Below are positions 1 to 52,967 of a DNA stretch of 52,967 nt, one piece after another. This DNA comes from Lachnospiraceae bacterium (GTDB lineage: Bacteria; Bacillota; Clostridia; Lachnospirales; Lachnospiraceae), in contig JAFSGE010000031.1 in the NCBI GenBank assembly GCA_017434885.1, forward strand, positions 1 through 52,967, given 5' to 3'. Position 1 is the first letter of the stretch, and each line of letters starts with the position of its first letter. The notes beneath the pieces are model-generated. The model made no database searches, had not been told where the DNA came from, and worked only from the letters and a program-made list of their open reading frames with translations. Made by a program: the position numbers and the translations under genes.

Positions 1-73
1 AAACAATAAATAGCGTATATGCTTTTAGTTTTTCTCTGTTCACGTCAAGATAATTAAATAGACTTGTCTGCAT
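1..73 (-). CDS. Start of an unidentified protein, cut by the window edge
   Basis: A minus-strand reading frame opens with ATG at 71-73 and runs off the left end of the window without a stop, giving 24 visible residues (starts MQTSLFNYLDVNREKLKAY). A strong Shine-Dalgarno sequence, AAAGGAG, lies seven bases upstream of the ATG on the same strand, which is the main reason to believe it is real. It lies about 105 bases downstream of the recombinase gene on the same strand, so the two may be cotranscribed. Too little is visible to name a family. Confidence 0.55.
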   Translation of the reverse strand, partial: MQTSLFNYLDVNREKLKAYTLFIV

Positions 74-178
74 AGGGTTTCTCCTTTTATAAACGCATGG
101 TTTAGCTTTAAATATAAATTAACCGATAATCCCGTATTATCATTCAAAAATCGCAATTCTGTACGTTCTCTCCCATCC

Positions 179-1099
179 CTACACACAAAAATCCTTCCTC
201 GGATGTTTCGTCGCCAGAATATCCCTTTTCTTGCTCATAGCAACATGGGTATAAATCTCGGTTATATTGATAGAACTATGTCCCAGCATTTCCTGAATAT
301 AGCGGATATCCACGTCTGCCTCTAAAAGACAGGTGGCAAAGGTGTGTCGGAACATATGTGGCGTAATGTGAAGGTCAATGGCAGCCAAAGCGCAGTATCG
401 GTTTATCATTCGCCTGACAGTCTGGTCAGACAGGGTTCGTCCTGTCTGGCTCGCAAAGAAATGATTGCAGTTTTGTATTTCGGACTGATATTCATGCTGA
501 TATTCTCTTAAAACTTTAAGAATGTCTTCGTTGCCAATTTGCATACAACGTTCTTTTGCTCCTTTTCCATAAATCAAGATAGTTCCGTCATGTAGGTTGA
601 TAGCTTCTGGTTTTAGAGTGCATAATTCCGAAATACGCATACCGGTAGCAAACAGAAGCTCAATGACAGCGATATCCCGCAAGGCATTTCTTCGTTGGTA
701 ATCGGTTTTTGCTTGAGTACGTTGGGAATACAAGGTAGCAAGAAATGTTTCGACGGTGCGAAGAGGAATGGTCTTTGGTAAAGTTGCGGGCTCGCGGAAT
801 TTTACCTGTATTTTGTTGAATGGATTCTTTTCTATCACATCTCTGTATTCCAGATAGTGAAAGAAAGCTTTTAGAGATGCAATTTTACGTTTGGCAGTTT
901 TAGGTTTGTAAGTTTGATGTAACTCGGAAATGTATTTTTCCAGTGATGCGGAAGTGATGGTATTAATATCGTCAAGTTTTATTTGTTCCTGAAATTGTCT
1001 TAAGTCAGTTTTGTAGGCGTTTAATGTCTTAGTATCCAGTCTCTTTTGATATTGTCCGAATGCAAGGTAATCGTCAATAAGTGTCTGTAAATGATTCAT
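179..1099 (-). CDS. Tyrosine recombinase (XerC/XerD-type integrase)
   Basis: A complete 306-residue site-specific recombinase of the XerC/XerD-like phage-integrase family. The N-terminal SAM-like core-binding domain covers about residues 5-95 and the catalytic domain about 110-295. All catalytic positions are visible: Arg155 in GMRISEL, the beta-hairpin Lys179, His248 and Arg251 in HMFRH, His274 in LGHSS, and the nucleophile Tyr283 in EIYTHV. The start is supported by AAAGGAG eight bases upstream. It could be a chromosomal Xer protein, but the family also serves integrative elements and invertible promoters. No att site or inverted repeat was seen next to it. The partner could be the truncated gene at 1-73, which follows on the same strand. 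Confidence 0.92.
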   Translation of the reverse strand: MNHLQTLIDDYLAFGQYQKRLDTKTLNAYKTDLRQFQEQIKLDDINTITSASLEKYISELHQTYKPKTAKRKIASLKAFFHYLEYRDVIEKNPFNKIQVKFREPATLPKTIPLRTVETFLATLYSQRTQAKTDYQRRNALRDIAVIELLFATGMRISELCTLKPEAINLHDGTILIYGKGAKERCMQIGNEDILKVLREYQHEYQSEIQNCNHFFASQTGRTLSDQTVRRMINRYCALAAIDLHITPHMFRHTFATCLLEADVDIRYIQEMLGHSSINITEIYTHVAMSKKRDILATKHPRKDFCV

Positions 1100-1255
1100 A
1101 ATGAAATCTCCTTTGTTTTTTGCTTATTTTAACAAAGATATCACAGCTCTTGAATGAAAAGAAATATGCCGTTTTTGTATATCCCTGCATACAATAATAA
1201 AAATGATATGCCGGTACGCTTTATAAACCGGCTTATTCAACGAAAGGAGCATTTT

Positions 1256-2983
1256 ATGACGGACAGGGAAAAGATAGCATCGGATGATTATATTGATATA
1301 CTGTCGGACTACAGTCAGCCGGAAGGGCTCGACGTGCAGGTAGAAGACTATGTATTTCAGCCAGTAGATACGAATTTGGGAGTCACTTACATCAGAAAAG
1401 ATGAGGTGACTCCTTTGAGTATTCAGAACTTTACTTACCGCTCAATACCCAAGGTGTACGGACTGATGCAGACAGAGGAAAGCGAACCGGGAACAGGCAG
1501 TTTTGATCCCACACCATTGATCAACACCGGAATTTTGCAGGTGCAGGGGGAACCGCTGAATCTGACGGGAAGAGGCGTAGTTCTTGGTTTTCTGGACACC
1601 GGAATACGATATGAGGAAGAGGTGTTTCGTAACAGTGACGGCAGTAGCAGGATTTTGGGGATTTGGGATCAGAATATAAATACCGGGTCAACACCGGAGG
1701 GGCTTCTTTACGGCACGGAGTACAAGAAAGAACTGATTGACGCAGCATTGCTGAGTGATAATCCAAGGCAGGTTGTACCCAGTTATGACGAGAACGGACA
1801 TGGAAGTGCCATTGCCAGTGTGGCGGCAGGGAGTGCTGTAAGCGGAGGACTGCGGTTTTTGGGGGCAGCGCCGGAGGCAGACATTGCAGTTGTGAAATTA
1901 CGGCAGGCAAAGCCTTATCTGCGGGAGTTTTATATGGTGCCTGATGGTGTGGTGGCGTATTCGGAAAGTGATATTATCACAGCCATTAAGTATTTGGAAA
2001 GTTACGCGATTTCACTGGTACGCCCGCTTGTTATCTGTATTGGCATCGGCTCTAACATGGGAGACCACGAAGGTCATTCCATTCTGGCGGGATATCTGAA
2101 TACCATTGCTACCAGAAGAAGCAGGGCAGTTGTATTGTGTGGCGGAAACGAGGGCAACAGTTCCCACCATTATGTGGGAACGCCTACGGAAGGAATGCAG
2201 GAGATGGTAGAAGATGTGGAAATCCGCGTTGGGGAAGGCGAACGGGGATTTATTGCAGAACTTTGGGGAAATGTGCCGTCAAGTCATGCCATTTTGGTTC
2301 GTTCCCCCGGCGGAGAAACAACGGGACGAGTAGATTTTAAGGCAAGAGATACCAGGGAATTTTCCTTTGTTTATGAAAATACAAAGATACGTGTTGACCA
2401 TGTGCTGGTGGAACAAGGGTCTGGAGAAGAGTTGATTTTCTTCCGTTTTGTTGACCCTACACCCGGAGTATGGACTATACAGGTGACTACCATGAGCGGA
2501 AACAGACAGCCGTCAGGAAGTTTTCATGTCTGGTTACCCATTAGTGCGTACTTGCAATCGGAGACTTATTTTTTGAGGCCTTCACCATATACGACGATTA
2601 CGGAACCGGGGAATGCCCGTGAGGTGATAACCACAACATATTATACGGATGCGAATAGTAGCTTTTACGGAGAATCGGGCAGAGGATTTACGAGACAGGA
2701 GAATATAAAGCCGGATGTCAGTACGCCCGGAGTGGATATAGATACTGTTTTGGGAAAAAGAACCGGTTCGGGAATTGCGGCGGCTCTTCTTGCGGGAATT
2801 TGTGCCCAGTTTATGCAATGGGCTGTGGTAGAAGGAAACAGGAAATGGGTAGAGAGCCGTGAAATAAAAAATTACCTTATCCGTGGGGCTGTCCGTGTGC
2901 CCGGAAATGCTTATCCCTCCAGGGAATGGGGATACGGTCAGGTCAATATCGACAGAACCTTTGATGTAATTGCAGGAGTGTAG
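1256..2983 (+). CDS. S8 subtilase-family protein lacking the catalytic serine (probable pseudoprotease)
   Basis: A 575-residue cytosolic-looking subtilase of the clostridial S8 type, which has a beta-sandwich domain (about 335-465) inserted between the His and Ser segments. The ATG at 1256 is chosen because AAAGGAG sits just upstream; an in-frame ATG at 1154 has no such site. Asp114 (GFLDTGI), His182 (NGHGSA) and the oxyanion-type Asn in CGGNEG are present. The nucleophile block reads T-G-S-G-I-A-A-A-L-L-A-G. Aligned without gaps on subtilisin GTSMA(S/T)PHVAG, the serine position (506) is Gly, with a Ser one residue earlier (505). This resembles the clostridial CspC pseudoprotease situation, although activity through Ser505 cannot be excluded. 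No signal peptide or propeptide is evident. It stands alone, with a hairpin-rich region behind it. Confidence 0.88.
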   Translation: MTDREKIASDDYIDILSDYSQPEGLDVQVEDYVFQPVDTNLGVTYIRKDEVTPLSIQNFTYRSIPKVYGLMQTEESEPGTGSFDPTPLINTGILQVQGEPLNLTGRGVVLGFLDTGIRYEEEVFRNSDGSSRILGIWDQNINTGSTPEGLLYGTEYKKELIDAALLSDNPRQVVPSYDENGHGSAIASVAAGSAVSGGLRFLGAAPEADIAVVKLRQAKPYLREFYMVPDGVVAYSESDIITAIKYLESYAISLVRPLVICIGIGSNMGDHEGHSILAGYLNTIATRRSRAVVLCGGNEGNSSHHYVGTPTEGMQEMVEDVEIRVGEGERGFIAELWGNVPSSHAILVRSPGGETTGRVDFKARDTREFSFVYENTKIRVDHVLVEQGSGEELIFFRFVDPTPGVWTIQVTTMSGNRQPSGSFHVWLPISAYLQSETYFLRPSPYTTITEPGNAREVITTTYYTDANSSFYGESGRGFTRQENIKPDVSTPGVDIDTVLGKRTGSGIAAALLAGICAQFMQWAVVEGNRKWVESREIKNYLIRGAVRVPGNAYPSREWGYGQVNIDRTFDVIAGV

Positions 2984-2989
2984 CATGAG

Positions 2990-3117
2990 AAAGGCTGTGG
3001 GATTTCTCAAAGAAGCATATGAGACTGTAAAATAGCAAAATTTGCACAGCCTTTTGTAGGAAATGAAAAGCATTTGGTGAAAGAATGTTTTATAATGACA
3101 ATGGAAGGCTGTGCAAA
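2990..3117 (+). promoter_or_regulatory. Three-arm competing hairpin region before the esterase
   Basis: Arm A (2990-2999, AAAGGCTGTG) can pair with arm B (3045-3054) to give a 10-bp hairpin followed by TTTTG, a plausible terminator for the subtilase gene. Arm B in its longer form (3041-3053, TTTGCACAGCCTT) is also perfectly complementary over 13 bp to arm C (3105-3117, AAGGCTGTGCAAA). A:B and B:C are mutually exclusive, which is a terminator/antiterminator-like arrangement. A TATAAT box at 3091-3096 has no convincing -35 element and could start transcription of the esterase operon downstream of arms A and B. Whether this is regulatory or a degenerate repeat cannot be decided from the sequence. 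Confidence 0.4.
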
Positions 3118-3145
3118 GAAACAGCAAGGGAACGGGAGATGTATT

Positions 3146-5059
3146 ATGGGACTTAAATTACCAAGATTAATCAGTGACGGAATGATATTACAGCAAAAGA
3201 AAAAGGTACATATTTGGGGATGGGATGAACCGGGAAGGGATGTGATTGTATCATTTCTCGGTGAAGAGTATGTAACAGTGACGGATGAGGAAGGATGTTT
3301 TTCGCTGTATCTCGGTGAGTATATGCCGGGAGGACCTTATTCTATGCACATTTGGGACAATACAGGAGAAGAAAAAATTATTGATGACATTATGGTAGGT
3401 GATGTCTTTATTTGTGCCGGGCAGTCCAATATGGAGCTTCCTATGGAACGTGTAAAGGACAAGTACCCGGAGGAGATAAAGAATTGCACCAATCCTGCAA
3501 TCCGTACTTTTAAAATTACGGAGCATACAAATTATCATGGTCCCTTATCGAATCATTTGACAGGAGAATGGAAGTCAGCACAGGATAGTACCATTTTGAG
3601 TTTTTCTGCAACAGCGTACTTTTTTGCGGAGCAGATATATCGAATGACCAAGGTGCCTGTGGGATTGATTAATGCCAGCCTTGGCGGTTCCAGAATTGAA
3701 TCATGGATGGGACGTGACATGCTTGCCGGATATGATGATTTTCTTGCACTGGCAGACAAATATGCAGATGATGCGTTTGTAGAAGGTCAGCTTAAGCAAA
3801 ATCAGAAGATAGCAAATGACTGGCACGGCAATTTAGATAAAAATGACATCGGACTGAAGGAAAACTGGATTTCGGAAGATGTGCCTACGGATGACTGGGA
3901 GGAGATAGATATTCCGTTTTTCTTTAAAGATACCAAGCTTTCCGGTTTTATCGGTAGTGTATGGTTTCGCCGTATATTTACAGTATCTGACAAATTGGCA
4001 GGAAAACGTGCCAGAGTCTGGCTTGGCACCATTGTGGACAGTGACAGTGTTTATGTGAACGGCAAGTGGATAGGCCAGACAGATTATCAGTATCCACCCA
4101 GAAAATATACGGTTCCCGAAGGCCTTTTGCGGGAAGGTGAAAATACCATTGTGATTCGCGTGAAATGTGAAAACGGGCAGGGACGTTTTACTCCCGGTAA
4201 AGAATATGCCATTTGGAATGAAGAAGAGAGGGTGTCCCTTGCAGGAAAATGGAAGTATCGTATCGGGGCAGCCTGCGAACAAATCGGAGAAAATGACTTC
4301 GTGAACTGGAAGCCGACAGGACTTTACAATGGTATGATGGCACCTTGTCATCCTTATACGATTGCCGGAATTTTATGGTATCAGGGAGAAGCAAACAGTT
4401 GGAATCCCGATAATTATTTCGACTTGACGAAACGCATGGTGGAAGGATACCGAGCAAAATGGCAGGATGATTCTTTGCCTTATATTTATGTACAGCTTCC
4501 CAATTTCTGTAGTGACATTTATGATATCGCCAGAGACGGAAAAGGGGGACAATGGGCGCAGTTTCGTGAGGTGCAGAGGAGCATTCAGGCAATCGAAGGA
4601 ACCCGGATGGTGGTGGCAATCGATTTGGGAGAAGATAATGACTTGCATCCTGTAGGAAAGAAAGATGTCGGCTTCCGTCTTGCCATGCAGGTTGCGTCTA
4701 TGTTGTGTGGATTAGAAGTAGAGTGTAGCGGTCCGCAAATAAGGGAAGTAAAAACACAGTGTACCAATAAAGAACAAGGAGAATATGTGATAACGTTGGT
4801 TTGTGAGGAGTGCACCGGCGGCATGTATGCGTTTTCTAGAGAAAAAGGAAAATTTGTGGATGATATAGAAGTTATTGATGAGACGGGAAACAGTTACAGG
4901 GTAAAGGTGACATTGGAAGAAAATAAAATAATATTGAATTGTGGCGGCATATTGGAAAAGCCTTTGGCAGTCAGATATTGCTATAGTAATACCAATAAGG
5001 GAGCACTGATATATAATAGGGCAGGATTTCCGATGAGTCCTTTTGTTATCAGGCTTTAA
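3146..5059 (+). CDS. SASA-family carbohydrate esterase (sialate O-acetylesterase-like; probable xylan acetylesterase)
   Basis: A 637-residue SGNH-type esterase of the sialate-O-acetylesterase-like family, probably removing acetyl groups from xylo-oligosaccharides given its neighbours. The nucleophile is Ser94 in AGQSNMELPM. The Asp/His pair is Asp499 and His501 in NDLHPVGK, and WYQGEAN is the conserved block between them. A jelly-roll segment (about residues 255-345) is inserted in the catalytic fold, as in longer family members. The start at 3146 has GGGAGA eight bases upstream; the in-frame ATG at 3098 and GTG at 3074 lack a good site. No signal peptide is seen, so it probably acts in the cytosol on imported oligosaccharides. 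It is followed 38 bases later by a GH2 gene in the same apparent operon. The acetyl-xylan substrate is inferred from context. Confidence 0.85.
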   Translation: MGLKLPRLISDGMILQQKKKVHIWGWDEPGRDVIVSFLGEEYVTVTDEEGCFSLYLGEYMPGGPYSMHIWDNTGEEKIIDDIMVGDVFICAGQSNMELPMERVKDKYPEEIKNCTNPAIRTFKITEHTNYHGPLSNHLTGEWKSAQDSTILSFSATAYFFAEQIYRMTKVPVGLINASLGGSRIESWMGRDMLAGYDDFLALADKYADDAFVEGQLKQNQKIANDWHGNLDKNDIGLKENWISEDVPTDDWEEIDIPFFFKDTKLSGFIGSVWFRRIFTVSDKLAGKRARVWLGTIVDSDSVYVNGKWIGQTDYQYPPRKYTVPEGLLREGENTIVIRVKCENGQGRFTPGKEYAIWNEEERVSLAGKWKYRIGAACEQIGENDFVNWKPTGLYNGMMAPCHPYTIAGILWYQGEANSWNPDNYFDLTKRMVEGYRAKWQDDSLPYIYVQLPNFCSDIYDIARDGKGGQWAQFREVQRSIQAIEGTRMVVAIDLGEDNDLHPVGKKDVGFRLAMQVASMLCGLEVECSGPQIREVKTQCTNKEQGEYVITLVCEECTGGMYAFSREKGKFVDDIEVIDETGNSYRVKVTLEENKIILNCGGILEKPLAVRYCYSNTNKGALIYNRAGFPMSPFVIRL

Positions 5060-5097
5060 GCGACTTTTGCGGAGAAAAGATGAGAAGGAGCATGGCT

Positions 5098-8000
5098 ATG
5101 AAACAATTATGGAATGGCGGATGGACTTTTTTGAAAACCAGTACAGGAACAACTTTGGAACAGGTAGTGGAGCATTTTGGAGAATTTGTACAGGTTGACT
5201 TGCCACATGACTGGTTGATTTATGATACACATAACCTATATGAAGACAGCGTGGGCTGGTACCGGAAACAGTTCTTGTGGCAGGAAGTTGACAAGAGGGC
5301 AACAATTATATTTGACGGAATCTATATGGACAGTACCGTTTATATCAACAGGCAGAAGGCCGGTGAGTGGAAGTACGGGTATTCTGCTTTTGTTCTGGAT
5401 ATTACGTCTTATTTACAGGAGGGAGAAAATGAAATTCTGGTCAGCGTGGATTTCAGAAGTCCCAACAGCCGTTGGTATTCAGGAGCGGGGATTTATCGCG
5501 ATGTGTGGTTTAAGACCACAGAATTAATTTACATAGAAGAAAATGATATTTATGTTAGCACAAAAAAACAGGGAAAAGACTTTGAACTTACTGTTGAAGC
5601 ATGGATACATGGCTGTGAATGTCTACAGGGTGAAAAGCCTGTGATACAAAATAAGTTATATGATGCAAACGGACATGAGATAAATTTTGCGATGCTTTCG
5701 GAAGAAAGCGAGTGTAGAGACCGTACAAAATGGCACCGAACCGTTTTGATGATAGAACACCTCATTCTGTGGGATGTGGATAATCCATATCTTTACCGCT
5801 TGCAGACAGACCTGCTTTTAAACGGCGAAGTGATTCAGACGGAGTCTCAGAGTATCGGTTTCCGTGAAACAAAATTTGACAGCAAAGAAGGATTTTTCTT
5901 AAACGGAAGAAAATTAAAGCTGAATGGTGTCTGCGAACATCATGACCTTGGAGCTTTGGGAGCGGTATTTAACAAAGCGGCTATGCGCAGGAAATTCCGT
6001 ATCCTGAAAGAGATGGGTGTGAATGCGGTGCGCGGTGCCCACAATATGATGGCACGGGGATTTGTGGAACTGGCGGACGAAATGGGTGTTCTGCTGATTT
6101 CGGAAGCCTTTGACATGTGGGAGAGACCTAAGAATCCCTATGATTATGCCCGTTTTTTCAAAGAATGGCACGAAAAGGATGTAGAGAGCTGGGTAAAACG
6201 TGACCGCAATCATCCGAGTGTAATTATGTGGAGCATCGGTAATGAAATTTATGATACTCATGCGGATGAACACGGACAGGAAATTACGGTTGATTTAAAG
6301 ACTTTAGTTGAAAAGTATGATTCGGCAGGTAACGCAAAGTCAACCATCGGCTCCAACTATATGCCTTGGGAAAATGCACAGAACTGTGCAGATATTGTGA
6401 AACTGGCAGGCTATAACTATTCAGAAAAATATTATAGAGAGCATCATGAGAAGCATCCCGACTGGGTCATTTATGGTAGCGAGACATCTTCTATTGTACA
6501 GAGCAGAGGTGTGTATCATTTCCCGTTAAAGGCAGGGATTCTGGCTGATGACGATTTGCAATGCTCGGCTCTTGGAAACAGTGCTACAAGCTGGGGAGCA
6601 AAATCAATGGAGGACTGTGTTACCATTGACAGGGATATGGAGTTTTCTATGGGACAGTTTTTGTGGACAGGATTTGATTACATCGGAGAACCCACCCCCT
6701 ATCACACTAAGAATTCTTATTTTGGACAGGTGGATACGGCAGGTTTTGCTAAAGATTCTTATTATGTATGGAAGTCTGCATGGACGGATTACAAGGTAAG
6801 CCCCATGATTCATGTATTCCCTTACTGGGATTTTAATGAAGGACAGCTGATTGATGTACGTGTTTGTTCCAATGCTCCCACAGTAGAGTTGTTTCTGAAC
6901 GGGAAAAGTCTTGGAAAGCAGGAGTTAACCCATGCTCCCGGCAGCGGTAAGCATATCATTGCCGATTATCAGGTGCCTTATGAGGAAGGCGAGCTTGTGG
7001 CAGTGGCTTACGATGAATATGGTACAGAAATTGTCCGGGAGGTAAAGCACTCTTTTGGCAATTCGAGCAAAATTGTGCTGAGCGTAGAAAATGAAAATCC
7101 TGTTGCTGACGGAAGAGATATTCTGTTTGTTACCATAGAAACGGTAGATGCGTCAGGAAATTTGGTGGAAAATGCCTGCGACCGTGTTAATGTGGAAGTA
7201 ATCGGAGCGGGACGCCTTGTGGGATTGGATAATGGTGACAGTACCGATTATGACAGTTACAAGGGCGTAAGCAGAAGACTTTTTAACGGCAAGTTACTTG
7301 CAATGGTGCAGACCAACCTTACACCGGGCGAAATTACGGTTACAGTATCGGGAAAAGGATTGGAAACTGCGCAGATACAGGTGTTGAGCCGGGCGTGTGA
7401 GAAGAATCCGGAGTTGGCAACGGTACGTGAAAGTCAACAGTTAATGTATGATTTGGAGAAAGAAACCTGTATTACAACATTGGAAGCAAATCAAAGTGTA
7501 CCTGTTTCCACCGGAAGTGAAGATGAGATACCGGTTCGAAAGGTGTTGCTTAAGGCTCTGGAAGGGCGGAAATTCAGTCCTGAAAAGAGAGAGCTTACGG
7601 TAAGTGCACAAATTGAGCCCGCAAATGCAACGGATACAGCACTTACATTTAAGGCAGTAAACGATATGGGAGTACCTTCTAACTTAGTGGTGATTGAGCA
7701 GGAAGGAAATAAGGTTAAAATGAGGGCTATGGGAGACGGTACATTCAGGCTGCGTTGTATGTCTGACAGCGGCACGGATGATGTCAGATTGATTTCCCAG
7801 CTGGAATTTAGAATAGAAGGCTTAGGGCAGGCTTATCATAATCCTTACGATTTCATTTCAGGCAGTCTGTATTCCTCGGTAATCGGAGAAGTAGGAAACG
7901 GCAATGAAAGAGGTGTGGCAACCGCTCGTGACGGTGTGACGGTAGTGACATACAGTGACATTGATTTCGGTAATGTGGGTTCGGATGAAATTACGGTTCC

Positions 8001-8595
8001 TGTCTTTGCCCTTACAAGTGAAGAGTATCCCATTGAAATATGGGAAGGTATTCCCGGTGAGGAAGGATGCGAGCTTCTTGCAGATGTTGTTTATCAAAAG
8101 CCTATGATATGGAACGTATATCAGCCGGAGACATGGAAACTGAGTAAGAGACTCAAAGGCATCGGCACTATCAGCTTCCGTGTAAATAAGAAGATTCACA
8201 TCAAAGGATTTTCTTTTACCGAATATAAAAAAGCCTGGATGCAGCTTTATGCAGGGGAAGCGGATGCTGTTTACGGTGACAGTTTTCAGAGAGTTGGCAG
8301 TGCGGTGGAAGGAATCGGCAATAATGTTTCTCTGGTATTTGCGGATATGGACTTTGGCGAGGAAGCAGCGAGACGTATTGTAATAAAGGGACGTGCGTCG
8401 CAGGGTAAAAACACCATACATGTACGCTTTTTCAACGGACAGGAGGAAAGCAAACAGATTGTGGAATTTGCCGGAAGCAATGAGTATGAAGAACAGAGCT
8501 TTGTGATAGAACCCATGAGGGGAAAGTGGGAAGTGACCTTTGTATTTCTCCCCGGAAGCTGTTTTGATTTTGCGTGGTTTCAATTTGAAAAATAA
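5098..8595 (+). CDS. Glycoside hydrolase family 2 enzyme with C-terminal CBM6-like modules
   Basis: A 1165-residue GH2 enzyme, probably a beta-galactosidase or related exo-glycosidase trimming side chains. Order of parts: sugar-binding jelly roll (about 1-165), immunoglobulin-like domain (170-270), TIM barrel (275-575), DUF4982-like domain (590-690), further Ig-like modules (700-870), then two CBM6-like jelly rolls (about 890-1025 and 1045-1165). The acid/base is Glu383 in WSIGNEIYD and the nucleophile is Glu462 in YGSETSS. The ATG at 5098 is chosen for AAGGAG seven bases upstream; ATGs at 5080 and 5092 are worse placed. There is no signal peptide despite the binding modules, so they probably contribute to folding or oligomer recognition inside the cell. 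The substrate is not determinable from sequence; beta-galactosidase is the default annotation. Confidence 0.88.
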   Translation: MKQLWNGGWTFLKTSTGTTLEQVVEHFGEFVQVDLPHDWLIYDTHNLYEDSVGWYRKQFLWQEVDKRATIIFDGIYMDSTVYINRQKAGEWKYGYSAFVLDITSYLQEGENEILVSVDFRSPNSRWYSGAGIYRDVWFKTTELIYIEENDIYVSTKKQGKDFELTVEAWIHGCECLQGEKPVIQNKLYDANGHEINFAMLSEESECRDRTKWHRTVLMIEHLILWDVDNPYLYRLQTDLLLNGEVIQTESQSIGFRETKFDSKEGFFLNGRKLKLNGVCEHHDLGALGAVFNKAAMRRKFRILKEMGVNAVRGAHNMMARGFVELADEMGVLLISEAFDMWERPKNPYDYARFFKEWHEKDVESWVKRDRNHPSVIMWSIGNEIYDTHADEHGQEITVDLKTLVEKYDSAGNAKSTIGSNYMPWENAQNCADIVKLAGYNYSEKYYREHHEKHPDWVIYGSETSSIVQSRGVYHFPLKAGILADDDLQCSALGNSATSWGAKSMEDCVTIDRDMEFSMGQFLWTGFDYIGEPTPYHTKNSYFGQVDTAGFAKDSYYVWKSAWTDYKVSPMIHVFPYWDFNEGQLIDVRVCSNAPTVELFLNGKSLGKQELTHAPGSGKHIIADYQVPYEEGELVAVAYDEYGTEIVREVKHSFGNSSKIVLSVENENPVADGRDILFVTIETVDASGNLVENACDRVNVEVIGAGRLVGLDNGDSTDYDSYKGVSRRLFNGKLLAMVQTNLTPGEITVTVSGKGLETAQIQVLSRACEKNPELATVRESQQLMYDLEKETCITTLEANQSVPVSTGSEDEIPVRKVLLKALEGRKFSPEKRELTVSAQIEPANATDTALTFKAVNDMGVPSNLVVIEQEGNKVKMRAMGDGTFRLRCMSDSGTDDVRLISQLEFRIEGLGQAYHNPYDFISGSLYSSVIGEVGNGNERGVATARDGVTVVTYSDIDFGNVGSDEITVPVFALTSEEYPIEIWEGIPGEEGCELLADVVYQKPMIWNVYQPETWKLSKRLKGIGTISFRVNKKIHIKGFSFTEYKKAWMQLYAGEADAVYGDSFQRVGSAVEGIGNNVSLVFADMDFGEEAARRIVIKGRASQGKNTIHVRFFNGQEESKQIVEFAGSNEYEEQSFVIEPMRGKWEVTFVFLPGSCFDFAWFQFEK

Positions 8596-8629
8596 GCAGC
8601 TTGAAAATATGAACTTAAAAATACTTAAA

Positions 8630-8671
8630 AAAACTCTTACTTTACATCATAAAAGTAGGAGTTTTCTTTTT
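8630..8671 (+). terminator. Intrinsic terminator after the GH2 gene
   Basis: AAAACTC-T-TACTTT (8630-8643) pairs with AAAGTA-G-GAGTTTT (8652-8665), giving a 14-bp stem with one U-G wobble and an 8-base loop, followed by CTTTTT. It lies 35 bases after the GH2 stop and closes the esterase-GH2 operon. Confidence 0.8.
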
Positions 8672-8681
8672 GGTCAAAAAA

Positions 8682-8733
8682 TGGCATTTTGTGGAAGGGA
8701 AAAATGCCAAAAAGCTGATGGAGTGGGCTTTTT
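8682..8733 (+). terminator. Two further stacked hairpins, the second with a T tract
   Basis: TGGCATTTT (8682-8690) pairs perfectly with AAAATGCCA (8701-8709). Directly behind it AAAAAGC (8709-8715) pairs with GCTTTTT (8727-8733). Together with the terminator at 8630 this makes three consecutive hairpins that would strongly insulate the downstream transporter operon from read-through. Confidence 0.5.
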
Positions 8734-8738
8734 GACGA

Positions 8739-8813
8739 GAAAAATTGATGGAATAAGAAAAAAGATATACAAAATGACAAGAAAAATAGATAATTATTCG
8801 ATGAAAATAGATG
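8739..8813 (+). promoter_or_regulatory. Phased A-rich repeats upstream of the first ABC importer
   Basis: Four imperfect copies of a G-A(4-5)-(T/A)-GAT type element begin at about 8739, 8758, 8781 and 8803, with spacings of 19, 23 and 22 bases (about two helical turns). They sit about 130-200 bases upstream of the permease start, in the 339-base gap between operons. TATAAT boxes occur at 8886 and 8892, but neither has a convincing -35 element, as expected for an activator-dependent promoter. Binding by the YesN or AraC regulator encoded nearby is a guess. The run is A-rich and could be chance. Confidence 0.3.
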
Positions 8814-8934
8814 AAATATACAAAAGTGAGCAATATGTGAATTTTGAATAGCAATATTTGAGAAGAATCGGGTGATTTTGAACACTATAATTATAATTAC
8901 AAGATAACAGTTAAAATACTTTGGAGGTGTGAGT

Positions 8935-9891
8935 GTGAAGGCTTCTAAGAAGAAGGCTGTGGCAGTACCACAGAAAAAGCAGAGTTTCGGTGTTTACATG
9001 AAAAGATATTGGCAGTTATATGCATTGCTTGCATTGCCGCTTATTTATCTCGTAGTATTCAAATATGTGCCGATGGTTTACATACAGATTGCATTCAAAA
9101 AGTACAGTATTGTACAGAGTGTGTGGGAAATGCCCTTGGCAGCTAATCATGGTTTTGAATATTTCATTAAGGCATTTAAGAACAGAGATTTTATTTATGC
9201 ATTGCGAAATACGGTAGGGTTGAACTTGCTCGACCTGATTATCGGTTTCCCGGCACCTGTCATATTTGCTTTGATACTGAATGAGTTGGTGTTCAAGCGT
9301 TTCAAAAAAGTGGTTCAGACAATCGCTTACATGCCTCACTTCCTTTCATGGGTTATCATTTACGGTTTGGCATTACAGCTGTTTGCACCCAGCAACGGTT
9401 TGATAAACATGGTGCTTACAAACTTAGGGTTTGAAACCATTCCTTTCCTGAATGAATCCAAGCATTGGGTAGGAACTTACATAGGCTTGGGTGTTTGGCA
9501 GAGCTTCGGCTGGAACTCCATTGTATACCTTGCAGCAATCGCAGGTATTAATCAGGAATTATACGAAGCGGCATCGGTTGACGGTGCAGGCCGATTCAAA
9601 AAGATGTGGCATATCACATTGCCGGGTATTAAGCCCACAATTGTAGTACTTCTTGTTATGAACCTTGGTAACATCCTGGGAAGTAACTTTGACCGTCCGT
9701 TCGCATTACAGAACAATCTGGTTATGGACGTTGCAAACGTAATTTCCACCTTTGTATATAAGAACGGTATTAAGGGTCTCCAGTTCTCACTGACCACAGC
9801 AGTTGGTTTGTTCCAGTCGGTTGTTGGTGTATTCTTCCTTCTTTTGGCAAACTGGATTGCCAGAAAGTTGGGCGAACGTGGAATTTGGTAA
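8935..9891 (+). CDS. Sugar ABC transporter permease (LplB/MalF type)
   Basis: A 318-residue inner-membrane permease of the MalF/UgpA class, closest in style to LplB-type permeases for complex oligosaccharides. It has a basic N-terminus, about six hydrophobic segments (the first near residues 28-48), and the cytoplasmic EAA loop EAASVDGAGRFKKMWHITLP that contacts the ATPase. The GTG at 8935 is chosen because GGAGG (8923-8927) lies seven bases upstream; the GTG at 8929 is too close. The second permease follows after 22 bases and the binding lipoprotein after that. No ATPase gene is present, so a shared MsmK-type ATPase elsewhere is expected. Uptake of aldouronates or xylo-oligosaccharides is inferred from the flanking GH67, GH8 and GH3 genes. 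Confidence 0.92.
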   Translation: MKASKKKAVAVPQKKQSFGVYMKRYWQLYALLALPLIYLVVFKYVPMVYIQIAFKKYSIVQSVWEMPLAANHGFEYFIKAFKNRDFIYALRNTVGLNLLDLIIGFPAPVIFALILNELVFKRFKKVVQTIAYMPHFLSWVIIYGLALQLFAPSNGLINMVLTNLGFETIPFLNESKHWVGTYIGLGVWQSFGWNSIVYLAAIAGINQELYEAASVDGAGRFKKMWHITLPGIKPTIVVLLVMNLGNILGSNFDRPFALQNNLVMDVANVISTFVYKNGIKGLQFSLTTAVGLFQSVVGVFFLLLANWIARKLGERGIW

Positions 9892-9913
9892 GGTGAAACA
9901 GGAGGTGTGAGAA

Positions 9914-10783
9914 ATGATTAAATCTAAATCTGCAAAAGTGGGAGATTGGATTTTTGTATTAATATGTATCTTGGTTAGCGCGATTTGTTTACTTCCTATG
10001 CTAAACCTGCTTGCAAGATCATTAAGTGGTTCCGATTTCCTGATTAGACGTGAAGTATATTTGTGGCCTAAGGGGCTTAACTTTGAAGCATACACAACGG
10101 TACTCAGTGATATGAAGTACATCAGATCCTTTGTTTTCACAGCGATTCTGACAGTGGTTTGTACTATCTTTTCACTGGTGATGACTACCCTGTGTGCATA
10201 TCCCTTGATTTTTGAAAATTTAAAGGGACGTAACATTATCAATATTTTTATTACAATTACCATGTTCTTCAATGCGGGTACCATTCCGAACTACTTGCTG
10301 ATGAAGGCACTGGGACTGATTAATAATCCGCTTGTACTTGTAATTCCTTATTGTATGAGTGTTTACAACATGATTATCATGAGAAGCTTTTTCTACGGCA
10401 TTCCGGACAGCTTAAGAGAGTCTGCGGAGATTGACGGCGCAAGTTTCTTTAAGATAATGACAAGTATTTACATACCGCTTTCCAAACCGGTATTTGCAAC
10501 ATTGGCATTGTTCTACGCAGTAGGACGTTGGAACGGATACTCCGATGCGTTAATGTTTATTAACGATTCCAATTACTATCCGTTACAGCTTTTGCTTTAC
10601 AACATCTTAAATAACATTAATCAGGTAGAAGTTGCCACACAGGAAGGCTTCTCCGCACCGGGACTTTCAGAGTCCTTAAAGGCAGCAATCGTTATGTTCT
10701 CCACGGTGCCGATTCTGCTCATTTACCCTGGTTTACAGAAATACTTTATTCACGGTGTAACCATGGGAGCTGTAAAGGAATAA
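9914..10783 (+). CDS. Carbohydrate ABC transporter permease (YtcP/MalG type)
   Basis: A 289-residue MalG/YtcP-type permease that would form a heterodimer with the product of the gene 22 bases upstream. About six membrane segments are visible, and the EAA loop reads ESAEIDGASFFKIMTSIYIP with the conserved G-A. It ends in the typical G-A-V-K-E. GGAGGTG lies upstream of the ATG. The C-terminal half is strongly conserved in this family, so the assignment is firm; the transported sugar is inferred from neighbours only. Confidence 0.92.
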   Translation: MIKSKSAKVGDWIFVLICILVSAICLLPMLNLLARSLSGSDFLIRREVYLWPKGLNFEAYTTVLSDMKYIRSFVFTAILTVVCTIFSLVMTTLCAYPLIFENLKGRNIINIFITITMFFNAGTIPNYLLMKALGLINNPLVLVIPYCMSVYNMIIMRSFFYGIPDSLRESAEIDGASFFKIMTSIYIPLSKPVFATLALFYAVGRWNGYSDALMFINDSNYYPLQLLLYNILNNINQVEVATQEGFSAPGLSESLKAAIVMFSTVPILLIYPGLQKYFIHGVTMGAVKE

Positions 10784-10807
10784 ACGGAATCTCACTAAGA
10801 GACCGTT
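10783..10807 (+). promoter_or_regulatory. Intercistronic hairpin before the binding-protein gene
   Basis: AACGG (10783-10787) plus TCTC (10790-10793) pair with GAGA (10799-10802) plus CCGTT (10803-10807), leaving an AA bulge and a 5-base loop. It overlaps the permease stop codon and has no T tract. Such hairpins between permease and binding-protein genes usually protect mRNA segments so that the binding protein is made in excess. Confidence 0.4.
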
Positions 10808-10849
10808 ATTCATAAATTAAACATTTTACTATATAGGGAGGTAAAAAAG

Positions 10850-12577
10850 GTGAAAAAAAGAATTATTGCACTCGTACTTGCATGCTGCATGACATTATCC
10901 ATGGTAGCATGTGGCGGCAGCGAAGCTACAACAAGTGAACCTGCAGCAGAAACAAAGACAGAAACCGCAGAAACAGAAACTAAAGCAGAAGAGGCAGCTC
11001 CTGCAGCAGATGCAGCAGCTGATCCTACAAACGGTGAAGTTGTTGACGGTAAGTTTGTAGAAACAAGAAAGATTACAGTTGAAGTTTATGACCGTGGTAA
11101 TGACGGTGGTTCCGACCCTACCAACAATATGTACACAGAGTACATTAAGCAGGGTGTTTTGGCAGACCATAACATCGAAGTTGAATTCGTAGCAGTTCCT
11201 CGTTGGACAGAAGTTGAACAGATCAACAACCTGTTAGCAGCAGGCGATGCTCCTGACGTATGCTACACATATGACTATCCTACAATCCAGACATACGCTA
11301 ACATGGGCGGTGTTATCGATTTAGGACAGTATGTAGATACTTACAAGGATTTACTCCCCAACCTTTGGGCTTGGCTTGGAGATACCAACATTTACTGGGA
11401 TAAGGATCCTGTAGCAGGTACTATCTGGGCATTAGAAGGTAAATTGGCAGTAAGCAACCGTATCAATACTTTCGTTCGTCAGGACTGGCTTGATAAATTA
11501 GGTCTTCAGGCTCCTACAACAAAGGCTGAATTCGAAGAAATGTTAATCGCATTCAGAGACAACGCTGACACACTTCTTGGTGCAGATGCTGACAAGATGA
11601 TTCCTTACTCTGTAAGCTACGACGTAGGTTGGAGAGCAGCTACATTAATCGAATCCTTTATCGACCCTAACATCTCCGATAAAGAATACTACATCAATGG
11701 ATTTGATGACAGAAAGTTCACACAGAACGGAACAAAAGAAGCAGTCAGATTACTGAACAAGTGGTACAATGATGGTCTTATGTGGAATGACTTCGCTCTC
11801 TACGGAAGCGGTGACACAACAGAAGACGATATGATGAAGGCAGGTTACGTTGGTGCATTCACACATAACTGGGATTATCCTTTCAGAAACGGTGAAGACA
11901 GTATCAATGCTAACTTACAGAGACTTGTAGGAGAAGATGCAGTATTTGTAGCTATCGATCCTTTTGAAGATTCCAAAGGAACACATACTAAGTTTGTATC
12001 CGGTCCTATTGACCGTAAGGTATTCTTCCCTGCAACAAATGAAGAACCTCTTGCATCCTTAATGTATCTTGACTGGATTAGTGATCCTGAACATATCCAG
12101 TACTTACAGATTGGTGATGAGGGCGTAACTCATACAGTACTTGAAGATGGTGCAATCCAGACTATGGCAGCTGAAGGCGATGCAATCCAGAACTCCGGTA
12201 TGAACATCGACTACACAATGACATGTAACGGTCTTAAGCTTGCTGATGCTGACTTAACAGTTAAGTCAAGAGCTTACACATATGCAGGTATTGAACCCGC
12301 AATTGTTGAAGAGGCTGACAAAATCTGTAACACAGATATGAAGGTTGGTAAGAACGTAAACGTTGGTGCTATTTCTGCAGAAGAAGGTATGGGTCCTGTT
12401 CTTTCCGAAAAGAGAGATATCGCATACGATATGGCAGTAAGTGCATCTGTTGATGAATTCGATGCAGTTTGGGATGGTTATATGTCTGATTATTTAAGCT
12501 CCGGCGGTCAGGCTATCATGGATGAACGTGCAGAAAAATGGGCAGCTACATTTGGCGATGCTGATATGCTTCCTTAA
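10850..12577 (+). CDS. Extracellular sugar-binding lipoprotein of ABC importer 1
   Basis: A 575-residue solute-binding protein of the LplA/family-1 type. The GTG start (10850) is preceded by GGGAGG. The signal peptide (MKKRIIALVLACCMTLSMVA) ends at Cys21, the lipidation site. It is followed by a low-complexity Ala/Glu/Thr linker (about residues 24-60), typical of lipoproteins that extend from the membrane, then a two-lobed binding domain. Codon use is strongly biased toward a small codon set compared with the regulators nearby, suggesting high expression. It is the last gene of the importer-1 operon and is followed by a strong bidirectional terminator. Binding of decorated xylo-oligosaccharides is inferred from context. 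Confidence 0.92.
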   Translation: MKKRIIALVLACCMTLSMVACGGSEATTSEPAAETKTETAETETKAEEAAPAADAAADPTNGEVVDGKFVETRKITVEVYDRGNDGGSDPTNNMYTEYIKQGVLADHNIEVEFVAVPRWTEVEQINNLLAAGDAPDVCYTYDYPTIQTYANMGGVIDLGQYVDTYKDLLPNLWAWLGDTNIYWDKDPVAGTIWALEGKLAVSNRINTFVRQDWLDKLGLQAPTTKAEFEEMLIAFRDNADTLLGADADKMIPYSVSYDVGWRAATLIESFIDPNISDKEYYINGFDDRKFTQNGTKEAVRLLNKWYNDGLMWNDFALYGSGDTTEDDMMKAGYVGAFTHNWDYPFRNGEDSINANLQRLVGEDAVFVAIDPFEDSKGTHTKFVSGPIDRKVFFPATNEEPLASLMYLDWISDPEHIQYLQIGDEGVTHTVLEDGAIQTMAAEGDAIQNSGMNIDYTMTCNGLKLADADLTVKSRAYTYAGIEPAIVEEADKICNTDMKVGKNVNVGAISAEEGMGPVLSEKRDIAYDMAVSASVDEFDAVWDGYMSDYLSSGGQAIMDERAEKWAATFGDADMLP

Positions 12578-12604
12578 TCCTGTGAGAAGGGTTTGTTAAA
12601 AAGT

Positions 12605-12635
12605 AGGACGCTTCCTTGTAGGAAGCGTCCTTTTT
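12605..12635. terminator. Bidirectional terminator between convergent genes
   Basis: AGGACGCTTCC (12605-12615) pairs perfectly with GGAAGCGTCCT (12621-12631) around a 5-base loop. TTTTT follows on the plus strand. On the minus strand the hairpin is followed by CTACTTTTT. It can therefore serve both the lipoprotein gene and the convergent AraC gene whose stop codon touches it. Confidence 0.85.
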
Positions 12636-13509
12636 AAGATTTATTTTTTTCCTGTTTATTAAGACTCTTATATTCAGAAGGTGTACAATTTTTCTGAGCT
12701 TTGAAAATTCGATTAAAAGTAGATAAACTGTTAAATCCGGAAAGCATGGCAACCTCCGTAATGGAAATATCCGGTTGGATTAAAAGCTGCTCAGCATGTG
12801 CCACGCGCTTCTGGGTTAAATATTCATAACAGGACATTCCGGCAAACTGTTTAAACAGGCGGGCAAAATGAAATTTTGAAAAACCTGCCAAATCCGACAA
12901 ATCATCCACGTTGATATTTTCGGTACAGTGTTCGGTAATATAGTTACAAACCATCATAAATTTTTCGATGTATTCGTGTTGCTTTGCAGAAGTAATACCG
13001 GGGAATTTGGTGCTGGCATTAAAGCTGGCACGTCCTACCGTTACAAAGAAGCGAATCATCAGGGAATATACATTGGCTTCCGTAAAGGGCATCGGATGCT
13101 CGTATTCGCGGACAATTTCGTCCAGGAAGAATCGGAGTTTTTTATTTAAATCGGGATATTCTTCCTTGGTTATCAGTGTAAAAGGATGAAGGGAGTGAAG
13201 CAATGAGTCCATACCTTTTACATTACAGATTAGACTGTAGTCGAATAAAAGAATTAAACGTTCACCGGAAGGCGGTGCAATCAATTCATGAAGTGTACCG
13301 GGTGGTGTAATAAAAATATCACCTACCGAGAACGTATGTGGTACCTTGTCAATGGCAATGGTATAAGAATTTTCGTATGGAACTACAATTTCTAAGGCAG
13401 TGTGCCAGTGGAGGGGATAGTTTTCAGCCTCGTTGTTATGGTATACTTTAACACCTTTAAAATCATGATATGCCACGGTTTCGTGGGTTCCGTTAAGAAT
13501 TTCAATCAT
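12634..13509 (-). CDS. AraC-family transcriptional regulator with cupin sensor domain
   Basis: A 291-residue AraC/XylS regulator. The N-terminal cupin-like fold (about residues 5-150, including the LHWHTALEI and TPPGTLHEL blocks) is typical of sugar-binding arms. The C-terminal 100 residues hold two helix-turn-helix motifs (around VDDLSDLAGFSKFHFARLFK and ITEVAMLSGFNSLSTFNRIF) and the family signature ending in P-S-E-Y. AAGGAGG precedes the ATG. It is divergent from the GH3-GH67-GH8 operon and convergent with importer 1, which makes it a likely local activator of xylan genes, alongside YesMN. Confidence 0.9.
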   Translation of the reverse strand: MIEILNGTHETVAYHDFKGVKVYHNNEAENYPLHWHTALEIVVPYENSYTIAIDKVPHTFSVGDIFITPPGTLHELIAPPSGERLILLFDYSLICNVKGMDSLLHSLHPFTLITKEEYPDLNKKLRFFLDEIVREYEHPMPFTEANVYSLMIRFFVTVGRASFNASTKFPGITSAKQHEYIEKFMMVCNYITEHCTENINVDDLSDLAGFSKFHFARLFKQFAGMSCYEYLTQKRVAHAEQLLIQPDISITEVAMLSGFNSLSTFNRIFKAQKNCTPSEYKSLNKQEKNKS

Positions 13510-13530
13510 AGGACACCTCCTTGTAAAGTT

Positions 13531-13559
13531 AACGTATCACAAAAATTGAGAGGTGTCAA
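13531..13559 (-). promoter_or_regulatory. Promoter of the AraC gene
   Basis: On the minus strand a perfect TTGACA (13554-13559) is followed after 17 bases by TACGTT (13531-13536). Transcription would start about 15-20 bases before the AraC start codon. The -10 is weak, which would suit a regulated promoter. Confidence 0.5.
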
Positions 13560-13858
13560 ACCAAATTTTGCTAAATGATTTAGCCTATAAAATGGATAAA
13601 AAGAAATGAAATAATAGTATTTTTTTGATGTTTTTTAAAGAAAACCCCGTGATTTGATTAATATATGGTTATTTACAAGTGAAAATAAGAAGAAAAGTTG
13701 TTTTTAAGAAGTTCTCAAAAATTAAAAAATAGCAATATCTGCTATAATTAACGCAATAAATAAAATGCAGAAAAAAGCAGATATTATTATACTTTACATA
13801 TAGCATGTAATTTATATGTGAAGAAAATAAAATGTACGGGTTATAGGAGAGAATGATT
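13560..13858 (+). promoter_or_regulatory. Divergent regulatory region before the GH3 operon
   Basis: A 300-base AT-rich gap without a credible coding region. The clearest elements are TATAAT at 13743-13748 with no good -35 element, embedded in a 9-bp inverted repeat: AATATCTGC (13734-13742) and GCAGATATT (13777-13785), 34 bases apart. The left arm directly abuts the -10 box, so a protein bound there would control the GH3-GH67-GH8 promoter. The binder (AraC, YesN or a repressor) is unknown. Confidence 0.4.
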
Positions 13859-16015
13859 ATGGAAATAGTAAGAAATCAGGAAAAAATCAAACAATTCAGT
13901 GAGCGTGCCAAAGAGTTGGTTGCGCAAATGACATTAGAAGAAAAGGCATTTCAGATGCTTCACGGTGCACCTGCCGTGGAACGTCTGGGAATTAAAGCAT
14001 ATAACTGGTGGAATGAAGCACTTCACGGAGTAGCGAGAGCAGGTCTTGCAACGGTATTTCCCCAGGCAATCGGATTGGCAGCAACTTTTGATGAAGATTT
14101 TTTAGAAAAGGTAGCGGATGCCATTTCCACAGAAGGAAGAGCAAAATTTAACGCACAGCAAAAGTATGATGATACAGATATTTATAAAGGGTTAACGTTC
14201 TGGTCTCCCAATGTGAATATCTTTAGAGACCCCAGATGGGGAAGAGGACATGAGACCTTTGGGGAAGACCCTTATCTGACAAGCAGACTCGGCGTGCGTT
14301 TTGTAGAAGGTATTCAGGGACATGATGAAAACTATATGAAAGCGGCAGCATGTGCAAAGCATTTTGCAGTGCATAGTGGTCCCGAAGACTTACGACACAG
14401 CTTTAATGCAGTTGCCAGCAAGCAGGATATGTATGAGACCTATCTTCCTGCATTTAAGGCATGTGTACAGGAAGCAAAAGTAGAAGCAGTGATGGGTGCT
14501 TATAACAGAACCAATGAAGAGCCTTGTTGCGGCAGTAAAACATTGCTTCAGGATATCCTGAGGGATGAATGGGGATTTAAAGGTCATGTAGTTTCCGATT
14601 GCTGGGCAATTCGGGATTTCCATACCGGACATGGTGTAACATCCGGCCCTGTAGAGTCCGTAGCAATGGCAGTTCAGAACGGCTGTGACTTGAACTGCGG
14701 CAATCTGTTCGGTTATGTGGTAGAAGCCGTAAAGCAGGGAATGATTAGCGAAGAGAGAGTAGACGAAGCACTGGTAAATCTCTTTACTACCAGAATGAAG
14801 CTTGGCCTGTTTGACGAAAAGGGAAGTACTCCTTACGATGATATCCCTTATACAGTCGTAGATTCCAAAGAAATGCAGCAGCTGAACTTAGAAGCAGCTG
14901 AAAAGTGCATCGTCCTTTTGAAGAATGAAGGAAATCTGCTTCCTTTGGATGCATCCAAGATAAAGACAATCGGTGTAATCGGTCCCAATGCAAACAACAG
15001 AAAAGCACTGATTGGTAACTATGAAGGAACTGCTTCCCGTTATTATACGATCTCGGAAGGTATTCAGGAATATTTAGGTGATGATGTCAGAGTTCTGGTA
15101 TCCGACGGCTGTCACCTTTACAATGACAGAATCAGTAATTTGAGTCAAGGAAATGACAGACATTCCGAAGTAAAGGCTATCTGCGATGCCAGTGATGTGG
15201 TGGTAATGTGCCTCGGTCTTGACCCCGGACTGGAAGGCGAAGAAGGGGATCAGGGTAATCAGTATGCCAGCGGTGATAAGCCAAACTTAAATCTTCCCGG
15301 AAAGCAGCAGGAGATTTTGGAAGTGGCATATGCAACCGAAAAGCCCATTGTGCTGGTACTTCTTTCCGGTAGTGCCCTTGCAGTTACATGGGCGGATGAA
15401 CATATCCCCGCTATTTTACAGGGATGGTATCCCGGTGCACAGGGTGGAAGAGCCATTGCAAAGGTATTGTTTGGTGAAAAGAATCCCGAAGGTAAAATGC
15501 CGCTGACATTCTACAGAACCACAGAAGAGTTACCTGAGTTTACCGATTATGCCATGAAGGGAAGAACTTACCGTTATATGACAAATGAAGCGTTATATCC
15601 TTTTGGTTACGGTTTGTCTTATACCACATTTACTTACGCGGATGCAGCACTTTCAACTGACAAAGTGACAAAAGACGGCGCAGAAATCAGCGTGACGGTA
15701 AGCAATACAGGTAATGCCTTTGGTGTAGAGACTGTGCAGGTATATGTAAAGGCAGAGCGAGAGGGAACTCCTAACGCACAGCTTAAGGGAATTGCAAAGG
15801 TGTCATTACAGCCCGGCGAGCAAAAGAGAGTGACTCTTAAATTGCCTGCAGAAGCATTTGCACTGTATGACGAAGAGGCTGTTTATCGAATCGGAAAAGG
15901 TAAGTATCAGGTATCAATCGGTACCTCTCAGCCGGAGAGCAGAAGTGAAAAGTTAACAGAGCAGAAGGTTTCTGTTCTGACCATGCAGGCAGAAGAAGAA
16001 ATTGTCCTTGCATAA
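13859..16015 (+). CDS. Glycoside hydrolase family 3 beta-xylosidase/beta-glucosidase
   Basis: A 718-residue GH3 enzyme expected to release xylose (or glucose) from the non-reducing end of short oligosaccharides. The TIM-barrel domain (about 15-330) carries the nucleophile Asp247 in VVSDCWAI. The alpha/beta sandwich domain covers about 365-590 (GKMPLTFYR, YPFGYGLSYT) and a fibronectin-III-like domain ends the protein (about 610-700). The SDCWA nucleophile context is typical of the xylosidase branch. The ATG at 13859 is eight bases after AGGAGA; the ATG at 13853 is too close to it. No signal peptide is present, so the enzyme is cytosolic. It is the first gene of the GH3-GH67-GH8-YesM-YesN run, which favours xylosidase over glucosidase. 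Confidence 0.92.
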   Translation: MEIVRNQEKIKQFSERAKELVAQMTLEEKAFQMLHGAPAVERLGIKAYNWWNEALHGVARAGLATVFPQAIGLAATFDEDFLEKVADAISTEGRAKFNAQQKYDDTDIYKGLTFWSPNVNIFRDPRWGRGHETFGEDPYLTSRLGVRFVEGIQGHDENYMKAAACAKHFAVHSGPEDLRHSFNAVASKQDMYETYLPAFKACVQEAKVEAVMGAYNRTNEEPCCGSKTLLQDILRDEWGFKGHVVSDCWAIRDFHTGHGVTSGPVESVAMAVQNGCDLNCGNLFGYVVEAVKQGMISEERVDEALVNLFTTRMKLGLFDEKGSTPYDDIPYTVVDSKEMQQLNLEAAEKCIVLLKNEGNLLPLDASKIKTIGVIGPNANNRKALIGNYEGTASRYYTISEGIQEYLGDDVRVLVSDGCHLYNDRISNLSQGNDRHSEVKAICDASDVVVMCLGLDPGLEGEEGDQGNQYASGDKPNLNLPGKQQEILEVAYATEKPIVLVLLSGSALAVTWADEHIPAILQGWYPGAQGGRAIAKVLFGEKNPEGKMPLTFYRTTEELPEFTDYAMKGRTYRYMTNEALYPFGYGLSYTTFTYADAALSTDKVTKDGAEISVTVSNTGNAFGVETVQVYVKAEREGTPNAQLKGIAKVSLQPGEQKRVTLKLPAEAFALYDEEAVYRIGKGKYQVSIGTSQPESRSEKLTEQKVSVLTMQAEEEIVLA

Positions 16016-16027
16016 GAAGGGAGATAT

Positions 16028-16048
16028 GCCCGCGGTTATGCCGCGGGC
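16028..16048 (+). promoter_or_regulatory. GC-rich intercistronic hairpin before the GH67 gene
   Basis: GCCCGCGG (16028-16035) pairs perfectly with CCGCGGGC (16041-16048) around a TTATG loop. It stands out in AT-rich surroundings, lies 12 bases after the GH3 stop and has no T tract. It is probably an mRNA-processing or stability element that separates GH3 levels from downstream genes. Confidence 0.5.
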
Positions 16049-16080
16049 AATTGAATAAGAGGAAAGGTTTGGGAAGCGAT

Positions 16081-18114
16081 ATGGCATTTGAACAGGCGTA
16101 TCTGAATTATAAATTAAAAGAAAATTACAGTGATATTGAACAGATTACAGTGATTGAAGCGGATTGCAGTGATGTACGGATTGCAAACAGTGCAAAGGAA
16201 TTGCAACTTGCTATTTCAAAGATGGCAGGAAAGGAAGTAACAATTTTACAATCGAAAGAAAGCGTTGTTGGTCATCAGTCAGGAGAAGCAGCGGACCATG
16301 AAATACACGCAGATGCAATTGATAAGGTATGTTTGGTGCTTTGTGAAGGTATGCCAAAAGAAGCCTATCATATCAGTGAAAAAGGCGGCATCATTACCGT
16401 GCAGGCTTCGGATGCTTCCGGTATATTGTACGGAACATTTGCCCTGATTCGTCAGATGCAAATGGAGCAGCCCTTACAGAATATCGATATGGAGAGAAAA
16501 CCCGATATGCCCCTTCGTATGCTCAATCACTGGGACAATATGGACGGTAGTATAGAGCGTGGTTATTCGGGAGAATCGTTCTTTTTTGTAAACAATGAAA
16601 TAGTGGTAGATGAGAGAACTGTAACTTATGCAAGACTCCTAGCTGCAGTGGGAATCAACGCCACCGTTATTAATAATGTAAATGTAAAGGATTGTGCAAC
16701 TTATTTAATTACCGACAGATATTGGGATAAGGTAAGAGAACTTTCTGAAGTTTTGGATGGATATGGTGTGAAGCTATACTTAAGCCTGAATTATGCAGCA
16801 CCTGTGGAGATGGGCGAGACTGACACGGCAGATCCGCTTGCAGATGTGGTAAAAGACTGGTGGAAAGACCGTATGCAAAAGGTATATGCGGCAGTTCCTA
16901 AGCTGGGCGGATTTTTGATAAAAGCAGACTCAGAGGGACGACCGGGTCCGTTTACTTATAACAGAACCCATGCAGACGGTGCCAATATGCTCGCAGAGGC
17001 CATTGAGCCTTACGGCGGCCTGATTATCTGGAGATGCTTTGTGTACAACTGTCAGCAGGATTGGCGTGATTATAAGACAGACAGAGCCCGTTCAGGCTAT
17101 GACAACTTCATGGGACTTGACGATACCTTTAAAGATAATGTTATTTTACAGGTAAAGAACGGACCTATGGATTTTCAGGTGAGAGAACCGATTCATCCGT
17201 TGTTTGGTGGGTTAACAAAGACCAACCAGATACTGGAGGTTCAGATTGCGCAGGAATACACCGGGCAGCAGAGACATATCTGCTATCTGATTCCTATGTT
17301 CAAGGAAGTACTTGCATTTAGAACATACGTGAAGGAATCCTGCGACACGGTGAGAGATATTGTTTCCGGTAAGACTTTTGGGCAGACTAACTGTGGTATG
17401 GCGGCAGTTGCCAATACGGGAAATGATGACAACTGGACAGGACATGACCTTGCCATGGCAAATCTGTACGGATTCGGAAGGCTTGCTTTTGAACCTGATA
17501 TGACAGCAGAAGAGATTGCTGCTGAGTGGATTGTGGTAAGCTACGGCAAAGATGAACTGGTGAAAGAGACATTAGAATACATTCTGATGCAATCATGGCC
17601 TACTTATGAAAAGTATAATGCACCTCTTGGTATTGGCTGGATGGTGAATCCCAACTATCATTACGGTCCCAATGTGGACGGTTACGAGTATGACAGATGG
17701 GGGACTTATCACCGTGCAGATCATTTGGGTATCGGGGTGGACAGAAGTGATAAGGGAACCGGATATGCAACACTGTATCATGAACCTCATGCTTCCGTTT
17801 ATAATAATATGGAAACATGTCCGGATGAATTGCTGTTGTTCTTCCATCATGTTCCGTATATGTGGAAGCTAAAGAGCGGTAAGACTGTGATTCAGCATAT
17901 TTATGATACTCATTTTGAGGGTGTGGAAGCAGTTGACGAAATGGTAGAGCGTTTTGAAGCACTGCAGGGAAAACTTCCTGAGAAAGTATTTACCCGTATT
18001 AAGGAGAGAATGGATCACCAGAAGGAACATTCCAGAGAGTGGCGTGATAGAATCAACACTTATTTTTATCGTAAGTCAGGTATTGCCGATGAGAAAGGCA
18101 GAACAATTTATTAA
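16081..18114 (+). CDS. aguA: Alpha-glucuronidase, glycoside hydrolase family 67
   Basis: A 677-residue GH67 enzyme that removes 4-O-methyl-glucuronic acid from the non-reducing end xylose of aldouronates. With the ATG at 16081, the catalytic residues fall at Glu285 (KADSEGRPGP), Asp364 (GPMDFQ) and Glu392 (IAQEYTGQ). I recall the same numbers for the characterised Geobacillus GH67 enzyme, which supports both the family and this start. Upstream in-frame TTG codons at 16051 and 16069 are less likely. Parts: N-terminal beta-sandwich (about 1-145), TIM barrel (150-470) and C-terminal helical domain with HHVPYMWKL. No signal peptide is present, so it acts on imported oligosaccharides. GH67 is nearly diagnostic of glucuronoxylan use. 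Confidence 0.96.
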   Translation: MAFEQAYLNYKLKENYSDIEQITVIEADCSDVRIANSAKELQLAISKMAGKEVTILQSKESVVGHQSGEAADHEIHADAIDKVCLVLCEGMPKEAYHISEKGGIITVQASDASGILYGTFALIRQMQMEQPLQNIDMERKPDMPLRMLNHWDNMDGSIERGYSGESFFFVNNEIVVDERTVTYARLLAAVGINATVINNVNVKDCATYLITDRYWDKVRELSEVLDGYGVKLYLSLNYAAPVEMGETDTADPLADVVKDWWKDRMQKVYAAVPKLGGFLIKADSEGRPGPFTYNRTHADGANMLAEAIEPYGGLIIWRCFVYNCQQDWRDYKTDRARSGYDNFMGLDDTFKDNVILQVKNGPMDFQVREPIHPLFGGLTKTNQILEVQIAQEYTGQQRHICYLIPMFKEVLAFRTYVKESCDTVRDIVSGKTFGQTNCGMAAVANTGNDDNWTGHDLAMANLYGFGRLAFEPDMTAEEIAAEWIVVSYGKDELVKETLEYILMQSWPTYEKYNAPLGIGWMVNPNYHYGPNVDGYEYDRWGTYHRADHLGIGVDRSDKGTGYATLYHEPHASVYNNMETCPDELLLFFHHVPYMWKLKSGKTVIQHIYDTHFEGVEAVDEMVERFEALQGKLPEKVFTRIKERMDHQKEHSREWRDRINTYFYRKSGIADEKGRTIY

Positions 18115-18180
18115 ATGATGCGGATGGAAGGTAAAAAGGCAATGTTTACTGAAAAATGAAATGGAGATAAGAAAGATTGT

Positions 18181-19347
18181 ATGAACATATTTGAAAAGAA
18201 AGAGTATCGTAATTTATTTAAAGAAATCGGAAAGAGCCAAGAAGAAATTGATAAAAAAATGAATGAAATTTGGGATACATTTTTTTATGGTTCGGAGGAG
18301 GAAAGGATTTACCATCCTGTAGGTACAGATATGGGATATTTGGAGGATACAGGTAATCATGACGTCAGAACAGAAGGGATGTCTTACGGCATGATGATTT
18401 GTGTTCAACTTGATAAAAAAGAAGAGTTTGACCGGATTTGGAAATGGGTGTGCACATACATGTGGATGAAAGACGGAGAGAATGAGGGATATTTTGCATG
18501 GTCTTGTGGCACAGACGGAAGCAGAAATGCGGACGGTGCGGCTCCTGATGGGGAAGAGTTTTTTGCTATGGCATTATTTTTTGCATCCCACAGATGGGGA
18601 GATGGAGAAGATATTTTTTGTTATTCGAAAATGGCGAAAAAGATATTACAGGCTTGTCTTCATAAAGGAGAAAATGGTAGAATGGGGATGTCTATGTGGA
18701 ATCGTGAAAACAAACAGATTTTGTTTGTACCGGGGTGCGATTTTACGGATCCATCTTATCATTTACCACATTTTTATGAGCTGTTTGCTCTTTGGGCAAA
18801 TGAGGAAGACAGAGAGTTTTTTAAGGAAGCTGCATCTGTAAGCAGATATTATTTGGTAAAAGCTTGTCATCCGGTAACCGGTATGAACGCGGAGTATGCA
18901 GAATTTGACGGAAGACCGATGAAAAGGCCTCTTCCATGGACAGACGAGAGGCATAATTTGTTTTATAGTGATGCGTACAGAACAGTGGCAAATATTGGAT
19001 TGGATTATGAGTGGTTCAAAAAAGATGTGGGACAGATAAGTGCAGCTAAAAATTTACAGTATTATTTAGGCGTTGTCAGAAAAGATAATCCGTATATGAT
19101 GTATGAAATAAACGGAACGGTATTGTCGGATACAGCACTTCATCCCATAGGAATGCTGGCAGGAACCGCACAGGGAAGCCTTGCTGTTGTTGGATGTAAT
19201 CAGGGAGAAGCGGCAGAACAGCTTGCATTGGAATGGGTGGAACGTTTCTGGAATGAACCGCTTAGAAAAGGTACAAGAAGATATTATGATAATTGCTTGT
19301 ATTTCTTTGCATATCTAGCGTTAAGCGGAAATTATAAAATTTGGTAA
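18181..19347 (+). CDS. Reducing-end xylose-releasing exo-oligoxylanase (Rex), GH8
   Basis: A 388-residue GH8 enzyme with an (alpha/alpha)6 barrel, matching the Rex subgroup (EC 3.2.1.156), which cuts xylose from the reducing end of xylo-oligosaccharides. Glu65 in VRTEGMSYGMM fits the general acid and Asp264 in LFYSDAYR the general base; the GAAPDGEEFFAMAL block is also characteristic. The length equals that of known Rex proteins, and there is no signal peptide. GGAG lies rather far (about 13 bases) upstream of the ATG. It is placed between the alpha-glucuronidase and the two-component genes. With GH3 working from the other end, it completes degradation of imported xylo-oligosaccharides. Confidence 0.93.
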   Translation: MNIFEKKEYRNLFKEIGKSQEEIDKKMNEIWDTFFYGSEEERIYHPVGTDMGYLEDTGNHDVRTEGMSYGMMICVQLDKKEEFDRIWKWVCTYMWMKDGENEGYFAWSCGTDGSRNADGAAPDGEEFFAMALFFASHRWGDGEDIFCYSKMAKKILQACLHKGENGRMGMSMWNRENKQILFVPGCDFTDPSYHLPHFYELFALWANEEDREFFKEAASVSRYYLVKACHPVTGMNAEYAEFDGRPMKRPLPWTDERHNLFYSDAYRTVANIGLDYEWFKKDVGQISAAKNLQYYLGVVRKDNPYMMYEINGTVLSDTALHPIGMLAGTAQGSLAVVGCNQGEAAEQLALEWVERFWNEPLRKGTRRYYDNCLYFFAYLALSGNYKIW

Positions 19348-19381
19348 AGCAGAATGTTGCTTGGCAGAAGAAGGACAAAAT

Positions 19382-21166
19382 ATGAATAAATTATGGAATT
19401 TACTGGAACAGAAAATTAATGATTACAGTATAAAAAAGAAATTAATATTGTTCTATATTTTGTGCGTTCTTCTGCCACTTTTTGTGACGGATAGTGTGAT
19501 ATTGGGTGTTCTGTACGGTGGGGAGATGAAAGAACAGAAAAATGAGATGAAGAATGTTGCCAGTGCAGTTGAGACAGAATTGATATATGCATTTGAAGAG
19601 GCAGCTGAAATGTTGAATGTCATTTATATTAATCGTTCCGTGAATGAATTTTTAGAGAAAAAATATGAAAGTGGACTTGATTATTATGAAGCAAGTCGCG
19701 AGATAGAGGAACGTAATTTTTATGAAGTGGGAGTTGGAACCGGAAGTACAAGCTTGGTAATGTGTGCGGATAATGAAACGATAGTTAACGGAGACCATTT
19801 TTACAGACTTTCAACAATAAAGGAAGAAGAGTGGTGTCGAAAATTAAGAGAGTCAGATAATGATATTATGATTCAGTTTTATTATATTGGGGATAAAAAT
19901 CCGTCGGCATTTATTAAACGAAAAATTTCTGTAATGAGAAGGCTTGATTATTATAAAGATTTGAAATGTGAGAAAATGGCACGGATAGATTTGGATTACA
20001 GTACCATGTCGAGAAAAATAATAGATATGAAGTATGGATTTCCAGTATATATATGTTCCGGGGAAAGAATTGTGTTTTCGAATACAGGATTGTCCAGCAT
20101 GAAGAATGATTTTGAGTGCCTGACAGGGAATGAAAAGATAGGTTATAGAAAAAAAATTGAAATCTATGATGAGCCGATACAAATTTTGATTATGCAACCG
20201 GAAAGTGATATTTTTATGTTGTTGCGGCAACATTTGTCATTAATTTTTTTGATGCTTGCAGTTAATATTTTATTGCCGGGAATTATGGCAATTGTTTTTA
20301 ATCGTTCGATTGTTTCAAGACTGACAATTCTTAATCAGGCTTTTGATGAGGTAGAAGCAGAAAGTTTAAAAGCAATAGAGAATGTGCAGGGAAAAGATGA
20401 AATAGGAAATTTGATGCAGAATTATAACCGAATGGTATATCGATCCAGAGAATTGATAAAAACCGTTTACAAAGATAAGATGGAAAGGCAGAAAATGGAT
20501 ATAGCGAGGCAGAAGGCAGAACTTCTTGCGCTGCATAGCCAGATTAATCCGCATTTTCTGTTTAATGTTTTAGAAGGAATTCGTATGCACAGTATTATAA
20601 AAGGGGAAACAGAAACAGCAGAAATGATTGAGCGTCTTGCTATTTTAGAGAGACAGAATGTAAATTGGAAGCAGGATGTTGTTTCAATTCGGGAAGAATT
20701 AATGTTAGTCGATGCATATTTGAAGTTACAGAAATATCGGTTTGGAGACAGATTATCATATAAAATAGATATGCAAAATGAAGTGTTTGATTACATGCTT
20801 CCGAAGCTGACCTTGGCAACTTTCGTGGAGAATGCCTGTGTACATGGTATAGAAAAAAAATCTGTTCCTTGTTGGATTTACATAAGAGGATATGTTAAAG
20901 AAGAGTGGCTTTGTCTGGAGATAGAAGATACTGGAGTGGGAATAGAAGAAGATGAAATAGATATTTTAAGAGATAAAATGCGAAATAGTGATATTGAGAG
21001 CATACGGCAAAATGAGCATGTGGGAATGGCGAATGCTTGCCTTAGATTAAAAATTATGACCGTGGATACAGTAAAGTTCGAGTTGGAAAGCGAGTTAGGA
21101 GTCGGCACGTTTGTTTTAATAAAGATACCGCTAGAGAATTTGTATACTCATATAGGGAAGGAGTAA
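19382..21166 (+). CDS. Sensor histidine kinase, YesM family
   Basis: A 594-residue membrane kinase. TM1 lies at about 20-46, an extracellular sensor domain at 47-280, TM2 at about 283-306, HAMP at 307-360, the His_kinase region with phospho-acceptor His391 in QINPHFLFN, and a C-terminal ATPase domain (ENACVHG, DTGVGIEE). The ATG at 19382 has AAGGA six bases upstream; the TTG at 19361 lacks a site. The stop is three bases from the next ATG, so it is translationally coupled with the YesN-type regulator. YesM kinases in carbohydrate loci sense the sugar itself or a loaded binding protein outside the cell. Codon use is more AT-rich than in the enzyme genes. Confidence 0.93.
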   Translation: MNKLWNLLEQKINDYSIKKKLILFYILCVLLPLFVTDSVILGVLYGGEMKEQKNEMKNVASAVETELIYAFEEAAEMLNVIYINRSVNEFLEKKYESGLDYYEASREIEERNFYEVGVGTGSTSLVMCADNETIVNGDHFYRLSTIKEEEWCRKLRESDNDIMIQFYYIGDKNPSAFIKRKISVMRRLDYYKDLKCEKMARIDLDYSTMSRKIIDMKYGFPVYICSGERIVFSNTGLSSMKNDFECLTGNEKIGYRKKIEIYDEPIQILIMQPESDIFMLLRQHLSLIFLMLAVNILLPGIMAIVFNRSIVSRLTILNQAFDEVEAESLKAIENVQGKDEIGNLMQNYNRMVYRSRELIKTVYKDKMERQKMDIARQKAELLALHSQINPHFLFNVLEGIRMHSIIKGETETAEMIERLAILERQNVNWKQDVVSIREELMLVDAYLKLQKYRFGDRLSYKIDMQNEVFDYMLPKLTLATFVENACVHGIEKKSVPCWIYIRGYVKEEWLCLEIEDTGVGIEEDEIDILRDKMRNSDIESIRQNEHVGMANACLRLKIMTVDTVKFELESELGVGTFVLIKIPLENLYTHIGKE

Positions 21167-21169
21167 TAC

Positions 21170-22780
21170 ATGAAAATAAGAGTAATGATTGTTGATGATG
21201 AGCCGTATATTTTACAAGGGTTAACGATGCTGATTGACTGGCAGGGAGAAGGGTGTGAAATTGTTAAAACAGCATCAAACGGACAGGAAGCATATGAGTT
21301 TCTGCTGGATAATCAGGTTGATTTAATTTTAGCCGATATTAGAATGCCGATTATGACAGGGCTTGAATTGCTTGAAAAAATCAGAAATGAAAAAATATCA
21401 AATGCTTATTTTGCCATATTAAGCGGATATAATGATTTCTCTTATGCGCAACAGGCGATTCGGTATGCCTGTATGGAATATATTTTGAAGCCGGTGTCAA
21501 AAGACAATCTTTTAAATTTGGTGCATGAAGCAATAAGAAGAAAAAACTTAACAGAGCAGCAAAAAGAAAAAACGAGAAAACTGCAGAGAATATATTTGGT
21601 TAAAAATGTAGTATCGCTTTTACATGGTAAAGCTGAACCGGAAAGTGTAGAATATCTAAAAAATAATTTGCCGCTTTCGAGCGGAGTAAGATATGTACAG
21701 ATTATTGCTGAAAGTACAGAAGAAATAGGAGAGATGACAGATGACGAATTAAGACAGCTTCGCAATGAAATGTATGAAAGTTGTTGCAGATTTCTAAGAG
21801 ATGATAGTATTTACTGTATAAAAGATATTTTTGACGGCGATGATTCTGCCATCTGCCTGTTATATTGCAGGCAAATGGCAGAAATGCGAAAAGAATCAGA
21901 AATAAGCTTTTTTGAAAAATTGCACAGAGAAATAGAAAATTCATTAAAAATACCGATTACACTGGTTATTGGAAAAGAAGTAGAGGATATTGTAAAAATA
22001 TCGCATTCGTATAGTAGTGCCTGCGTGTTAAAGTCTTTTAAAGGATTTCGCAAACAAAAGAATATCTATTATTATGAAGAAGAGGTTCAGGTTAATCAGA
22101 ATAAAGTAGTACTTTGCAAACAGAGTCTGGATAATTTGATTCAGGCAGTAGAACAAAATGACCGTGGTGCGATTAACAGTAGCGTAGATGGGTTATATGC
22201 GGAAATGGAAAAAATGGGATTAACGGCTGATACCGTGTCCATGAATACAAATTATTTATTATTTCAACTGATTCATTTAGCGGTTGAACAGGATGAATCG
22301 CTAAATCAGGAAGAGGTGATGTTGTATATCAGCGAACATGTAGCAGAATCCGGATTTTCCAGAGGAAGCAGAGCTCATCTTAGAAAGTTTGCATGTGAAT
22401 ATGCAGAATATTTGATTCAGCTTCGAAAGAATGTATCACGAGGAATTCTGCTTGTAATAGAAAAAGAAGTAAAAGAACATTATGCAGAGAATCTGACGCT
22501 TAAAGAATTGAGCAGAAAATATTACGTGAACAGTTCTTATTTAGGACAGATTTTTCGAAAAAAATACGGACAATCATTTAAAGATTATCTGACAGTTTAC
22601 AGAATTAATGAAGCAGCACAAATGTTGGTAAGAACAGATAAAAAAATTAATCTGGTGGCAGAAGAAGTAGGATATCGAGACACTGATTATTTTATTAGTA
22701 AATTCATAGAACAAAAAGGGTGTACACCTGCCAAATATCGCAAGAATTCAGGCGATATCGAAAAAATTTCGGGGGCATAG
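21170..22780 (+). CDS. Response regulator with AraC-type output, YesN family
   Basis: A 536-residue regulator. The receiver domain (1-120) has the acidic pair DD (9-10), phospho-acceptor Asp56 in LILADIRMP and the conserved Lys in EYILKPVSK. A long middle region (125-420) is of the YesN type, and two AraC helix-turn-helix motifs lie in the last 110 residues (around LKELSRKYYVNSSYLGQIFR and VAEEVGYRDTDYFISKFI). The ribosome-binding site GGAAGGAG is inside the end of the kinase gene. It would activate the importers and glycosidases around it when phosphorylated by the coupled kinase. The operon ends in an unusual double terminator. Confidence 0.94.
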   Translation: MKIRVMIVDDEPYILQGLTMLIDWQGEGCEIVKTASNGQEAYEFLLDNQVDLILADIRMPIMTGLELLEKIRNEKISNAYFAILSGYNDFSYAQQAIRYACMEYILKPVSKDNLLNLVHEAIRRKNLTEQQKEKTRKLQRIYLVKNVVSLLHGKAEPESVEYLKNNLPLSSGVRYVQIIAESTEEIGEMTDDELRQLRNEMYESCCRFLRDDSIYCIKDIFDGDDSAICLLYCRQMAEMRKESEISFFEKLHREIENSLKIPITLVIGKEVEDIVKISHSYSSACVLKSFKGFRKQKNIYYYEEEVQVNQNKVVLCKQSLDNLIQAVEQNDRGAINSSVDGLYAEMEKMGLTADTVSMNTNYLLFQLIHLAVEQDESLNQEEVMLYISEHVAESGFSRGSRAHLRKFACEYAEYLIQLRKNVSRGILLVIEKEVKEHYAENLTLKELSRKYYVNSSYLGQIFRKKYGQSFKDYLTVYRINEAAQMLVRTDKKINLVAEEVGYRDTDYFISKFIEQKGCTPAKYRKNSGDIEKISGA

Positions 22781-22787
22781 AATAAAA

Positions 22788-22855
22788 ACCGGAGAAACTT
22801 TTGCATATGACCTAGAGTTTCTCCGGTCTTTTTATAAAGTTTCTCCGGTTTTTTC
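22788..22855 (+). terminator. Terminator with a duplicated 3' arm
   Basis: The left arm ACCGGAGAAACT (22788-22799) pairs over 12 bp with AGTTTCTCCGGT (22816-22827), followed by CTTTTT. A second copy of the right arm, AGTTTCTCCGGT, lies at 22839-22850 and is followed by its own TTTT tract. The same left arm can therefore pair with either right arm, giving two alternative terminators in series. It closes the GH3-YesN operon just before the second importer. Confidence 0.85.
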
Positions 22856-22870
22856 AGAGGAGATATTTCT

Positions 22871-22903
22871 TATAATAAAATCATCAATTACACATAAGGG
22901 AGG
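22871..22903 (+). promoter_or_regulatory. Activator-type promoter and RBS of importer 2
   Basis: TATAAT at 22871-22876 lacks a recognisable -35; the position 17 bases upstream falls in the T tract of the preceding terminator. Transcription would begin near 22883. GGGAGG (22898-22903) is the ribosome-binding site. A perfect -10 with no -35 suggests dependence on an activator such as the YesN protein encoded just upstream. Confidence 0.4.
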
Positions 22904-22910
22904 TAAAATG

Positions 22911-24650
22911 ATGAAACTCAAAAAACTTACAGCATTATTATTGAGTACCGTCATGACAGCATCTTTATTGATTGGTTGTGGTGGTAATGCCAGTGAAACC
23001 GGAAGTGAAGCAGCGGCAAGCAGTGAAACAAGCGCGGAAGCGAGTGCAGAAGCAGGGGATGTTTCTGAAAAGACAGAATACGCTGAAGATGAAATTATTG
23101 ATTTTACAATGTTTACAGCGATGCCCGGTGCAGAAATTAATGATGGTAATGAAATTCAGGAAATCATTGCGAAGAAAACCGGAGTCAGAGTAAAAGAGAC
23201 ATGGTTAACAGGACAGACTGATGCAGAAGCAATAGGTACTATTATTGCCGGCGGTGAATATCCTGATTTTATCAATGGTGGTGACTCCATGATGCCTCTT
23301 TACGATGCAGGCGCATTGGTAGCATGGGATGAGTATATTGAAAAATATCCGAACATCAAAGAAATGTATTCTGACGCTGAATGGGAAAACTTCCGTCAGG
23401 ATGACGGTCATATTTACTGGGCAAATGTATTCCAGAACAAGTATGGCGAGGATAAGACAACAACACATAATGACGAAGCATTCTGGATTCAGGTAAGAGT
23501 TCTTGAATGGGCAGGATATCCTCAGATTGAAACCTTAGATGATTATTTTAAGGTACTGGAAGATTATGCAGCAGCAAATCCTACTATGGAAGACGGAACA
23601 CCTAACATTCCTTACACCATTCTTTGCGAAGACTGGAGATACTTCTGTATCGAAAATGCTGGTCAGTTCCTGGATGGTTACCCGAATGACGGTTCGGTTA
23701 TCGTTGATGTAGATAACATGAAGGTTGTTGACTATAATACAACAGAAACAACAAAGAGATATTTTACAAAGTTAAATGAAGAATACCAGAAGGGTATGAT
23801 TGACCCTGAATTTGCAACACAGACTTATGACGAATATATTGCAAAGCTTTCTACAGGTGCTGTACTTGGTATGTGTGACCAGTGGTGGGATTTTGCTTAC
23901 ACTGTAAATGATGTATTTGTTCAGCAGGGTCTGGATGAAAAGGGATGCAACTATGTGCCTCTTGGTTTAACAATCGATGCCGGTATGGACCAGATGTGGC
24001 ATACATATGGTGATACATTAAACGCATCTAACGGTATCGCAGTTACAACAAGCTGTGAAGATGTAGAAGCAGCATTTAAGTTCTTAAATGACTGTCTTGA
24101 TCAGGAAATTCATGACCTTCGTTTCTGGGGTGTAGAAGGCGTTGACTATGAAGTAGATGAAAACGGTCTGTACTACAGAACAGAAGAACAGAGAGTAAAA
24201 GCAGCAGATACAGAATATCAGGCATCACACCTTTGCACTTATTCCTACTTCCCTCAGTGGTTAGGAACAAGCAAGGATGGTATCAATGCAATGACACCTA
24301 CCGAACAGCCTTCTGAATTCCAGGCAAATATGGCAGAACCTCTTGTAAACTGCTTTAAAGCCTATGGAGCAGATACTTATGTTGATATGATAGGTTCTGT
24401 AGTAAAGGAAACAGGCCCTTGGTTCCCGATGTATTCTTATTCCAATAATATGACTACTGAAACACCCGGTGGTGTAGCATGGACTAAGATGGGAGAGGTA
24501 AAACATGAATGGTTGCCTAAAGTGGTTATGGCATCTGATTTTGAAAGTACATGGTCAGAATACATGAGTGTATATGAATCAATTAATCCTCAGGATTTCC
24601 TTGCAGAAATGCAGACAGAGCTTGAAAGAAGAGCTTCATTGGGACAGTAA
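22911..24650 (+). CDS. Extracellular sugar-binding lipoprotein of ABC importer 2
   Basis: A 579-residue family-1/LplA-like solute-binding lipoprotein. The signal peptide ends in SLLIGC with lipidated Cys23, followed by a Ser/Glu/Ala-rich linker (about 27-55) and a two-domain binding fold. Two adjacent ATGs (22908 and 22911) are possible; the second is better spaced from GGGAGG. It is first in its operon, unlike the importer-1 lipoprotein, which is last, so the two importers are not a simple tandem duplication. Its place right after YesMN fits a substrate that the kinase also senses. Ligand identity is inferred (xylo-oligosaccharide class). Confidence 0.92.
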   Translation: MKLKKLTALLLSTVMTASLLIGCGGNASETGSEAAASSETSAEASAEAGDVSEKTEYAEDEIIDFTMFTAMPGAEINDGNEIQEIIAKKTGVRVKETWLTGQTDAEAIGTIIAGGEYPDFINGGDSMMPLYDAGALVAWDEYIEKYPNIKEMYSDAEWENFRQDDGHIYWANVFQNKYGEDKTTTHNDEAFWIQVRVLEWAGYPQIETLDDYFKVLEDYAAANPTMEDGTPNIPYTILCEDWRYFCIENAGQFLDGYPNDGSVIVDVDNMKVVDYNTTETTKRYFTKLNEEYQKGMIDPEFATQTYDEYIAKLSTGAVLGMCDQWWDFAYTVNDVFVQQGLDEKGCNYVPLGLTIDAGMDQMWHTYGDTLNASNGIAVTTSCEDVEAAFKFLNDCLDQEIHDLRFWGVEGVDYEVDENGLYYRTEEQRVKAADTEYQASHLCTYSYFPQWLGTSKDGINAMTPTEQPSEFQANMAEPLVNCFKAYGADTYVDMIGSVVKETGPWFPMYSYSNNMTTETPGGVAWTKMGEVKHEWLPKVVMASDFESTWSEYMSVYESINPQDFLAEMQTELERRASLGQ

Positions 24651-24675
24651 TTTATAAAGAAACAGATTAAAAAGT

Positions 24676-24717
24676 AAGCGGCTGTGCTGCAAGCAGCAGC
24701 ACGGTCGCTTGATTTTT
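24676..24717 (+). terminator. Attenuating hairpin between lipoprotein and permease genes
   Basis: A 15-bp stem: AAGCG plus GCTGTGCTGC (24676-24690) pairs with GCAGCACGGTCGCTT (24696-24710, two G-U wobbles), loop AAGCA, followed by GATTTTTG. It is an intrinsic terminator in form but lies inside the operon. Partial termination would leave the binding protein in excess over the permeases. Confidence 0.7.
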
Positions 24718-24734
24718 GAAACAAGGAGGAAGAT

Positions 24735-25676
24735 ATGGCGCGTAATACCAAAACAAATGCTCCTGCAGTGAAAATTACATGGAAAGAAGTGAAACGTCAA
24801 AAATTTCTGCTGTTTTGGGCAGCTGTATTTGTAATCTATGGAGTGATTTTTTACTATTTGCCACTTGGCGGATGGATTATGGCGTTTCAAAATTATAAAC
24901 CCAAAGATGGATTTTTACATTCGAAGTTTGTCGGATTTGATAAATTTATTTTCTTATTTCAGGATGACACGTTTTTGAAAGTCCTGCGAAATACTTTGGG
25001 TATGGGTATTTTGAATCTTGTATCAACATTTATCATGGCAATTGTATTTGCTATTTTATTAAATGAAGTTCGTTCTAAAATTGGAAAAAAAGCAGTTCAG
25101 ACCATTTCGTATTTACCGCATTTCCTTTCATGGATTATAGTAACAGGCATTTTGCATGATGCACTGTCGACATCAGGAATTGTGAATGAAGTGTTAATGA
25201 AATTAAATATCATAGATAAAGAAGTTAACTTTTTTGCACATCCCGGATTTTTTTGGCCGATTGTAGCATTTGCCAATTGTTGGAAAGAGACTGGTTGGAA
25301 TGCGATTATTTATCTGGCGGCGATTACCTCCATTGATCCTTGCTTATATGAAGCAGCGTCAATTGATGGTGCAGGCAGATGGGCAAAAATCAGATATATC
25401 ACATTACCTGGAATTAAGCCAACCATTATGATTCTTTTGTTGATGAATGTGGGTAATGTGTTAAATGCCGGATTTGAAGTTCAATATTTGCTTGGTAATG
25501 GTTTGATTAAGAGTGTTTCCGACACGATTGACATCTATGTTTTGACATGGGGTATCAGCCAAAATGACTATTCGCTTGGTACTGCGGCAGGTATTTTCAA
25601 GAGCGTAGTAAGTATTATATTGATTGTAATAGCCAATTACATGGCAAAACGTGCCGGTGAAGAAAGATTATTTTAA
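24735..25676 (+). CDS. Sugar ABC transporter permease (LplB/MalF type), importer 2
   Basis: A 313-residue permease of the MalF/LplB class with about six hydrophobic segments and the EAA loop EAASIDGAGRWAKIRYITLP. The ATG is eight bases after AAGGAGG. It is related to the importer-1 permease at 8935 (shared PHFLSW, W-N-(S/A)-I-(V/I)-YLAAI and LPGIKPT blocks) but clearly diverged. It lies between the attenuator hairpin and the second permease, 11 bases apart. As with importer 1, no ATPase is encoded locally. Confidence 0.92.
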   Translation: MARNTKTNAPAVKITWKEVKRQKFLLFWAAVFVIYGVIFYYLPLGGWIMAFQNYKPKDGFLHSKFVGFDKFIFLFQDDTFLKVLRNTLGMGILNLVSTFIMAIVFAILLNEVRSKIGKKAVQTISYLPHFLSWIIVTGILHDALSTSGIVNEVLMKLNIIDKEVNFFAHPGFFWPIVAFANCWKETGWNAIIYLAAITSIDPCLYEAASIDGAGRWAKIRYITLPGIKPTIMILLLMNVGNVLNAGFEVQYLLGNGLIKSVSDTIDIYVLTWGISQNDYSLGTAAGIFKSVVSIILIVIANYMAKRAGEERLF

Positions 25677-25687
25677 GGAGGGTAAGC

Positions 25688-26584
25688 ATGAAAAAGAAAA
25701 AATCATCAATAGCAGACAAAATATTTGTTGCATGCAATACCTTGTTTATGATTGCATTTGTAGTAATCACCTTATATCCGGTTTTGAATACACTGGCGAT
25801 TTCGTTTAATGATGGCATTGACGCTGTAAGAGGTGGAATTTACCTTGTTCCCAGAAAATTTACGTTGGAAAATTATCAGACAGTATTGGGAAAACAGAAT
25901 ATGATGACAGGGGCTTACATAACTCTTCTCAGGACAATAATCGGTACAGTGTTTGCATTGGTAAGTAACGCGCTTCTGGCATTTATTGTTAGTCGTAAGC
26001 GTTTCCTGTTTAAGTCACAATTATCATTGTTCTGGGTAATTACAATGTATGTGAACGGTGGTATGATTCCGGTATTTCTGTTGTATAGAAATTTACATTT
26101 AACAGGAACATTTTGGGTTTACGTGGTACCCGGAGCGGTGAGTGCTTTTAACATGTTGGTGCTTAGAACTTATATGCAGGGATTGCCGGATTCATTGGAA
26201 GAATCAGCACAACTTGACGGAGCGGGATATTGGACGGTATTTTCTAAAATTATCTCACCATTGTGTAAACCAGTATATGCAACCGTAGCTTTATTTGTAG
26301 CGGTATATCAATGGAATTCATGGTTTGATGCAATGTTGTACAACAGAATGAAAAGTGAATATACTACGTTACAATATGAACTTATGAAATTGTTATCATC
26401 TGTTATGCAACAGAGCGGAAGTGCGGCGAATGCAGCTGCTGCAGGTGCAACTGCATCTGCGGTGACGCCGGTTTCAGTAAGAGCAGCTGCAACAATAGCA
26501 ACAATGTTACCTATTATTTGTTTATATCCGTTTTTGCAAAGGTATTTTGTAGCAGGTCTTACTATTGGCGGTGTGAAGGAATAA
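25688..26584 (+). CDS. Carbohydrate ABC transporter permease (YtcP/MalG type), importer 2
   Basis: A 298-residue YtcP/MalG-type permease with EAA loop ESAQLDGAGYWTVFSKIISP. The start is preceded by AAGGAGGG. An Ala-rich insertion (about residues 240-262, AANAAAAGATASAVTP) sits in the last periplasmic/loop segment and is longer than in the importer-1 counterpart. The C-terminus is G-G-V-K-E, typical of the family. It is the last gene of the importer-2 operon. Confidence 0.92.
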   Translation: MKKKKSSIADKIFVACNTLFMIAFVVITLYPVLNTLAISFNDGIDAVRGGIYLVPRKFTLENYQTVLGKQNMMTGAYITLLRTIIGTVFALVSNALLAFIVSRKRFLFKSQLSLFWVITMYVNGGMIPVFLLYRNLHLTGTFWVYVVPGAVSAFNMLVLRTYMQGLPDSLEESAQLDGAGYWTVFSKIISPLCKPVYATVALFVAVYQWNSWFDAMLYNRMKSEYTTLQYELMKLLSSVMQQSGSAANAAAAGATASAVTPVSVRAAATIATMLPIICLYPFLQRYFVAGLTIGGVKE

Positions 26585-26617
26585 TATTTATAAAAAGATG
26601 GGAGTAGCAGTATAGAT

Positions 26618-26657
26618 AAACAAGGAGCGTTTCGAATACAGGAATGCTCCTTGTTTG
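26618..26657 (+). terminator. Long hairpin ending the importer-2 operon
   Basis: AAACAAGGAGC plus GTTTC (26618-26633) pairs with GGAAT plus GCTCCTTGTTT (26641-26656): 11 perfect pairs extended to 16 with wobbles, loop of 7. It is followed by GATAT rather than a T run, so termination may be partial and the chemoreceptor gene 23 bases later may be reached by read-through. Confidence 0.55.
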
Positions 26658-26679
26658 ATATAACTGGCATAGTGAAAAA

Positions 26680-28815
26680 ATGAAAAAAAATAATATAGGT
26701 ATACGCAAAATTAATTTATCGAAAATAAAGATATTAAAAAAATCTGTATTTAATATACAAATATTTAGTATAAGAAATAAAATTTTTGTATGTTTCTTGG
26801 TTCCGATTATATTTATGATGGTAATTGGGGTGGCAGCATATCAAAAAGCAGCATCCGGTATGCAAGAAAAGTATCAGGAATCCACCATGCAGACAATTAA
26901 TATGATAAATGAATATATAGAAATGAGTAATGCATTTATAGAAACCGAAGCAATGAAATATGCATTTGACGGAGAACTGAATAAGTATGCATTGGGAATG
27001 CTGGATAATGACATGGCGGCAAAAGCAGAAGTGCTTTCCGCAACAAAATCCAATATTATTTCAGTACAGACTGCAAATGAATTTGTTAGTAATATTCATT
27101 TGATTACAAAACCGGGAGCGGGAATTATTACGACCAAAAGTTCGGGAGTAATCGGTGCAGCTGAAATGGGTGGATTTTTGGATGAATATCTGGCAGATGT
27201 TCCTACAGATGGAAAACTTCCGCGTAAATGGATAGACAGGCATGATATGTTGGATACGAATCTGAAACTGGAAACAGATGATTATATTCTTTCATATCAG
27301 TTATTATCACAGAATAAAAGTTACTGTGTCGTTGTAGATGTAAAAGCAGATTCAGTGAGAACTTTAATGGAAGGAATTAATCTGGGAGAAGGAAGTGTTT
27401 TAGGATTAGTAACTGAAGGCGGAAGAGAACTTCTGTGTGAAAAGATTTCTGAAAATGGAATAAGTATACTGGACGAGGGAACACAAATTTTCTATGGACA
27501 GGATTATTTTTCTCAAATAGATGAAGAGGAAAATGCAAATGGGTCGATGGAGATAAAATATAAAGGAAATGAGTATTTGTTTATTTATAGCAGAAGTAAT
27601 GAAAATCATGCAACGGTATGTGCCATGGTACCGATGAAAGTAATTACGGGGCAGGCGGAAGAAATAAAAATATTGACAGCAACTTTAGTAGTTTTGGCCA
27701 CGGCTATAGCCTCTATAATCGGAATTTGGATTGCGGCAGGAATTCAAGGAAATATGAAACATATTTCTCGCAGATTCGGAGAAGTTTCACAGGGAGATTT
27801 AACCGTGCGTATTACCGCAAAAGGAAAAGATGAATTTCAGAAATTGGCGGCATCTGCTGAAAACATGATTGAAAATAATAAGAAATTAGTAACAAAAGTA
27901 AGTGATTCAACAAGCGAATTGGAAAATTCTGCATGTGAGGTAAAAGAAACATCCGGTACCATAAGCCATTGTTCAGAAGAAATGGTGAAAGCAATTACCA
28001 ATATTAATGAGGGCGTGGAAAGGCAATCTGTCTATGCACAGATTTGCATGGATAAAACGGCAGCACTTTCTGCGGACATGCTGAAAGTGAGTAATACGGT
28101 TGAGCAGGTAGGATGTCTTGTTAAAAATACCGAAAAAATGATAGAAGACGGAATGACAATGGTAATGTCGCTGGGGAAGAAGGCAAAAGCAACAAATGAA
28201 ATTACTGTACAAGTAGGGGAGAATATTGCAGCATTAAAAAAAGAGACAGGTTTAATTAATCAGTTTGTAGAGACGATTGCGGGAATCTCCAAACAAACAA
28301 ATTTGTTGTCTTTAAATGCTTCGATTGAAGCAGCAAGAGCCGGTGAGTCCGGAAAAGGATTTGCTGTTGTTGCAGAAGAAATCCGAAAACTTGCAGATGA
28401 TTCTGCTAAGGCAGCAGGAGAAATTCAAAATAATGTGACACAAATTAATGAAAGGACGCTTGATACTGTAAATAATGCAAAACATGCGGAAGAAATGGTT
28501 GCATCTCAGACAGAGGTAGTAGAAAAAGTAGTTGCCGTATTTAAAGAAATGAGCAGGCACATGCAGGATTTGGTAGTGGGACTGAATGCCATTGTGAATT
28601 CTACGGAAAAAGCAGATACCGAAAGAAAGGATACGTTAGATTCTGTTCAAAATATTTCCGGCGTTATCGAGGAAAATGTGGAGAATGTAAGGGCAATGAA
28701 TAAAATTACAGAAAAGTTACACGAAAATGTGGAAAACTTAAATCATATTTCAGAGATACTGAATCAGAATATGGAAGGGCTGAAAGGAGAAATATCTGTT
28801 TTTAAAGTAAAATAA
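26680..28815 (+). CDS. Methyl-accepting chemotaxis protein
   Basis: A 711-residue transmembrane chemoreceptor. TM1 lies at about 33-53, an extracellular sensor (Cache-like, about 55-325), TM2 at about 330-354, HAMP at 355-405, and a long coiled-coil signalling domain to about 700. The conserved hairpin tip is near 530-570 ([20 protein letters not shown] and [13 protein letters not shown]). No Shine-Dalgarno sequence precedes the ATG at 26680, and the first 30 residues are Lys/Ile-rich, so the true start could differ slightly. It directly follows the importer-2 genes and is oriented with them. It may direct swimming toward the oligosaccharide or toward its loaded binding protein, but the ligand is unknown. 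Confidence 0.93.
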
Positions 28816-28834
28816 CGGAAGTATACTCTTATTC

Positions 28835-28863
28835 TTGAGTCATAGAAATGTGTGTGATAAAAT
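28835..28863 (+). promoter_or_regulatory. Promoter of the sugar-sensing diguanylate cyclase gene
   Basis: TTGAGT (28835-28840), 17-base spacer, TAAAAT (28858-28863), with an extended -10 TG at 28855-28856. It starts about 20 bases after the chemoreceptor stop, so this gene can be transcribed independently. Confidence 0.6.
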
Positions 28864-28910
28864 AATTATGAAAGCATTATATGAATCATTTGTGAAAAAG
28901 AGGGATATGA

Positions 28911-30737
28911 ATGAGAAAGAAAATACTGATGATATGCAGTATCTGGCATGAAGATTATATGCGTGCTTTAATGAAAGGAATTCAAAGAAGTATAGCGCAG
29001 GAAGATGTTGAAGTGCATATGATGGCTGCGTATGATGCGTCTGGGAATGTTCAAATTCATGAAAAAGGACATGAGATATTTAGTTTACCTGTATTGCAGG
29101 AATATTCAGGAGTATTGTGCGCAGCAAGTAGTGTGGGAAATACACCGATAGTTGAGCAGTTGGTAGAAGCGTGTAACAATTATCGGAGACCGATTTTAAG
29201 TATAGACAGGATAATAAAAGATGTTCCGTCTATCGGAATTGACAATTATCAGGCAGTATTTGAACTGGTAGAGCATATGATTACGGTACATGGCTGTAAA
29301 GTGTTGAATTATTTGGGTGGTGCAGAAACGCATGCGGAAAACAAGGAACGGTTTCGGGCATTTTGTGATTGCCTGAAAAAGCATGGGATTGTACCAGATG
29401 AAGAACGTATTATGCACTATAATTTTTTGCATAGTGATGGTAGGAATGCATACCATGTTTGGAAAGAAAAAGGAAAGCATATACCGGATGTTTTGATTTG
29501 TGCCAATGACAATATGGCTATTGGATATTGTGAAGAGGCGGCCAAAGATGGGTACTATGTTCCGGATGACTTTTTAATTAGTGGGTTTGATAATTTTGAA
29601 GAAGGTAAATACTTTTGCCCTTCAATAACCAGTGTAAACAGAGATTGGGAATCCTTAGGATATGTAAGCATGAATCACTTGTTGACATTGATTGAAGGGG
29701 AAAAAGTGCAGAATTGTCGGCTTTATTCACAAGGAAAAATAGTGTTAAACGAAAGCTGTGGTTGCGCATTGGACAGGAGAAATATCAGGGAGAATCTCAA
29801 GCATATGCTTCTTGAAAGAAGACTTGAGGAGGCTTTAGAAGAAAAGCAGAGAAATGTAAGACAGAGATTATGCAGCTGCAATAATATAACTGAACTTCAA
29901 AAGAAGTTTGGGCAAAGTTTTACAGAACTTGATATCAATTCGTTTGTATTATGTCTGAAAGAGGGGATTTTTGCAAAGAATAATTCGGAAAATGTAAGGC
30001 TGATATCGGCCCAAAGACAAAAAAATTCTCCAAATAGTATGGATTTGGTAATTAAAGAGTTAGATGCTGAGAAAAAAGAAAAAATATATATTTTCAGTGC
30101 ACTTTATTTTGGAAATTTATCGTATGGATATAGTGTGGCAACTTATCAAAATAATTTTATGAAAAATAATCTGCATAGAACTTTATTGGAGACAATATCG
30201 CTGGCATTAGAAAATATAAGACAAAAAGAAGAAATTCATATGATGAATGAACAATTAAAAGAATTGTATCTGCAGGATTCTCTGACAGGTTTGTATAATC
30301 GTTTTGGTTATGCGCAGATGGGAGAAGAATTCTTTTTGGCACATCAGAAGCGGGTCTCTCTGGTGTATGTGGATGTAGATAATTTGAAAGTAATCAATGA
30401 TAGTTTTGGGCATGCTATGGGAGATGTGGCAATTAAAGGGGTTGCCATTTCTATTGCTAAAGTGTTTGGACCGGAAAGTGTTAAAGTCAGGATGGGCGGT
30501 GATGAATTTCTGATTATTTGTGAACTTCAGGACGAGCAGGAAATTTTACAAAAAGAAGAAAGAGTATCAGAAGTATTACTTGAATATAAAAAAGGTGAGA
30601 ACCTTTCATTTCCTTTGGGAGCCAGTATGGGGCATATTCACAGTGATGGGATGGAAAGCACATTAGAATCATTGGTAAAAATGGCAGATTCGAAAATGTA
30701 TGACATCAAACAAAAGAAGAAAATGGGAAAAAGATAA
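28911..30737 (+). CDS. LacI-type sugar-binding domain fused to a GGDEF diguanylate cyclase
   Basis: A 608-residue protein with no membrane segment or signal peptide. Residues 1-275 are a LacI/GalR-type periplasmic-binding fold, but there is no helix-turn-helix before it. A helical/linker region follows (about 285-440, including a predicted coiled coil near 425-450). A GGDEF domain occupies about 450-605 with an intact GGDEF motif at 529-533. The autoinhibitory RxxD site expected just upstream is absent (G-P-E-S there). It should therefore make c-di-GMP in the cytosol under control of a small sugar or sugar phosphate. Similar sensor-cyclase fusions are known in clostridia. AGAGGGA lies five bases upstream of the ATG. 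Confidence 0.9.
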   Translation: MRKKILMICSIWHEDYMRALMKGIQRSIAQEDVEVHMMAAYDASGNVQIHEKGHEIFSLPVLQEYSGVLCAASSVGNTPIVEQLVEACNNYRRPILSIDRIIKDVPSIGIDNYQAVFELVEHMITVHGCKVLNYLGGAETHAENKERFRAFCDCLKKHGIVPDEERIMHYNFLHSDGRNAYHVWKEKGKHIPDVLICANDNMAIGYCEEAAKDGYYVPDDFLISGFDNFEEGKYFCPSITSVNRDWESLGYVSMNHLLTLIEGEKVQNCRLYSQGKIVLNESCGCALDRRNIRENLKHMLLERRLEEALEEKQRNVRQRLCSCNNITELQKKFGQSFTELDINSFVLCLKEGIFAKNNSENVRLISAQRQKNSPNSMDLVIKELDAEKKEKIYIFSALYFGNLSYGYSVATYQNNFMKNNLHRTLLETISLALENIRQKEEIHMMNEQLKELYLQDSLTGLYNRFGYAQMGEEFFLAHQKRVSLVYVDVDNLKVINDSFGHAMGDVAIKGVAISIAKVFGPESVKVRMGGDEFLIICELQDEQEILQKEERVSEVLLEYKKGENLSFPLGASMGHIHSDGMESTLESLVKMADSKMYDIKQKKKMGKR

Positions 30738-30745
30738 AATGTGAT

Positions 30746-31222
30746 ATGAGGAGACTTGTATTGGGCTGCTTGAAATATATTACGGTTATTTTGGCGATTT
30801 TTGGTCTGGAATTAAAAATAAAAAATCATATTGAAGAGACCGGGCGCGAAGGTGTAGATAAAAAGAAGTGTAAGAATATGCTGATTATAAGGAAGCATCA
30901 TAATAAAGGTGCTTTCCTTAATGCAGGAGAAAGCAGACAGAAAATGGTTATGTTGCTCTCGGTTTTGCTGTCGATAGTGACCACTGTGATTTTTGTGCTG
31001 ACATTAGGACAGGGCGGTCACAGACTTTTGAAGTGGGGACTTACGCTTTTTTTAGGCGGTGCCTATTCTAACACTTATGACAGAATGATAAGAAAGTATG
31101 TGGTGGATTACGTCAGCTTTAATGTGCCTTTTAAGTGGCTCCGCAGGATTATTTTTAACATTGGGGACTTCTGTATTATGATAGGGGCTATGCTCAGTGT
31201 CATTGGATATTATCAAGGATGA
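30746..31222 (+). CDS. Signal peptidase II (LspA)-like membrane protein, divergent
   Basis: A 158-residue protein with about four membrane segments. It carries recognisable signal peptidase II blocks: HNKGAFLN (for N-x-G-A-A-F), GGAYSNTYDR...VVDYV with the first catalytic Asp region, and FNIGDF with the second catalytic Asp (for F-N-x-A-D). Length and order fit LspA, but N-terminal conservation is low. If active it would cleave lipoprotein signal peptides at the outer membrane face, possibly those of the two importer lipoproteins. Start choice is uncertain: ATG 30746 has no good site, while TTG 30761 has GAGGAG at the right distance. The gene sits nine bases after the cyclase stop. Confidence 0.7.
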   Translation: MRRLVLGCLKYITVILAIFGLELKIKNHIEETGREGVDKKKCKNMLIIRKHHNKGAFLNAGESRQKMVMLLSVLLSIVTTVIFVLTLGQGGHRLLKWGLTLFLGGAYSNTYDRMIRKYVVDYVSFNVPFKWLRRIIFNIGDFCIMIGAMLSVIGYYQG

Positions 31223-31239
31223 TTTGAATACCGTTTTTT

Positions 31240-31338
31240 ATGAAACTCGATATTGATAAAGAAGAAGCGGTGAGGTATAATTATTTGTCAGAGAAAATAC
31301 TCTTAAAAAGATTGGTGGATGTTTTGAAGGAGGAATGA
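31240..31338 (+). CDS. Very short ORF of unknown function
   Basis: A 32-codon frame (MKLDIDKEEAVRYNYLSEKI...) ending in AAGGAGGAATGA, so that its last codons form the ribosome-binding site of the next small gene. The composition is protein-like (charged, amphipathic), but no Shine-Dalgarno precedes it. It could be a coupled leader peptide or the tail of a decayed gene. Confidence 0.3.
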   Translation: MKLDIDKEEAVRYNYLSEKILLKRLVDVLKEE

Positions 31339-31340
31339 TT

Positions 31341-31505
31341 ATGGGCGCATTGTTTGAAAGTGTTGTTATTGGATTAAATGAAGCAATTTCTATCGAAAAG
31401 AGTGAAATACCAATTCGAAAAAAATTTGAGTCTCCGGCACCTACTTATATAGAGACGGATGGGAAACACTACGATGCGTGCGGGGAAGGTATGAAAGAAG
31501 CATAA
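31341..31505 (+). CDS. Small protein, antitoxin-like N-terminus, possibly truncated
   Basis: A 54-residue protein starting at ATG 31341 with AAGGAGGA seven bases upstream, better than any annotated site around it. The N-terminus (MGALFESVVIGLNEAISIEK) looks like that of clostridial helix-turn-helix antitoxin proteins, which begin with a similar amphipathic helix, but the helix-turn-helix part is missing. The protein ends after a short tail rich in Tyr, Asp and Gly. It may be a remnant of a toxin-antitoxin locus. Function unknown. Confidence 0.5.
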   Translation: MGALFESVVIGLNEAISIEKSEIPIRKKFESPAPTYIETDGKHYDACGEGMKEA

Positions 31506-31565
31506 TATATGTGATGTACGAAGAGGAGTAATTGGAGGTTACTTCTCTTTTTTTGGAAAAAACCA

Positions 31566-31594
31566 TTGACAGATATGTGAACAAGTGGTGTAAT
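31566..31594 (+). promoter_or_regulatory. Strong promoter before the methyltransferase-like gene
   Basis: TTGACA (31566-31571), 17-base spacer, TGTAAT (31589-31594). It lies about 58 bases before the ATG at 31653. Confidence 0.65.
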
Positions 31595-31652
31595 GTTATT
31601 GTAATATATGAATAATTGCTCATACGTTCGAATGTGTGCGGAGGAGGTACAT

Positions 31653-32231
31653 ATGATTTATAGGATAACAGCAATTTTGATTTTAGCAACATTTTATACA
31701 TTTTACTTTGCCAAAATTGTAATTCAGAAGAGACAATCTATTAAAACAAATCAGATGGGAATTGGTAATAAGCCTAAAAAGGTATTGCTGGTTGAGCGGA
31801 TTATGAGTATTGCAACAGTGCTGACATGTGTTGCGGGTGTGTGCAGCATATTTTTAGTAAAAACATATTTGGCGACAGTGTTTAGAATTGTTGGAATTGT
31901 GACAGGGATTATAGCAGTTATTTTCTTCGCCTTAGCCACCATTACAATGAAAACCAGTTGGAGAGTCGGAATTCCGGAGGAGAAAACAACCCTTATTACG
32001 CAGGGCATATATAGCCTAAGCAGAAATCCTGCTTTTGTCGGATTTGATTTATTATATCTTTCGGTATGTCTTATGTTTTTTAATATTCCGCTAGTACTTC
32101 TTTCGGTTTGGGCCGGTGTGATGTTACATCTTCAAATATTGCAAGAGGAAGAACATATGCAGAATATGTTTGGAGAAGAATATGAAATTTATAAAATGCA
32201 TACTTCAAGATATTTTGGAAAAAACTATTGA
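31653..32231 (+). CDS. Isoprenylcysteine carboxyl methyltransferase-like membrane protein
   Basis: A 192-residue protein with about four to five membrane segments. Its C-terminal half carries the ICMT/PEMT-type signature: QGIYSLSRNPAFVGFDLL (R-H/N-P block) and the later EEEHMQNMFGEEYEIYKMHT (E-E...F-G-x-E-Y-x-x-Y) used for S-adenosylmethionine binding. The start at 31653 has GGAGGAGG just upstream; the in-frame ATG at 31608 lacks a site. Bacterial members methylate unknown lipids or small molecules. The next gene, a MerR/TipAS regulator, begins after a promoter overlapping this stop codon. Confidence 0.8.
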   Translation: MIYRITAILILATFYTFYFAKIVIQKRQSIKTNQMGIGNKPKKVLLVERIMSIATVLTCVAGVCSIFLVKTYLATVFRIVGIVTGIIAVIFFALATITMKTSWRVGIPEEKTTLITQGIYSLSRNPAFVGFDLLYLSVCLMFFNIPLVLLSVWAGVMLHLQILQEEEHMQNMFGEEYEIYKMHTSRYFGKNY

Positions 32232-32258
32232 CTCCTACGTAACGTAATAGTTTAGAGT
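32228..32258 (+). promoter_or_regulatory. MerR-type promoter with 19-base spacer
   Basis: TTGACT (32228-32233) and TAGAGT (32253-32258) are separated by 19 bases, the over-long spacing typical of promoters activated by MerR proteins. The spacer contains the dyad TACG-TAA-CGTA. The -35 overlaps the stop codon of the methyltransferase-like gene. Autoregulation by the MerR protein encoded immediately downstream is likely. Confidence 0.6.
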
Positions 32259-32285
32259 ATACTTATCGAGAGGAGGAACAAGCCC

Positions 32286-33011
32286 ATGATGACAGTAAAT
32301 GAAGTAAGCAAATTGACCGGAGTGAGTATACGCACCCTGCAATATTATGATACCATAGGTCTTCTGCCGCCAACGGAATACACGGAGGCAGGATACCGGC
32401 TGTATGACGATACAGCAATGGAAAGGCTGCAACAAATTTTACTGTTTAGGGAACTTGAATTCCCACTAAAGGAAATTAAGACGATAATTGATGCTCCGAA
32501 TTTTGACAGGAATAAAGCCTTAGAGCAGCAAATTGAACTGCTCACCATGAAAAAGGAACATCTTGAGAATCTGATTAATTTCGCTCGTAAAATAAAAACG
32601 ACAGGAGTGATTAAAATGGATTTTAATGTATTTGATACAACCAAAATGGATGAGTATGCCAAAAAGGCAAAAGAGCAGTGGGGACAGACTCCCGAATATA
32701 AGGAATATGAAGAAAAAGCAAGCCATCTGTCTTCAGATGCACAGAAAATGGACTGGCAAAATCTTATGCTTATATTTGCAGAGTTTGGAAAAATGAAAGA
32801 TAAGAAACCTGAGGATGATGAAGTGCAGCTTCAGGTGAAAAAGCTGCAGGACTATATTTCTGAACATTTTTATAAATGCTCCGATGAGATTTTGAAAGGT
32901 CTTGGAAAAATGTATGCAGCCGGCGGAGAATTCACTGAAAATATTGATAAAGCTGCCGGAAGCGGAACAGCTGTATTTGCAGCAGAAGCAATAGAGATTT
33001 ATTGTAAGTAA
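32286..33011 (+). CDS. MerR-family regulator with TipAS ligand-binding domain
   Basis: A 241-residue TipAL-type regulator. The MerR winged helix-turn-helix is at 1-70 (VNEVSKLTGVSIRTLQYYDT, YTEAGYRLYDD), a dimerisation coiled coil at about 75-105, and a TipAS domain at about 115-240. The family binds structurally diverse, often thiopeptide or hydrophobic drugs and induces efflux or sequestration genes. AGGAGG lies nine bases upstream. An internal ATG near residue 111 (MDFNVFDTTKMDEYAKKA), preceded by AGGAGTG, could allow separate production of the TipAS domain alone, as with Streptomyces tipA; that is an inference. It is followed by a clean terminator. Confidence 0.9.
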   Translation: MMTVNEVSKLTGVSIRTLQYYDTIGLLPPTEYTEAGYRLYDDTAMERLQQILLFRELEFPLKEIKTIIDAPNFDRNKALEQQIELLTMKKEHLENLINFARKIKTTGVIKMDFNVFDTTKMDEYAKKAKEQWGQTPEYKEYEEKASHLSSDAQKMDWQNLMLIFAEFGKMKDKKPEDDEVQLQVKKLQDYISEHFYKCSDEILKGLGKMYAAGGEFTENIDKAAGSGTAVFAAEAIEIYCK

Positions 33012-33040
33012 TAGTATAAAGCAAAGGTTTGTTTTGACTG

Positions 33041-33067
33041 GGCGTATCCGCAAGGGTACGCCTTTTT
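33041..33067 (+). terminator. Intrinsic terminator with GNRA tetraloop
   Basis: GGCGTATCC (33041-33049), loop GCAA, GGGTACGCC (33054-33062, one wobble), then TTTTT. It ends the MerR gene. Confidence 0.88.
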
Positions 33068-33097
33068 GTAAAAAAATAAAAAATTTTAAAATTAATG

Positions 33098-33143
33098 TTG
33101 ACAAAAGATACAAAACGTATTATTGTATTAATCAGATAATACA
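33098..33143 (+). promoter_or_regulatory. Promoter with perfect inverted-repeat operator for the GntR-ABC operon
   Basis: TTGACA (33098-33103), 17-base spacer, TATTGT (33121-33126). Overlapping the -10 and start region is TGTATTA-atcaga-TAATACA (33124-33143), a perfect 7-bp inverted repeat. YtrA-type GntR regulators repress their own operons from such sites, so the product of the first gene is the expected binder. Confidence 0.75.
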
Positions 33144-33206
33144 GTAACACAGTGACACAACATTATATCACACAAAATAAAACAAAAACGAGAAAGGGAG
33201 GATGTT

Positions 33207-33578
33207 ATGGCGTGGAATTTGGATTCAGACCGTCCCATTTACACACAGATTTTGGAACGGATGGAAATGCAGATAGTTTCCGGTATCTATAAACCGGGCA
33301 GTAAAGTACCGAGCGTGCGCGAGTTGGCAGCGGAAGCAGGGGTAAATCCCAATACCATGCAGCGTGCACTTGCAGAACTTGAGAGAAAGGGGCTTGTAAC
33401 CACACAGAGAACCAGTGGAAGAGTTGTAACAGAGGATATGGAAATGATTAGGGAAACACGGAATACATTAGCAAAGGAACAGATACAGGATTTTATACAG
33501 AGAATGAAAGAGCTTGGATTTGAAAAAGAAGAAATCCTTGCATTAATTAAAAGTGAAGCGGGAGGAGAACTTGTATGA
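33207..33578 (+). CDS. GntR-family repressor, YtrA type
   Basis: A 123-residue short GntR protein. The winged helix-turn-helix occupies 1-75 (YTQILERMEMQIVSGIYKPG, VRELAAEAGVNPNTMQRAL), followed by a short C-terminal dimerisation helix pair, as in YtrA proteins without a large effector domain. GGGAGG precedes the ATG. Its stop overlaps the ABC ATPase start by four bases (ATGA), showing translational coupling. YtrA members respond to cell-wall antibiotics and control ABC exporters. Confidence 0.93.
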   Translation: MAWNLDSDRPIYTQILERMEMQIVSGIYKPGSKVPSVRELAAEAGVNPNTMQRALAELERKGLVTTQRTSGRVVTEDMEMIRETRNTLAKEQIQDFIQRMKELGFEKEEILALIKSEAGGELV

Positions 33579-34276
33579 GTGAATTGGTAAACGTATCAAA
33601 TCTCACCATGGTTTATGACAAAAGAAAAACAGCATTAAATGAACTGAGTCTTACCATTCCCAGAGGAAAGATTGTAGGTCTTTTAGGACCTAACGGAAGC
33701 GGAAAGACTACACTGATTAAAATTTTAAACGGACTTCTTTGTCCTACAAGCGGTACTGCACTTATTAACGGCAGCAAGCCGGGACCGGAGACAAAAGCAA
33801 GAGTTTCTTATCTCCCGGAGCGTACGTATTTACAGACAGGTATGAAGGTAAAAGAGCTGATTGCCTACTTTACGGATTTTTATGCGGATTTTAAGCCGGA
33901 GAGAGCAAAAGAAATGCTTACTTCTCTCGGAATCGATGAAAATGACAGAATTAAGACTTTATCAAAGGGTACAAGGGAAAAGGTACAGCTGATTCTGGTA
34001 ATGAGCAGAGATGCTGATTTGTTTATTCTGGATGAACCTATTGCCGGTGTTGACCCTGCGGCAAGAGATTATATCATTAAGACCATTATTACAAACTACA
34101 ATGAAAATGCGACGGTACTTTTATCCACACATTTAATTTCCGATATTGAAAATATTCTGGACGAAGTGATTTTCATTAAAAACGGTAATCTGGTATTACA
34201 GGCAACCGTAGAAGATATCAGGGAGCAGAAAGGCAAGAGCGTGGATGCTTACTTTAGGGAGGTGTTTGCATGTTAA
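33575..34276 (+). CDS. ABC transporter ATP-binding protein (YtrB/BcrA-like)
   Basis: A 233-residue ATPase with Walker A GPNGSGKTT (about 39-47), a degenerate Q-loop region (SYLPERTYL), signature LSKGTREKVQL and Walker B DLFILDEP, followed by the D-loop GVDPAA and the H-loop STH. It pairs with the membrane protein encoded next. The unusual SKGT signature (for SGGQ) is common in BcrA/YtrB-like exporters. It overlaps the neighbouring genes at both ends, so the three form one operon. Confidence 0.93.
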   Translation: MSELVNVSNLTMVYDKRKTALNELSLTIPRGKIVGLLGPNGSGKTTLIKILNGLLCPTSGTALINGSKPGPETKARVSYLPERTYLQTGMKVKELIAYFTDFYADFKPERAKEMLTSLGIDENDRIKTLSKGTREKVQLILVMSRDADLFILDEPIAGVDPAARDYIIKTIITNYNENATVLLSTHLISDIENILDEVIFIKNGNLVLQATVEDIREQKGKSVDAYFREVFAC

Positions 34277-35085
34277 AGAAATTGTTGAAGCATGAGTGGG
34301 CGGCAAGCTGGAAAATCCCCACTATTTTAATCGGAGTTTTATTAGTGATTTCCATATTTGCAGGATTTACTTTTGCAGCACCTGTATGGGAAAGTGAGAT
34401 GGGTGGCCTGGCGGCTCTTCTGGTTTTGGTTTGGATGCTTTACTATTTTGCAATTATCGGTGTCAGTGTAGGCGTTGTTTTGTATTTGGCAATTCGTTTT
34501 TATAAGAGTATGTATACTGATGAAGGATATCTGACACATACTTTGCCGGTGACATCACACCAACTGTTGTGGTCTAAGATAATTCCCATGGCGGCATGGA
34601 ATGTACTTGCAACTATCGGAATTTTCATCAGTGTTGCGATTTTCGGACTTATGGCAATCGGCTTTTTGCAGCCGGACGGTATGGGAATCTGGGAAACAAT
34701 TTCTTTTATGACAGAAGAAATGGTGGCAGAACTCGGTATTGAAAATATTGTTACATTTGGTCTTAGCATGCTTGCAATCGGAATTGCCGGAGTTTGCAGC
34801 GGAACTATGATGTTGATTGGTTCCGTTACCATCGGACAGTTGGTAGGTAAGCACAAAATCCTTGGTTCCATCGGTGCTTATTTCGGTATCAATACCGTAA
34901 TGCAGTTTGTATCAACAGCGTGTATGATTCCGTTCATGTTCAATATGGCATATGAGGAAACGGATAATGTATTTAGCGTTATGATGCCGATGTATTTTGT
35001 AATGAGCGTTGTTTTTGTGATTTTGTCAGTAGTGTTGTATTTTATCAGCGAACTGATTATCCGCAAGAAGCTGAATTTGGATTAA
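34270..35085 (+). CDS. ABC-2 type membrane protein partner
   Basis: A 271-residue protein with about six hydrophobic segments (near 17-40, 50-80, 100-130, 160-190, 200-225 and 235-260) and no catalytic motifs. It overlaps the ATPase gene by seven bases and has GGGAGGTG upstream of its ATG. It is the likely permease half of the YtrA-regulated transporter. Substrate unknown; relatives respond to cell-envelope stress. Confidence 0.85.
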   Translation: MLKKLLKHEWAASWKIPTILIGVLLVISIFAGFTFAAPVWESEMGGLAALLVLVWMLYYFAIIGVSVGVVLYLAIRFYKSMYTDEGYLTHTLPVTSHQLLWSKIIPMAAWNVLATIGIFISVAIFGLMAIGFLQPDGMGIWETISFMTEEMVAELGIENIVTFGLSMLAIGIAGVCSGTMMLIGSVTIGQLVGKHKILGSIGAYFGINTVMQFVSTACMIPFMFNMAYEETDNVFSVMMPMYFVMSVVFVILSVVLYFISELIIRKKLNLD

Positions 35086-35131
35086 AAAATGCGAAAATAC
35101 ATCTGAAATAAGTAGTATAATATAAAAAAAT

Positions 35132-35161
35132 TGACCGTTACAAAAAACGGTCATTTTTTTT
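35132..35161 (+). terminator. Intrinsic terminator of the GntR-ABC operon
   Basis: TGACCGTT (35132-35139), A-rich loop, AACGGTCA (35146-35153), then eight T residues. Confidence 0.88.
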
Positions 35162-35186
35162 GGTTAAAATGACGAATATGATTCGT

Positions 35187-35234
35187 TTGACATCAGTTTT
35201 GTATAGTGATAATATATAGTTAACACGTGTTAAC
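35187..35234 (+). promoter_or_regulatory. Promoter and LacI-type operator of the pentose operon
   Basis: TTGACA (35187-35192), 17-base spacer, TAATAT (35210-35215). Directly downstream, over the expected start site, is the perfect 16-bp palindrome GTTAACACGTGTTAAC (35219-35234). It has the central CG and symmetric half-sites expected for LacI/GalR proteins, and the next gene encodes one, so negative autoregulation with induction by a pentose is likely. Confidence 0.8.
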
Positions 35235-35255
35235 AAACTGCAAAATGAGGTAGAA

Positions 35256-36302
35256 ATGGAAACAGTATCACGTATGACTTTAGAGGAAATAGCCAAGGAA
35301 ATCGGTATTTCCCGGACTACAATTTATAAAGTAATTAACAACAAAGGTTACGTCAGCGAAGAGACCAGCAGAATTGTTAACGAAGCACTCAAAAAGTACA
35401 ATTATGTAGAGAACAGAAATGCCAGAAATCTGGCAATGAACAAGCAATATACGATTGGCTATGTAGGATTTAAGTCTAAAAGTGCAAACTATTTTACTAC
35501 AGAAATCGGAAAAGGATTAAAAAGAGCGGTCAAGGAGTTCGGAGACGACGGACTTACCCTTCTGATTTCGGAGTTTGACGTAGAAAAGCCGGAAGAACAG
35601 CTTGCAGCTGTAGAGGAGATGCTTTCTCAGGGCGTTAAGGATTTTGTACTTGCTTATTCCAGAACGGAAACTATTCAGAAAATTTTGGAGTTGCTTCGCA
35701 TGGCAGAAGCCAGAGTGGTGCTTCTGAGCCGTGATTATCCTGAGGATGAAGATTGCTACTATGTTGGAGTAGATTATTACAAGAGCGGGCGTCTGGCTGC
35801 GGAACTGATGGGCAAGATTATTCCTAAAGGTAGTATCTATATACCTGTTACCGAAGAATATAAGACTAATACCGATATTCTTGCCAGATTGCAGGGCTTC
35901 ATGGATAAAATGGAAGAATATCAGGACATAACTCTCCTTCCCATTGCATACGGTTTGATAGAAGAAGATGCAATTGTGGATGCAATCAGAAAGTGTATTG
36001 ACAAAGAAGAAGGCCTTGCCGGAATTTTTGACCTCACATACAGACTGGATGTGATTGCCAAGGTACTTGGAGAGAAGAATCGCAAAGATATTAAACTGGT
36101 AGGTTTTGACCTGTTTGAGGAAATCAGGGGCTATGTGGAGGACTCATCCATTGATGCGGTGGTTTATCAGGACTTGAGTTATCAGGCATACAGGGCAGTG
36201 AAAATTCTGTTTAATGAGATGTGCTATGACAAACGCAAGGATGAGCGGAAGCATTATGCCAAGCTTGAAATTATCATGAAAGAGAACATTCAATATTTTT
36301 AA
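35256..36302 (+). CDS. LacI-family transcriptional regulator
   Basis: A 348-residue LacI/GalR repressor. The helix-turn-helix covers residues 5-30 (MTLEEIAKEIGISRTTIYKV), the hinge helix is near 50-60 (ENRNARNLAM), and a two-lobed sugar-binding domain spans 65-345, close to ribose/xylose-binding-protein folds. The spacing of 17 bases to the kinase gene and the operator upstream make it the controller of the four-gene pentose operon. The inducer is probably the operon's sugar substrate. Confidence 0.93.
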   Translation: METVSRMTLEEIAKEIGISRTTIYKVINNKGYVSEETSRIVNEALKKYNYVENRNARNLAMNKQYTIGYVGFKSKSANYFTTEIGKGLKRAVKEFGDDGLTLLISEFDVEKPEEQLAAVEEMLSQGVKDFVLAYSRTETIQKILELLRMAEARVVLLSRDYPEDEDCYYVGVDYYKSGRLAAELMGKIIPKGSIYIPVTEEYKTNTDILARLQGFMDKMEEYQDITLLPIAYGLIEEDAIVDAIRKCIDKEEGLAGIFDLTYRLDVIAKVLGEKNRKDIKLVGFDLFEEIRGYVEDSSIDAVVYQDLSYQAYRAVKILFNEMCYDKRKDERKHYAKLEIIMKENIQYF

Positions 36303-36319
36303 TATAAAGGAGGATTACA

Positions 36320-37789
36320 ATGCTGTACATAGGAATTGACTTAGGAACCAGTGCGGTAAAATTGTTATTAATGGATGGAGCAGGAAAGATTCAGAAGATT
36401 GTTTCCAAGGAATATCCGCTTTATTTCCCCAATCCCGGATGGTCGGAGCAGAAGCCGGAGGACTGGTATGAACAGACCATGGCAGGTATCAAGGAACTGA
36501 TAGCAGAGGCAGACAAGTCTCAGATTGCAGGTATCAGCTTTGGCGGACAGATGCACGGTCTTGTTATTTTAGATAAGGATGATAATGTAATTCGTCCCGC
36601 ACTTCTGTGGAATGACGGAAGAACATATGAAGAATGTGATTACCTGAATAACGTTATCGGAAAGGATAAGCTTTCAGAATATACAGCCAATATTTCCTTT
36701 ACCGGATTTACGGCACCTAAGGTGCTTTGGGTTAAGAATAAGGAACCTGAAAATTTTGCAAAGATTGCAAAGATTATGCTTCCTAAGGATTACATTGCAT
36801 ACAAACTCACGGGTGTAAACTGTACAGACGTATCCGATGCTTCCGGTATGCTTCTTATGGATGTGAAGAACCGCTGCTGGTCCAAAGAAATGTGTGACAT
36901 TTGCGGCATCACGGTAGACATGCTTCCTAAACTGTATGAAAGCTATGACTGTGTTGGTACAGTGACGAAGGAAATTGCGGAAGAACTTGGCATTCCTGAG
37001 AATGTTAAGGTGGCAGCAGGTGCAGGCGACAACGCGGCAGCAGCTGTGGGAACAGGTACGGTAGGAGACGGTATGTGTAATATCTCTCTGGGAACCAGCG
37101 GAACTATTTTTATCTCCTCCGAAAATTTTGGTGTGGATAAGTTTAATGCACTTCATGCTTTTGCACATGCTGACGGACATTATCATTTAATGGGATGTAT
37201 GTTAAGTGCAGCTTCCTGTAATACGTGGTGGATGGAAGAGATTATCGGAACAGATAAGTTTGCAGAGGAGCAGAAGGCGATTACGAAGCTTGGTGAAAAC
37301 CATGTGTACTTCCTGCCTTATCTGATGGGAGAGCGTTCTCCCCACAATAACCCTAACGCAAGAGGTACTTTCATCGGTATGACCATGGATACAAGCAGAG
37401 CAGATATGACACAGGCGGTCCTTGAAGGAGTTGCATTTGCCCTCAGAGATTCCTTTGAAGTGGCTAAGTCACTCGGCATTAAAATTGAGAGAACCAAGAT
37501 TTGCGGCGGCGGTGCAAAGAGTCCTCTTTGGAAAAAGATGATTGCCAACATCTTAAATGTGAAGGTAGATGTCATTGAAAGTGAAGAAGGTCCTGCTCTT
37601 GGTGGTGCGATGCTGGCAGCAGTTGCATGCGGCGAATATGCAAATGTGGAAGAAGCTGCGGCAAAGATTGTAAAGATTATCGATACTGTTGAACCGGAAG
37701 CAGAACTGGTTGAAAAATATGAAAAGAGATATCAGCAGTTTAAGGAAATTTATCCTGCCTGCAAACCTCTTTTTGACATCATTAAGTAG
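36320..37789 (+). CDS. xylB: FGGY-family sugar kinase, xylulokinase type
   Basis: A 489-residue kinase expected to phosphorylate D-xylulose to xylulose 5-phosphate, feeding the pentose phosphate pathway. The ATP-binding N-terminus GIDLGTSAVKLLLMD, the substrate-facing SFGGQMHGLVILD (xylulokinase-specific MHG), the catalytic Asp in GAGDNAAAA and the second-domain GGGAKSPLWKKMIA are all visible. AAGGAGG precedes the ATG. The neighbour is an L-fucose/L-arabinose-isomerase-like gene and not xylA, so another ketopentose such as ribulose or L-xylulose cannot be excluded. In this genome region it would use xylose made by GH3 and GH8. Confidence 0.88.
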   Translation: MLYIGIDLGTSAVKLLLMDGAGKIQKIVSKEYPLYFPNPGWSEQKPEDWYEQTMAGIKELIAEADKSQIAGISFGGQMHGLVILDKDDNVIRPALLWNDGRTYEECDYLNNVIGKDKLSEYTANISFTGFTAPKVLWVKNKEPENFAKIAKIMLPKDYIAYKLTGVNCTDVSDASGMLLMDVKNRCWSKEMCDICGITVDMLPKLYESYDCVGTVTKEIAEELGIPENVKVAAGAGDNAAAAVGTGTVGDGMCNISLGTSGTIFISSENFGVDKFNALHAFAHADGHYHLMGCMLSAASCNTWWMEEIIGTDKFAEEQKAITKLGENHVYFLPYLMGERSPHNNPNARGTFIGMTMDTSRADMTQAVLEGVAFALRDSFEVAKSLGIKIERTKICGGGAKSPLWKKMIANILNVKVDVIESEEGPALGGAMLAAVACGEYANVEEAAAKIVKIIDTVEPEAELVEKYEKRYQQFKEIYPACKPLFDIIK

Positions 37790-37804
37790 AAAGGAGAAAC
37801 AAAA

Positions 37805-38428
37805 ATGCAAATTTACAGTGTGACAGACGAAAAATTCAAGAAGTACGGTAAGGTTGTGGAAGGTATCGACTTTTCCGAACTGATTGCAAAAATGGAAGAA
37901 TGCACGCCTCTTCCCGAAGGAGTGGAGTATGTTCCCGGACTTCCTGAATTGGAGGCGCTTCCCGCAGCAAAAGAATTATCTGTTAAGACATACGGAGAAA
38001 TGCCTATTCAGGTAGGATATTGTAACGGACATAACTGTATGCTCAATGCCCTTGAGTATCACAGAGATTCCGAAATCAATATTGCAGCAACAGATGCGAT
38101 TCTGATGCTTGGCTGGCAGCCTGATATTACCGCAGACTTTACTTATGATACTTCTTTAGTAGAAGCATTCTTAGTACCCAAGGGAACTGCGGTTGAAGTA
38201 TATGCAACTACGCTTCATTATGCACCCTGCGGTGTGGACGGAGCCGGATTTAAGGTGGGTATCGTACTTCCCAAGGGAACAAACCTTGACCTCTCAGAGA
38301 AGCATGCAGGTGGAGAAGACGGACATCTCACAGCAGTAAATAAATGGTTGCTGGGTCATCCGGAGGGAGGGCTTGCAGAAGGAAGTCCCATGGGTCTTAT
38401 AGGAAAGAATCTGAATGTAAATGAATAA
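37805..38428 (+). CDS. DUF4867 family protein (cupin-like), sugar-operon member
   Basis: A 207-residue protein I recognise as DUF4867. It has no signal peptide. A central beta-rich region (about 75-180) has conserved His/Glu/Cys residues (YCNGHNCMLNALEYHRDSE, HYAPCGV), which suggests a cupin-type metal site as in YhcH/lyxose-isomerase-like proteins. AAAGGAG lies upstream of the ATG, and the gene is 15 bases after the kinase. Association with a kinase and isomerase suggests a role in interconverting or mutarotating the sugar. The reaction is not known. Confidence 0.75.
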   Translation: MQIYSVTDEKFKKYGKVVEGIDFSELIAKMEECTPLPEGVEYVPGLPELEALPAAKELSVKTYGEMPIQVGYCNGHNCMLNALEYHRDSEINIAATDAILMLGWQPDITADFTYDTSLVEAFLVPKGTAVEVYATTLHYAPCGVDGAGFKVGIVLPKGTNLDLSEKHAGGEDGHLTAVNKWLLGHPEGGLAEGSPMGLIGKNLNVNE

Positions 38429-38438
38429 AAAAAGTATA

Positions 38439-38516
38439 TGCCGGTAAAAGTGCCGGCAGGCAGGTGCGGAAACAGAAGTACCTGTGAAATAAGAATTGTA
38501 CTGTTTTAAAACAGTA
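38439..38516 (+). promoter_or_regulatory. Hairpin plus 18-bp palindrome before the isomerase-like gene
   Basis: TGCCGG (38439-38444) pairs with CCGGCA (38453-38458), without a T tract. Further on, TACTGTTTTAAAACAGTA (38499-38516) is a perfect 18-bp palindrome that could act as an operator or form a small hairpin. The 135-base gap is much larger than other gaps in the operon, so the isomerase-like gene may have separate control. Confidence 0.45.
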
Positions 38517-38563
38517 GAAATAAAGATGAAAACATTTTTTACAAATTAAGGAGGGTGTTTGAC

Positions 38564-40048
38564 ATGAACAATTTACCTAAAATCAAAATTGGTATCGTAG
38601 CAGTAAGCCGTGACTGTTTCCCTGAGGAACTGTCCGTAAACAGAAGAAAGGCGCTTGTAGAAGCTTACAAGGCAAAATATGATGCAGAAGACATTTATGA
38701 ATGTCCCATCTGTATCGTAGAAAGTGAAATCCATATGGTACAGGCTCTTGAAGATATCAAGAAGGAAGGCTGTAATGCACTTTGCGTATATCTTGGTAAC
38801 TTTGGTCCTGAAATTTCCGAAACATTACTTGCTAAGCACTTTGATGGTCCTTCCATTTTTGTTGCAGCAGCAGAAGAAAGCCAGAACGACTTAGTAGGCG
38901 GACGTGGTGATGCTTACTGTGGTATGTTAAATGCAAGCTACAACTTAAAGCTTCGTAATGTAAAAGCATATATCCCTGAATATCCTGTTGGAACAGCAGA
39001 GGAATGTGCTGACATGATTAACGAATTCGTGCCTATTGCAAGAGCAATCGTTGCACTTGGCGACCTTAAGATTATCAGCTTCGGTCCCAGACCGCTTAAC
39101 TTCCTTGCTTGTAATGCGCCCATTAAGCAGCTTTACAACCTTGGTGTAGAAATCGAAGAAAACTCCGAACTTGACTTATTCGAAGCATTCAAGAAGCATG
39201 AAGGTGACGAAAGAATTCCTGCTAAGGTGAAAGAAATGGAAGAAGAGCTTGGCGCAGGTAACATGAAGCCTGAAGTACTTCCTAAGCTTGCTCAGTATGA
39301 ATTAACACTTCTTGACTGGATTGATGAGCATAAGGGATATCGTAAGTATGTTGCTATCGCAGGTAAGTGCTGGCCCGCATTCCAGACACAGTTCGGATTT
39401 GTTCCCTGCTATGTAAACAGCCGTTTGACAGGTATGGGAATCCCTGTTTCCTGTGAAGTAGATATTTACGGATGTTTAAGCGAGTTTATCGGTGCTGCTG
39501 TAAGTAACGACATCGTTACTCTGCTTGATATCAACAACTCCGTACCTGCTGATATGTACGAAGAGTCCATTAAGGGCAAATTTGATTATACACATAAAGA
39601 TACCTTCATGGGATTCCATTGCGGAAATACCAACTCCAAGAAGCTTTCCTTCTGCAGCATGAAGTATCAGATGATTATGGCAAGAAACCTGCCTGAAGAA
39701 GTAACACAGGGTACTCTGGAAGGTGACATTGTTCCCGGCGATATTACATTCTATCGTCTCCAGTCTACAGCAGATAACAAGCTTCGTGCATACATTGCAC
39801 AGGGTGAAGTCCTTCCTGTGGCAACCAAGTCCTTTGGTGGTATCGGTGTATTCGCTATTCCTGAAATGGGAAGATTCTACCGTCACGTATTAATCGAAGG
39901 TAACTATCCTCACCATGGTGCGGTAGCATTCGGTCATTACGGAAAGGCTCTCTACGAAGTATTTAAGTATATTGGTGTTGAAGTGGATGAAATCGGCTTC
40001 AATCAGCCTAAGGGAATGCTTTATAAGACAGAGAATCCTTTTGCATAA
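38564..40048 (+). CDS. L-fucose/L-arabinose isomerase-like protein
   Basis: A 494-residue protein of the FucI/AraA-like isomerase superfamily, which converts aldoses to ketoses with Mn2+. The N-terminal Rossmann-like domains (KIGIVAVSRDCFPEEL, GCNALCVYLGNFGPE) are followed by the central domain and a C-terminal beta-barrel (PGDITFYRLQ, YPHHGAVAFGHYG). The ATG at 38564 is eight bases after AAGGAGGG; the GTG at 38555 lies on the site itself. Codon bias suggests high expression. It is the last gene of the LacI-controlled operon. The substrate is uncertain: pairing with a xylulokinase-type enzyme suggests a pentose, but family members include non-xylose isomerases. Confidence 0.85.
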   Translation: MNNLPKIKIGIVAVSRDCFPEELSVNRRKALVEAYKAKYDAEDIYECPICIVESEIHMVQALEDIKKEGCNALCVYLGNFGPEISETLLAKHFDGPSIFVAAAEESQNDLVGGRGDAYCGMLNASYNLKLRNVKAYIPEYPVGTAEECADMINEFVPIARAIVALGDLKIISFGPRPLNFLACNAPIKQLYNLGVEIEENSELDLFEAFKKHEGDERIPAKVKEMEEELGAGNMKPEVLPKLAQYELTLLDWIDEHKGYRKYVAIAGKCWPAFQTQFGFVPCYVNSRLTGMGIPVSCEVDIYGCLSEFIGAAVSNDIVTLLDINNSVPADMYEESIKGKFDYTHKDTFMGFHCGNTNSKKLSFCSMKYQMIMARNLPEEVTQGTLEGDIVPGDITFYRLQSTADNKLRAYIAQGEVLPVATKSFGGIGVFAIPEMGRFYRHVLIEGNYPHHGAVAFGHYGKALYEVFKYIGVEVDEIGFNQPKGMLYKTENPFA

Positions 40049-40098
40049 AGAGTAACCAAACGACGCCGCGCTTTGCGAGCCGTCTTATTGGGGTAAAA

Positions 40099-40137
40099 AG
40101 CCTGCGCGATTATACGATATAAGAGCGCAGGCTCTTT
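40099..40137 (+). terminator. Intrinsic terminator of the pentose operon
   Basis: AGCCTGCGC (40099-40107) pairs with GCGCAGGCT (40125-40133), loop of 17, followed by CTTTT. It lies close to the ribosome-binding site (GGAGGAA) of the next gene. Confidence 0.75.
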
Positions 40138-40154
40138 TAGTGGAGGAATGAAAA

Positions 40155-41513
40155 ATGGCGAAGAGTACTACGAAGGATATGACGAGCGGTTCGCCGATGA
40201 AGTTAATAGTGGGATTTGCGGTTCCGTTTATGTTTGGGCTGTTGTTTCAGCAGTTCTACAGTGTTGTGGATTCGATTATTGTAGGACGGTTTTTGGGCGT
40301 GAATGCACTTGCAGCGGTAGGGGCTACCGGTTCCTTGCATTTTTTGATAATCGGGTTTTCAAACGGGGTCTGTAATGGATTTATGATTCCTGTGACTCAT
40401 AAATTCGGGGCAAAAGATTATTCCGGTATGAAGCAGTTTATTGCGAACGCAGTTTGGCTGGGCGCGATGCTGGCGATGGTACTTACAGTTATTGTCAGTG
40501 TGCTTTGTAAGGAAATCTTGTTGCTGATGAATACACCGGAGGATATTTTGCAGGATGCGTATATTTATATTTTGATTATCTTTTTGGGGCTTCCGGCAAC
40601 TTATCTTTACAATATGCTGGCAGGAATCATCCGTTCCATGGGAGACAGTAAAACTCCGCTTAAATTTCTGATGCTGTCATCTTTTTTGAATATTGTGTTG
40701 GACCTTGTATGTATTGTGGTGCTTCATATGGGGGTGGCAGGTGCGGCTGTTGCTACTGTGGTTTCGCAACTTGTATCAGGATTACTTTGTCTGTTTTATG
40801 CAAAAAATAAATTTGAATTGTTGCAGATTTCAAAAGAAGAATGGAAAGTAAATACAGGTCATATGAAGGTTCTTTGTAATATGGGAATCCCCATGGGATT
40901 GCAATGCTCTGTGACAGCCGTTGGTTCCGTGATTTTACAGACTGCGGTAAACGGTCTGGGCTCCGTGGCAGTAGCGGCAGTAACGGCTTCCAATAAGGTA
41001 AGTATCTTCTTTTGCTGTCCCATTGATGCAATGGGGTCTACTATGGCAACTTATGCAGGACAAAACGTGGGAGCAGGAAAACTTGAGAGATTGGGAAAAG
41101 GTATCAAATCCTGTGCAGTGCTTGGAATACTGTATTCTGCTCTGGCTTTTACGGTGCTATACTTTGCAGGGGAAAGTCTGGCATCATTGTTTATTGATGG
41201 TGGAGAAGTGCAGATACTTGCGAATGCCCGTCAGATGCTTTTGACGAACAGCGCTTTTTATGCATTACTGGTATTTGTGAGTGTACTGCGTCTGACGATT
41301 CAGGGGGCGGGATTTAGTATGCTTGCTATTATGACGGGATTTTTTGAAATGGCGGCAAGAGCCATTGCGGGACTGGTTTTAGTTCCCAATTTCGGCTTTA
41401 CCGGCGTATGTTTTGCCAGTCCCCTGGCATGGGTGCTTGCCAACTTGTTTTTAATACCGGCTTACATCCATGTGCGCAGGAAACTGGAAAAAATGTTGAC
41501 TGTGAATACATAA
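40155..41513 (+). CDS. MATE-family multidrug/metabolite antiporter
   Basis: A 452-residue transporter with twelve predicted membrane helices in two homologous halves (repeat near residues 12-220 and 235-440), matching the MATE/DinF-NorM class. Conserved features are the N-terminal GFAVPFMFGLLFQQFYSVVD, the mid-helix LAGIIRSMGDSKTPL, and QNVGAGKLERLGKG in the second half. GGAGG is upstream. It exports cations/drugs using a Na+ or H+ gradient; the substrate is not predictable. It is convergent with the second GH2 gene, leaving only 24 bases between stops. Confidence 0.93.
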   Translation: MAKSTTKDMTSGSPMKLIVGFAVPFMFGLLFQQFYSVVDSIIVGRFLGVNALAAVGATGSLHFLIIGFSNGVCNGFMIPVTHKFGAKDYSGMKQFIANAVWLGAMLAMVLTVIVSVLCKEILLLMNTPEDILQDAYIYILIIFLGLPATYLYNMLAGIIRSMGDSKTPLKFLMLSSFLNIVLDLVCIVVLHMGVAGAAVATVVSQLVSGLLCLFYAKNKFELLQISKEEWKVNTGHMKVLCNMGIPMGLQCSVTAVGSVILQTAVNGLGSVAVAAVTASNKVSIFFCCPIDAMGSTMATYAGQNVGAGKLERLGKGIKSCAVLGILYSALAFTVLYFAGESLASLFIDGGEVQILANARQMLLTNSAFYALLVFVSVLRLTIQGAGFSMLAIMTGFFEMAARAIAGLVLVPNFGFTGVCFASPLAWVLANLFLIPAYIHVRRKLEKMLTVNT

Positions 41514-41537
41514 TGAGTGTAAACAGTGGCAGAAAAA

Positions 41538-43424
41538 TCAGTCTGCCAGTTTATTTACTTTTCGGTCATAAGTCAGAATACCGTTTACTTCCTCTTCTAT
41601 ATCGGAGAGCTGTGTGTAAACAGCACCTGACAGTCCCTGCTTTTGTAACGGAAGCAGGGATTTTTGGATTAGTGCGTCATAGGCGGCCTGCAATTCTTTT
41701 AAGGAGTCATAGCGCTTGTAACCGTAGACGCGTCCAACTGAGGAATGGTCTTTGATATGGCAGGCAAAACCGCCGTATTCAGACAGAAATAATGCCCGGT
41801 TATTCCATTTTTTTACAGATACTTTTAACGGACGGAAGTAATTGTGTTCACTGATAAAATCCCCTGCGCCCTGATCAAACCATCCACTGGCAGAATCAAT
41901 GAGGCGGCTGTTGTCTTTTTGTTTGATAAGTCCGGTAATGCGTTCGCTGTCGAATTGCCCCCATCCTTCGTTGAAAGGCACCCAGATGGCAATGCAGGGG
42001 AAGAAGGAAAGGATATCTACGGTTTCCAGACATTCTTTTTCCCATGCAGTACGTGCTGCTTCATCTGTTCTGGAAAACAGCGAGTAGCGGTTATCCTTCA
42101 CATGGGGCGTGAGCTTTGGAAACAAAGTCGGGAAGATGTTTACCGCAGGCATGTTGTAGGTGCTGCCACCGTTTACCATGTCCTGACAGACAATCATTCC
42201 GATTTTGTCACAATGGTAATACCATCTGGCGCACTCTACCTTGATATGCTTTCTCAGCATATTAAAGCCAAGCTTTTTCATGGTCGTGATGTCATAGAGC
42301 AGAGCTTCATCGGAAGGAGCGGTATAAAGTCCGTCCGGCCAATAACCCTGGTCAAGAACGCCCATTAAAAAATAAGGCTTATGATTTAAACAAAATACAG
42401 GAACTTCACCGTCTGTATTTTCTAATTGATGATGTTCTATGGTAAAGCTGCGCAGGGCAAAATAACTTGTCACTTTGTCGTTCCCGAATGAAATCTGCAA
42501 ATCATAGAGGGCAGGGCATTCAGGACTCCACGGATGGAAATCTTCCTCAGCAACGGTAAAGGAAACACAGACGTTGCTCTGACTTGTCTTTTCTGCAAGT
42601 GGAAAGACAAGTATCTGATTGCAGAGCTCCTTGCCGTCAAAAAGCGCGGTTACGGATAAAGAAATCTGTGAATTAGCCATTTCTGAGCCTGATAAGCTGT
42701 CTGTTGTCGGATTTTCAGGAGTAATATGAATATTTTGCACTAGTGAGAAGGATAAAGTGACTTTGCGGTTGTCAAAATCACTTTGCACCTGTATCTTTTG
42801 AATATAACAAGGTGCGACATATTCCAACCATACAGTCTGCCAGATACCGCTTTGCGCAGTATAAAAGATGCCGCCGCGTTTCAAGGTTTGTTTGCCTCTG
42901 GAATGACTTTTGGTATCGGTAAAGTCCTGTACACGGACTGTTAAAACATTGTTTTCGGGCAAAAGATAGGGAGTGATATCTGCCTCGAAAGGAAGATATC
43001 CGCCTTCGTGGGTGATGACAACATGGCCGTTTATCATGACCTGAGTGTGAGAATCAACTGCACCAAAGTGCAAAATAACCCTTTTCCCGGCAGAAAGCGC
43101 TTCTTTGTCGATAGGAAGTGCTTTGTGGTACCATAGATATTCGTCAGGTTTTAATTGTCTGCCTACACCGGATAGTGCAGCTTCCGGGGAAAACGGTACA
43201 AGAATTTCTCCGGGAAAGCTTGCAGGTAAATCAGGAGAGGCGGTAATGGCATAGTTCCATTTGCCGTTTAAATTGATATAAGAATCCCTTACCATCTGCG
43301 GACGGGGATATTCCGGTAAAACGTTGTTTATATCCAGTCTTTCACCAAAAACAGTGGTAAGAGGAGTGAGTTTATCATCTTCATGGGGACGAATTACACT
43401 TTTGGCTGCATCTAAAAGGTTCAT
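41538..43424 (-). CDS. Glycoside hydrolase family 2 enzyme (short form)
   Basis: A 628-residue GH2 enzyme: N-terminal sugar-binding jelly roll (about 25-205), Ig-like domain (210-325) and TIM barrel (330-620), without the extra C-terminal modules of the GH2 at 5098. The acid/base is Glu486 in VPFNEGWGQ and the nucleophile is Glu549 in FLSEYGGF. The start at 43424 is chosen for AAAGGAGG just upstream; the upstream in-frame ATGs at 43442 and 43463 have no site. No signal peptide is present. Its motifs fit beta-galactosidase/beta-glucuronidase-like members of uncertain substrate. It is monocistronic and divergent from the S4-domain gene. Confidence 0.88.
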   Translation of the reverse strand: MNLLDAAKSVIRPHEDDKLTPLTTVFGERLDINNVLPEYPRPQMVRDSYINLNGKWNYAITASPDLPASFPGEILVPFSPEAALSGVGRQLKPDEYLWYHKALPIDKEALSAGKRVILHFGAVDSHTQVMINGHVVITHEGGYLPFEADITPYLLPENNVLTVRVQDFTDTKSHSRGKQTLKRGGIFYTAQSGIWQTVWLEYVAPCYIQKIQVQSDFDNRKVTLSFSLVQNIHITPENPTTDSLSGSEMANSQISLSVTALFDGKELCNQILVFPLAEKTSQSNVCVSFTVAEEDFHPWSPECPALYDLQISFGNDKVTSYFALRSFTIEHHQLENTDGEVPVFCLNHKPYFLMGVLDQGYWPDGLYTAPSDEALLYDITTMKKLGFNMLRKHIKVECARWYYHCDKIGMIVCQDMVNGGSTYNMPAVNIFPTLFPKLTPHVKDNRYSLFSRTDEAARTAWEKECLETVDILSFFPCIAIWVPFNEGWGQFDSERITGLIKQKDNSRLIDSASGWFDQGAGDFISEHNYFRPLKVSVKKWNNRALFLSEYGGFACHIKDHSSVGRVYGYKRYDSLKELQAAYDALIQKSLLPLQKQGLSGAVYTQLSDIEEEVNGILTYDRKVNKLAD

Positions 43425-43674
43425 AAGAGCCTCCTTTTTCATAGTATAATAACAGTTTAACACAATCCGTGGGATTAATCACAGAAATCCGAGTATTTGG
43501 AACAACATTTTTATGGGAAATATTTTCTGATAGAAAATGAAAAAATTATAGAGGCATTTAGATAAACTTGTGATATGATAGTTTTGGCTGTCGGTTACTG
43601 ATAAAAGGGAAATAGGGTTACAGACGCCTGAAGTATTTGTATGAAAGGCAGAAGATAGCAGGATAGGAGCCGAT

Positions 43675-44436
43675 ATGGAGACAGATGAATTTTTGAAAAA
43701 GAGATTCCGGGAACTGGCTGATAAGGCGTATCGGAACAATATTTATACATTTACAGGCTTCCTCGGCATGTCGGAATTGTCGCACTTTTACAGCATGGAA
43801 CGGGAAGTGTCGTTTGTTCCGTGGGAAGCCTTTGGTGGGAGCGAAAGCTGCGAGAGGATGATGATTCGCTTCGGCAATGAAGAATTGTTTGGCTACACAG
43901 AGGAATTTCCGATAACGTGTTTGAGGATACAACCTTTAATGCAGAAGTTTGCGGATAAGCTCAGCCACAGGGACTTTCTCGGTGCACTTATGAATTTGGG
44001 AATAGAAAGAGATACCCTGGGAGATATTATTTTGAAAGAAAACGAGGGATATCTTTTTTGTACGCAGACCATAGCGCCTTATATTTGCGAAAATCTGACA
44101 CGGATAAAACATACACAGGTTCTTTGCAAAGAAGCAGAAGAAATTCCAATGGAAAAAGAAGAAGATTTGCAGGAAATAAAGATACAGGTATCCTCTGTGC
44201 GGATTGATGGTATGATTGCAAAGGTTTATCATTTTTCGCGTGGGGAAAGTATAGAGTACTTCCGACAGAAAAAGGTGTTTGTAAACGGAAGACTTTGTGA
44301 AAACAACAGTCATATCCTAAAAGAAGGCGATGTTGTAACAGTAAGAGGCTGCGGAAAATTTATTTTCGCAAAGAGTCAGGGACTTAGCAAGAAAGGGAAA
44401 ATGAACGTGGTGGTTTGCTGCTACGGAAAAAGATAG
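43675..44436 (+). CDS. YlmH-family RNA-binding protein with S4 domain
   Basis: A 253-residue protein. The N-terminal and middle domains follow the YlmH pattern (FTGFLGMSELSHFYSMER, FGGSESCERMMIRFG, LRIQP, HRDFLGALMNLGIERDTLGD) and residues 180-245 form an S4 RNA-binding domain (VRIDGMIAKVYHFSR, VFVNGRLCENNSH). The family is linked to ribosome rescue of stalled nascent chains in Firmicutes. It normally sits in the ylmD-ylmH-divIVA cluster; here it is alone between a GH2 gene and an AEC transporter, with no divIVA in the window. AGGATAGGAG precedes the ATG. Confidence 0.88.
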   Translation: METDEFLKKRFRELADKAYRNNIYTFTGFLGMSELSHFYSMEREVSFVPWEAFGGSESCERMMIRFGNEELFGYTEEFPITCLRIQPLMQKFADKLSHRDFLGALMNLGIERDTLGDIILKENEGYLFCTQTIAPYICENLTRIKHTQVLCKEAEEIPMEKEEDLQEIKIQVSSVRIDGMIAKVYHFSRGESIEYFRQKKVFVNGRLCENNSHILKEGDVVTVRGCGKFIFAKSQGLSKKGKMNVVVCCYGKR

Positions 44437-44448
44437 AGGAGAGATAAG

Positions 44449-45366
44449 ATGTTATTGTTGGAACAGATGGTAGTCCTGTTTTTGCTTATGGGCGTGGGAT
44501 TTTACTGTTATAAAAAAGAATTTATTACAGATGAAAGCAGCAAAAAGCTTTCTGCCATTGTGGTGAATATAGCTAATCCGGCAATGGTTCTCACCGGTTG
44601 TATGGGAGAAAACAAAATCAAGGGTCAGGAACTGCTACAGATAGCTTTGATTATTGTGCTGATTTATGGGGCGTTATTGCTTCTTGCGCTGGTGATTCCG
44701 AAAGTGCTTTGCATTGACAAGAAAAGTGCGGGAGCTTACCGTGCCATGACGGTGTTTTCCAACATCGGATTTATGGGATTTCCGGTAATTTCGGCATTGT
44801 ATGGAAGGGAAGCATTGCTTTATGCATCATTGTTTACCATTCCCTATAATACACTGATTTATACTTATGGGATATCGGCAATGTCTACCGGAGAGGGAAA
44901 AGAGAAAAAAGGTTCTTTTGCATGGGACAGGGTGTTTAACGCAGGTGTAATTGCCTGTATAATCACCATTATCGTGTACTTGTTACAATTACCGGTTCCG
45001 GAATTTGTGGAATCTACCGTAACCCATTTGAGCAACTTAACGGCGCCCTTAAGTATGATGGTAATTGGTGCATCATTGGCAACTATTAATATGAAAAAAT
45101 TATTTACGGATGTGAAGCTTCTTTTGTTTTCTGCGATTAAGCTTTTGCTGATTCCGGTAGTGGGTGTGTTTGTTATCAGGCAGTTTGTGCCCAATGAAAT
45201 GATTTGCGGCGTGTGTATGGTGATGCTTGCTACACCGGTAGGAAGTATGACGGCGATGCTTGCCCAGCAATATGACGGTGACTATGAGATGGCATCAAAA
45301 GGTGTGGCGCTGACAACGGTGCTTTCGGTAGTGACTATGCCCATTGTGTCCATGTTGGTGGGATAA
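44449..45366 (+). CDS. AEC (auxin efflux carrier) family transporter
   Basis: A 305-residue membrane protein with about ten hydrophobic segments in two inverted halves, matching bacterial AEC/malonate-permease-like carriers. Typical are VVNIANPAMVLTG near the start, SNIGFMGFPVISALYG in the middle, and LATPVGSMTAMLAQQYDGD with ALTTVLSVVTMPI at the end. It is 12 bases after the YlmH gene with GAGGAGA as ribosome-binding site. It likely exports organic anions or amino-acid-like compounds; substrate unknown. Confidence 0.9.
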   Translation: MLLLEQMVVLFLLMGVGFYCYKKEFITDESSKKLSAIVVNIANPAMVLTGCMGENKIKGQELLQIALIIVLIYGALLLLALVIPKVLCIDKKSAGAYRAMTVFSNIGFMGFPVISALYGREALLYASLFTIPYNTLIYTYGISAMSTGEGKEKKGSFAWDRVFNAGVIACIITIIVYLLQLPVPEFVESTVTHLSNLTAPLSMMVIGASLATINMKKLFTDVKLLLFSAIKLLLIPVVGVFVIRQFVPNEMICGVCMVMLATPVGSMTAMLAQQYDGDYEMASKGVALTTVLSVVTMPIVSMLVG

Positions 45367-45375
45367 AAAGGGAGA

Positions 45376-45458
45376 GGAATGTTGCATAAGCGGCAATGCA
45401 TCTGCTTGGACGGGTTACGCCAAGCATTCCGCAAAGCCTGATAAAGCATAGTCTTTGC
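45376..45458 (+). other. Structured intergenic region with three-way-junction fold
   Basis: GGAAT (45376-45380) pairs with ATTCC (45426-45430). The enclosed segment folds into two hairpins: GTTGC/GCAAT (45381-45385 and 45393-45397) and GCTTGG/CCAAGC (45404-45409 and 45420-45425). A further hairpin follows immediately, GCAAAG/CTTTGC (45431-45436 and 45453-45458). The patch is richer in G+C than its surroundings and lies between the AEC gene and peptidase T. It could be a small regulatory RNA, a processed 3' end or a dispersed repeat. Confidence 0.4.
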
Positions 45459-45582
45459 TCCATGGCGTAAATTGTCCTGCGCAGAGGCATATGCCGATAG
45501 ATACAAAACTATTAGAAATGCTTGAATAGAAAGACGGGAAGATGTGATACAAAATAGAGTGTAATATGTAGGAGTCGTTAAA

Positions 45583-46821
45583 ATGGTTAAATCAGAAATC
45601 AGAGAAAAAGTAATAGAAAGATTTTTACAATATGTGAAAATGGATACGCAGTCGGATGAGAGCAGTAATAGTACGCCCACTACGGAAAAGCAACATAAAT
45701 TAGCGCAGCTTTTGGTAGAGGAATTGACTGCAATGGGAGCACAGGAAATTACCTATGATAAGGAGCACTGCTATGTGTATGCGTCTGTTCCTGCATCAGA
45801 GGGAAGAGAAGGGGATGCGGTTCTTGGCTTTATTGCGCATATGGACACAGCACCGGCAGTAACAGGAAAGGATGTCAAGCCGCAAATAATAGAGCAGTAT
45901 GACGGCGGCGATATTTTGCTGAATCATGAAAAAGAAATTGTGATGAAGACAGAGGATTTTCCGAAGCTTTGCGAGTATATAGGAAAAACATTGATTACCA
46001 CTGACGGAACCACGCTTCTTGGAGCAGATGACAAGGCCGGTGTGGCAGAAATCATGACGATGGCAGAGTATTTACTGAGCCATAAAGAGTGTAAACACGG
46101 CAAAATCAGAATCGGCTTTACTCCGGACGAGGAGGTCGGAGCAGGTGCAGACTATTTTGATGTGAATCTGTTTGGCGCAGACTATGCTTATACGGTAGAC
46201 GGTGGTAAGCTGGGAGAAATCGAGTATGAGAACTTTAACGCGGCAGGCGCCAAAGTGACCTTTAGCGGGCGCAGTGTGCATCCCGGTGATGCAAAAAACA
46301 AAATGGTAAATGCGCTTTTGCTTGCCATGGAGTTTCAGGGGATGCTGCCTGTATTTGAAAATCCCATGTATACAGAAAAATATGAAGGATTTTATCATCT
46401 GGATGAATTGCATGGCAGTGTGGAAAGTGCTAAGGCAGAGTACATTATCCGAGACCATGACAGAATGAAATTTGAACAAAAAAAGGAAAGATTTCTTGCG
46501 GTTGCTGCGTATTTGAACGGAAAGTACGGGGATAACAGTGTGGCAGTAGAGATGAAGGATTCCTATTACAATATGCGGGAAATTATTGAGCAGCATATGC
46601 ATCTGATTGAGGATGCCAAGGCAGCTATGGAGGAAATCGGTATAGAGCCGGAAATCATTCCAATTAGAGGCGGAACAGACGGAGCAAGACTTTCCTTTAT
46701 GGGCTTGCCTTGCCCGAATCTTTGCACCGGAGGCCATAATTTCCACGGACGGTTTGAGTATATCTGCGTAGAGTCCATGGAAAAAGTAGTGGAGCTTTTG
46801 GTGAAACTGGCAAGTAAATAG
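45583..46821 (+). CDS. pepT: Peptidase T (tripeptide aminopeptidase), M20B
   Basis: A 412-residue zinc aminopeptidase that removes N-terminal residues from tripeptides in the cytosol. Metal and catalytic blocks are intact: [10 protein letters not shown] (His and catalytic Asp), GADDKAG (bridging Asp), TPDEEVGAG (general base Glu and ligand Glu), TVDGG (Asp), and [10 protein letters not shown] (final His). The dimerisation domain lies at about 215-325. Length matches known PepT. TAGGAG precedes the ATG. Peptide use is unrelated to the sugar genes. It is convergent with the TSUP permease. Confidence 0.95.
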
Positions 46822-46846
46822 CAAAACTTTGCAGAAAGTGCGGTCG

Positions 46847-47611
46847 CTAAATAAATAAACCTGACAGAATCTTGAGAAACAAAATTCCAAGTACCACAAT
46901 AATAACAGGTTTTATAATAGCAGCGCCTTTTTTCAGGACAAGACCGGAACCGGCATAATTTCCTGCAATGCTAAAAAGTGCGGCAACAATGCCCAGCAAA
47001 AATAAAACTTGTCCGTTTACAAGAAAGGTAACCAGTGCTGCCAGGTTAGAGGAAAGGTTTACCAGTTTCGTGTTGCCGGAGGCAGTTTTGATATCCATTC
47101 TGCACAGTCCGGTATAGAGCAGAATGAGAAAGGTACCTGTGCCGGGACCATAAAACCCGTCATACATTCCTATTACAAAGGAAATCACACAACAGAGAAG
47201 AATGACAAGACTGCGTCTTAGCTTCTTTTGAGGAGCTTTGGAGTGGTCTTTCTTTTTTAGGACAAAATAAGCAGTAACAGGTAAGATAAAAAGCAACAGA
47301 TATTCCAAAATCCGTTCGCTAACAGATAAACTAAGCTTAGCACCGATAGCAGAGCCGATAAGCGCACAAAGTACGGAAGGAATTGCGCTTACAAGGTCAG
47401 CATACTTGTTTTTACAATAGCGGATGGTGGATATGGCGGTGCCAAGGCAGGAAGAAAGCTTGTTTGTCGCAATGGCATTGTGAATGGGAATGCCTGCAAG
47501 TAAATAGGCGGGAAGCGAAATCAGACCGCCTCCGCCCGCGATGGAATCGATAAAACCTGCCAAAAAGACTAAAGGGCATACAATTAAGAAAGTTGTAAAA
47601 GTAATTTCCAT
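46847..47611 (-). CDS. TSUP/TauE-SafE family membrane permease
   Basis: A 254-residue protein with about eight membrane helices in two repeats. The family hallmarks are GFIDSIAGGGGLISLP near the N-terminus and the matching GMYDGFYGPGTGTFLIL in the second half. Members export or import sulfur-containing or small organic anions such as sulfite or sulfoacetate; substrate here unknown. AAGGAT is a modest ribosome-binding site. It stands alone, convergent with pepT. Confidence 0.92.
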   Translation of the reverse strand: MEITFTTFLIVCPLVFLAGFIDSIAGGGGLISLPAYLLAGIPIHNAIATNKLSSCLGTAISTIRYCKNKYADLVSAIPSVLCALIGSAIGAKLSLSVSERILEYLLLFILPVTAYFVLKKKDHSKAPQKKLRRSLVILLCCVISFVIGMYDGFYGPGTGTFLILLYTGLCRMDIKTASGNTKLVNLSSNLAALVTFLVNGQVLFLLGIVAALFSIAGNYAGSGLVLKKGAAIIKPVIIVVLGILFLKILSGLFI

Positions 47612-47740
47612 GTGATTATCCTTATTCTGTGATTAGTGTAAATGCGATTCTGCTTGTAAGAATCAAATTTAGTATATGATATTTAGTTTTGATGTGCAAG
47701 TATTGAAGGCGGATGGGAATATTGCCCGATTGTAGAAGTA

Positions 47741-47849
47741 CGTCAGAAAAAACGTTGATTAAAAGAAATAAATCGTCAGAAAAAATGCATAAATAGGTAG
47801 AAAGTTCGTCTGAAAAAGTGTATACTTTATATGAAGTACTGTAGAAAGG
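47741..47849 (+). repeat. 33-bp-period repeat array upstream of AAA+ ATPase gene 1
   Basis: CGTCAGAAAAAA begins at 47741 and 47774, and the variant CGTCTGAAAAAG at 47807, exactly 33 bases apart each time. A degenerate fourth copy, CTGTAGAAAGGAG, begins at 47839 (spacing 32) and contains the ribosome-binding site of the gene starting at 47858. Unit interiors are AT-rich and only weakly alike, so it is the short core and the period that are conserved. Confidence 0.8.
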
Positions 47850-47857
47850 AGCTTGTT

Positions 47858-49159
47858 ATGGAGAGATATGCATTAAATAGATTAGTAGAGTGGAAACAGA
47901 AAAAAAATCGTAAGCCGCTTATTTTGAAAGGGGCAAGGCAGGTTGGCAAAACCTGGCTTATGAAAGAATTTGGAAGGAAGTATTTCAAATATACGGCGTA
48001 TATAAATTTTGATAATAATAAAAGAATGGAAGAAGTGTTTTCCATGGATTATGATATCGAAAGGATTTTGATGGCAATCAATATTGAAACGGGAGTAAAA
48101 ATTATTCCCGGTGAAACATTGATTATTTTTGACGAAGTACAGGAAAATAAACGTGCAATTGCCTCGTTAAAATATTTTTATGAGGATGCATCGGAATATA
48201 CGGTTGTGGCAGCAGGCTCTTTGCTTGGTGTGGCAATACATGAAGGTGTTTCATTTCCCGTAGGAAAAGTAGATACGTTAGAATTGAATCCTTTAAGTTT
48301 TAACGAATTTTTGTTGGCTCTGGGAGAGGATGGTTTGGTTTCTCTTATTGAAAAGAACGATTTCATACTTTGGGAGGCATATCATGATAAGTTAACGGAC
48401 TGTTTAAAGAAATACTACTACATTGGAGGAATGCCGGAAGTGGTAGCTAATTTTGTAGAGAACAAAGACTTTACAGAAGTAAGAGAATTGCAAAAAAGAA
48501 TTATTGAATTATATGAAGACGATTTTAGTAAGCATACCGGCGCAAGGAAACTTCCAAGGATCAGAATGGTATGGAATTCTATCCCTATGCAGCTTGCAAA
48601 AGAAAATAAGAAATTTTTCTTTGGACAAATAAAGCAGGGGGCAAGAGCAAAGGATTTTGAAATAGCAATTGAATGGCTTATGGACTGTGGTTTGATAAAG
48701 AAAGTATATAAGGTTAGTAAACCGGCAATGCCCCTAAAAGCTTATACTGATTTTTCGGCGTTTAAATTATATATTTTGGATGTTGGATTATTGGGGGCAT
48801 TAAGTGAACTTGATGCAAAATCTATTTTGGAAGGTAATAGGATATTTATTGAATTTAAAGGAGCAATGACAGAGCAGTATGTTTTGCAACAACTTATAGC
48901 AGAAACATCATATAAACCGTATTACTTTACTGAAACCAAGTCAGAAGGCGAAATAGATTTTCTGATTCAAAAAGATAGTATGATTGTGCCTATAGAGGTA
49001 AAGGCAGAAGAAAATCTTAGAGCAAAAAGTTTAAGATGCTTTTGTGAAAAGTACAGTCCGGAATTAGCAATCAGGACTTCGATGTCAAAGTATAGGGAAC
49101 AGGATTGGATGATTAATTTGCCGCTGTACGCAATCAGTTGTTTGGAGAAAAAAATATAG
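47858..49159 (+). CDS. AAA+ ATPase with DUF4143 (PD-(D/E)XK-like) C-terminal domain, copy 1
   Basis: A 433-residue protein of the archaeal-ATPase-like AAA/DUF4143 group, often present in many copies per anaerobe genome. The ATPase domain spans about 15-170, with Walker A GARQVGKT at residues 25-32 and Walker B LIIFDEVQE near 90-100. A helical middle follows. The C-terminal DUF4143 ends in a PD-(D/E)XK-nuclease-like signature: E365-I-D367 followed by E380-V-K382. AAAGGAG precedes the ATG at 47858. Function is not established; defence, DNA processing and selfish spread have all been suggested in general terms for such families. It is paralogous to the gene at 50292 but not close in sequence. 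Confidence 0.9.
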   Translation: MERYALNRLVEWKQKKNRKPLILKGARQVGKTWLMKEFGRKYFKYTAYINFDNNKRMEEVFSMDYDIERILMAINIETGVKIIPGETLIIFDEVQENKRAIASLKYFYEDASEYTVVAAGSLLGVAIHEGVSFPVGKVDTLELNPLSFNEFLLALGEDGLVSLIEKNDFILWEAYHDKLTDCLKKYYYIGGMPEVVANFVENKDFTEVRELQKRIIELYEDDFSKHTGARKLPRIRMVWNSIPMQLAKENKKFFFGQIKQGARAKDFEIAIEWLMDCGLIKKVYKVSKPAMPLKAYTDFSAFKLYILDVGLLGALSELDAKSILEGNRIFIEFKGAMTEQYVLQQLIAETSYKPYYFTETKSEGEIDFLIQKDSMIVPIEVKAEENLRAKSLRCFCEKYSPELAIRTSMSKYREQDWMINLPLYAISCLEKKI

Positions 49160-49173
49160 AGGGGGTGAAGTTT

Positions 49174-49224
49174 GTCAGAAAAGTGTGGCCGGGATTAGTC
49201 AGAAGTATTTGTGGATAAATCCAC
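49174..49224 (+). repeat. Repeat-core copies and a palindrome after ATPase gene 1
   Basis: GTCAGAAAAGTG (49174) and GTCAGAAGT (49198) repeat the core of the upstream array 24 bases apart. Ten bases beyond the second, GTGGAT-AA-ATCCAC (49211-49224) is a perfect inverted repeat. The ATPase gene is thus bracketed by the same short motif on both sides. The downstream copies may be the remains of another array. Confidence 0.5.
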
Positions 49225-49293
49225 TATTTTGTTGTATGATAATATCAATTATTGGTAATAGAAATATTTGTTTGTCTTAAGGCAGGAAGTGTG

Positions 49294-49386
49294 ATGAGTA
49301 TTAAAGATAGTAAGGAACTTGAGTTTGCAATTTTTTGTATTGAAAATGTTGCGAGAAGGCTGTTCGGATATGCATTGCATGAGTGA
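49294..49386 (+). pseudogene. Truncated DUF3791-like gene remnant
   Basis: A 30-codon frame (starts MSIKDSKELEFAIFCIENVA) that looks like the first third of DUF3791 family proteins, the small partners of DUF3990 in a putative toxin-antitoxin pair. It stops after GYALHE. Another frame just behind it (49379-49432) reads protein-like for 17 codons, so a frameshift or internal deletion is plausible. GGAAG lies upstream. The family call rests on memory of the N-terminal pattern only. Confidence 0.4.
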
Positions 49387-49445
49387 ACAGTATTTATCGA
49401 AAGAACTTTCAGAAGAATATGAAAGAAAATAAAGGGAGAAAACGA

Positions 49446-49643
49446 ATGCCGGAAAATAAATATCTGATTGCTGATACCACAAAATCAGAAAGAATTGCAC
49501 TTATTAAATCATGGATACCGGAAGATGAAGCAATGGACGGATGTGACATCGACCTTTGGGAAATGTATAGAGATTATATTAACGGAACAAAAGAAATAGC
49601 AGAATGTAATGCTGCTTTTCAGACAGAATATTACATGGAGTAA
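49446..49643 (+). CDS. Small conserved clostridial protein, unknown function
   Basis: A 65-residue acidic protein starting at ATG 49446 with GGGAG eight bases upstream. Visible pattern: K-Y-L-I-A-D-T-T-K near the start, a central D-G-C-D-I-D-L-W-E-M-Y-x-D-Y-I-x-G, and A-F-Q-T-E-Y-Y at the end. Similar small proteins occur widely in Lachnospiraceae, sometimes mislabelled as purine biosynthesis proteins. A shared Cys and acidic residues are conserved in those I recall. It sits eight bases before the next small gene, so the two form a small operon. Confidence 0.7.
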   Translation: MPENKYLIADTTKSERIALIKSWIPEDEAMDGCDIDLWEMYRDYINGTKEIAECNAAFQTEYYME

Positions 49644-49651
49644 GGGATAGT

Positions 49652-49951
49652 ATGAATCGTGAAATTAGAATGAGCATATCTTCCTTGACAAGAACGGGAG
49701 ATAAAAAAGCAATATATATTCTGTTTACGGATGGGGATTTCAGTGCGGAATTTTCTATTCCGGACTGTAAGTTACTTAGTAGTCACGGGTTTTTGGAGGA
49801 AGATTTAAAACAGCTGAAAGAATATATTGAAAATGAACAGGATTATTTGTTCAGTCTGGCAAAAGAAATTAATCCTATCAGAAATTTTCTGGGGGATGGA
49901 AAAGAAGAGGATAAGAAAAAAAGCAAGAGGATTATCGTAGACGAAGGGTAA
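49652..49951 (+). CDS. Small hypothetical protein
   Basis: A 99-residue soluble protein with a mixed alpha/beta look: a beta-rich N-terminal half (RMSISSLTRTGDKKAIYILFTD, FSAEFSIPDCKLL) and a charged helical C-terminal half ending in a Lys/Glu/Asp-rich tail. No known domain is recognised. It follows the 65-residue gene closely, with weak GGGATAG upstream. The downstream terminator at 49960 is the left copy of the 107-bp repeat, so this gene marks the original left flank of the ATPase-2 insertion. Confidence 0.65.
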   Translation: MNREIRMSISSLTRTGDKKAIYILFTDGDFSAEFSIPDCKLLSSHGFLEEDLKQLKEYIENEQDYLFSLAKEINPIRNFLGDGKEEDKKKSKRIIVDEG

Positions 49952-49958
49952 TCCTGTA

Positions 49959-50065
49959 TCCCTCACATAAACTGTAATAACAGTTATGTGGGGGTTTTTT
50001 GTGTGAAAAAATATAGAGAGTACATAGAACGGATTAGAAGTATCAGACTTTTTCCGCAAAGACAG
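49959..50065 (+). repeat. Left copy of 107-bp direct repeat
   Basis: Identical to 51682-51788 except for three substitutions (T/A in the T run, A/C and A/G in the coding part). It contains an intrinsic terminator plus the first 21 codons of the polysaccharide deacetylase gene. Identity stops abruptly at 50065, where the left copy continues into unrelated sequence leading to the ATPase-2 repeat array. Confidence 0.93.
49960..50000 (+). terminator. Intrinsic terminator in the left repeat
   Basis: CCCTCACATAAACTGT (49960-49975) pairs with ACAGTTATGTGGGGG (49980-49994) with one bulged A and one wobble, loop AATA, followed by six T residues. It ends the small two-gene operon at 49446-49951. Confidence 0.88.
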
Positions 50066-50086
50066 TCACTATCCGAAAAAAAGTAA
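50003..50086 (+). pseudogene. Truncated 5' end of the polysaccharide deacetylase gene
   Basis: GTG at 50003 opens a 27-codon frame whose first 21 residues match the start of the intact deacetylase at 51726 with one difference (Glu for Asp at position 9), then runs into SLSEKK and a stop at 50084-50086. It is the orphaned left-hand copy made by the 107-bp duplication. Confidence 0.85.
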
Positions 50087-50133
50087 ATGTTAATCTGATT
50101 TTATTACAAAGAAAATTACAATGTTGTAAAACG

Positions 50134-50280
50134 GGGCAAAATATGTGAACAATACATGAAAAAACTGGGCAAAATAGTAATATAATAATAAAAACAACGA
50201 ATTTGCAGAAAAACAAGAAAACAAAATTGACGATTTTGCAGAAAGGAGCTAAAATAAAAACAACGATTTTGCAGAAAGGC
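50134..50280 (+). repeat. 33-bp-period repeat array upstream of AAA+ ATPase gene 2
   Basis: Five copies of a (T/G)GCA(G/A)AAA-type core. GGGCAAAATA begins at 50134 and 50167 (33 apart). TTGCAGAAA has its C at 50206, 50239 and 50272 (33 apart each), with 36 bases between the two groups. The last three copies share a longer core, CGA(A/T)TTTGCAGAAA. Copy four carries AAGGAG without a start codon; copy five, AAAGGCAGG, is the ribosome-binding site of the ATPase gene at 50292. Confidence 0.8.
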
Positions 50281-50291
50281 AGGAAATATCT

Positions 50292-51623
50292 ATGTTTCAG
50301 AGAAAGATTTATAATAAACTTTGGGAATGGAAGAATGAGTCTGATGGTAAAACAGCACTTCTGATTGAAGGAGCAAGACGAATCGGAAAGTCAACAGTAG
50401 CAGAAGCCTTTGCAAAAGAGGCATATAAAAGTTATATACTGATTGATTTTTCTAAAGCATCCAAAGAGGTCCGGGAACTGTTTGATGATATTTCAGATTT
50501 AAATTATATATTCCTGCGCCTGCAGCTGATATATAAAACAGATTTGCATGAAAGGGATTCGGTTATTATTTTTGATGAGGTACAGTTATGTCCTATGGCG
50601 CGCCAGGCAATTAAGCATCTGGTAAAGGATCACAGATATGATTACATTGAGACCGGTTCCTTGATTTCTATTCAGAAAAATATTAAGGACATATTGATTC
50701 CCAGTGAAGAGCGCAAGATAAGTATGTTTCCTATGGATTTTGAGGAATTTTTGTGGGCAACAGGTGATACAAACACATCAAAGCTTTTGACCAATGTTTT
50801 TGAAAAACAGGTTTCTCTGGGAGATGCAGTACATCGTAAACTTATGAGAGATTTTCGATTATATATGTTGGTTGGCGGTATGCCGCAGGCAGTAGAAGCA
50901 TATATCGAGACCAATAATTTCAGAAAAGTGGACGAGCTTAAGCGAGACATTTTAAAGCTGTATGAGGATGACTTCAGAAAGATAGACACATCCGGAAGAA
51001 TATCCATGCTATTTAATGCAATACCGGCACAGCTTAATACCAATGCATCCCGCTATCAGGTATCCGGTGTTTTAAGCGGTGAAAGAGCTGATACTGTGCT
51101 GGAATTAATTTCGGATATGGTAGATTCCAGAACTGTTCAGATTGCATATCATGCCAATGACCCCAATGCTGGACTGGCCAATGCAAAGGATCTAAGAAGA
51201 TTTAAATTGTTTTTGGCAGACACGGGCCTTTTGACAACATTAATTTTTAAAGATAAAAATTTTACAGAAAATATTATTTATGAAAAGCTATTAAGCGATA
51301 AACTCAGTGTTAATCTTGGATATGTTTATGAAAATGTGGTGGCACAGATATTATCTGTTAATGGATATGCGTTGTACTATCATACATTTTTAAATGAAAA
51401 GTCAAAGCATAATTATGAAATTGATTTCCTGCTTTCTAAGAAAAACAAGATATGTCCCATAGAAGTGAAATCATCCGGTTATAATACGCATAAGCCACTG
51501 GATGCCTTTTCGGAGAAATATTCTGAACGGATTTTGGAAAAGTATCTGATATATACCAAGGATTTGAAGAAGGATAGGGACATATTAATGATGCCTGTGT
51601 ATTTGCTGCCATTTATGAGGTGA
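50292..51623 (+). CDS. AAA+ ATPase with DUF4143 (PD-(D/E)XK-like) C-terminal domain, copy 2
   Basis: A 443-residue paralogue of the gene at 47858. Walker A is GARRIGKS (residues 27-34) and Walker B is SVIIFDEVQLC (near 95-105). The middle includes YMLVGGMPQAVEAYI, a block shared with copy 1 as IGGMPEVVANFV. The C-terminal DUF4143 has E376-I-D378 and E391-V-K393, the nuclease-like pair. A plausible site, AAAGGCAGG, precedes the ATG and belongs to the last repeat of the array. The gene is the only cargo between the 107-bp direct repeats. Function unknown; an active ATPase is likely from the intact motifs. Confidence 0.9.
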   Translation: MFQRKIYNKLWEWKNESDGKTALLIEGARRIGKSTVAEAFAKEAYKSYILIDFSKASKEVRELFDDISDLNYIFLRLQLIYKTDLHERDSVIIFDEVQLCPMARQAIKHLVKDHRYDYIETGSLISIQKNIKDILIPSEERKISMFPMDFEEFLWATGDTNTSKLLTNVFEKQVSLGDAVHRKLMRDFRLYMLVGGMPQAVEAYIETNNFRKVDELKRDILKLYEDDFRKIDTSGRISMLFNAIPAQLNTNASRYQVSGVLSGERADTVLELISDMVDSRTVQIAYHANDPNAGLANAKDLRRFKLFLADTGLLTTLIFKDKNFTENIIYEKLLSDKLSVNLGYVYENVVAQILSVNGYALYYHTFLNEKSKHNYEIDFLLSKKNKICPIEVKSSGYNTHKPLDAFSEKYSERILEKYLIYTKDLKKDRDILMMPVYLLPFMR

Positions 51624-51681
51624 TGGGTAAGGTGTTTTTGAGATAGCATTGTTCTAAAAATATATTGCATGTGACAAACTG

Positions 51682-51788
51682 TCCCTCACATAAACTGTAA
51701 TAACAGTTATGTGGGGGATTTTTGTGTGAAAAAATATAGAGAGTACATAGACCGGATTAGAAGTATCAGACTTTTTCCGCAAAGGCAG
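51682..51788 (+). repeat. Right copy of 107-bp direct repeat
   Basis: Matches 49959-50065 with three substitutions. Here the sequence continues in frame into the complete deacetylase gene, so this copy carries the functional right flank. Confidence 0.93.
51683..51723 (+). terminator. Intrinsic terminator overlapping the deacetylase leader
   Basis: Same stem as at 49960 (51683-51698 with 51703-51717), followed by ATTTTT instead of TTTTTT. Its GGGGG arm is also the only purine-rich stretch available as ribosome-binding site for the GTG at 51726, so hairpin folding would hide that site. Confidence 0.75.
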
Positions 51789-52580
51789 GAAGGACAGAGT
51801 GGAGAGGAGTATGCAAAGCAACGTTTGATGATAGGGCTAAAATATGGTGTGTTTGTACTTGCTGCCTTTGCAGTATTTCGGGGAGTGCTTGTAACGGTAA
51901 GTAGCAGTGTCACTGTAAGCAACAGCGTGAACGGTAAGGAACTTCCGATTTATTGTGTGGAATGTGAAGAACCTAAAATTGCGCTCACATTTGATGCTGC
52001 GTGGGGGAATGAAGACACTTCACAGATTCTTGAAATTTTGAAGAAACATGATGTAAAAGTAACATTTTTTATGACAGGTGGTTGGGTAGAAAAGTATCCT
52101 GATGATGTGAAAGCAATTCTGGCAGCAGGTCATGACCTCGGAAACCACAGTGAAAATCATAAAAATATGAGTCAGCTCTCCGATGAAAAAAAGAAAGAAG
52201 AACTTTTGAAAGTGCATGAGAAGGTGCGAACACTGACCGGATATGAAATGTTTCTGTTCAGACCGCCTTATGGGGATTATGATAATGCGGTGATAAAGAC
52301 AGCGAAAGAGTGCGGATATTATACAATTCAGTGGGATGTTGATTCTCTCGACTGGAAAGATTACGGAACAGACTCCATTATCAAAACCGTATGCGAGCAC
52401 AAGCACCTCGGTAACGGAACCATTATTCTTTGTCACAACGGTGCCAAGTACACGGCTCAGGCACTTGATACATTGATTACAACATTAAAGGAAAAAGGGT
52501 ACATTTTCGTACCGGTGTCGGAGCTGATTTATAAAGAAGGGTATCATATGAACTATGAAGGACGACAGGTCAGAAATTAA
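51726..52580 (+). CDS. Membrane-anchored polysaccharide deacetylase (NodB domain)
   Basis: A 284-residue protein: a basic cytoplasmic start, one membrane anchor (about 41-60, YGVFVLAAFAVFRGVLVTV), then an extracellular NodB domain (about 80-270). Motif 1 is ALTFDAAWG (Asp pair reduced, as in PdaB-like proteins), motif 2 HSENH gives the two metal His residues, then RPPYGDYD, WDVDSLDW and ILCHNG with the late His. This matches peptidoglycan/chitin deacetylases of the sporulation PdaB-like type. The GTG at 51726 is chosen from alignment with the duplicated leader and a GGGGG stretch eight bases upstream; the GTG at 51711 is inside the terminator stem. Confidence 0.9.
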   Translation: MKKYREYIDRIRSIRLFPQRQEGQSGEEYAKQRLMIGLKYGVFVLAAFAVFRGVLVTVSSSVTVSNSVNGKELPIYCVECEEPKIALTFDAAWGNEDTSQILEILKKHDVKVTFFMTGGWVEKYPDDVKAILAAGHDLGNHSENHKNMSQLSDEKKKEELLKVHEKVRTLTGYEMFLFRPPYGDYDNAVIKTAKECGYYTIQWDVDSLDWKDYGTDSIIKTVCEHKHLGNGTIILCHNGAKYTAQALDTLITTLKEKGYIFVPVSELIYKEGYHMNYEGRQVRN

Positions 52581-52967
52581 AATATTTGGAAAAAAGTGTA
52601 TACTTACGATTTGCCGTGATGTAAGTTTTAAAGGTATTAGCTTTGAAAAAACTGCATGAGAACGGCGATATGGAAATTGCATGGAAAATATAAAAAGTGT
52701 AATAATTTTATATTTTATTAAAACGAAAACTTTAATTTTAATTGATGCAGATTAAAATTAAAGTTTTTGTTATTTTCGAGAACTTTTCTTTTTGTGGAAA
52801 AACATCGTTTTTACGGGGCGAAATAGCATTTTTTGAAAGAAGAAAATGTGGGTATGTTTTGAAAGTAGGACGTTTAATTATTTTGAATTAAAATATAAAT
52901 TTGGGGATTTCATTAATAATACGGACTTTTGGATGAGAATGTGGTAATATTTAATTTGTAAAGTTAG
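52581..52967 (+). other. AT-rich tail of the window without a clear gene
   Basis: After the deacetylase stop, one frame reads protein-like (52581-52661, ending KGISFEKTA) but has no start site. Another from TTG 52644 reads 16 codons to a stop near 52692. These may be fragments of a decayed gene. Beyond the terminator at 52726 the sequence to 52967 shows only AT-rich DNA, probably the upstream region of a gene outside the window. Confidence 0.4.
52726..52768 (+). terminator. Long AT-rich intrinsic terminator
   Basis: AAAACTTTAATTTTAAT (52726-52742) pairs perfectly over 17 bp with ATTAAAATTAAAGTTTT (52751-52767), loop of eight, then a T. On the other strand the left arm also gives a T run, so it may work in both directions. 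Confidence 0.8.

What the first reader, a model, noticed from the sequence alone, without database searches (positions are those of the whole stretch)
47741..50280. Both AAA+/DUF4143 genes are preceded by arrays with the same 33-bp period
Gene 1 has cores at 47741, 47774, 47807 (and a degenerate one at 47839); gene 2 has cores at C positions 50137, 50170, 50206, 50239 and 50272. The spacing is 33 bases in nearly every step, the shared core is (T/C)AGAAA or GCA(A/G)AAA, and in both cases the last copy supplies the ribosome-binding site. The interior sequences differ between the two genes, so the period is conserved more than the letters. This suggests an iteron-like operator (three helical turns), perhaps bound by the oligomeric ATPase itself, or a copy-number-variable expression switch.
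Basis: seen in the sequence. Interest (0 to 1): 0.88.

Follow-up and report, generated by a model that had tools for sequence, protein, structure and literature searches.

The report
Self-addressed operator arrays before defence nucleases
Genes for a very common but little-tested bacterial defence-like protein (an ATPase fused to a DNA-cutting domain) sit behind short DNA words repeated every 32-33 bases near their promoters, with the word changing from one protein lineage to the next, which suggests that each protein recognises and controls its own gene.

Summary
The two arrays are the two strongest 33-bp periodicities in the window (0 of 5,000 dinucleotide shuffles reach either). Both genes match PDC-S01, a single-gene phage-defence candidate (AAA_14 ATPase + DUF4143 PD-(D/E)XK domain). 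In 287 dereplicated upstream regions of gene-1-like genes, pooled autocorrelation peaks at 33 (z 36) and 32 (z 31), with harmonics at 64 and 66; 42 other clade members of the genus give z 14 at 33; 32 more distant DUF4143 genes show no such peak. Cores are 32 or 33 bp apart in 76 of 88 steps. The core is partly dyad-symmetric; in 17 of 72 regions the promoter box starts right after it. Core letters follow protein lineage. Against a phylogeny-simulated null, the three strongest of 3,370 residue-base pairings lie in two loops of the nuclease domain. Best reading: an autoregulatory operator array read by the encoded protein. One single-residue rule weakened in a frozen test (P 0.16). Binding, repression and defence are untested. 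A copy-number switch is not supported.

The parts
47735..47824 (+). Array 1: three 24-bp operator cores (47735-47758, 47768-47791, 47801-47824), 33-bp period
   Evidence: 0/5000 dinucleotide shuffles at lag 33
47821..47826 (+). predicted -10 (TATACT) of gene 1, starting at offset 20 of the proximal core
   Evidence: among 72 relatives with a core, a -10 or -7 box starts at offset 20-23 in 17 (recount)
47858..49159 (+). Gene 1: AAA_14-DUF4143 protein (PDC-S01 match), 433 aa, PD-(D/E)XK motif residues present
50128..50176 (+). Array 2a: two copies of AAAACKGGGCAAAATA (50128-50143, 50161-50176), 33 bp apart; resembles the core of another lineage (L002, L095)
   Evidence: D15; for L002 and L095
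50188..50278 (+). Array 2b: three copies of the ACGAWTTTGCAGAAA unit, 33-bp period
50227..50255 (+). predicted promoter of gene 2 inside array 2b: TTGACG (50227-50232), 17-bp spacer, TAAAAT (50250-50255); relative L110 reads TTGACG-N17-TAGAAT
   Evidence: L110 sequence, read by eye
50292..51623 (+). Gene 2: AAA_14-DUF4143 protein (PDC-S01 match), 443 aa
49959..50065 (+). left copy of a 107-bp, 97.2% identical direct repeat (terminator-like stem and 5' end of the polysaccharide deacetylase gene) flanking array 2 + gene 2
51682..51788 (+). right copy of the same direct repeat

Best explanation
The arrays are autoregulatory operators of PDC-S01-type proteins (STAND-like AAA+ ATPase with a C-terminal PD-(D/E)XK domain). 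Each unit is a bipartite site of about 20-23 bp, dyad-symmetric in a subset; in the gene 1 lineage it is ACAYTTTTT-N5-AAAAARTGT, with TTCGT or AGTCG in the left part. Units recur every 32-33 bp, three helical turns, so protein bound at successive units faces the same side of the DNA and can assemble cooperatively, while in many members the proximal unit lies on or next to the core promoter. The encoded protein is inferred to bind its own array and hold down its own transcription; relief would raise nuclease levels. Shown by computation: conserved period, core, partial dyad, closeness to predicted promoters, lineage-specific letters, and co-variation of core bases with the protein, strongest in two nuclease-domain loops (gene 1 residues about 358-363 and 384-390). 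Inferred: binding, repression, cooperativity, the trigger, and the defence role.
For: Period: z 36.0 at lag 33 and 31.2 at lag 32 in 287 dereplicated gene-1-like upstreams; z 14.1 at lag 33 in 42 other clade members of the genus; 1.0 in 32 other DUF4143 genes. Spacing 32 or 33 in 76 of 88 steps; 160 core hits against 2.65 per shuffled set. Promoter: a -10 or -7 box starts at offset 20-23 of the last core in 17 of 72 regions. Dyad: of 41 reverse-strand core hits, 14 lie at offset -6 and 7 at +26/27 of a forward core, 18 have no forward core in the region. Lineage-specific letters: two or more gene-1-type cores in 9 of 13 gene-1-like upstreams (12 of these 13 were in the matrix's input), 0 of 48 other clade members and 0 of 38 other DUF4143 genes of one genus; single hits occur in 11 of the 48 and once in the 38. 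Neither gene 1's nor gene 2's core word recurs as an array elsewhere in the held genome. Residue-base covariation with a tree-simulated null: T358-pos10, K390-pos6 and R388-pos7 rank 1-3 of 3,370 pairs; 7 of the top 15 pairs fall in two loops, of whose 19 columns 17 were among the 337 tested.
Against: No binding or expression data. Many members lack a detectable array: no matrix core in 27 of 99 gene-1-like upstreams; no array by the right-half criterion in 36 of 75, 40 of 51 and 24 of 51 held-out genes; best lag is neither 32 nor 33 in 140 of 287; one Vibrio plasmid relative has none. In 55 of 72 regions no promoter box starts at offset 20-23. My written prediction that Q388 goes with G4 failed in fixed register (3.1 of 11). 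A register-free version, defined after seeing those rows, gave 6 of 8 against 2 of 17 on the same set, but 3 of 6 against 3 of 17 in the frozen test (P 0.16). Under another anchoring, column 388 ranked 36th of 324 in the training set and 119th of 340 in held-out data. The two loops were picked after seeing the ranking. Covariation also reaches K265 in the winged helix (rank 4) and AAA and lid residues: of the top 30 columns 13 are nuclease, 9 AAA, 6 lid, 2 winged helix. Gene 2's core word, as scattered single copies at up to 2 mismatches, is commoner in the genome than its reversed control (51 against 14), so single extra sites are not excluded.
Confidence: 0.7

Rival explanations
1. The arrays are bound by a separate host regulator, not by the encoded protein.
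For: No binding data exist; operator arrays bound by dedicated regulators are common (general knowledge).
Against: Core letters differ between paralogs of one genus and follow the adjacent protein's lineage; the same core word stands before relatives in several phyla; core bases co-vary with residues of the adjacent protein.
Confidence: 0.1
2. The arrays are recognition ends or landing sites for mobility of the gene: the nuclease reads them to move or copy itself.
For: Up to 18 DUF4143 genes per genome; relatives on viral contigs, phage-like records and plasmids; a flanking 107-bp direct repeat at gene 2; patchy presence at that locus: gene 2's family within the flanks of 2 of 25 fetched deacetylase loci.
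Against: Cores are concentrated upstream: 197 hits in 97 upstream regions against 4 in the 97 downstream regions, both strands counted. Some cores sit at fixed offsets to promoter boxes. The neighbouring ORFs that I scanned by Pfam (TauE, weak DUF4160, polysaccharide deacetylase, one without a family) include no transposase; other neighbours were not searched.
Confidence: 0.12
3. The array is an A-tract promoter element (UP-element or bend) acting on RNA polymerase without a dedicated protein.
For: Cores hold A-tracts three turns apart close to predicted promoters.
Against: TGT at positions 18-20 is as well conserved as the A-tract; the conserved word differs by protein lineage; no 32-bp period before 348 other genes of the same loci and none before the other DUF4143 clades.
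Confidence: 0.06
4. A copy-number-variable (slippage) expression switch.
For: Tandem period; 0 to 6 matrix cores per gene among relatives. Among 699 pairs with loosely alignable upstreams 88 show a gap of 28-37 or 60-70 bp, but gaps were cheap in that alignment and these pairs are not close.
Against: 25 of 25 plasmid records that cover the stretch keep the same two cores; 0 of 32 close pairs has such a gap; copies within an array differ outside the core, unlike fresh slippage products.
Confidence: 0.02

Closest known systems
PDC-S01 phage-defence candidate (PADLOC-DB; PMC12988326, passages read)
   Same: Gene 1, gene 2 and the third gene of the genome hit PDC-S01 models at E 4.8e-190, 2.9e-102 and 3e-199. 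The passages describe PDC-S01 as an ATPase fused to the PD-(D/E)XK superfamily, fourth most common defence across prokaryotes, with validation pending for most such candidates.
   Different: A search of that paper's main text for 'operator' and 'tandem repeat' gave 0 occurrences. The period is seen in the clade of genes 1-3 but not in the pooled other DUF4143 genes of the genus, so the label may cover more than one kind of gene.
I-TevI homing endonuclease as transcriptional autorepressor (PMC2988022, passages read)
   Same: A nuclease that binds an operator overlapping its own promoter and represses itself, cutting the operator about 100-fold less efficiently than its homing site. This is what I propose it works like.
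   Different: GIY-YIG catalytic domain, no ATPase in the passages; the operator resembles the homing site and is not a multi-unit array of fixed period; no homing site is known here.
Plasmid iterons and archaeal Cdc6/Orc1 origin boxes (recalled)
   Different: Here the repeats lie at promoters of single genes, no replication role is suggested, and the period is 32-33 bp (iterons are recalled as about 22 bp).
STAND-type ATPases with winged helix (2qen, 2fna; CED-4 and plant NLRs)
   Different: The 2qen and 2fna rows end at model residues 317 and 316, before most of the PD-(D/E)XK domain. No array reading is known to me for them (recalled).

Membership tests
PDC-S01 (PADLOC) | whole-protein match to a PDC-S01 model | tested here: met
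   E 4.8e-190 (gene 1), 2.9e-102 (gene 2), 3e-199 (L002 gene)
PDC-S01 (PADLOC) | ATPase fused to a PD-(D/E)XK domain with catalytic residues | tested here: met
   AAA_14 + DUF4143. In 91 aligned proteins E365, E380 and K382 are invariant, E339 and D367 at least 90%; that these are the catalytic set is my reading
PDC-S01 (PADLOC) | antiviral activity | not testable with these tools
   no assay; the passages read say validation is pending for most such candidates
Autoregulatory operator | sites overlap or adjoin the gene's own promoter | tested here: met
   genes 1 and 2; box at offset 20-23 in 17 of 72 relatives. Promoters are predicted, not mapped
Autoregulatory operator | sites recognised by the gene's own product | tested here: inconclusive
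   lineage specificity and covariation favour it; the frozen single-residue test was not significant
Autoregulatory operator | binding changes transcription | not testable with these tools
   needs reporter assays
Iteron array | three or more direct repeats of fixed helical spacing beside the binding protein's gene | tested here: met
   gene 1 has three cores, gene 2 five; family spacing. 72 of 99 relatives have two or fewer matrix cores; that the adjacent protein binds is inferred
Iteron array | acts in initiation of replication | not tested
   no replication gene or origin was examined
Copy-number phase switch | unit number varies between close strains | tested here: not met
Known Rfam RNA element | match to an Rfam family at E 1 or better | tested here: not met
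   0 matches in 46500-52967

The most novel reading that the evidence does not exclude
One DNA address would thus serve as operator, safety catch and alarm, and nuclease and operator would have diversified together into many mutually blind addresses within one genome.
Probability: 0.15. Interest if true: 0.95.

Novelty: new variant of a known kind. Interest (0 to 1): 0.82.

Why it matters
PDC-S01 is reported as one of the most abundant defence candidates: fourth most common across prokaryotes, with 29,494 bacterial and 9,986 archaeal instances (PMC12988326), and the most frequent individual locus in a rumen survey (PMC13356809). The first of these papers says that validation is pending for most candidates of this kind. 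A conserved operator array gives the family a testable biochemical handle: a defined DNA substrate for each lineage. It could explain how a genome holds up to 18 DUF4143 genes without cross-talk, and it gives an annotation rule that separates the arrayed clade from other proteins under the same domain label.

Tried and rejected
RNA element: Rfam search empty. Array as a general feature of upstream regions: of 348 other upstream regions from the same loci, 8 passed z 3.5 at lag 32 or 33; by reading them, 5 are divergent neighbours sharing the same intergenic array, 1 (in L183) is itself an AAA_14-DUF4143 gene, and 2 look like coding sequence. Their pooled profile shows 3-base periodicity (33: 6.6, 32: -1.8). 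Terminal repeats on both sides: a core-like word after gene 1's stop (49174) is not a family feature. Solitary arrays in the held own genome: none for the gene 1 and gene 2 words; as scattered single copies at up to 2 mismatches, gene 1's pattern is no commoner than its reversed control (77 against 96) but gene 2's is (51 against 14), which I did not explain. The first viral-contig scan with gene 1 alone found no relative; the alignment found 26.

Residue 388 rule: top in the first covariation scan. The prediction written before looking was met for K (T at 7.8 of 9) and R (5.8 of 8) but not for Q (G at 3.1 of 11) in fixed register. I then changed to a register-free pattern after seeing those rows (training Q 8 of 10 against R/K 0 of 30; second set 6 of 8 against 2 of 17; on a tree of 65 proteins an independent-evolution simulation reached the association in 0 of 5,000), froze it, and tested two further sets: set 3 had no Q388 protein with an array, set 4 gave 3 of 6 against 3 of 17. 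Frozen sets pooled: P 0.083; sets 2-4 pooled: P 0.0004, but this includes the set that shaped the pattern. In all sets K388 is never called GT (0 of 37). A C-anchored rescan put column 388 at 36th, 119th and 53rd (training, held-out, all) and column 390 at 2nd, 21st and 2nd. I therefore rest on the tree-simulated scan, which reuses the training proteins, and treat the single-residue rule as a lead. A winged-helix reader is less favoured (2 of the top 30 columns, 51 of 337 tested) but K265 there ranks fourth.

Literature: 'DUF4143' is in 1 of 5.39 million held papers; PDC-S01 in 3, of which I read passages of two; 33-bp repeat phrases with AAA ATPase gave 0; COG1373/PF13635/PF13173 gave 8 and a combined search gave 0. 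Of I saw only the listings with starts of abstracts; one search held 329 papers, 15 shown. Preprints and most subscription papers are not held, so prior mention elsewhere is not excluded.

Rows dropped: 8 of 113 loci had no ORF matching the seed profile; one search lost 8 of 107 ORFs (no Walker motif, or no Met before it) and did not dereplicate; one search lost 6 ORFs and one short region, and includes the window's own gene 1 (L220); one search used 99 of 103; lost 1, 7 and 4 ORFs, then removed proteins 90% or more identical to earlier ones (75, 51 and 51 kept); one search dereplicated 324 to 287, 48 to 42 and 38 to 32. I fetched 80 of the genus matches listed, 58 of the places without a locus, 40 and 20.
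Full report
What was checked. The window's two AAA_14-DUF4143 genes (47858-49159 and 50292-51623) are preceded by arrays. Lag 33 is the best lag in each; 0 of 5,000 dinucleotide shuffles reach it, and the two regions hold the top lag-33 scores among 5,284 windows. Gene 1 has three cores, not four. Gene 2 has two copies of one word and three of another, with steps 33, 36, 33, 33.

A third gene agrees. The own genome holds four DUF4143 matches. The third gene (L002, beside a tRNA-like stretch, by eye) also has three copies, GGACA(AAA) at 729, 762 and 795, 33 bp apart, with another word. The fourth (L004) is a distant relative; Tandem Repeats Finder reports no 33-bp repeat in its locus, but I did not read its upstream side (its gene lies on the minus strand).

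The family. PF13635 matches occur in 34 of 37 genomes of the genus, up to 18 per genome. Of 107 matching ORFs (105 of 113 fetched loci), 99 gave usable upstream regions: 61 of the clade of genes 1-3 and 38 of other DUF4143 clades. The clade pooled to z 15.4 at lag 33 and 11.2 at lag 32; the others show no peak there (1.0 and 1.3). Eighty named loci in genome contigs, with titles from Lachnospiraceae to Bacteroidetes, Proteobacteria, Akkermansia, Anaerolineaceae, Lentisphaeria and Elusimicrobiaceae, together with loci of a phylum sample (41 of 149 genomes with a match), gave 92 regions with z 27.0 at 33 and 20.0 at 32. After adding later sets and removing near-duplicates, with dinucleotide shuffles: 287 gene-1-like regions z 36.0 (33) and 31.2 (32), then 13.2 (64), 11.8 (66), 11.2 (31) and 7.0 (34), best lag 32 or 33 in 147 of 287; 42 other clade members z 14.1 at 33 and 7.2 at 32, 19 of 42; 32 other DUF4143 genes z 1.0 and 0.4, 2 of 32. 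As 33 is a multiple of 3, coding sequence could mimic it; 32 is not, and 348 control upstream regions show 3-base periodicity but no 32.

The unit. A 24-bp matrix started from a typed seed and refined on 99 gene-1-like upstreams finds 160 cores (2.65 per shuffled set). The core is TTCGT-N4-AAAAA(A/G)TGT. Steps between cores: 32 in 28, 33 in 48, 63-66 in 8, and 31, 35, 73 and 95 once each, of 88; 27 regions have no core, 20 one, 25 two, 27 three to six. Twenty-one of 41 reverse-strand hits lie at the offset of a dyad partner (-6, or +26/27), showing ACA(C/T)TTTTT-N5-AAAAA(A/G)TGT in a subset; 18 have no forward core in the region.

Promoter. Of 72 regions with a core, the best -10-like hexamer starts at offset 20 in 7 and 23 in 4, and elsewhere in the rest that have one; the Bacteroidetes box TAnnTTTG starts at offset 20 in 8 of 13 that have one; together 17 different regions have a box at 20-23. 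In the window the gene 1 -10 starts at 47821, offset 20 from the proximal core; the gene 2 promoter TTGACG-N17-TAAAAT lies inside the array, and the same arrangement can be read in L110.

Who reads it. In one genus, two or more gene-1-type cores occur before 9 of 13 gene-1-like genes, 0 of 48 other clade members and 0 of 38 other DUF4143 genes (single hits: 11 of 48 and 1 of 38), so the word follows the protein. In the held own genome neither core word recurs as an array elsewhere. A first mutual-information scan of 72 proteins pointed to residue 388, beside the E380-x-K382 motif. Held-out tests were mixed and are told in full under Tried and rejected. A scan over 120 proteins, 337 columns and 10 core positions, with DNA columns simulated on the protein tree as the null, ranks T358-pos10 (z 5.5), K390-pos6 (5.2), R388-pos7 (5.0) and K265-pos4 (4.9) highest. 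In the top 25, loop 358-363 pairs with positions 10-12 and loop 384-390 with positions 4-7. Seven of the top 15 pairs are in these two loops (17 of their 19 columns tested; nominal binomial 8e-6 with 19 of 337, loops chosen after the fact, R388 counted twice). This scan reuses the training proteins.

Mobility and copy number. Gene 2 with its array lies between 107-bp direct repeats (97.2% identical); a gene of its family lies within the flanks of 2 of 25 fetched deacetylase loci (from 36 of 37 genomes with a match; some loci may be paralogous deacetylases), and L251 looks like the site without it. Relatives occur in 60 plasmid records and 13 phage-like records. On Bacteroidales plasmids, 24 of 27 records matching the upstream stretch are at least 99% identical over all 435 bp, with two cores 66 bp apart; a 25th, in two pieces, keeps the same two cores and differs in length elsewhere; two match only another part. 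This speaks against a copy-number switch.

Mechanism. Shown by computation: period, core, partial dyad, promoter closeness, lineage specificity, covariation. Inferred: self-binding, cooperative assembly on one DNA face, repression, release on infection. It works most like I-TevI, a nuclease that represses itself from an operator over its promoter (PMC2988022, passages), but with a multi-unit phased array and an ATPase.

Limits. In 140 of 287 gene-1-like regions another lag is best. No binding, transcription or phage data exist here. Archaeal members were not examined.

Noticed in passing
window 50128-50176: The two distal repeats before gene 2 resemble the core of another lineage (L095 AAAAACGGGGCAAAA, L002 AAAAACGGACAAAA) rather than gene 2's own word, which hints at cross-regulation between paralogs in one genome.
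   Followed up: partly
window 49959-50065 and 51682-51788: 107-bp direct repeats (97.2%) carrying a terminator-like stem and the 5' end of the polysaccharide deacetylase gene flank array 2 + gene 2; the relative in L110 also has a duplicated upstream piece.
   Followed up: partly
G000, pattern ACGATTTTGCAGAAA: Gene 2's core word, at up to 2 mismatches, is commoner as scattered single copies than its reversed control (51 against 14); not explained.
   Followed up: no
L183:291-1577: A different AAA_14-DUF4143 gene (DUF4143 54.7 bits) beside a clade member, with its own repeat of about 33 bp (TAATTTTGTCTTGCACACAAAACAAAA); arrays may exist in some other DUF4143 lineages.
   Followed up: partly
L120, L124 (viral contigs): A palindromic 33-bp unit repeated twice before a clade member (ATAAATGTGTAACGTCTACACATTTATGATAGG).
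   Followed up: no
L126, L148, L150, L212, L218: The array lies between divergent ORFs, so the neighbour may share the regulation.
   Followed up: no
L514 (Vibrio coralliilyticus plasmid): A relative (36.6% identity to gene 1) without a detectable array, while an Acinetobacter junii plasmid relative (L515, 36.8%) has a 32-bp array with dyads.
   Followed up: partly
L511 (Glaesserella parasuis plasmid): The array-bearing ATPase gene is followed by a gene annotated as a site-specific DNA methyltransferase.
   Followed up: no
window 49174-49210: Two gene-1-like half cores (GTCAGAA) 24 bp apart just after gene 1's stop; not a family feature.
   Followed up: yes
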